From positions 1 to 20,360 of IMG/VR virus record IMGVR_UViG_3300027983_000148: a DNA stretch of 20,360 nt; one strand, written 5' to 3'. A program made the translations under genes and the position numbers. The notes under the pieces are model-generated. The model searched no databases and was not told the DNA's origin. It was given only the letters and a program-made list of their open reading frames with translations. Source of the DNA: a virus. Position 1 is the first letter of the stretch. Every line of letters starts with the position of its first letter. Below are positions 1 through 20,360 of the stretch, one piece after another.

Positions 1-1523
1 TGCTCCTTTATTTTAGTTAGTGCTGCGACAATTAAATCTTCCATCGTTGGTTTTGGCGGGAACATTCTGGACCTTGCCGCGCTTAGTTTGCCCCGTATCG
101 ACGGCCCGAACCTGGCGGTGATAAAACCCAGTGCGAAAAAAACAACAGCGGAAATTAATCCAGCCCGCAACATCGACGCAATCTGAGCTAAGCCGCCATC
201 GAGCAATGGCACTTTCCTTTGATCGGGGTCTTTTTTTGGGTCATAATTTGGCCTGATGCGGCGCAAGGCACTAGCAAGCTCATCTGCCCCGTTATATTCG
301 CTCTGGCTATGTAGTACCTCTCCGCTTGCTTTTTGCACTATTACCCTCGGTGAACCGCTTGCATAGCCAATCCCTGATACCGCCCAATCAGTTGGCCTAT
401 AGCATTGCAGTAACAGCTCGGGTGCAATGGCTGATAAGGCGGGATCGGTGTAAAGGTCTTTCCTTACCTGTTCGCATTCCTCAGCAGTGCCAATAACTGT
501 GATCCGGAGTTTGGCCCTATCATCGGTTAGGTCTTTATTTCCGCCCGTTTGCATCGCCTCATACGCCTGTTTTCTGGTACATGACTTGCCGTCTATCCAG
601 TATCGTTCTATTGTTGCGTCCAGTTTCGAACGATCAACGCCGAAAGGAAAATCCTGCGTAATAATTTTAGGCTGAAATTCCTCCGGTAACGGGAACGGGA
701 AAACATCAACGCCAGCCGCAAAATTTCCATCGGGCAAAAGTTCTAAATATTCGCAGCAATCTTTTTTCCAAACGCCTACCTGCTTACCGTCTTTATACAA
801 CGCAAGCTGGTTTGTGTTTTTCTCGCTAAACTGTCTCCACTCATAGCCCTTTGCGTCCTCAACTGAGGAACAGGCTAGGGTGCCCCAAGTTCTTGCGGGG
901 GGCCGTGCGCCATAACTCACTTGGTTCGCAGGTGGTGGTGGTGGTGGTGGCGCCAAAAGGAAAACAGCCCAGCCGCCGCCGCCTGAGATCCATCTGGCTT
1001 TAAATTCAGCGGGTGACATCCACTCATATTTATTTTCACCGGGGAAATTGTTGTCGAGAATCGCCGCCCACTTTTCGCTTAGGTGAACAATATTTACCAT
1101 GTGAGCAATTTTCGCCCGTCCGTATCTAGGACTATAGCCATAGGTGATAGATGGCATCCTGCCCGTGGCTAGCGAAAGCTTGATTAAAGCAGGGTCATTA
1201 CCCTCATACTGCAAGTACTGAGCGTCGGCGCAATACTTCTCCATCATTTTTTCAGTCTTTGACGGGTAGCCACCCCCCGCCTCAAGTGTCATTTTCTTCT
1301 GAAATCCCAGAACACTATCTACATTTTGCCACCTTCCCGAGTGTTCAATGCTGGTAAAAACGCAAAGGCCAGCGCCGTCTTTGCCGCCGACATTTTTCAT
1401 CTGCTGTGTCCCGGGCAGGTCAACTTGAATCTCTTCCGTCCCGTCCGGTGAGGTGCGCCCGCCTTCCGTGGATATCCCTTCGACTGACTGAAAAAGTAAC
1501 GCAGATAAAATTAAGCCGATCAT
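1..1523 (-). CDS. Large secreted/membrane protein with papain-like peptidase domain (partial)
   Basis: Open frame of 507 codons from ATG at 1523 (AGGAG 8 bases upstream) to the left edge, with no stop in the window. A short hydrophobic start (MIGLILSALLFQSVEG) may be a signal peptide. Residues 45-190 resemble a papain-like cysteine peptidase: Cys54 in GAGLCVFTS, His141 in KIAHMVNIVHL, Asp157-Asn159 in ILDNNFPG, then GGGGWAVFLLAPP. Seven prolines follow (192-198). Residues 335-434 (KLRITVIGTAEECEQVRKDL to RPNYDPKKDPD) look thioredoxin-like in strand order but lack a CxxC pair. Residues 455-470 (GLISAVVFFALGFITA) form a membrane segment followed by a basic stretch. Function unknown; it lies after the fibre genes, where lysis or entry genes often sit. 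Confidence 0.82.
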   Translation of the reverse strand, partial: MIGLILSALLFQSVEGISTEGGRTSPDGTEEIQVDLPGTQQMKNVGGKDGAGLCVFTSIEHSGRWQNVDSVLGFQKKMTLEAGGGYPSKTEKMMEKYCADAQYLQYEGNDPALIKLSLATGRMPSITYGYSPRYGRAKIAHMVNIVHLSEKWAAILDNNFPGENKYEWMSPAEFKARWISGGGGWAVFLLAPPPPPPPANQVSYGARPPARTWGTLACSSVEDAKGYEWRQFSEKNTNQLALYKDGKQVGVWKKDCCEYLELLPDGNFAAGVDVFPFPLPEEFQPKIITQDFPFGVDRSKLDATIERYWIDGKSCTRKQAYEAMQTGGNKDLTDDRAKLRITVIGTAEECEQVRKDLYTDPALSAIAPELLLQCYRPTDWAVSGIGYASGSPRVIVQKASGEVLHSQSEYNGADELASALRRIRPNYDPKKDPDQRKVPLLDGGLAQIASMLRAGLISAVVFFALGFITARFGPSIRGKLSAARSRMFPPKPTMEDLIVAALTKIKE

Positions 1524-1655
1524 GGTTGCTTCTCCTGTGGGTTTAAGCCTGAAATTAAAATAACGCCTTTAGATCCCCGTTAAACTTTCAATTGTTAAAG
1601 CGGCTTCAACTTGGTTTGATTTTATTTGCCATATTTAAAATCAATAATAAGTTCA

Positions 1656-2801
1656 TTACTCAAAAGCTCCAATACTAGGTGTGGTGGCAGAACGGGTGTA
1701 TCCACGCTGATCCAAACCACTAATAGGTGCAGCATTGCTGATGGTTGCGCTGCCAGTGCCGATGGCAGAACTACCAGCGCCAAGTGCCATGGTGAAGGTA
1801 GGGCCGCCATTATTTTGCAGGGTGCCAAGGTTTAAATCTCCGGTGGTTACCGTGGTGGCCCAAGCACTAAGTCCCGCTTGGGTGACGAGATTATTAGCAG
1901 CAGTTGCGCCAGAAATAAGATTAACAGTACCAAAACCGGAGAAATCGCCGCCCGAGGTGCTATTAGCGATGATAGTATTTGCGATGTTGAGGGTGCCGTT
2001 GTTACGGATGCCGCCGCCGTTGAAGGCAGCCGAATTACCAGAGAGGGTGGAATTGGAGACGGTGAGGGTGCCGGCGTTAAAAATGCCGCCGCCGTTGAAG
2101 GCAGCCGAATTACCAGAGAAGGTGGAATTGGAGACGGTGAGGGTGCCGTTGTTAAAAATGCCGCCGCCGTTGAAGGCAGCCGAATTACCAGAGAAGGTGG
2201 AATTGGAGACGGTGAGGGTGCCGTTGTTAAAAATGCCGCCGCCGCCGTTGGTAACCGAATTGCCAGAGAGGGTGGAATTGGAGACGGAGAGGGTGCCGGC
2301 GCCGGTGTTAAAAATGGCGCCGCCGCGGAAAGCGGTATTACCCGAGATGGTGGAATTGGAGACGGCAAGGGTGCCGGCGCCGGTGTTAAAGGCCCCACCA
2401 AAGCCGGTTGTTTTTGCGCCGGAAACGGTCACGCCTGAGATAGTTAAATTCCCACCCGCATCGATGGTAAAGATACTGAAATTACGAGCGGAATCACCGT
2501 TATTACCGCTGATAGTGAGGGAAGAACCCGGCCCGGTGATGGTGAGTGTGCCAGCCGTCGCCGTCGTAACAATGCTTGGCAACGCAGAATTAAGCACGAT
2601 GGTAAATGGTGCTGATCCAGACGCAAAAGCAAAGGTGATTTCATTGTTGCCGCTGGTAGAATTTGAATCAATGATTGCCTGTCGCAGTGAACCAGCCCCA
2701 GAATCATTAGTATTGGTGACGATAAATTCCGTATCGGTAGGTGTAACCCCACTAGAGATAGTTCGATTTTTAATCTTGTTGGTTAAATTTGAAATGGTCA
2801 T
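1656..2801 (-). CDS. Parallel beta-helix adhesin-like protein, anchor-Q type
   Basis: 381 residues. N-terminal TEFIVTNTNDSGAGSLRQAI and a following ITF strand are the usual start of bacterial surface beta-helix proteins; then repeated turns of NSTFSGNSAAFNGGGIFNNG and a C-terminal GLDQRGYTR...PSIGAFE, the end typical of the choice-of-anchor Q domain. Such proteins are normally bacterial cell-surface proteins, so here it most likely serves as a receptor-binding or carbohydrate-binding tail component acquired from a host. It has no signal peptide and no sorting tail after GAFE, consistent with incorporation into a virion. ATG in a 4-base overlap; no own ribosome site. Confidence 0.87.
   Translation of the reverse strand: MTISNLTNKIKNRTISSGVTPTDTEFIVTNTNDSGAGSLRQAIIDSNSTSGNNEITFAFASGSAPFTIVLNSALPSIVTTATAGTLTITGPGSSLTISGNNGDSARNFSIFTIDAGGNLTISGVTVSGAKTTGFGGAFNTGAGTLAVSNSTISGNTAFRGGAIFNTGAGTLSVSNSTLSGNSVTNGGGGIFNNGTLTVSNSTFSGNSAAFNGGGIFNNGTLTVSNSTFSGNSAAFNGGGIFNAGTLTVSNSTLSGNSAAFNGGGIRNNGTLNIANTIIANSTSGGDFSGFGTVNLISGATAANNLVTQAGLSAWATTVTTGDLNLGTLQNNGGPTFTMALGAGSSAIGTGSATISNAAPISGLDQRGYTRSATTPSIGAFE
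2020..2244 (-). repeat. 75-base tandem repeats in the beta-helix gene
   Basis: Three consecutive 75-base (25-residue) units at 2020-2094, 2095-2169 and 2170-2244. The second and third are identical at every base; the first differs at three positions. More diverged units of 75 to 78 bases continue up to about 2440. Each encodes one helical rung with the motif NSTFSGNSAAFNGGGIF. Identity over 75 bases points to very recent duplication or ongoing homogenisation. Confidence 0.94.
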
Positions 2802-3127
2802 GTAATTTCAACCCCGAACAAGTTAAAGCTAACGGAACCGTCGGCAGAGCGAACACTAACGACATCAGTAGCCAATAAAGTTATTCCAACCGTAATAAAA
2901 ACAGAATCATAAGCAGCAATTGAGGCATTGTAAACAATGTATTGCGAAGTCGCAATTGATGCACCAGATGGCCGAATTGCTATCCGAAAAAAAGCATCGG
3001 CGGCGGTCTGATTGCAAACTACCAAAGTGCTGACGATTGTACTCGTAGCAGCCGGAACCGTGTAAAGGGTTGTTAATGTTGCTGCTGCTGGAATCACTTG
3101 CCCTAACACCTTATTTACTTGTGGCAA
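2798..3127 (-). CDS. Small beta-rich virion or fibre-associated protein
   Basis: 109 residues of a widespread phage family: VLGQVIPAAATLTTLYTVPA, STIVSTLVVCNQTA, FFRIAIRPSGASIA, QYIVYNASIAAYDSVF and a final VSFNLFGVEIT. Typically found beside fibre genes; structure is likely a small beta sandwich, role unproven. The start is TTG at 3127, supported by AGGAGG exactly 8 bases upstream, which is inside the previous gene's LGGM codons. The stop overlaps the next ATG as ATGA. Confidence 0.83.
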   Translation of the reverse strand: MPQVNKVLGQVIPAAATLTTLYTVPAATSTIVSTLVVCNQTAADAFFRIAIRPSGASIATSQYIVYNASIAAYDSVFITVGITLLATDVVSVRSADGSVSFNLFGVEIT

Positions 3128-3128
3128 T

Positions 3129-3407
3129 TTACATTCCTCCTAAAAAAAACGGGTGAAATATATCTACTGTATTATCCCCCGTATTTGTTCCACTTAAATT
3201 TGCGACCGCTGTATTTGCAATCTGAGAATTACTAATCGTACCTACTAAATCCGAAGTGTTTTTGCTCACCACTAAAACATTTGCGTTTCCAGCAGCGTTT
3301 CCAATCCAGATTTTTCCATCCGTGGCGTTAAGCCCTAATTCTCCAGCAGCTAATGTAGGAGTATTCGTAGTCGTGTAGGATCTTTTTGGCTTAATTAAGT
3401 TAGCCAC
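3129..3407 (-). CDS. Short fibre-like protein sharing the fibre N-terminal domain
   Basis: 92 residues. The N-terminus (IKPKRSYTTTNTPTLAAGEL, then DGKIWIGNA) is a shorter relative of the first 50 residues of the 357-residue fibre, and the C-terminal part (NLSGTNTGDNT) resembles fibre shaft repeats. It ends FHPFFLGGM. It could be a minor fibre, a chaperone-like short fibre or a degraded fibre duplicate. Start is GTG immediately after the previous stop (TAA GTG), with GGAGG 10 bases upstream; that GGAGG is the Gly-Gly coding sequence of the preceding fibre's DGGTF end. Confidence 0.82.
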   Translation of the reverse strand: MANLIKPKRSYTTTNTPTLAAGELGLNATDGKIWIGNAAGNANVLVVSKNTSDLVGTISNSQIANTAVANLSGTNTGDNTVDIFHPFFLGGM

Positions 3408-4481
3408 TTAGAAGGTACCTCCGTCTATACTGGATGCACTGCTGAGGTAGTCCGTGCCAACGGTGGCCGCCGTTAAACTACTGCCACTTTTCTTAAATAT
3501 GCTGCCGTCTGCTGCCCCGGATAAGTCGCCACCTGTACCGCCTTTTCCCAAGGCAATCGCCGTGGAAGACCAGGTGCCAGTAGTGATAGTGCCGAGCGTT
3601 GTGATCGATGATTGGCCGACATAACTGGCGCTAACGATCAGTTGATTAGATCCGTTGACGCCGATGGTGCTGCTATCGGTTTTCACATTTAGCGTCGTGC
3701 CGCTGTAGGTCAAAGCGGTGCCTGCAGCAATCGATCCAGCCCCAGAAAATTGGGTGAAGGAAAGGGAAGTAGCGCCAAGGGTAATCGGATTAGCCGTCGT
3801 CAAAACATAGCCCTGGTTAGCGCCTAAGGTACCCTCTTCAACAAAAGTGAACATCCCAGCAGTTACTTCTGCCGAGGTGTCTGCATCGGTCGCACGGTTC
3901 CACGAACCGGAGGCAACAACATAAACACCGTTTTCACTGCCCGTGCTTTGATTTTTTACTAAGATTCTATCACCTGCAATAACTGACACACCGTCGATAG
4001 TTTGGGCTGCCGAAAGGGTGATGCTGGCCGTCGTCGCCGCTCGCACTGAATCCTTGACATCTAGTCCGCTTCTCGCCGCATCGACATAGGCTTTAGTGGC
4101 TGCGTCCTGCGCTGAGGTAGGGTCACTAAGGTTAGTGATTTTATTAGAGTTTAGACTTACATTGGCTGAGGGGGAGGCAAATTGATCCAGCCTAAATCCG
4201 GTTACAAATGTGCTAATTCCTGCGCCTGAGACGGTGCCGGTGAGTACAGTTGCATTAGTAAAAGTGTTAGTCGTGCCGCTGAATGTTTGTGTGGACGTAA
4301 GTGCAGCAAATGCACCCGCACCGCCAATCGCAATGACGCTAGTAGCATTTCCCCCCGAGTCGCCGTTTCCGTAATAAAGGATTCCTGAGACCTCATTAAA
4401 GGCTAGTTCGGCGTTTGCCAGTCCAGAGGGTGCGCCTGATGCGCCGGTAGTGCGTCGTTTAATTCTTAATGTATTCGGCAT
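3408..4481 (-). CDS. Tail fibre protein
   Basis: 357 residues. The N-terminal region (RIKRRTTGASGAPSGLANAE, then LYYGNG) is a known fibre-anchor style; the middle carries the very common fibre segment LNSNKITNLSDPTSAQDAAT, KAYVDAARSGLDVKDSVRAA, followed by ILVKNQSTGSENGVYVV, ATDADTSAEVTAGMFTFVEE and ITLGATSLSFTQFSGAG, a domain found in many tail fibres. The C-terminal part is low-complexity Ser/Thr/Gly repeats ending SSIDGGTF. Probably a trimeric receptor-binding fibre. ATG with AAAGGAA upstream. Confidence 0.9.
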   Translation of the reverse strand: MPNTLRIKRRTTGASGAPSGLANAELAFNEVSGILYYGNGDSGGNATSVIAIGGAGAFAALTSTQTFSGTTNTFTNATVLTGTVSGAGISTFVTGFRLDQFASPSANVSLNSNKITNLSDPTSAQDAATKAYVDAARSGLDVKDSVRAATTASITLSAAQTIDGVSVIAGDRILVKNQSTGSENGVYVVASGSWNRATDADTSAEVTAGMFTFVEEGTLGANQGYVLTTANPITLGATSLSFTQFSGAGSIAAGTALTYSGTTLNVKTDSSTIGVNGSNQLIVSASYVGQSSITTLGTITTGTWSSTAIALGKGGTGGDLSGAADGSIFKKSGSSLTAATVGTDYLSSASSIDGGTF

Positions 4482-4496
4482 TGTCTATTCCTTTTT

Positions 4497-4856
4497 CTAG
4501 AAGTTTCCGCCGTCTAAGTAGTCTGAATTTACCCACTGCGCCAGTGGGGTGTTGTACTTTAACAGTTGGCCGTTTTGCAAATTAATTATCAGTACATCAT
4601 CCAGCTCAACTAACTGAGTCAGGTTGCCTCCCGCTATTCCCTGGGGGCCGGTCGCCCCTGTCGCTCCGATGGGGCCCGGTGCATTCACTACGATTGAATT
4701 ATTAGCTTGCAAGACTGCGACAGTTTGAGGGGAAAGCACTTCCACGAGTTCCGAAATTCTGTTAACCGTTAAATTAATTTGCGCTTCCGTCGTGATAATT
4801 GGAGTCGATGCGGTTGCGATTTGCGTTGGAGAAATTGTTTGGATTAAATCACTCAT
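4497..4856 (-). CDS. Short collagen-like fibre protein
   Basis: 119 residues. The N-terminal half is helical (EAQINLTVNRISELVEVLSP), followed by five Gly-x-y triplets at 61-76 (GPIGATGATGPQGIAG), then LVELDDVLIINLQNGQLLKY, a frequent phage segment, and a C-terminus QWVNSDYLDGGNF. Collagen-like triplets in phage proteins drive trimerisation of fibres. ATG in a 4-base overlap with the previous gene. The LDGGNF end recurs as IDGGTF in the next gene. Confidence 0.82.
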   Translation of the reverse strand: MSDLIQTISPTQIATASTPIITTEAQINLTVNRISELVEVLSPQTVAVLQANNSIVVNAPGPIGATGATGPQGIAGGNLTQLVELDDVLIINLQNGQLLKYNTPLAQWVNSDYLDGGNF

Positions 4857-5200
4857 CGTGTTACCTCCGGCGTGACCGTGCAGGTGCCGCCAATAAGACG
4901 AGTCACGACGCCAGCCGCTGAAATAATCTCAAGATCCCAAACATAATTTGCAGGAACAAGTGCTGCCGTGGTTGCTTCCGCAACGGCAAATGTTATAGTT
5001 CCGGTGTTTTCCGTAATCACCAGCGTACCCGCTGCGCTCGTGGTTGAGAGTACTGCGCTAGAGCTGGCATGAGTTGCGCGTACCTGACTGCGCGCAGTGT
5101 AGCCGGTGAGATTTACGGCGACGCCGTCGCTGTCTTTGTAAGTAAACGCCTCTCGAAGATTGGCACCTTGATCGATTATTAAATGGTAAAAAGCTGCCAT
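4853..5200 (-). CDS. Small phage structural protein, beta-sandwich type
   Basis: 115 residues of a family common next to phage fibre genes. Pattern: YHLIIDQGANLREAFTYKDS, then VNLTGYTARSQVRA, ENTGTITFAV, and C-terminal VTRLIGGTCTVTPEVTR. I regard it as a small beta-sandwich virion or tail-fibre adaptor, function not established. ATG at 5200 has the strong site AAAAGGAG about 5-6 bases upstream and is the first gene after the promoter candidate. The stop overlaps the next gene as ATGA. Confidence 0.83.
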   Translation of the reverse strand: MAAFYHLIIDQGANLREAFTYKDSDGVAVNLTGYTARSQVRATHASSSAVLSTTSAAGTLVITENTGTITFAVAEATTAALVPANYVWDLEIISAAGVVTRLIGGTCTVTPEVTR

Positions 5201-5224
5201 AAAAACTCCTTTTGGACTGGTAAG

Positions 5225-5253
5225 ATTATAATCGTGTTTTTAAATCTACGCAA
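5225..5253 (-). promoter_or_regulatory. Candidate promoter for the fibre gene cluster
   Basis: On the minus strand TTGCGT (5253-5248), a 17-base spacer, and a perfect TATAAT (5230-5225), followed 25 bases later by the ATG of the 115-residue gene with AAAAGGAG. The -35 is a poor match (3 of 6) but the -10 and spacing are ideal. It lies in one of two gaps over 100 bases within the structural operon, so separate expression of the fibre genes is plausible. Confidence 0.55.
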
Positions 5254-5270
5254 GTTTTAAATCTACGCAA
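5238..5270 (-). repeat. Tandem 17-base repeat overlapping the promoter
   Basis: Two perfect 16-base copies of TTTTAAATCTACGCAA (plus strand), at 5238-5253 and 5255-5270, separated by one base (period 17). On the minus strand each begins TTGCGTAGATTT. The promoter-proximal copy supplies the -35-like TTGCGT, so the second copy places the same box 17 bases upstream. Repeated boxes at a -35 region suggest a binding site for a phage activator or repressor, though a simple duplication is possible. Confidence 0.8.
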
Positions 5271-5312
5271 ATCGCAGCCGCTAAAAGCAATTGCGAGCCA
5301 TGCCCGATCAAA

Positions 5313-6266
5313 TTAGCCCGTATAAAAACTATAGGACCCGTAGCCCATGGAGCTGCCGCCGTTGCTGTAGTTGATCGATACCGAATCTCCAGCCGTCACT
5401 GCGGTGCTCCCAGAGGGGTAGGATGAGCTTGTGTCAGCGGTAGCAGTAAATCCTGAGCCTACGCTGAGGCTGATGCTAACACCTGTACCGCCCATCATGT
5501 CGTAGGCCGAGAGATTATAATAAATGGTGCCAGTTGACCCTGCCGTAAATACTGTACCACCCGGTGAGCTACTGAAATTTGCAGATAAAGGATCCCCTGA
5601 GTTTGCTCCCGTCCCACTGTAGTTGGTGTCGCCAGAAACAAAACTGAACGGTGTAGGCGTTGGTGTAGGGGTTGGTGTAGGGGTTGGTGTAGGTGTTGGT
5701 GTAGGCGTTGGGGTAGGCGTTGGTGTTGGCGTTGGCGTTGGCGTAGGGGTAGGGGTAGGTGTAGGCGTTGGCGTTGGCGTTGGCGTTGGTGTAGGTGTTG
5801 GCGTTGGTGTAGGTGTTGGCGTTGGTGTTGGTGTTGGCGTTGGTGTGCATCCTGACTGGATCACGAGGGCACCATCACCACTAAAATCAACGGTGAATGT
5901 TTCGCCGGCCGCCAGCCATGTGACATTGCCATAGTCGTAATATCCGATCACTTTATTTTCGGCGCTGCTATTATACATTACGAAATATTGGAAACCGCTG
6001 GCCAGTGGCCCATCCCAAACGGCATCTTCTAAAATTAGCCTATAAATCCCGCTTGTTTGCGCCGATGAGGTTCGGACTAATGTTTTGTCGAATGTGCTGC
6101 TAGACGGCACAAATACAGTATCGGTAAGAGGCGGGGCAGAGTAAGTGCCCGTATCCGAATCGTTGACCCCCGCCGTCAGTCCGAGCTTTAAAACATCGTT
6201 CTGTAAATCATGTTTTTTCTCTGCAAGATCCTCGGTGAAACAATAAAAAATTTTCATGTCAGCCAT
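5313..6266 (-). CDS. Two-domain structural protein with (Thr-Pro)33 linker
   Basis: 317 residues in three parts. Residues 1-140 match a widespread small phage structural domain: a helical start ([17 protein letters not shown]) and [32 protein letters not shown] near the end. Residues 141-206 are 33 uninterrupted Thr-Pro pairs. Residues 207-317 are a Gly/Ser/Tyr-rich beta domain ending [13 protein letters not shown] rigid extended Thr-Pro rod of this length could hold the terminal domain well away from the particle, suggesting decoration or receptor contact. ATG at 6266 with AGGAG upstream. It is the last gene before the 112-base gap. Confidence 0.85.
5649..5846 (-). repeat. Hexanucleotide tandem repeat encoding (Thr-Pro)33
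   Basis: 198 bases made of 33 units of ACN CCN on the minus strand. Third positions vary (plus strand gttggc, gtaggc, gtgtag and others) so the protein repeat is perfect while the DNA is only quasi-repeated, indicating selection on the peptide. Copy-number change in steps of six bases would keep the frame and change only the linker length. The GT-rich complement has runs of GGGG and GG. Confidence 0.95.
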
Positions 6267-6269
6267 TTT

Positions 6270-7769
6270 CTACGCTCCTGTTTTTGCTAATTCGCCCGGA
6301 TGATAATCGTCACATTTCCAGCACAATTTTTTTTCCGGGTCGTTCCCCGCCTGCCTGCATTCACCGTGCACACCGCACTGGTGCAGAATTCCGCCACCGC
6401 AACCGCATGACGGGCTATCCTCTAGAGCCATCCCCAGACTTACGCATGGCCGGGTTCGGACGGATTGCATCCGAGTAGCCATTTCTCGAGCCAACGAAAA
6501 GGCCGGAATCATCATCTGCGTGGTTGAGTCGTGCGGTTCTAGTGGGGGCGGGGCCGACTCATTCACAGACGCTACGCACTCTCGTACCGCCGCCGTCGGA
6601 AACTCCATGCCGTAAAATTGAAAAACCGGATCGCCGTCTAGTAGTCCAGTATAATTTGCTTGCATGATAAACGGATCAACTTCTTGCAGGACGGTCAGGG
6701 TGCCAAGGATCCAAGTCGGTTGCCCAAAAATTCGAGCGGCGATGCACATTGCACCGGTTCGGTTAATGGATTTCAAAATTATCTGATAAGTACCGAACGA
6801 ATTATTTCCGCCAAAAGCGTACTGAATTTGCTGAATATTCGTGTCGGGCGCTTCATCTGGGCAACCAATATTTAGAACATCTTCTTTCGTTTGGTGGTTG
6901 GGTGTAATGATTACTCCATCCCATTCGTAGCAACCGCAGCCAGTTCCCGCGGCGTCTCCGCAGTCAATTGGATTGTTTCCCATTTGCACGACCTGGGGAG
7001 TCCAAGCGTAGCGGGCGGCGGGAGTAATCAGGCACACCAGGCACGAATACAGTCGATGTATTCCCCCTCGCAAACTTCGCAACGCACATTTAGGCGCAGA
7101 CTGAGGGTTGCCTGTCGCACACCCGAAACGATAACTCATTAAAATAATTCTGGACTTTACATATTTTACTTCATCCGAGCAATCGACGCCGCTAAAAGTA
7201 GTGGCAGTTAACGCGGATTCGAAGTACCGAGCGAAATAGCCATCGCTTGCCGCTGATTCTGGCGTTTCGCTTAGTGCCATCGCCTGCGTGTTGCACTCCG
7301 ACCATAGCAGGGTGCCAGGCATTAGGCGCGAGGTGACAACCGTCAGAACCAACTGCCCCGGCGCCACGGCTATCATTGTTGCGTCTAGTTTTATTTTATA
7401 TCCGTGGTCTGTAATCCCGTGCGAAGTAGAGACTGACCCCGTGCCAACCCAAGTGTTGTTCAGCATTACGGTGTCGTCATAATTCGGGCTGCATCCGATA
7501 GGAAAAGTAAATTCACTAGGTGCGTATAAAAAAGTATCAACAGGAACACCGTCGCAGGCTTCGCTGTACAGACTATAAGTAACCGCGCCGGAAATAAAAG
7601 CTTCCCCGAGATAACACACTAAAGAGCAGGCGAGGTCGAAGCCTTTTGCATCACTAGCTTCTGGATCGCACAAGTTATAAGCTGGCTTTTCCACATGAGT
7701 TTTATGAAGATTGGCAAAGCCTGTGACTAGAAAAGAAGCGGGATCCGCCGGCATAATTATTGATGGCAT
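6270..7769 (-). CDS. Large tail-region protein with Cys-rich, zinc-binding-like C-terminus
   Basis: 499 residues. The first 420 or so are beta-rich with scattered cysteines (CSLVCYLGEAF, SCLVCLITPAARYAW, CGDAAGTGCGCYEWDG) and no family I can name. The last 58 residues form a distinct cluster: Cys442, Cys455, Cys457, Cys465, Cys471, Cys483 and Cys486, with His464 and His469 between (CGCGG, HQCGVHGEC, CWKCDDY). This spacing looks like a small metal-binding or disulfide-stabilised domain. I recall similar C-terminal modules (CGC...HxCxxHGxC...CxxCxDY) in Planctomycetes and their phages, but cannot check. ATG at 7769, 2 bases after the previous stop. Its terminal codons carry the AGGAG site of the next gene. 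Confidence 0.78.
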   Translation of the reverse strand: MPSIIMPADPASFLVTGFANLHKTHVEKPAYNLCDPEASDAKGFDLACSLVCYLGEAFISGAVTYSLYSEACDGVPVDTFLYAPSEFTFPIGCSPNYDDTVMLNNTWVGTGSVSTSHGITDHGYKIKLDATMIAVAPGQLVLTVVTSRLMPGTLLWSECNTQAMALSETPESAASDGYFARYFESALTATTFSGVDCSDEVKYVKSRIILMSYRFGCATGNPQSAPKCALRSLRGGIHRLYSCLVCLITPAARYAWTPQVVQMGNNPIDCGDAAGTGCGCYEWDGVIITPNHQTKEDVLNIGCPDEAPDTNIQQIQYAFGGNNSFGTYQIILKSINRTGAMCIAARIFGQPTWILGTLTVLQEVDPFIMQANYTGLLDGDPVFQFYGMEFPTAAVRECVASVNESAPPPLEPHDSTTQMMIPAFSLAREMATRMQSVRTRPCVSLGMALEDSPSCGCGGGILHQCGVHGECRQAGNDPEKKLCWKCDDYHPGELAKTGA

Positions 7770-7771
7770 CT

Positions 7772-8854
7772 TTACGCACCTACCATAACTTTTAGATTTG
7801 AAAGCGGAAGGTTGCGCGTAAGCATTGCGGGCGCATCTAATAAAACTTGAGACGGCCTCACCCGAAAATTCATCGGCATAATGTAACTGTAGGGAAGCCC
7901 CTGTTCAAACAAGGTCGTGAAATAGTTATATGTGGGGTCTGCCAATTCTCCATCGTTTTGCAAATACCAGCGGAGTCTTCCTATTTTCGGGCTAGGTATG
8001 CCAGCCGAGCCAGCGAGAAAAATATTGATTTCGAGTCCGATGACTTGCGCCGTTGGATTTGCGAGAGGGATTAATCCCTCATACTCCGGTAGATCGTTAA
8101 ACGGCATTTTATAAGCTTGTTCCCCATAAAACAGAACGAAAGATAATCCATCGAACTGACCGATAAGTGATTCATTAGAATCAAAAACTTGAAGCGGATC
8201 TTCAAACGGTAAATAATTTAGTTGGGTGGTTAGCGCTGTAGTCCGGTCGATTGGACTTTCGCCGTCCTCATAATTGACTTCAGTAAAATAAGGCTCATTT
8301 ACATTTTTATTAGAGTACATCCAGCCCGCCGGTCTTTTTACTGCGTCGGGGTCGTCTGGAGAGTAGGGATAGACGCCAGAAAATTCTAATGGGTCTAATA
8401 GCAGCGATTCAATATCTTCTGGGTCGGCATTTAAAAAATCGTATTTTAACCTGTTTTTTTTCAGTTTACTAATCGGTTTAAATTTGTGTTGCGTTAACGG
8501 AATAACGGCTAAGGTATTTTTGTATCGTGGGCCTGTAAATTCCAATTCGTACAGCGGAGGTAAACCGCCAAAACCACGCATTCCCCAGCTGTTAATATCA
8601 GATAAATCAAAGTAGTAATTAGGGAAAGATGTCGAAGGCATGTAACGGCGATTATAAGATTTCCCTAAAATGGTGCGGTCGTATTTAGGTTCGGGCACCC
8701 TAATTAAATTATACCATTGAGTGGAATTTTCTCTGAGCGTAGAAATAGAGGCGTTATCGAAAGTAACATAGCCAGTGCACACTCCTACCGGGGAAAACCT
8801 CCGGTTTTGCGAAAAACAAGTTCCATCTAATTTTATCCCGTATCCGTGTATCAC
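7772..8854 (-). CDS. Hypothetical large tail-tip or baseplate-region protein
   Basis: 360 residues, family not recognised. The frame is open up to a TTG at 8935, but GTG at 8854 is better: it forms GTGA with the preceding stop, has AGGGG 7 bases upstream, and avoids an 85-base overlap. The protein is aromatic- and Pro-rich (PSTSFPNYYFDLSD, SGVYPYSPDDPDAVKR, NYEDGESPIDRTT) with a late hydrophobic segment VIGLEINIFLAGSAGI and a C-terminus MNFRVRPSQVLLDAPAML. No catalytic motif is evident. Size and position suggest a tail-tip component. Confidence 0.75.
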   Translation of the reverse strand: MIHGYGIKLDGTCFSQNRRFSPVGVCTGYVTFDNASISTLRENSTQWYNLIRVPEPKYDRTILGKSYNRRYMPSTSFPNYYFDLSDINSWGMRGFGGLPPLYELEFTGPRYKNTLAVIPLTQHKFKPISKLKKNRLKYDFLNADPEDIESLLLDPLEFSGVYPYSPDDPDAVKRPAGWMYSNKNVNEPYFTEVNYEDGESPIDRTTALTTQLNYLPFEDPLQVFDSNESLIGQFDGLSFVLFYGEQAYKMPFNDLPEYEGLIPLANPTAQVIGLEINIFLAGSAGIPSPKIGRLRWYLQNDGELADPTYNYFTTLFEQGLPYSYIMPMNFRVRPSQVLLDAPAMLTRNLPLSNLKVMVGA

Positions 8855-9312
8855 ATTGTCACCCCTGTTATTTCGAGACGATATGAACAGTCTCCGCCGA
8901 AAGTATACCCCAGAAAAATTGTATTTAGCCCGCAAGTTGTTTCGCTGTCTGGTGTGCCAGTGGGTAAGGCCGGAACAATCCCAGAAACAGCAATTGACAG
9001 GGCTTGTTCGTGCGGTGTTGCCGTGTTTGTAATTCTTGGGTCAGTAACAATTAAATTGAAGGGAACTGCCGGCGACGATGACCCGGGCAAATAATTTACG
9101 GCGCAGGGATTAGGCCGGGTGAATATTACTGCGGTGGGTGTGCGTGGATACAATTCGCACCCCACAGTACCGATAGGAGAAGTGGAGTACCACACACCCG
9201 AAAAACTCGAAGGGTAACGCCCGTTCCATTTGCAGATGTATATGGCGTAATTTTGGGGCACAATGTCCGCTGTCGGATTAGCTGCAGGGTCGTAACAGTT
9301 GTAGTCTGGCAT
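8851..9312 (-). CDS. Hypothetical Cys- and Pro-rich tail-region protein
   Basis: 153 residues, unknown. Composition is unusual for a cytoplasmic phage protein: rich in Pro, Thr, Tyr and with several cysteines (in MPDYNCYDP, AIYICKWNG, VGCELYPR, PNPCAVNYL, TTCGLN, GDCSYRL), many near aromatic residues. It looks like a compact beta-sandwich. ATG at 9312, 3 bases after the previous stop with no clear ribosome site, so coupled translation is likely; the stop overlaps the next gene as GTGA. No signal peptide or membrane segment is visible. Confidence 0.72.
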   Translation of the reverse strand: MPDYNCYDPAANPTADIVPQNYAIYICKWNGRYPSSFSGVWYSTSPIGTVGCELYPRTPTAVIFTRPNPCAVNYLPGSSSPAVPFNLIVTDPRITNTATPHEQALSIAVSGIVPALPTGTPDSETTCGLNTIFLGYTFGGDCSYRLEITGVTM

Positions 9313-9315
9313 AAT

Positions 9316-9714
9316 TTAGATCGCTGAGTAGGTGACTCTTAAAACATTTCCCACGCATTGTACATTTTGCACCCCACCACCACCACCACCAGCGCTCACT
9401 AAATAGACTGGTATCCCAAGGTGGTAGCCGACGAACCAGCCAACATAATCGGACCCAACCATTAGTGTTTTGTCGTCAACTTCTTTTATTTTTATTGATT
9501 CTTGATTCGCCGTGGTGACTTCATCACTATCAAAAGTAAGCCGGATCCCAGTAGCGTAAGGCGTGCCGGTTGCGATCACCTTTACAACATGGTTATAACT
9601 GCCGGTGACTCTGGGCCTGTTAGGCTCTTGCCCCATCGGCTCCGAGGACTCAAAAGCCTTCACGACCTTTGCCAGCTTCCTTATCGATTCGTCATCAAGT
9701 GCGTAGCGGCTCAT
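9316..9714 (-). CDS. Hypothetical tail-region protein with poly-Gly stretch
   Basis: 132 residues of unknown function. A charged helix leads (ALDDESIRKLAKVVKAFES), then a Pro/Arg linker, then beta-rich sequence with YVGWFVGYHLGIPVYLV and a run of six glycines (109-114) before a final strand (NVLRVTYSAI). A helix, a barrel-like body and a flexible Gly arm would suit a small structural component. ATG at 9714 with AGGGG about 10 bases before it, 12 bases after the preceding stop. Same strand and packing as neighbours; I do not recognise homologues of known function. Confidence 0.75.
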   Translation of the reverse strand: MSRYALDDESIRKLAKVVKAFESSEPMGQEPNRPRVTGSYNHVVKVIATGTPYATGIRLTFDSDEVTTANQESIKIKEVDDKTLMVGSDYVGWFVGYHLGIPVYLVSAGGGGGGVQNVQCVGNVLRVTYSAI

Positions 9715-9726
9715 ACATAATTGCCC

Positions 9727-10659
9727 CTAAATGATCCTGTTATAAATTTCTGCCAACCATGTATACGAAACCGGTTTGTACTTTTTAAACCATATCAGGC
9801 CACCGTTATTTAGCGTGGGGTCTGTGCCCAATGGTAGCCGGTAACCAGCGTCGTCTAATATCACCCCGTTAGGTAGCACAATGCCTTTGTCGCTAGCCAC
9901 CTGTACAAATCCGGTTACCGCAATTTTTTCGCGGTATGAGTGATTTAATACTTGAATATCCCATGTTAATTCGTTGATCACAACCTCTATAGAAACTCTC
10001 CAGTATTTGATCCCGTTTTCGTAAACCCGCTTTGCACTCACTTTATCAAGCATCAGTGTTCGTGGGTCAAAGTCAAAGAAAGTGGAATTGTTCACCGTCT
10101 TTAACCGATGCAACCATTCGAGTGCGCTAAAACTTGCAGTGTTAAATTCTAAAGACATATTTAATATTGGGTCAGGCGCTTCAATTGGCGGATCAAATTT
10201 TTCTTTAAGTGCGTTGACATATGCTTTTGGCGTGTCACTGTAATCGTAGTACGCCACGGAACTAGATTCAGAAATTGAATAGCTTACATCGGTCGGCCGA
10301 TCAAGGGGGTTTTCTACTCGCTCTTGGGGGGCCGAGCCCTTTTGTTGGCTTGCTACTTCTGGGGTTTGTGGCGCTGTCGCTCCCGAGGTCGTGTCCATGT
10401 TCGATGAATAATTTACGGTCACTTTCCATAAATAACCATCTTCCATCTGGGTAGCATTTCTCGAAACGCAAAAGCTTTTGTTAGAATTGGGGTGAACGCT
10501 CCAGAGTTCCGGCACGCCGCTATATGCAATTGCCGTTACAGCGTCATCGCTTAAATTATCAGTCCGCACCATAAACACCCTGGCTAGAGCGGTTTGTCCT
10601 TTCGAGTCAACCGACCCGCTTCTCCCCTCAAAAAGTTCCAATACGCCGGTAACAGCCAT
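9727..10659 (-). CDS. Putative tail tip protein of unknown family
   Basis: 310 residues, no family I can name. The open frame extends to 10860, inside the tape measure gene, but ATG at 10659 has AGGGG upstream and lies 10 bases after the tape measure stop, so I use it. An N-terminal mixed region (GVLELFEGRSGS) is followed by a low-complexity patch (TTSGATAPQTPEVASQQKGS, about 91-110), then a larger folded part with PLDRPTDVSYSI and aromatic strands. The C-terminus (GGLIWFKKYKPVSYTWLAEI) is aromatic. In siphoviruses the gene after the tape measure usually encodes the distal tail or a minor tail protein; that placement is the only support for a role. Confidence 0.75.
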   Translation of the reverse strand: MAVTGVLELFEGRSGSVDSKGQTALARVFMVRTDNLSDDAVTAIAYSGVPELWSVHPNSNKSFCVSRNATQMEDGYLWKVTVNYSSNMDTTSGATAPQTPEVASQQKGSAPQERVENPLDRPTDVSYSISESSSVAYYDYSDTPKAYVNALKEKFDPPIEAPDPILNMSLEFNTASFSALEWLHRLKTVNNSTFFDFDPRTLMLDKVSAKRVYENGIKYWRVSIEVVINELTWDIQVLNHSYREKIAVTGFVQVASDKGIVLPNGVILDDAGYRLPLGTDPTLNNGGLIWFKKYKPVSYTWLAEIYNRII

Positions 10660-10669
10660 GACGGACCCC

Positions 10670-12919
10670 TTAGAATTGTGCTGTAATAATTGGGTTGTTA
10701 TTCGCCGTTGCGATTGCGATTTCTTGCAGGCGCAGATTTTGCGCTTCGGCGATTTCGTTGGCCTTTGCGGCGAGGCGTTCAAGACGCTGCTGCGCCGTCT
10801 CACTGCCCGTCTGATTATTAATTTTGAGAACCTGACTAGCGAAGGCGCTTGAGCCAGCAACCAACGCCCCGGGGTTTTTAATTGCTTCCGCCGCGCCTAC
10901 GGCTCGCTCAAGTTCGTCTGCTAGTTGCGCCGCACCCAACGCAAAACCACCCGGCCCGAGTAAATCAAGAGCGTTCATTTCGTTGAGTTGCTCTAGCTTT
11001 TCCCGGTAAATATCAAGCGGGCTCTGATTGTTAACAATGCCTTGCATCCACTCGGGAAGCTTTGCGTCTTTGAAAGGTGTCGAAAGATCCGGTGGTTTTA
11101 ACGAATCGAACTGAGCTTGAATCGCTAAAATAGAATCGCCGTATTCCTGATTCGTAATGAGTCCAGCAGCCAATTGCGAATCAAGCGAATTAAAGGCTTC
11201 AAGTTTCAACTGACTGATCATCAGCTCAAATTTTTCCACTGACATTGTTCCTAGATCCATCTCTCGCTTGAAGACGGCGATTGCGCTAGCTGTCGTGGTT
11301 TGCAAGCTTGTCAAATAATTGGTGCTGCCTATTTGGCCTTTTTTAAATGCTTTGTCAAGAATGCCAAAGGCTTCGCCAACATTGCCTAAAGCGTCCAAGA
11401 TCTTATTATTCCCTTTCAAACTTGTCTGCAATTTTGCCACAAACTGATTGGTAAAGCCCTGAGCTAAAGCGGAACCAGTATTGTTAATCGCATCACTCAT
11501 CGCCTTAATGGCTTCGGTCATTTTTGCTTTTATTTCTTCCGGATCAATTTGCGCTGTGCCACCTTCTGCAGTAAATGCAGTCGCAACCCCCCCCACTGTA
11601 CCGCCGACTAATGCTGCTGGCAATGCGCCGATACCGCCAAAAATTGCCGCTGCCCCAGCTGCTATTCCGGCCCCTTTAATTACACCACCTAAGATTTGAC
11701 CAAACTTTTCGACTCCGCCAACGGTCTCTATAATTTTGTTCAAAATATCGACCGCTGCCAACATAACCGACTGCATTGAGGCCATCACACTTTGAGCAAA
11801 ATTGACGACCACCGCGCGAATATTTTCAATGTTGTTGACGGCTGCGCCTGTTCCCATCGTCGTGAAAAACTGCACCAGACCCCGAAACGCCTGGAACAAA
11901 ACATCTCGAACTGTGCTTAAAACCATGCCAATGTTTTTGAGCGCTGGAACTAAGGAATCAAAGTTGTTTCTAAACTCTTTAACAAAATCAATTAAAGAAG
12001 TACTAAATCCTTTGAGATCTAAAGCGTCTACAATAGCGCCGCCAAACTCTGCAAAGAATCCTTCAATTTCGCCTGCGAGATTCGCATAAATACCTTTAAG
12101 CGTTTTCGATTGCGCCTCAGCTTGCAGGATAACCTTAGGATCATTTCTCATCCCGGAAAGTGCGTTAAGCGCATCACGAGAACCGACCGAGCCATTAGCT
12201 AGCATCTGCATTGCTTGGGCTGCCGTGACCGCTTGGCCTGTGACCATTGAAAGGCGCTGAGCCAATGCGTCGTAAACCGGTAGGCCTAAACTTGAGAGAG
12301 ACGCAAAATCAGACGCAAGCACCTCGCCACCGCCCAAAAGCCTAGACGCTACATCTCCTAGCTGAGTAAACACATCACCGGCTTTTGCCCCCGATGCGCT
12401 GGCGATCGCCCCGAAGGAGCTTACGAGCGTCGCCGTCGCGGAAGATGATGCGCCAATTCCTAGCAGTTTGGTGGCGAGATCGCCAGCGACCTGAGCTGCA
12501 ATCAATCCTTTATTGCTGATTTCGCCAAGCGCTGATCCGATTTGCTTTGCGCCTTCGACGCCGCTTAATCCTTGGATTCTTGTCAGCAGTTCCTCTGAGG
12601 TCGCGAAGGCTTCGATCGCACGATCATAGATTTTATAAATCCCGTAACCTGCCAGAGCGCCACCAATAACCGAAATCGGATTGGTGATGAGCTTGACTAA
12701 AGAGCTCATCATGGAACTAGCAGCCGATTGAGCTTTATTTTTTAATTTGACGAAAGCATTGCCCATCATGTCGCCAATAGATGCATCAAACTTTTTAGAA
12801 ATAACTTCGGAATTTTTTTGAAGATTATTTAAACCGCCACCGACGGCGTTAAGATTTTTGGTAAAGTCTTGAATCGACAATCCCATCGAGACTTCTAATG
12901 ATCCGATTGATTTTGCCAC
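10670..12919 (-). CDS. Tail tape measure protein
   Basis: 749 residues, the largest gene of the window. It sets tail length and is thought to help DNA delivery. The N-terminus (GSLEVSMGLSIQDFTKNLNA, then a helical stretch) and the Ala/Gly-rich region at about 100-290 with GDVFTQLGDVASRLLGGGEV and LANGSVGSRDALNALSGM match the tape measure domain. Hydrophobic segments occur near residues 80-100 and 409-453 (GAGIAAGAAAIFGGIGALPA), as usual for this class. The C-terminus is a long charged helix with NNQTGSETAQQRLERLAAKA. Start GTG with AAGGAG 6 bases upstream. At about 0.15 nm per residue the tail would be near 110 nm, an inference from the general rule. Confidence 0.93.
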   Translation of the reverse strand: MAKSIGSLEVSMGLSIQDFTKNLNAVGGGLNNLQKNSEVISKKFDASIGDMMGNAFVKLKNKAQSAASSMMSSLVKLITNPISVIGGALAGYGIYKIYDRAIEAFATSEELLTRIQGLSGVEGAKQIGSALGEISNKGLIAAQVAGDLATKLLGIGASSSATATLVSSFGAIASASGAKAGDVFTQLGDVASRLLGGGEVLASDFASLSSLGLPVYDALAQRLSMVTGQAVTAAQAMQMLANGSVGSRDALNALSGMRNDPKVILQAEAQSKTLKGIYANLAGEIEGFFAEFGGAIVDALDLKGFSTSLIDFVKEFRNNFDSLVPALKNIGMVLSTVRDVLFQAFRGLVQFFTTMGTGAAVNNIENIRAVVVNFAQSVMASMQSVMLAAVDILNKIIETVGGVEKFGQILGGVIKGAGIAAGAAAIFGGIGALPAALVGGTVGGVATAFTAEGGTAQIDPEEIKAKMTEAIKAMSDAINNTGSALAQGFTNQFVAKLQTSLKGNNKILDALGNVGEAFGILDKAFKKGQIGSTNYLTSLQTTTASAIAVFKREMDLGTMSVEKFELMISQLKLEAFNSLDSQLAAGLITNQEYGDSILAIQAQFDSLKPPDLSTPFKDAKLPEWMQGIVNNQSPLDIYREKLEQLNEMNALDLLGPGGFALGAAQLADELERAVGAAEAIKNPGALVAGSSAFASQVLKINNQTGSETAQQRLERLAAKANEIAEAQNLRLQEIAIATANNNPIITAQF

Positions 12920-12922
12920 GAA

Positions 12923-13246
12923 CTACTCCTTCTTTATCGTGCCAACCGCCATTGCCCAGGCTAAAACCGAATCTTCAAAAGTCGTTGCCTTTGGCTGTGC
13001 GTACCAGTCAGGAATAAAGTCACTTACCGTCGCTGCCTTTGCTCCTTTGCCACGCCATTGATTCGCCAGCAAACTGCAAATCTGCGCAGAGTGAATGTCT
13101 CCACGGTCGCCATCGAGGGGCTCGATTGTAGAGTACGCCAGCCATTCCGTTAGTTCGTGAGAATCAACCGTGTCTAATAGCTCGTTGACTGTTTTTTTTA
13201 AATGACTCGCCAGGCGAAAAAGAAACCTTCTCGCCGGGCGCTCCAT
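12923..13246 (-). CDS. Tail assembly chaperone, T-like frame
   Basis: 107-codon frame equivalent to the T part of lambda gpGT. The pattern VDSHELTEWLAYSTIEPLDG, followed by SAQICSLLANQWRGKGAKA and DFIPDW, is the usual signature of the T/DUF4035-like partner of tail chaperones. Its ATG overlaps the upstream stop as TAATG but has no ribosome site, so it is made either by the -1 frameshift (then joined to the G-like protein through one Leu codon) or by reinitiation. In lambda only the fusion exists; I expect the same here. The gene ends 3 bases before the tape measure start, and its last codons carry that gene's AAGGAG site. Confidence 0.82.
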   Translation of the reverse strand: MERPARRFLFRLASHLKKTVNELLDTVDSHELTEWLAYSTIEPLDGDRGDIHSAQICSLLANQWRGKGAKAATVSDFIPDWYAQPKATTFEDSVLAWAMAVGTIKKE

Positions 13247-13255
13247 TAGTTTTTT
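13213..13255 (-). promoter_or_regulatory. Programmed -1 frameshift signal (slippery site and hairpin)
   Basis: Heptamer A AAA AAC at 13255-13249, read in the zero frame as ..A AAA AAC followed directly by TAA. A one-base backward slip continues as CTA ATG GAG, exactly the frame of the downstream chaperone, giving a predicted fusion of 223 residues. Thirteen bases further, 13235-13213 fold into a 10-pair hairpin with two G-T pairs: GGCGAGAAGG, loop TTT, CTTTTTCGCC. The arrangement matches the known G/GT frameshift of lambda-like tail chaperones. The 13-base spacer is longer than the usual 5-9, and tRNA-Asn slips less readily than tRNA-Lys in E. coli, so efficiency may be low. Confidence 0.78.
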
Positions 13256-13593
13256 CTTGCGTCTTCAACCGCCTCGCCTGTCATGCCGTTGTGCTTACAG
13301 GCTGCGTCAAAAATTTTTCCCACAAGCGGCGCTGGCATATCGCCCACGAGGTCGGCATCGGCATCCGAGAAAACTCGTTTGCCGTCTGCGTCACTCACGG
13401 CGCGAATCACCATCTTTGCTCGGATGTTTTGCAGATTTGCGGTACCCTTTGCGTTACTAATTTCTTGCTCGATTGCGTCCCTTTCTCGTGACGAAATCAC
13501 GCGCAAGAATATTTTTCCGCCAAGCTCGGGAAGTTCTAACTCCCCAAGCTTAAAGGATTTTGCCGACTCCAATAAAACAGATCGATCTAACAT
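13246..13593 (-). CDS. Tail assembly chaperone, G-like frame
   Basis: 115 residues, functional counterpart of lambda gpG: binds the tape measure protein during tail assembly and is absent from the virion. Visible features: LGELELPELGGKIFLRVISS near the N-terminus, an acidic helix, and the C-terminal MPAPLVGKIFDAACKHNGMTG typical of tail chaperones of this class. Start ATG with AAAGG 7 bases upstream. The last codons are GCA AGA AAA AAC TAA, which contain a -1 slippery heptamer in the right phase, so part of the product is probably extended into the next frame. Confidence 0.85.
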   Translation of the reverse strand: MLDRSVLLESAKSFKLGELELPELGGKIFLRVISSRERDAIEQEISNAKGTANLQNIRAKMVIRAVSDADGKRVFSDADADLVGDMPAPLVGKIFDAACKHNGMTGEAVEDARKN

Positions 13594-13607
13594 TAAAAGC
13601 CTTTCGC

Positions 13608-14012
13608 TTAAGTAATGGAGTAAGTAACCAGACCGGTTGGCTTAATACCGATGGTGGCTTTTGCTGCGTTATCCCCTGCGCTGAGCCCGTCGAACTGCAC
13701 CTTAGTCACCCAGCCATCAAAAGCCACAGAGCCTCCGGTGGCTAAAGTTATAGAACACGCTTTTGCGGTTGTATAATCACTCATGTAACCAGAGATCGTG
13801 CTAAGGCCAGAGCCTGCGCCCACGATTACGGTAACAGACATTTCTCCACCATCAGCGAACCCCGGAATAAATTCTTTTGCGTGATCGTCTGAGGCAATGT
13901 TGGTAATATCAATCGTCCCTCGAGAAAAGCTCGGTGGCGTGATATCGGTTATACCGGTGAGCGCGGTGCCCCCGATAGATACAGTCGTCCCATAAGTTGC
14001 TACGGCGGCCAT
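13608..14012 (-). CDS. Major tail tube protein
   Basis: 134-residue tail tube subunit of the long non-contractile tail. The sequence shows the usual beta-barrel with small residues and the family segment DITNIASDDHAKEFIPGFADGGEMSV, where an insertion-type loop with Glu-Phe-x-Pro-Gly-Phe is typical. It ends with GIKPTGLVTYSIT. The strong ribosome site AAGGAG lies 8 bases before the ATG, suiting a protein made in many copies. Place between tail completion and the chaperone genes matches siphovirus order. Confidence 0.9.
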   Translation of the reverse strand: MAAVATYGTTVSIGGTALTGITDITPPSFSRGTIDITNIASDDHAKEFIPGFADGGEMSVTVIVGAGSGLSTISGYMSDYTTAKACSITLATGGSVAFDGWVTKVQFDGLSAGDNAAKATIGIKPTGLVTYSIT

Positions 14013-14023
14013 AGTTCGTCTCC

Positions 14024-14428
14024 TTAATTTTCTCTAGTTTGGATCAAGCAGTCCAGTACTACACGATAGTACAGACTGTCAGACCCATCGATTGTCTCGT
14101 TCCCATCTGCCTCATCCTCGACAGTCGAGGAGAGCACCACCACGCCGGCAGAAGTGCCGGTATAGCCGTCAAGCGAAGTTCTCACCGCTGAGGCGATTGA
14201 CTCAGCGTTGGCTTGCGAACTTGCAATAATATCAATCTGCATTCTTGATTCCGGGATCAAGCTTGCGCCCGAAAAAGTCGAGAAGCGAGTTGTTGAGATA
14301 CGCTGGTAAACGAGGTACGGTATGGTTGCGTCTTGCGGCGCTTTGCCCGGATAAATGCGCTGGCCGACTAAAGCCGTTACCCCATCAGTTGCAATCAAGC
14401 GAGCCCGCATTGCTTTTGCTACACTCAC
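14024..14428 (-). CDS. Tail completion protein, DUF3168-like
   Basis: 134 residues. It follows the DUF3168 pattern: N-terminal helix with a VTALVGQRIYPGKAP turn, IPYLVYQRIS, a strand with MQIDIIASS, a helix ANAESIASAVRTSLDG, and C-terminal YRVVLDCLI. Members cap the tail tube at the head-proximal end, as lambda gpU does. The start is GTG in a GTGA overlap with the gp10-like gene; the ribosome site (GGTGG) is weak, so coupling is likely. Position directly before the tail tube gene supports the call. Confidence 0.87.
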   Translation of the reverse strand: MSVAKAMRARLIATDGVTALVGQRIYPGKAPQDATIPYLVYQRISTTRFSTFSGASLIPESRMQIDIIASSQANAESIASAVRTSLDGYTGTSAGVVVLSSTVEDEADGNETIDGSDSLYYRVVLDCLIQTREN

Positions 14429-14955
14429 GAGCCACCGCCAGTCGCACCGTCTCTGAGAATATCTTCCATAACTTTTAAAACTTGCGCTTTATTTTCGTCC
14501 CAGGCAGGGCGTAGGAATGGCCTTGGTCTGGCTCCTGGATGCGGCTTACCAACTAAGGCAAAGTTTTGGATTGACTTTATTTTTTTTAACAATACCGCAG
14601 AAGTAACAATGCCTTTCGTCGTGGGATGTTGTGCTGTTCCGTACTCGACCAGGTGCGCGTACTTAGTGGGGGTTCTCTCCACGCCATCAATCATCACCCC
14701 CATTTTTCGCCTCGGCCCCACAATTGCGTATCCAAAACCTTTTGCCTGGAATACTTTTGTTTTTCGTCCCAATGATTTTTTTAGAATCTTATAGAGCGTT
14801 GGAACTTTGCTTTTTGCGGAATCTAAAATAATTTTACTTCCAGCGTTTAGCGCTGTACGAAGTGTTTTAGTACGCACCTTTTTGTCGATGCTTTTTAATT
14901 GATCGAGTACACTGCGCAAGGAGCTTACATCAAATTTAATGCTGGCACGCGGCAT
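14425..14955 (-). CDS. HK97 gp10-like neck / tail completion protein
   Basis: 176-residue protein of the HK97 gp10 family, which acts at the head-tail junction or tail terminus. Features: N-terminal MPRASIKFDVSSLRSVLDQL, a basic helical region (TKTLRTALNAGSKIILDSAK), the hallmark YAHLVEYGTAQHP, and the C-terminal GARPRPFLRPAWDENKAQVL. The segment between VEYGT and the ARPFLRPA motif is longer than in HK97 gp10. Start ATG joined to the previous stop as TAATG, with AAGGA upstream; stop overlaps the next start as GTGA. Confidence 0.92.
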   Translation of the reverse strand: MPRASIKFDVSSLRSVLDQLKSIDKKVRTKTLRTALNAGSKIILDSAKSKVPTLYKILKKSLGRKTKVFQAKGFGYAIVGPRRKMGVMIDGVERTPTKYAHLVEYGTAQHPTTKGIVTSAVLLKKIKSIQNFALVGKPHPGARPRPFLRPAWDENKAQVLKVMEDILRDGATGGGS

Positions 14956-15284
14956 TAAGCCGTCCTTTCAATTGCGTCAATTTCAAGCTGAGTTTTGGCT
15001 TCATCGATGTTTCTAACGCTCACAATTTCTAAAATCCGATCACCCATAATCAGCCGGTCACCATGACTAACCCCGGGTCGATAGCGGATATTCACGCGGT
15101 GCGAAAGTAACGCCCCTCGAGCGGATCCGATTTCTTGCTCCCTGCCTGAGAGCGGGCGCACGCTCGCCCAAATCGTAGCGTAGGTACCGTAAGTGTTCGT
15201 AGGTTGGCCGTATGCGTCAACTTGCGTGTTTGCGGAGCGTTGCAATCCGATTCGCTGTGTTAGTTCGCCTGCTTTTAAATTCAC
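14955..15284 (-). CDS. Head closure / head-tail joining protein
   Basis: Member of the SPP1 gp16 / phage head-tail joining family that seals the connector and docks the tail. The N-terminus follows the family pattern AGELTQRIGLQR, then DAYGQPTNTYGTYATIWASV and PLSGREQE, with IRYRPGVSHGDRL later. The frame is open up to a GTG at 15326 inside the connector gene, but I choose GTG at 15284: it makes a GTGA overlap with the connector stop, has GAGGG at a good distance, and places AGEL at residue 4 as usual in this family. The product is then 109 residues. The stop is shared with the next start as TAATG. Confidence 0.88.
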   Translation of the reverse strand: MNLKAGELTQRIGLQRSANTQVDAYGQPTNTYGTYATIWASVRPLSGREQEIGSARGALLSHRVNIRYRPGVSHGDRLIMGDRILEIVSVRNIDEAKTQLEIDAIERTA

Positions 15285-15847
15285 ATTTGGATCCCTCGAG
15301 AAAACATTTTTATGATTGCGTCGCACGCATAAGGAACTTCGGAAAGCGTCGAATCGGCGGAGGTCTCGCGCTGGGCAAACCAGTGCGCCGTGAGCATCTT
15401 GATCCCCTGTTTAATGATTACTGGTACTGCACTTGCTGCACCATATCCGGCTGTATAAGTGACTGACACGGATCCCAGTCCTTCCAACACGCTGGGGTAA
15501 GAAAAAGTATCAGCAGGATAAAAGCGAGCGGGGTTACTGATTAAATCAGACTGCACCTCGTCTAAATCCCATTCCTGCCAGTTTCCGTTTTCGTCAATGT
15601 ATTCAATTAAATCAATCGAAACTACTGGCCCTTCAAGATAATAATAACCATCGGGGAATGTCTCTCGCTCATCGACCATCGTTTGCGTTATTATCCTAAT
15701 ATTAGTTTGTGCTTCAAAATACATCCGTGAAGCGGTAATTAGGGATAAAATTAAACCGTCATCAATCGGGTCATCAACTTTTAAAAATTGTTTGGCTTCC
15801 GCCAGGGTAACTGGTTCTTCAGCGGGAGGGTTTAAAACTTTGATCAT
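15281..15847 (-). CDS. Head-tail connector protein, gp6-like
   Basis: 188-residue protein of the phage gp6-like / YqbG head-tail adaptor type, which forms a ring below the portal. Diagnostic N-terminus: VTLAEAKQFLKVDDPIDDGLILSLITASRMYFE, a helical stretch with the typical acidic DDGLI segment, followed by a beta-rich middle and a C-terminal helix (VPVIIKQGIKMLTAHWFAQRE). Length and order (after the capsid, before head closure) fit. ATG at 15847 has AGAGGG about 8 bases upstream and forms ATGA with the preceding stop. Confidence 0.9.
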   Translation of the reverse strand: MIKVLNPPAEEPVTLAEAKQFLKVDDPIDDGLILSLITASRMYFEAQTNIRIITQTMVDERETFPDGYYYLEGPVVSIDLIEYIDENGNWQEWDLDEVQSDLISNPARFYPADTFSYPSVLEGLGSVSVTYTAGYGAASAVPVIIKQGIKMLTAHWFAQRETSADSTLSEVPYACDAIIKMFSRGIQM

Positions 15848-16050
15848 CGCTTTTCCCTCTTGCGTTTGCTGATTGCTTTTTCGTTCACGCGGATTTCATC
15901 AGAAATTAAAGGAGGAGCGATTGCATCGACTGCAACCGCCCACCCATTTTTCATGCTTGCCAATGCCTCTGGTGCCAGCAAATCATAAATACGATTTGCG
16001 TCGTAAGCAAAATTTGATCCAGCAACAGAGGTAAGGAATTTAACTTTCAT
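15844..16050 (-). CDS. Small conserved-position protein of the head module
   Basis: 68-residue protein of unknown function. The N-terminus (MKVKFLTSVAG...FAYDANRIYDL) looks like a short beta strand plus helix, and the last 16 residues are strongly basic (EKAISKRKREKR). Small proteins are common at this site, between the capsid gene and the head-tail connector, in HK97-like phages. The ATG lies 5 bases after the capsid stop; the ribosome site is weak, so translation probably depends on coupling to the capsid gene. It shares an ATGA overlap with the connector gene. Real because of position, overlap and ordinary composition; I do not assign a role. Confidence 0.8.
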   Translation of the reverse strand: MKVKFLTSVAGSNFAYDANRIYDLLAPEALASMKNGWAVAVDAIAPPLISDEIRVNEKAISKRKREKR

Positions 16051-16055
16051 ACTTA

Positions 16056-17429
16056 TTAAGCACCCATTACCAAGATCTTTAAAGGATCGGTGCCAGCGTC
16101 TAAGATGCGGCCATCATGACGGCTGAACCCGACAAAACCAACCTGGTGGTAATCAGCGTATCTTTCCTCGAGACGCAATAAGGTGAAGTCAGTTACATCA
16201 CGGATGATGTATTTGCTAAAATCGCCGTAGATAATCACCTTGGCACTTGCCCCGATTGCAGCTACATCCTGATTAATTACAACATCCTGGCCCAATAATG
16301 TGCCTGGGCTAGCTGCTGAAATATCAGGTTGAAACAGTGGACGATTTTGGTCATCCACTAATTTGCGTACAACCTTAAAAGTGCTGTCGTTCATCATCCA
16401 CTTTGCACTTCCACGATAAGCGGGGTCAACCGAGTGCTGCAAGTCAACCAGTTCGGCATAAGTAATTGCTTCGGCAGAGGCAGCCGTGACACCAGTGCCA
16501 GAATTAATTACCCCTTGTGGCTTTGATGAGCCATCCCCCGTGGTGAAATGTTGGTTCAAGATTCTTGCGATTCTTGTCCCGAGCGCCCCACCAATAAAAC
16601 TTTCCAGATCAATTGCTGAATCTTGCAAAAGTTCCGCAGAAACTCGGATGAGTTTTGAGGAATACTTATACGCAGCAAGCGTGATCTGTGCGAAAGTGAT
16701 ATCCTGTTCTGCGACCTGCGAATTTTCAGCAAGGATTGCACCCACATTTGCATGATCGCTCACCGTTGGGATTGGCAATGAGTTGCCGCTATCGGTTCGC
16801 AAGATGGTGGCAACCTCACGCATACCACCATAGGAAAGCAAGCTTTCTTCGAGTTGGTTCAGGAATCCAACTGGCACGGTAAACCCGCCAGCGGAGTTCG
16901 TCAACGATTGCGCGCGAGCTTCGGACCTATTTCTAGGAGCCTTATTCCCGAGCTTAAAATTCAATTTATTGTTATGCAAATCAAGTCCGCTGCGCTGAGC
17001 TGCACCACGGTGAGCATCCGTGATGCCTTCTACCGAGTGGAAACCCAACCACCCACGGAGGGCTAGTCGTTTATCGTCAGTGCTTTGGCGATCATTAAGA
17101 TCGCGCACAAACGCAGGCGCAACGATTGCTGGTGTTTTTCGGGTGTAAACTCTTTTATCGTGGGCGTCAGCTCTAGCCAACTTTACAGACCTTGCACTGG
17201 CGACAGCAGAAGCATTAGGGTCAACCTCCACAGGAGCCACAGGATCATTAGCTCCAAGGATTTCTAGCTCGCTGATGCGAGTCTCATGGTCATCGACAGT
17301 CGCCAGCAGGTCGTCAAACGCGGTTTGTTCTTCGGGAGTTAACTGACGAGCCTCGCCGTGTGCGTGAATCGCTTTTGCACTTGCAAGCGCAAGGTTGCGA
17401 TCCTCTTTCAATTTTGAAATTTCTGACAT
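16056..17429 (-). CDS. Major capsid protein, HK97 fold, with N-terminal prodomain
   Basis: Shell subunit of the icosahedral head. Residues 1-60 are helical and charged (MSEISKLKEDRNLALASAKA, then TPEEQTAFDDLLATVDDHE), like the HK97 delta domain that acts as an internal scaffold. The capsid fold begins near residue 175 (AQSLTNSAGGFTVPVGFL), with later family signatures TGDGSSKPQGVI, KWMMNDSTF and LLGQDVVINQDV. If the protease cuts near residue 174, the mature chain is about 283 residues, close to the 282 of HK97. The prodomain is then about 174 residues, longer than HK97's 103, with the extra part around RLALRGWLGFHS. Start: ATG with AAGGAC 9 bases upstream. Covalent cross-linking cannot be judged without a structural alignment. 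Confidence 0.96.
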   Translation of the reverse strand: MSEISKLKEDRNLALASAKAIHAHGEARQLTPEEQTAFDDLLATVDDHETRISELEILGANDPVAPVEVDPNASAVASARSVKLARADAHDKRVYTRKTPAIVAPAFVRDLNDRQSTDDKRLALRGWLGFHSVEGITDAHRGAAQRSGLDLHNNKLNFKLGNKAPRNRSEARAQSLTNSAGGFTVPVGFLNQLEESLLSYGGMREVATILRTDSGNSLPIPTVSDHANVGAILAENSQVAEQDITFAQITLAAYKYSSKLIRVSAELLQDSAIDLESFIGGALGTRIARILNQHFTTGDGSSKPQGVINSGTGVTAASAEAITYAELVDLQHSVDPAYRGSAKWMMNDSTFKVVRKLVDDQNRPLFQPDISAASPGTLLGQDVVINQDVAAIGASAKVIIYGDFSKYIIRDVTDFTLLRLEERYADYHQVGFVGFSRHDGRILDAGTDPLKILVMGA

Positions 17430-17499
17430 AGTATTAAAGTCCTTGTAACAGATTGCTTTAAGGATTTGGTGCGGATTAAAAGTGGTTTTTAATCTATAG

Positions 17500-17531
17500 A
17501 CGCACGATCCTTAGGTACTAGGATCGAGCGT
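17500..17531 (-). promoter_or_regulatory. Stable hairpin in capsid gene leader
   Basis: Inverted repeat with arms acgc-a-cgatcct and aggatcg-a-gcgt around an 8-base loop: 11 base pairs interrupted by one A/A mismatch. It lies about 70 bases upstream of the capsid start. No T-run follows on the minus strand, so it is not a standard intrinsic terminator. An RNase III processing site, a 5' mRNA stabiliser, or a protein-bound element are possible roles; none can be decided from sequence. Confidence 0.6.
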
Positions 17532-17599
17532 TAAGACTACCCGAGACTTTGTTTCTTTCCGGGCATTGTGCGTAAAGACTACACGCCGCCAGAGATTTC

Positions 17600-17627
17600 A
17601 TTTGACCATAGATTTTTTTTTTGTCAA
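17600..17627 (-). promoter_or_regulatory. Candidate promoter upstream of capsid gene
   Basis: On the minus strand a perfect TTGACA (17627-17622) is followed after 16 bases, including an A-tract, by TCAAAT (17605-17600), which matches the TATAAT consensus at 4 of 6 positions and is preceded by TGG, an extended -10 signature. It sits just after the protease stop and about 170 bases before the capsid start, in one of the few real gaps of the operon. A dedicated promoter would fit the high demand for capsid protein. Based on E. coli-type sigma-70 rules only; the host's preferences are unknown. Confidence 0.4.
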
Positions 17628-17643
17628 CAGGCACAAACAAAAA

Positions 17644-18210
17644 TTATTTTTGTTTGTGCAACCTTAGTGCCCTTACCCTGCGTTCAAATTGCTCACGCCT
17701 ACCAATTTTATTCCAGTCTTGCAGCGATCTGGCCGCAACGCTCGTATCGGGGTAAGCCGGATAAGTCACCACGCTAACATCAACCAAATCCAAATCCAAT
17801 AAAGAGCGAGTTCGCTGGCCGTCCACCATTGCCCAATCATCCAAAGTCGAGGTAAAAGCAAAGGACATCTGTGAAACATCACCCCGAGCCATCACCGCTA
17901 GGAGGTCTTGAGCGTATTGCGTATCTGGTGGATCAATCGTGATCTTGAGCCCGGTGGCATCGCTTTCGAGTAGCAGCGTACCTGAAAGGGTGCGCCCGAG
18001 AATAAGTGTGCTGTCATGGTTAATCAGCGCGCGGACATCGGGCTTACTCTTAAGCGAGCGGTCAAAAGCACCTGGGCGAACATACTCGATGAAACCCCCG
18101 AGGTCTTCGCTCGCTCGGTTGTAAACCGCTGCGTATCCGATGATCTTTTTATCGACGCCCGAAAGTCGGAGCTCTGTGGAAAACCTGCGCTCGATTTTAT
18201 TAGGATTCAT
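17644..18210 (-). CDS. HK97-family prohead protease (peptidase U35)
   Basis: Serine protease that acts inside the procapsid to remove the capsid prodomain during maturation, then degrades itself. The 188-residue product has the family landmarks: GYAAVYNR near residue 25, PGAFDRSL near 47, His65 in LINHDST, Ser116 in QMSFAFT, and a VDVSVVTYPAYPDT strand. HK97 protease uses a His and Ser in these positions. A frame extending to 18366 exists but would lie deep inside the portal gene; ATG at 18210 is preferred because AGAGGAA precedes it and the protein then begins with the family-typical KIERRF...LR segment. It overlaps the portal end by 11 bases. The basic C-terminal tail (RRVRALRLHKQK) is common in this family. 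Confidence 0.95.
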   Translation of the reverse strand: MNPNKIERRFSTELRLSGVDKKIIGYAAVYNRASEDLGGFIEYVRPGAFDRSLKSKPDVRALINHDSTLILGRTLSGTLLLESDATGLKITIDPPDTQYAQDLLAVMARGDVSQMSFAFTSTLDDWAMVDGQRTRSLLDLDLVDVSVVTYPAYPDTSVAARSLQDWNKIGRREQFERRVRALRLHKQK

Positions 18211-20110
18211 TTTTATTTCCTCTGATAATTGTAATCTTTTTCGTAACCTCATCGCTGAAATTCGACGCTGAAACCGTCCCTGAAAACTCAATCCACAAAT
18301 CAAGAAACTGATCAAGGTGGCGCTTGGTATGCGTTTCAAGATCGGATTCAAGACCAAAAGCCTCAAGCACTGGCAGATACACCGCCATCACGCGGGCTCG
18401 ATGTTCATCGCAGAACTTTTCAAGCTTAGCAATAAACTCCCCCGGCGAATGTGCAAACCTTTTTACAGCGCTGCATTCGATTGTTTGAAGCCGTTCGCCA
18501 GCATCGTCAAGCAGCCGCAGTAAAACCTTGCTCTGGTCGCTTTCCCGGGTTGGTGGTGCTGCTGCTGGCGTTGTTGGTGCAGGAGGATTCGTCGGGCCCG
18601 AAAAAATAGAATCAATAACAGACTGCCCGAGGAATGGAAACGATGCAATGGCTATCGCCTTGCCGGACTCAATCGAAATTAAACCCTGCGCAACCTGCGT
18701 CACCAGCGCCACTAGGCTTGATATTTGCGCCCCGTTTAGGGCGGTAGCCGCCACATCAACAGACGGAGTAACAGGAGTAACAGGAGCAACAGTACCACCT
18801 GCAGGCGTGGTTCCGAGCGCAGGCGTGGTTCCAAGCGCAGGCGTGGTTCCGAGCGCAGGCGTGGTTCCAAGCGCAGGCGTGGTTCCGAGCGCAGGCATTG
18901 CCGCCGGAGCAGCGGTCGGCGCAGTGGTGAGCCCCTGCATGTTGAGCGGTTGCAAGTAACTGTCGCCACCGTCGATAGAGTTCATGTTTTCTTTTTCACG
19001 AATCTCATTAACGCTGAGCCAACCCCAATTTCGCGCGACGGAATAAGCTGAATACCGAGCAGCCTGATCACCGCGCAATGATCCCTCGATGTTATGTTCG
19101 AAGAAATAACGGCCCTTATCGGATTTGCTTAACAGCTTGCGATTGAGCTGCTGTTCCCAGCGCACCAGCCAAGGGCGTAAAGTGTCAGTCACGAATTCAA
19201 TATTCATTTGCTCGAGACTGTTGTAATTTAATTTGTTTAGCTCTTTTAGTTTGTGTGGCGGGAGATTAAACCAGCGTGCAACCTCAATGACCTGAAACTC
19301 TCTAGACTGAAGGAACTGCGAGTCATCAGGAGGCACGCCAATGGCCTGCCATTCAAGGCCCTGCTCGAGCAAAGCGACCCTATGGGAGTTGGCTCCGCCT
19401 GAGTGCAGGTCTTCAAACGACCGCCTTAAGTTCACCCGTGCCTCTGGCGAGAGTTGTCCCGGGAATTTTAAGACGCCGCCTGGCCTTGCGCCCCGGCCAA
19501 AGTAGGCTGATCCAAACTGTTCAATTGCTAAAGCGAGCCCAATCGACTGGCGAGCAGCTGAAATAGGGCTCATTCCTGAGATGCCATCAAACGAAAGGCC
19601 CGAAATATGCAACATTTCATCCCTTGCAAGTAGCACTTTACCGCCAATCACATAATGGATTTCACCGTCTTGGTCTCGTTTTACCTCTACCGTACTAGGA
19701 TCGATAGGCCAAAGTTCCACTGGAGTGCCGTCATCACCTCGCACAATCTCGGAATAGGCGTTGCCCCAAAGTAAAAGGTGCGCCATCGAAGCCTCGCGCC
19801 ACTGCAAAGATCCCATATCTGGATTAGGGGAATCGTGGACAAGCTCATAGAGCGGATGCGCCGTAGCCTTTTCTTTGCCACCTTGATGCAGACGCTCGTA
19901 AAGATTGAGCGGAAGCGATGATATTGATTCGCTAATGACTTTTACGGCGGCATACACCGCTGAATAATTCATCGCCGTCCACGGTGTCACGCTCACACCA
20001 GAGCCCGTAGTTGAAGTGGATCCAAATAATTCGTTTAGACGAGGGTCGCGAAGGTTGCCACCCGAAATCGATAATGCACGAGTAAGAAAACTTTTGATTT
20101 GTGCGATCAT
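18200..20110 (-). CDS. HK97-family portal protein with extended C-terminus
   Basis: Portal subunit: forms the dodecameric ring at the capsid vertex through which DNA enters and leaves. Residues 1 to about 395 match the HK97 gp3 type, with YAAVKVISESISSLPLNLYE near residue 55, then ATAHPLYELVHDSPNP, LLLWGNAYSEIVR and FNLPPHKLKEL. At 636 residues it is much longer than HK97 gp3 (about 420). The extra region holds five tandem ALGTTP hexapeptides (about 407-437), a segment near residue 457 starting LNGAQISSLVALVTQVAQG that resembles the C-terminal segment of other portal proteins, and a charged helical tail. Start: ATG overlapping the terminase stop by 4 bases, with CAGGGAG upstream. The stop overlaps the protease gene by 11 bases. 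Confidence 0.95.
   Translation of the reverse strand: MIAQIKSFLTRALSISGGNLRDPRLNELFGSTSTTGSGVSVTPWTAMNYSAVYAAVKVISESISSLPLNLYERLHQGGKEKATAHPLYELVHDSPNPDMGSLQWREASMAHLLLWGNAYSEIVRGDDGTPVELWPIDPSTVEVKRDQDGEIHYVIGGKVLLARDEMLHISGLSFDGISGMSPISAARQSIGLALAIEQFGSAYFGRGARPGGVLKFPGQLSPEARVNLRRSFEDLHSGGANSHRVALLEQGLEWQAIGVPPDDSQFLQSREFQVIEVARWFNLPPHKLKELNKLNYNSLEQMNIEFVTDTLRPWLVRWEQQLNRKLLSKSDKGRYFFEHNIEGSLRGDQAARYSAYSVARNWGWLSVNEIREKENMNSIDGGDSYLQPLNMQGLTTAPTAAPAAMPALGTTPALGTTPALGTTPALGTTPALGTTPAGGTVAPVTPVTPSVDVAATALNGAQISSLVALVTQVAQGLISIESGKAIAIASFPFLGQSVIDSIFSGPTNPPAPTTPAAAPPTRESDQSKVLLRLLDDAGERLQTIECSAVKRFAHSPGEFIAKLEKFCDEHRARVMAVYLPVLEAFGLESDLETHTKRHLDQFLDLWIEFSGTVSASNFSDEVTKKITIIRGNKNES
18801..18890 (-). 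repeat. Five 18-base tandem repeats in portal gene
   Basis: Five head-to-tail 18-base units, each encoding Ala-Leu-Gly-Thr-Thr-Pro. On the plus strand the units differ at one base, alternating ccgagc / ccaagc in the order A-B-A-B-A, which suggests growth by duplication of a 36-base pair of units. The change is silent (Leu codons CTC/CTT), so the peptide is perfectly repeated. The segment lies between the portal core and the C-terminal helical region and is probably a flexible linker. Confidence 0.92.
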
Positions 20111-20360
20111 ATAAATTCGACTCCCTGGAGATCATAAATACAATCCGCCTGAATCGGTGCAACCTGCGCACGGCCCATCGCCATCGCTAGTGCCACCATT
20201 AAATCTATTTTCTCAACGGACTTTGCTTTGGTGAATTTCACATTTCCGGCGTCGTCTCGGATCACCTGGACATTTCCCATCATCCATCTCAGCACTGGGT
20301 TTCCGTCGTGGGCTATTCTATCACCGCTAATGATCATCGTTTCCAATTCCTTTATCGGTG
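20107..20360 (-). CDS. terL: Terminase large subunit, C-terminal end (partial)
   Basis: Partial gene: only the last 83 codons are in the window and the frame stays open to the right edge, so the true start lies outside. The large terminase subunit is the ATPase-nuclease motor that packages DNA through the portal and cuts it. The visible part carries the pattern typical of the end of HK97-type terminases: KELE near the edge, then GNPVLRWMMGNV, then EKIDLMVALAMAMGRA. A TTG codon at 20346 could be mistaken for a start, but in-frame upstream codons read Pro-Ile-Lys-Glu and continue the family pattern. The stop TGA overlaps the portal ATG as ATGA. The ATPase and nuclease catalytic motifs are not visible. 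Confidence 0.9.
   Translation of the reverse strand, partial: PIKELETMIISGDRIAHDGNPVLRWMMGNVQVIRDDAGNVKFTKAKSVEKIDLMVALAMAMGRAQVAPIQADCIYDLQGVEFI

Follow-up and report, generated by a model that had tools for sequence, protein, structure and literature searches.

A papain-like peptidase paired with a thioredoxin-like domain in planctomycete phages, a candidate lysis enzyme

An open frame at the end of a viral record

Which protein is encoded by the stop-free frame at the beginning of this viral sequence, and what could it do for the phage? The window analysed here is an entire IMG/VR virus record of 20,360 bases. Translation of its minus strand from position 1523 down to 3 gave 507 codons without a stop, beginning at an ATG. 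The initial annotation had described a frame missing from ordinary ORF lists and preceded by a good ribosome site; our data agree, as an ORF listing shows the frame only if open ends are allowed, and AGGAGA lies 7 bases ahead of the ATG. The gene is truncated at its 3′ end because the record itself stops at base 1. Full-length relatives sharing the “..KKLKE” end continue for about 8–20 further residues, which suggests that the window protein is short of only this C-terminal stretch. The following features were assigned:

3–1523, minus strand: gene of the two-domain envelope protein (507 codons, 3′ end cut at the end of the record; homologues)
1531–1536, minus strand: AGGAGA ribosome site (sequence)
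1476–1523, minus strand: probable short signal peptide, residues 1–16 (hydropathy; clearer signals or N-terminal anchors in relatives)
948–1466, minus strand: predicted papain-like domain, residues 20–192 (AlphaFold; Foldseek against PDB and BFVD)
1362–1364, minus strand: Cys54, presumed nucleophile, first residue of helix 54–65 (conservation; DSSP)
1101–1103, minus strand: His141, presumed general base, in strand 138–148 (conservation; DSSP)
1047–1055, minus strand: Asp157-Asn158-Asn159, presumed to hold the third triad residue, Asp157 following strand 153–156 (conservation; DSSP)
930–950, minus strand: Pro7 linker, residues 192–198 (translation; split-gene relatives)
240–647, minus strand: predicted thioredoxin-like domain without CxxC, residues 293–428 (AlphaFold; Foldseek PDB matches to DsbD-gamma and thioredoxins)
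117–173, minus strand: C-terminal membrane helix, residues 451–469 (hydropathy)
3–116, minus strand: basic tail, presumed cytoplasmic, residues 470–507, incomplete (translation; longer relatives)

Searches of Pfam, PHROGs, NCBIfam and PDB sequences assigned neither domain to a family, and no relatives were found in the annotated phage collection INPHARED. A whole-protein scan of viral contigs also returned no relatives, because the automatic patterns landed in variable stretches. When only the 60 residues surrounding the His and Asp motifs were used as query, relatives were retrieved from 28 viral contigs, with 41–71% identity over the aligned part and 41–63% identity to the window protein for full-length relatives. 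Nucleotide differences from the full-length relatives amounted to about 0.34, 0.27 and 0.66 at codon positions 1, 2 and 3, respectively. With viral relatives in 28 contigs and differences mostly at the third codon position, the frame is not a product of chance.

An alignment of these relatives, used as query, detected 101 viral contigs (80 kept) and, in bacterial genomes, ten loci whose titles were all planctomycete except for one “uncultured bacterium”. Homologues were present in 2 of 392 planctomycete genomes, the query’s own genome being one of the two; together with the ten genome loci, this fits carriage by phages or prophages rather than a core host gene. The “host-type” protein proposed initially thus has to be replaced by a phage gene, given more than 100 viral contigs against so few planctomycete genomes. 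The loci L039, L034 and L141 sit among terminase, head-tail or tape-measure genes, and the remainder of the window consists of phage genes in a same-strand run, including tail and fibre genes, a portal gene (PHROG E 2.4e-131) and a major head protein gene (PHROG E 2.5e-79). We conclude that the open frame is a real gene of phages infecting Planctomycetes bacteria.

Two domains and their obligate pairing

The AlphaFold model of the N-terminal domain (200 residues), computed from 38 non-redundant sequences, reached a pLDDT of 90.5, and Foldseek matched it to papain-like enzymes in the PDB with E-values from 2e-5 to 1e-3. At the top were CtaG and the phytochelatin synthase Alr0975 (E 2e-5 to 5e-4), with further matches to the C39 peptidases PCAT1 and ComA, the Bacillus anthracis C39-like peptidase 3ERV and cathepsin S; the pseudomurein endoisopeptidase PeiR was matched with E 3e-3. 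Among viral models (BFVD), the matches included Lysin A of mycobacteriophage MOOREtheMARYer, two cyanophage proteins named lysozyme, and papain-like domains within large phage virion proteins. The TM-scores of 0.4–0.57 correspond to a superfamily-level match, and no significant Pfam or NCBIfam match to the Peptidase_C39 profile (MEROPS C39 / Pfam) was obtained for this domain.

Based on the model, residues ~20–192 are predicted to adopt the papain-like (clan CA) fold, with its typical layout of a Cys at the N-terminus of a helix followed by a sheet bearing His and Asp/Asn. The papain-like domain claimed in the initial annotation is therefore supported by both model and fold matches, and Cys54, His141, Asp157-Asn158 and the Pro7 linker lie where they had been placed. 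Rather than varying among homologues, a possibility raised there as an argument against the assignment, Cys54, His141 and Asp157-Asn158-Asn159 are invariant in 74/74. Cys, His and Asp/Asn occur in this order in all 38 sequences of the non-redundant alignment and also in the distant homologues L141 and L142, which retain the Cys, GGAHMV and DNN. By analogy with C39 enzymes, Asp157 would be the third triad residue, Asn158 or Asn159 being the alternatives.

The C-terminal half was modelled with a pLDDT of 79, its core strands and helices reaching around 90–97, and both the DSSP order and the Foldseek matches reveal the thioredoxin topology (beta-alpha-beta ... beta-beta-alpha), in line with the thioredoxin-like region suspected earlier. 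However, the CxxC active site is absent from all 60 sequences of this domain, so that it is not a disulfide oxidoreductase. The membrane segment and envelope location proposed before also hold, with hydropathy placing a helix at residues 451–469; helix and basic tail together are consistent with an N-outside anchor. As for the possible signal peptide, relatives carry clearer signals, and the window copy’s own is short (MIGLILSALLFQSVEG) and weak. A BcsF identity suggested for the C-terminal region by NCBIfam (E 0.0035, far under the cut-off) was rejected as a coincidence of membrane helices.

A deduplicated set of 76 peptidase ORFs was inspected. Peptidase and thioredoxin-like domain are fused, as in the window, in 46 of them. 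Among the 30 unfused ORFs, the next gene carries the thioredoxin-like domain in 27, and the other three are cut by contig ends, leaving 27/27 evaluable cases paired. The reciprocal query with the thioredoxin-like domain detected 57 contigs, 55 of which encode the peptidase directly before it; the two others start within 80 bases of the locus end (55/55 evaluable). These counts are not independent, since many contigs are related or near-identical, though the lineages are diverse. In split-gene relatives the peptidase ORF stops just past the Pro7 linker, and the separate thioredoxin-like partner bears its own signal and C-terminal helix. Peptidase and thioredoxin-like domain hence form an obligate pair, as a fusion or as adjacent genes, whose carriers are Planctomycetota phages or prophages.

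Genomic neighbourhood and search for other lysins

Directly after the pair, a small membrane protein is encoded in 38 of 61 contigs; behind other late genes the rate is 16%. The 23 negatives include at least five in which the ORF caller erred, since a search located a GWKTTEFW gene there. In several lineages, the next gene encodes a GYKT protein, which either stands by itself or has a membrane helix fused to its N-terminus. Neither this third partner nor the obligate pairing had been noticed in the initial annotation. PHROG holin matches of these small proteins are weak (E 0.018 and 0.17), and among GWKTTEFW-bearing phages without the peptidase a known lysin lies within three genes in 3/53.

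The GWKTTEFW proteins are part of a broad family, seen in many viral contigs (L143–L221), whose members are small membrane proteins with K[PA]G[WY]KTTEFW at their start; they are candidate holins, and the family is unmatched in the annotated phage collection. Its neighbours in phage contigs (L166–L221) include one caspase-domain, one tubulin/FtsZ-like and one trypsin-like protein.

The position of the module varies between genomes. In phages of the window type it follows the tail genes and precedes the integrase, in L141 and L142 it stands directly before the terminase, and in L245 and L262 it lies between the tail-tube and tape-measure genes. Upstream neighbouring ORFs are co-oriented with the module in 220 of 231 cases. 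This varied placement indicates that the module is moved as one piece inside late regions, which speaks for a shared late function and at the same time undercuts reasoning from a single canonical lysis position. The order in L141 is a coil-plus-membrane-helix protein (overlapping the peptidase start), peptidase, thioredoxin-like protein, membrane protein, terminase and portal. It is similar to that of lambda and P22, where lysis genes are followed by the terminase.

Several further observations concern individual genes. Just upstream of the gene in the window, 1656–2801 (minus strand) encodes a 381-aa protein with tandem “TLTVSNSTxSGNSAAFNGGGIxN” repeats resembling those of polymorphic outer membrane proteins; it is probably a beta-helical adhesin or spike, while its match to Chlam_PMP (E 2.5) is below the cut-off. 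A 317-aa tail-region ORF at 5313–6266 (minus strand) contains a very long Thr-Pro repeat of about 35 TP units and likely serves a protein of the virion surface as its stalk or linker. The distant peptidase homologue in L142 (9797–10474, plus strand) has a lipoprotein-like signal (LLILCIGC), and the enzyme may thus be lipid-anchored in some phages. In the planctomycete prophage L140, a 305-aa protein with a nucleoside-deoxyribosyltransferase/TIR-like start (KPFCFVLMPFSKEFDDVYQIGI) is encoded divergently from the lysis-like module (2528–3445, plus strand), and L141 carries a different TIR-like protein (MKTKVFLSWGGATSRDIAKE) in the same place (8166–9041, minus strand). Both were assigned by eye from motifs; the L140 protein is possibly a defence gene.

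Known lysins were searched for in the related phages. Profiles for Amidase_2, NlpC/P60, SLT, M15_3, phage lysozyme, GH108, CHAP and M23 gave no match in 31–33 related phage records, and the lysin of an added phage (L187) was detected as a positive control for GH108. Two nearly complete records were examined through their called genes: those of G020 match 23 Pfam families, none of which is a lysin family, and for G001 the best 25 of 38 Pfam families likewise include no lysin. As IMG/VR classes the carrier records as linear, they are possibly incomplete, and the carrier phages may encode another, unrecognised lysin. A search of the literature for a lysin or lysis enzyme described for planctomycete phages found none.

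A proposed role in lysis and comparison with known systems

We consider it slightly more probable than not that the window protein is an exported, membrane-tethered peptidoglycan peptidase, that is, the lysin of a non-canonical lysis module. The results show the fold, the conserved residues, the export and anchor features, the obligate pairing, the late-gene co-orientation, the phage origin and the absence of the lysin families searched; the substrate, the timing and the roles of the two partners we infer as follows. The gene would be expressed late, together with the structural proteins, and its product exported, so that the papain-like domain (Cys54-His141-Asp157) and the redox-dead thioredoxin-like domain would reside in the periplasm while the C-terminal helix tethers them to the inner membrane. 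There, the cysteine peptidase would cut peptide cross-links of peptidoglycan. The thioredoxin-like domain might position, hold back or scaffold the peptidase. A holin-like timer function might fall to the small protein of GWKTTEFW or GYKT type that is usually encoded next in the membrane-protein position. The modelled catalytic domain is of a fold known to cut peptidoglycan, with Lysin A and PeiR among its matches. Still, its chemistry need not be peptidoglycan cleavage, because the nearest solved folds include acyltransferases (phytochelatin synthase and CtaG).

Of the roles guessed initially (lysis, superinfection control, or entry through the host envelope), gene context favours lysis. A tethered protease might instead serve superinfection exclusion or another alteration of the host envelope, its periplasmic target being a receptor, a pilus or the ejection protein of an incoming phage. 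Integrases are present in many carrier phages, exclusion proteins are often exported and anchored as this one is, and the invariant redox-dead partner suggests specific protein binding. We nevertheless regard this role as unlikely, since in nearly all contigs the gene shares the orientation of late structural genes rather than being placed among lysogeny genes, is conserved across very different phages, and occurs in carriers in which no standard lysin family was found.

Less likely again is a maturation or ejection factor, for which the peptidase would process exported virion proteins (of tail, adhesin or other kinds) or travel in the virion to assist DNA entry. The gene does often adjoin tail-fibre, adhesin or tape-measure genes, and the viral models include papain-like domains in large virion proteins; but a signal peptide or N-terminal anchor combined with a C-terminal membrane helix is unusual in virion parts, and no tail gene is linked to the peptidase as strictly as the thioredoxin-like and small membrane proteins are. 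The best PDB matches, CtaG and Alr0975, could also be taken to indicate a transferase that moves an acyl group onto an envelope compound. This appears quite improbable: the C39 peptidases score close behind, TM-scores of only 0.45–0.57 make the rank of a fold uninformative on chemistry, and no biosynthetic gene was seen beside the module in the neighbourhoods read.

Only tentatively, and with a chance we put below even, do we go beyond the enzyme itself to propose a new lysis design in planctomycete phages, in which an exported papain-like wall peptidase, a redox-dead and membrane-tethered thioredoxin-like controller obligately joined to it by fusion or adjacency, and a small GYKT/GWKT membrane protein, mobile as one module, replace all known lysin families. 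Planctomycetes have an unusual envelope, and its peptidoglycan was long disputed. If the proposal is true, the lysis system of planctomycete phages is this strictly conserved module, present in over 100 phage contigs and so far without annotation; it would provide a marker gene for these phages, and how they leave their host cells would become a directly testable question. The fold and the general idea are already known; without precedent in the libraries searched are the architecture, the obligate pairing and the host group. If its role holds, the protein would be, to our knowledge, the first papain-like wall enzyme found to be served by a thioredoxin-like domain that is redox-dead.

The thioredoxins and the C-terminal domain of DsbD share the fold of the C-terminal domain but differ from it by their CxxC. 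PCAT1 and ComA, bacteriocin-processing peptidases of MEROPS family C39, have the same fold and Cys-His-Asp order as the window protein, which, however, comes without an ABC transporter or a double-glycine leader substrate and is predicted on the periplasmic rather than the cytoplasmic side. Alr0975 (C83) and CtaG, the best fold matches, are only 8–13% identical and belong to metal or natural-product chemistry, in contrast to a context of phage late genes. The archaeal-virus enzymes PeiW, PeiP and PeiR (C71) are likewise papain-like and cut wall peptides, but possess pseudomurein-binding repeats that the window protein lacks, and host and wall differ.

A further parallel is offered by the C39-like N5 domain of actinobacteriophage Lysin A (Bxz2 gp11; RedRaider gp55/gp56), also a papain-like phage cysteine peptidase domain encoded in a late region near small membrane proteins. 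The N5 domains of mycobacteriophage LysA have been likened to 3ERV (PMC3314691), the structural relative matched by both. In the Gordonia phage RedRaider, LysA consists of a C39 gene and a glycosyl hydrolase gene downstream of the structural genes, and three membrane-protein genes come next (PMC12821328). The partner of Lysin A, however, is a glycosidase or amidase with a wall-binding domain, whereas the window protein, in which no cell-wall-binding domain was found, is exported, has a redox-dead thioredoxin-like partner and a membrane anchor, and matches no sequence family.
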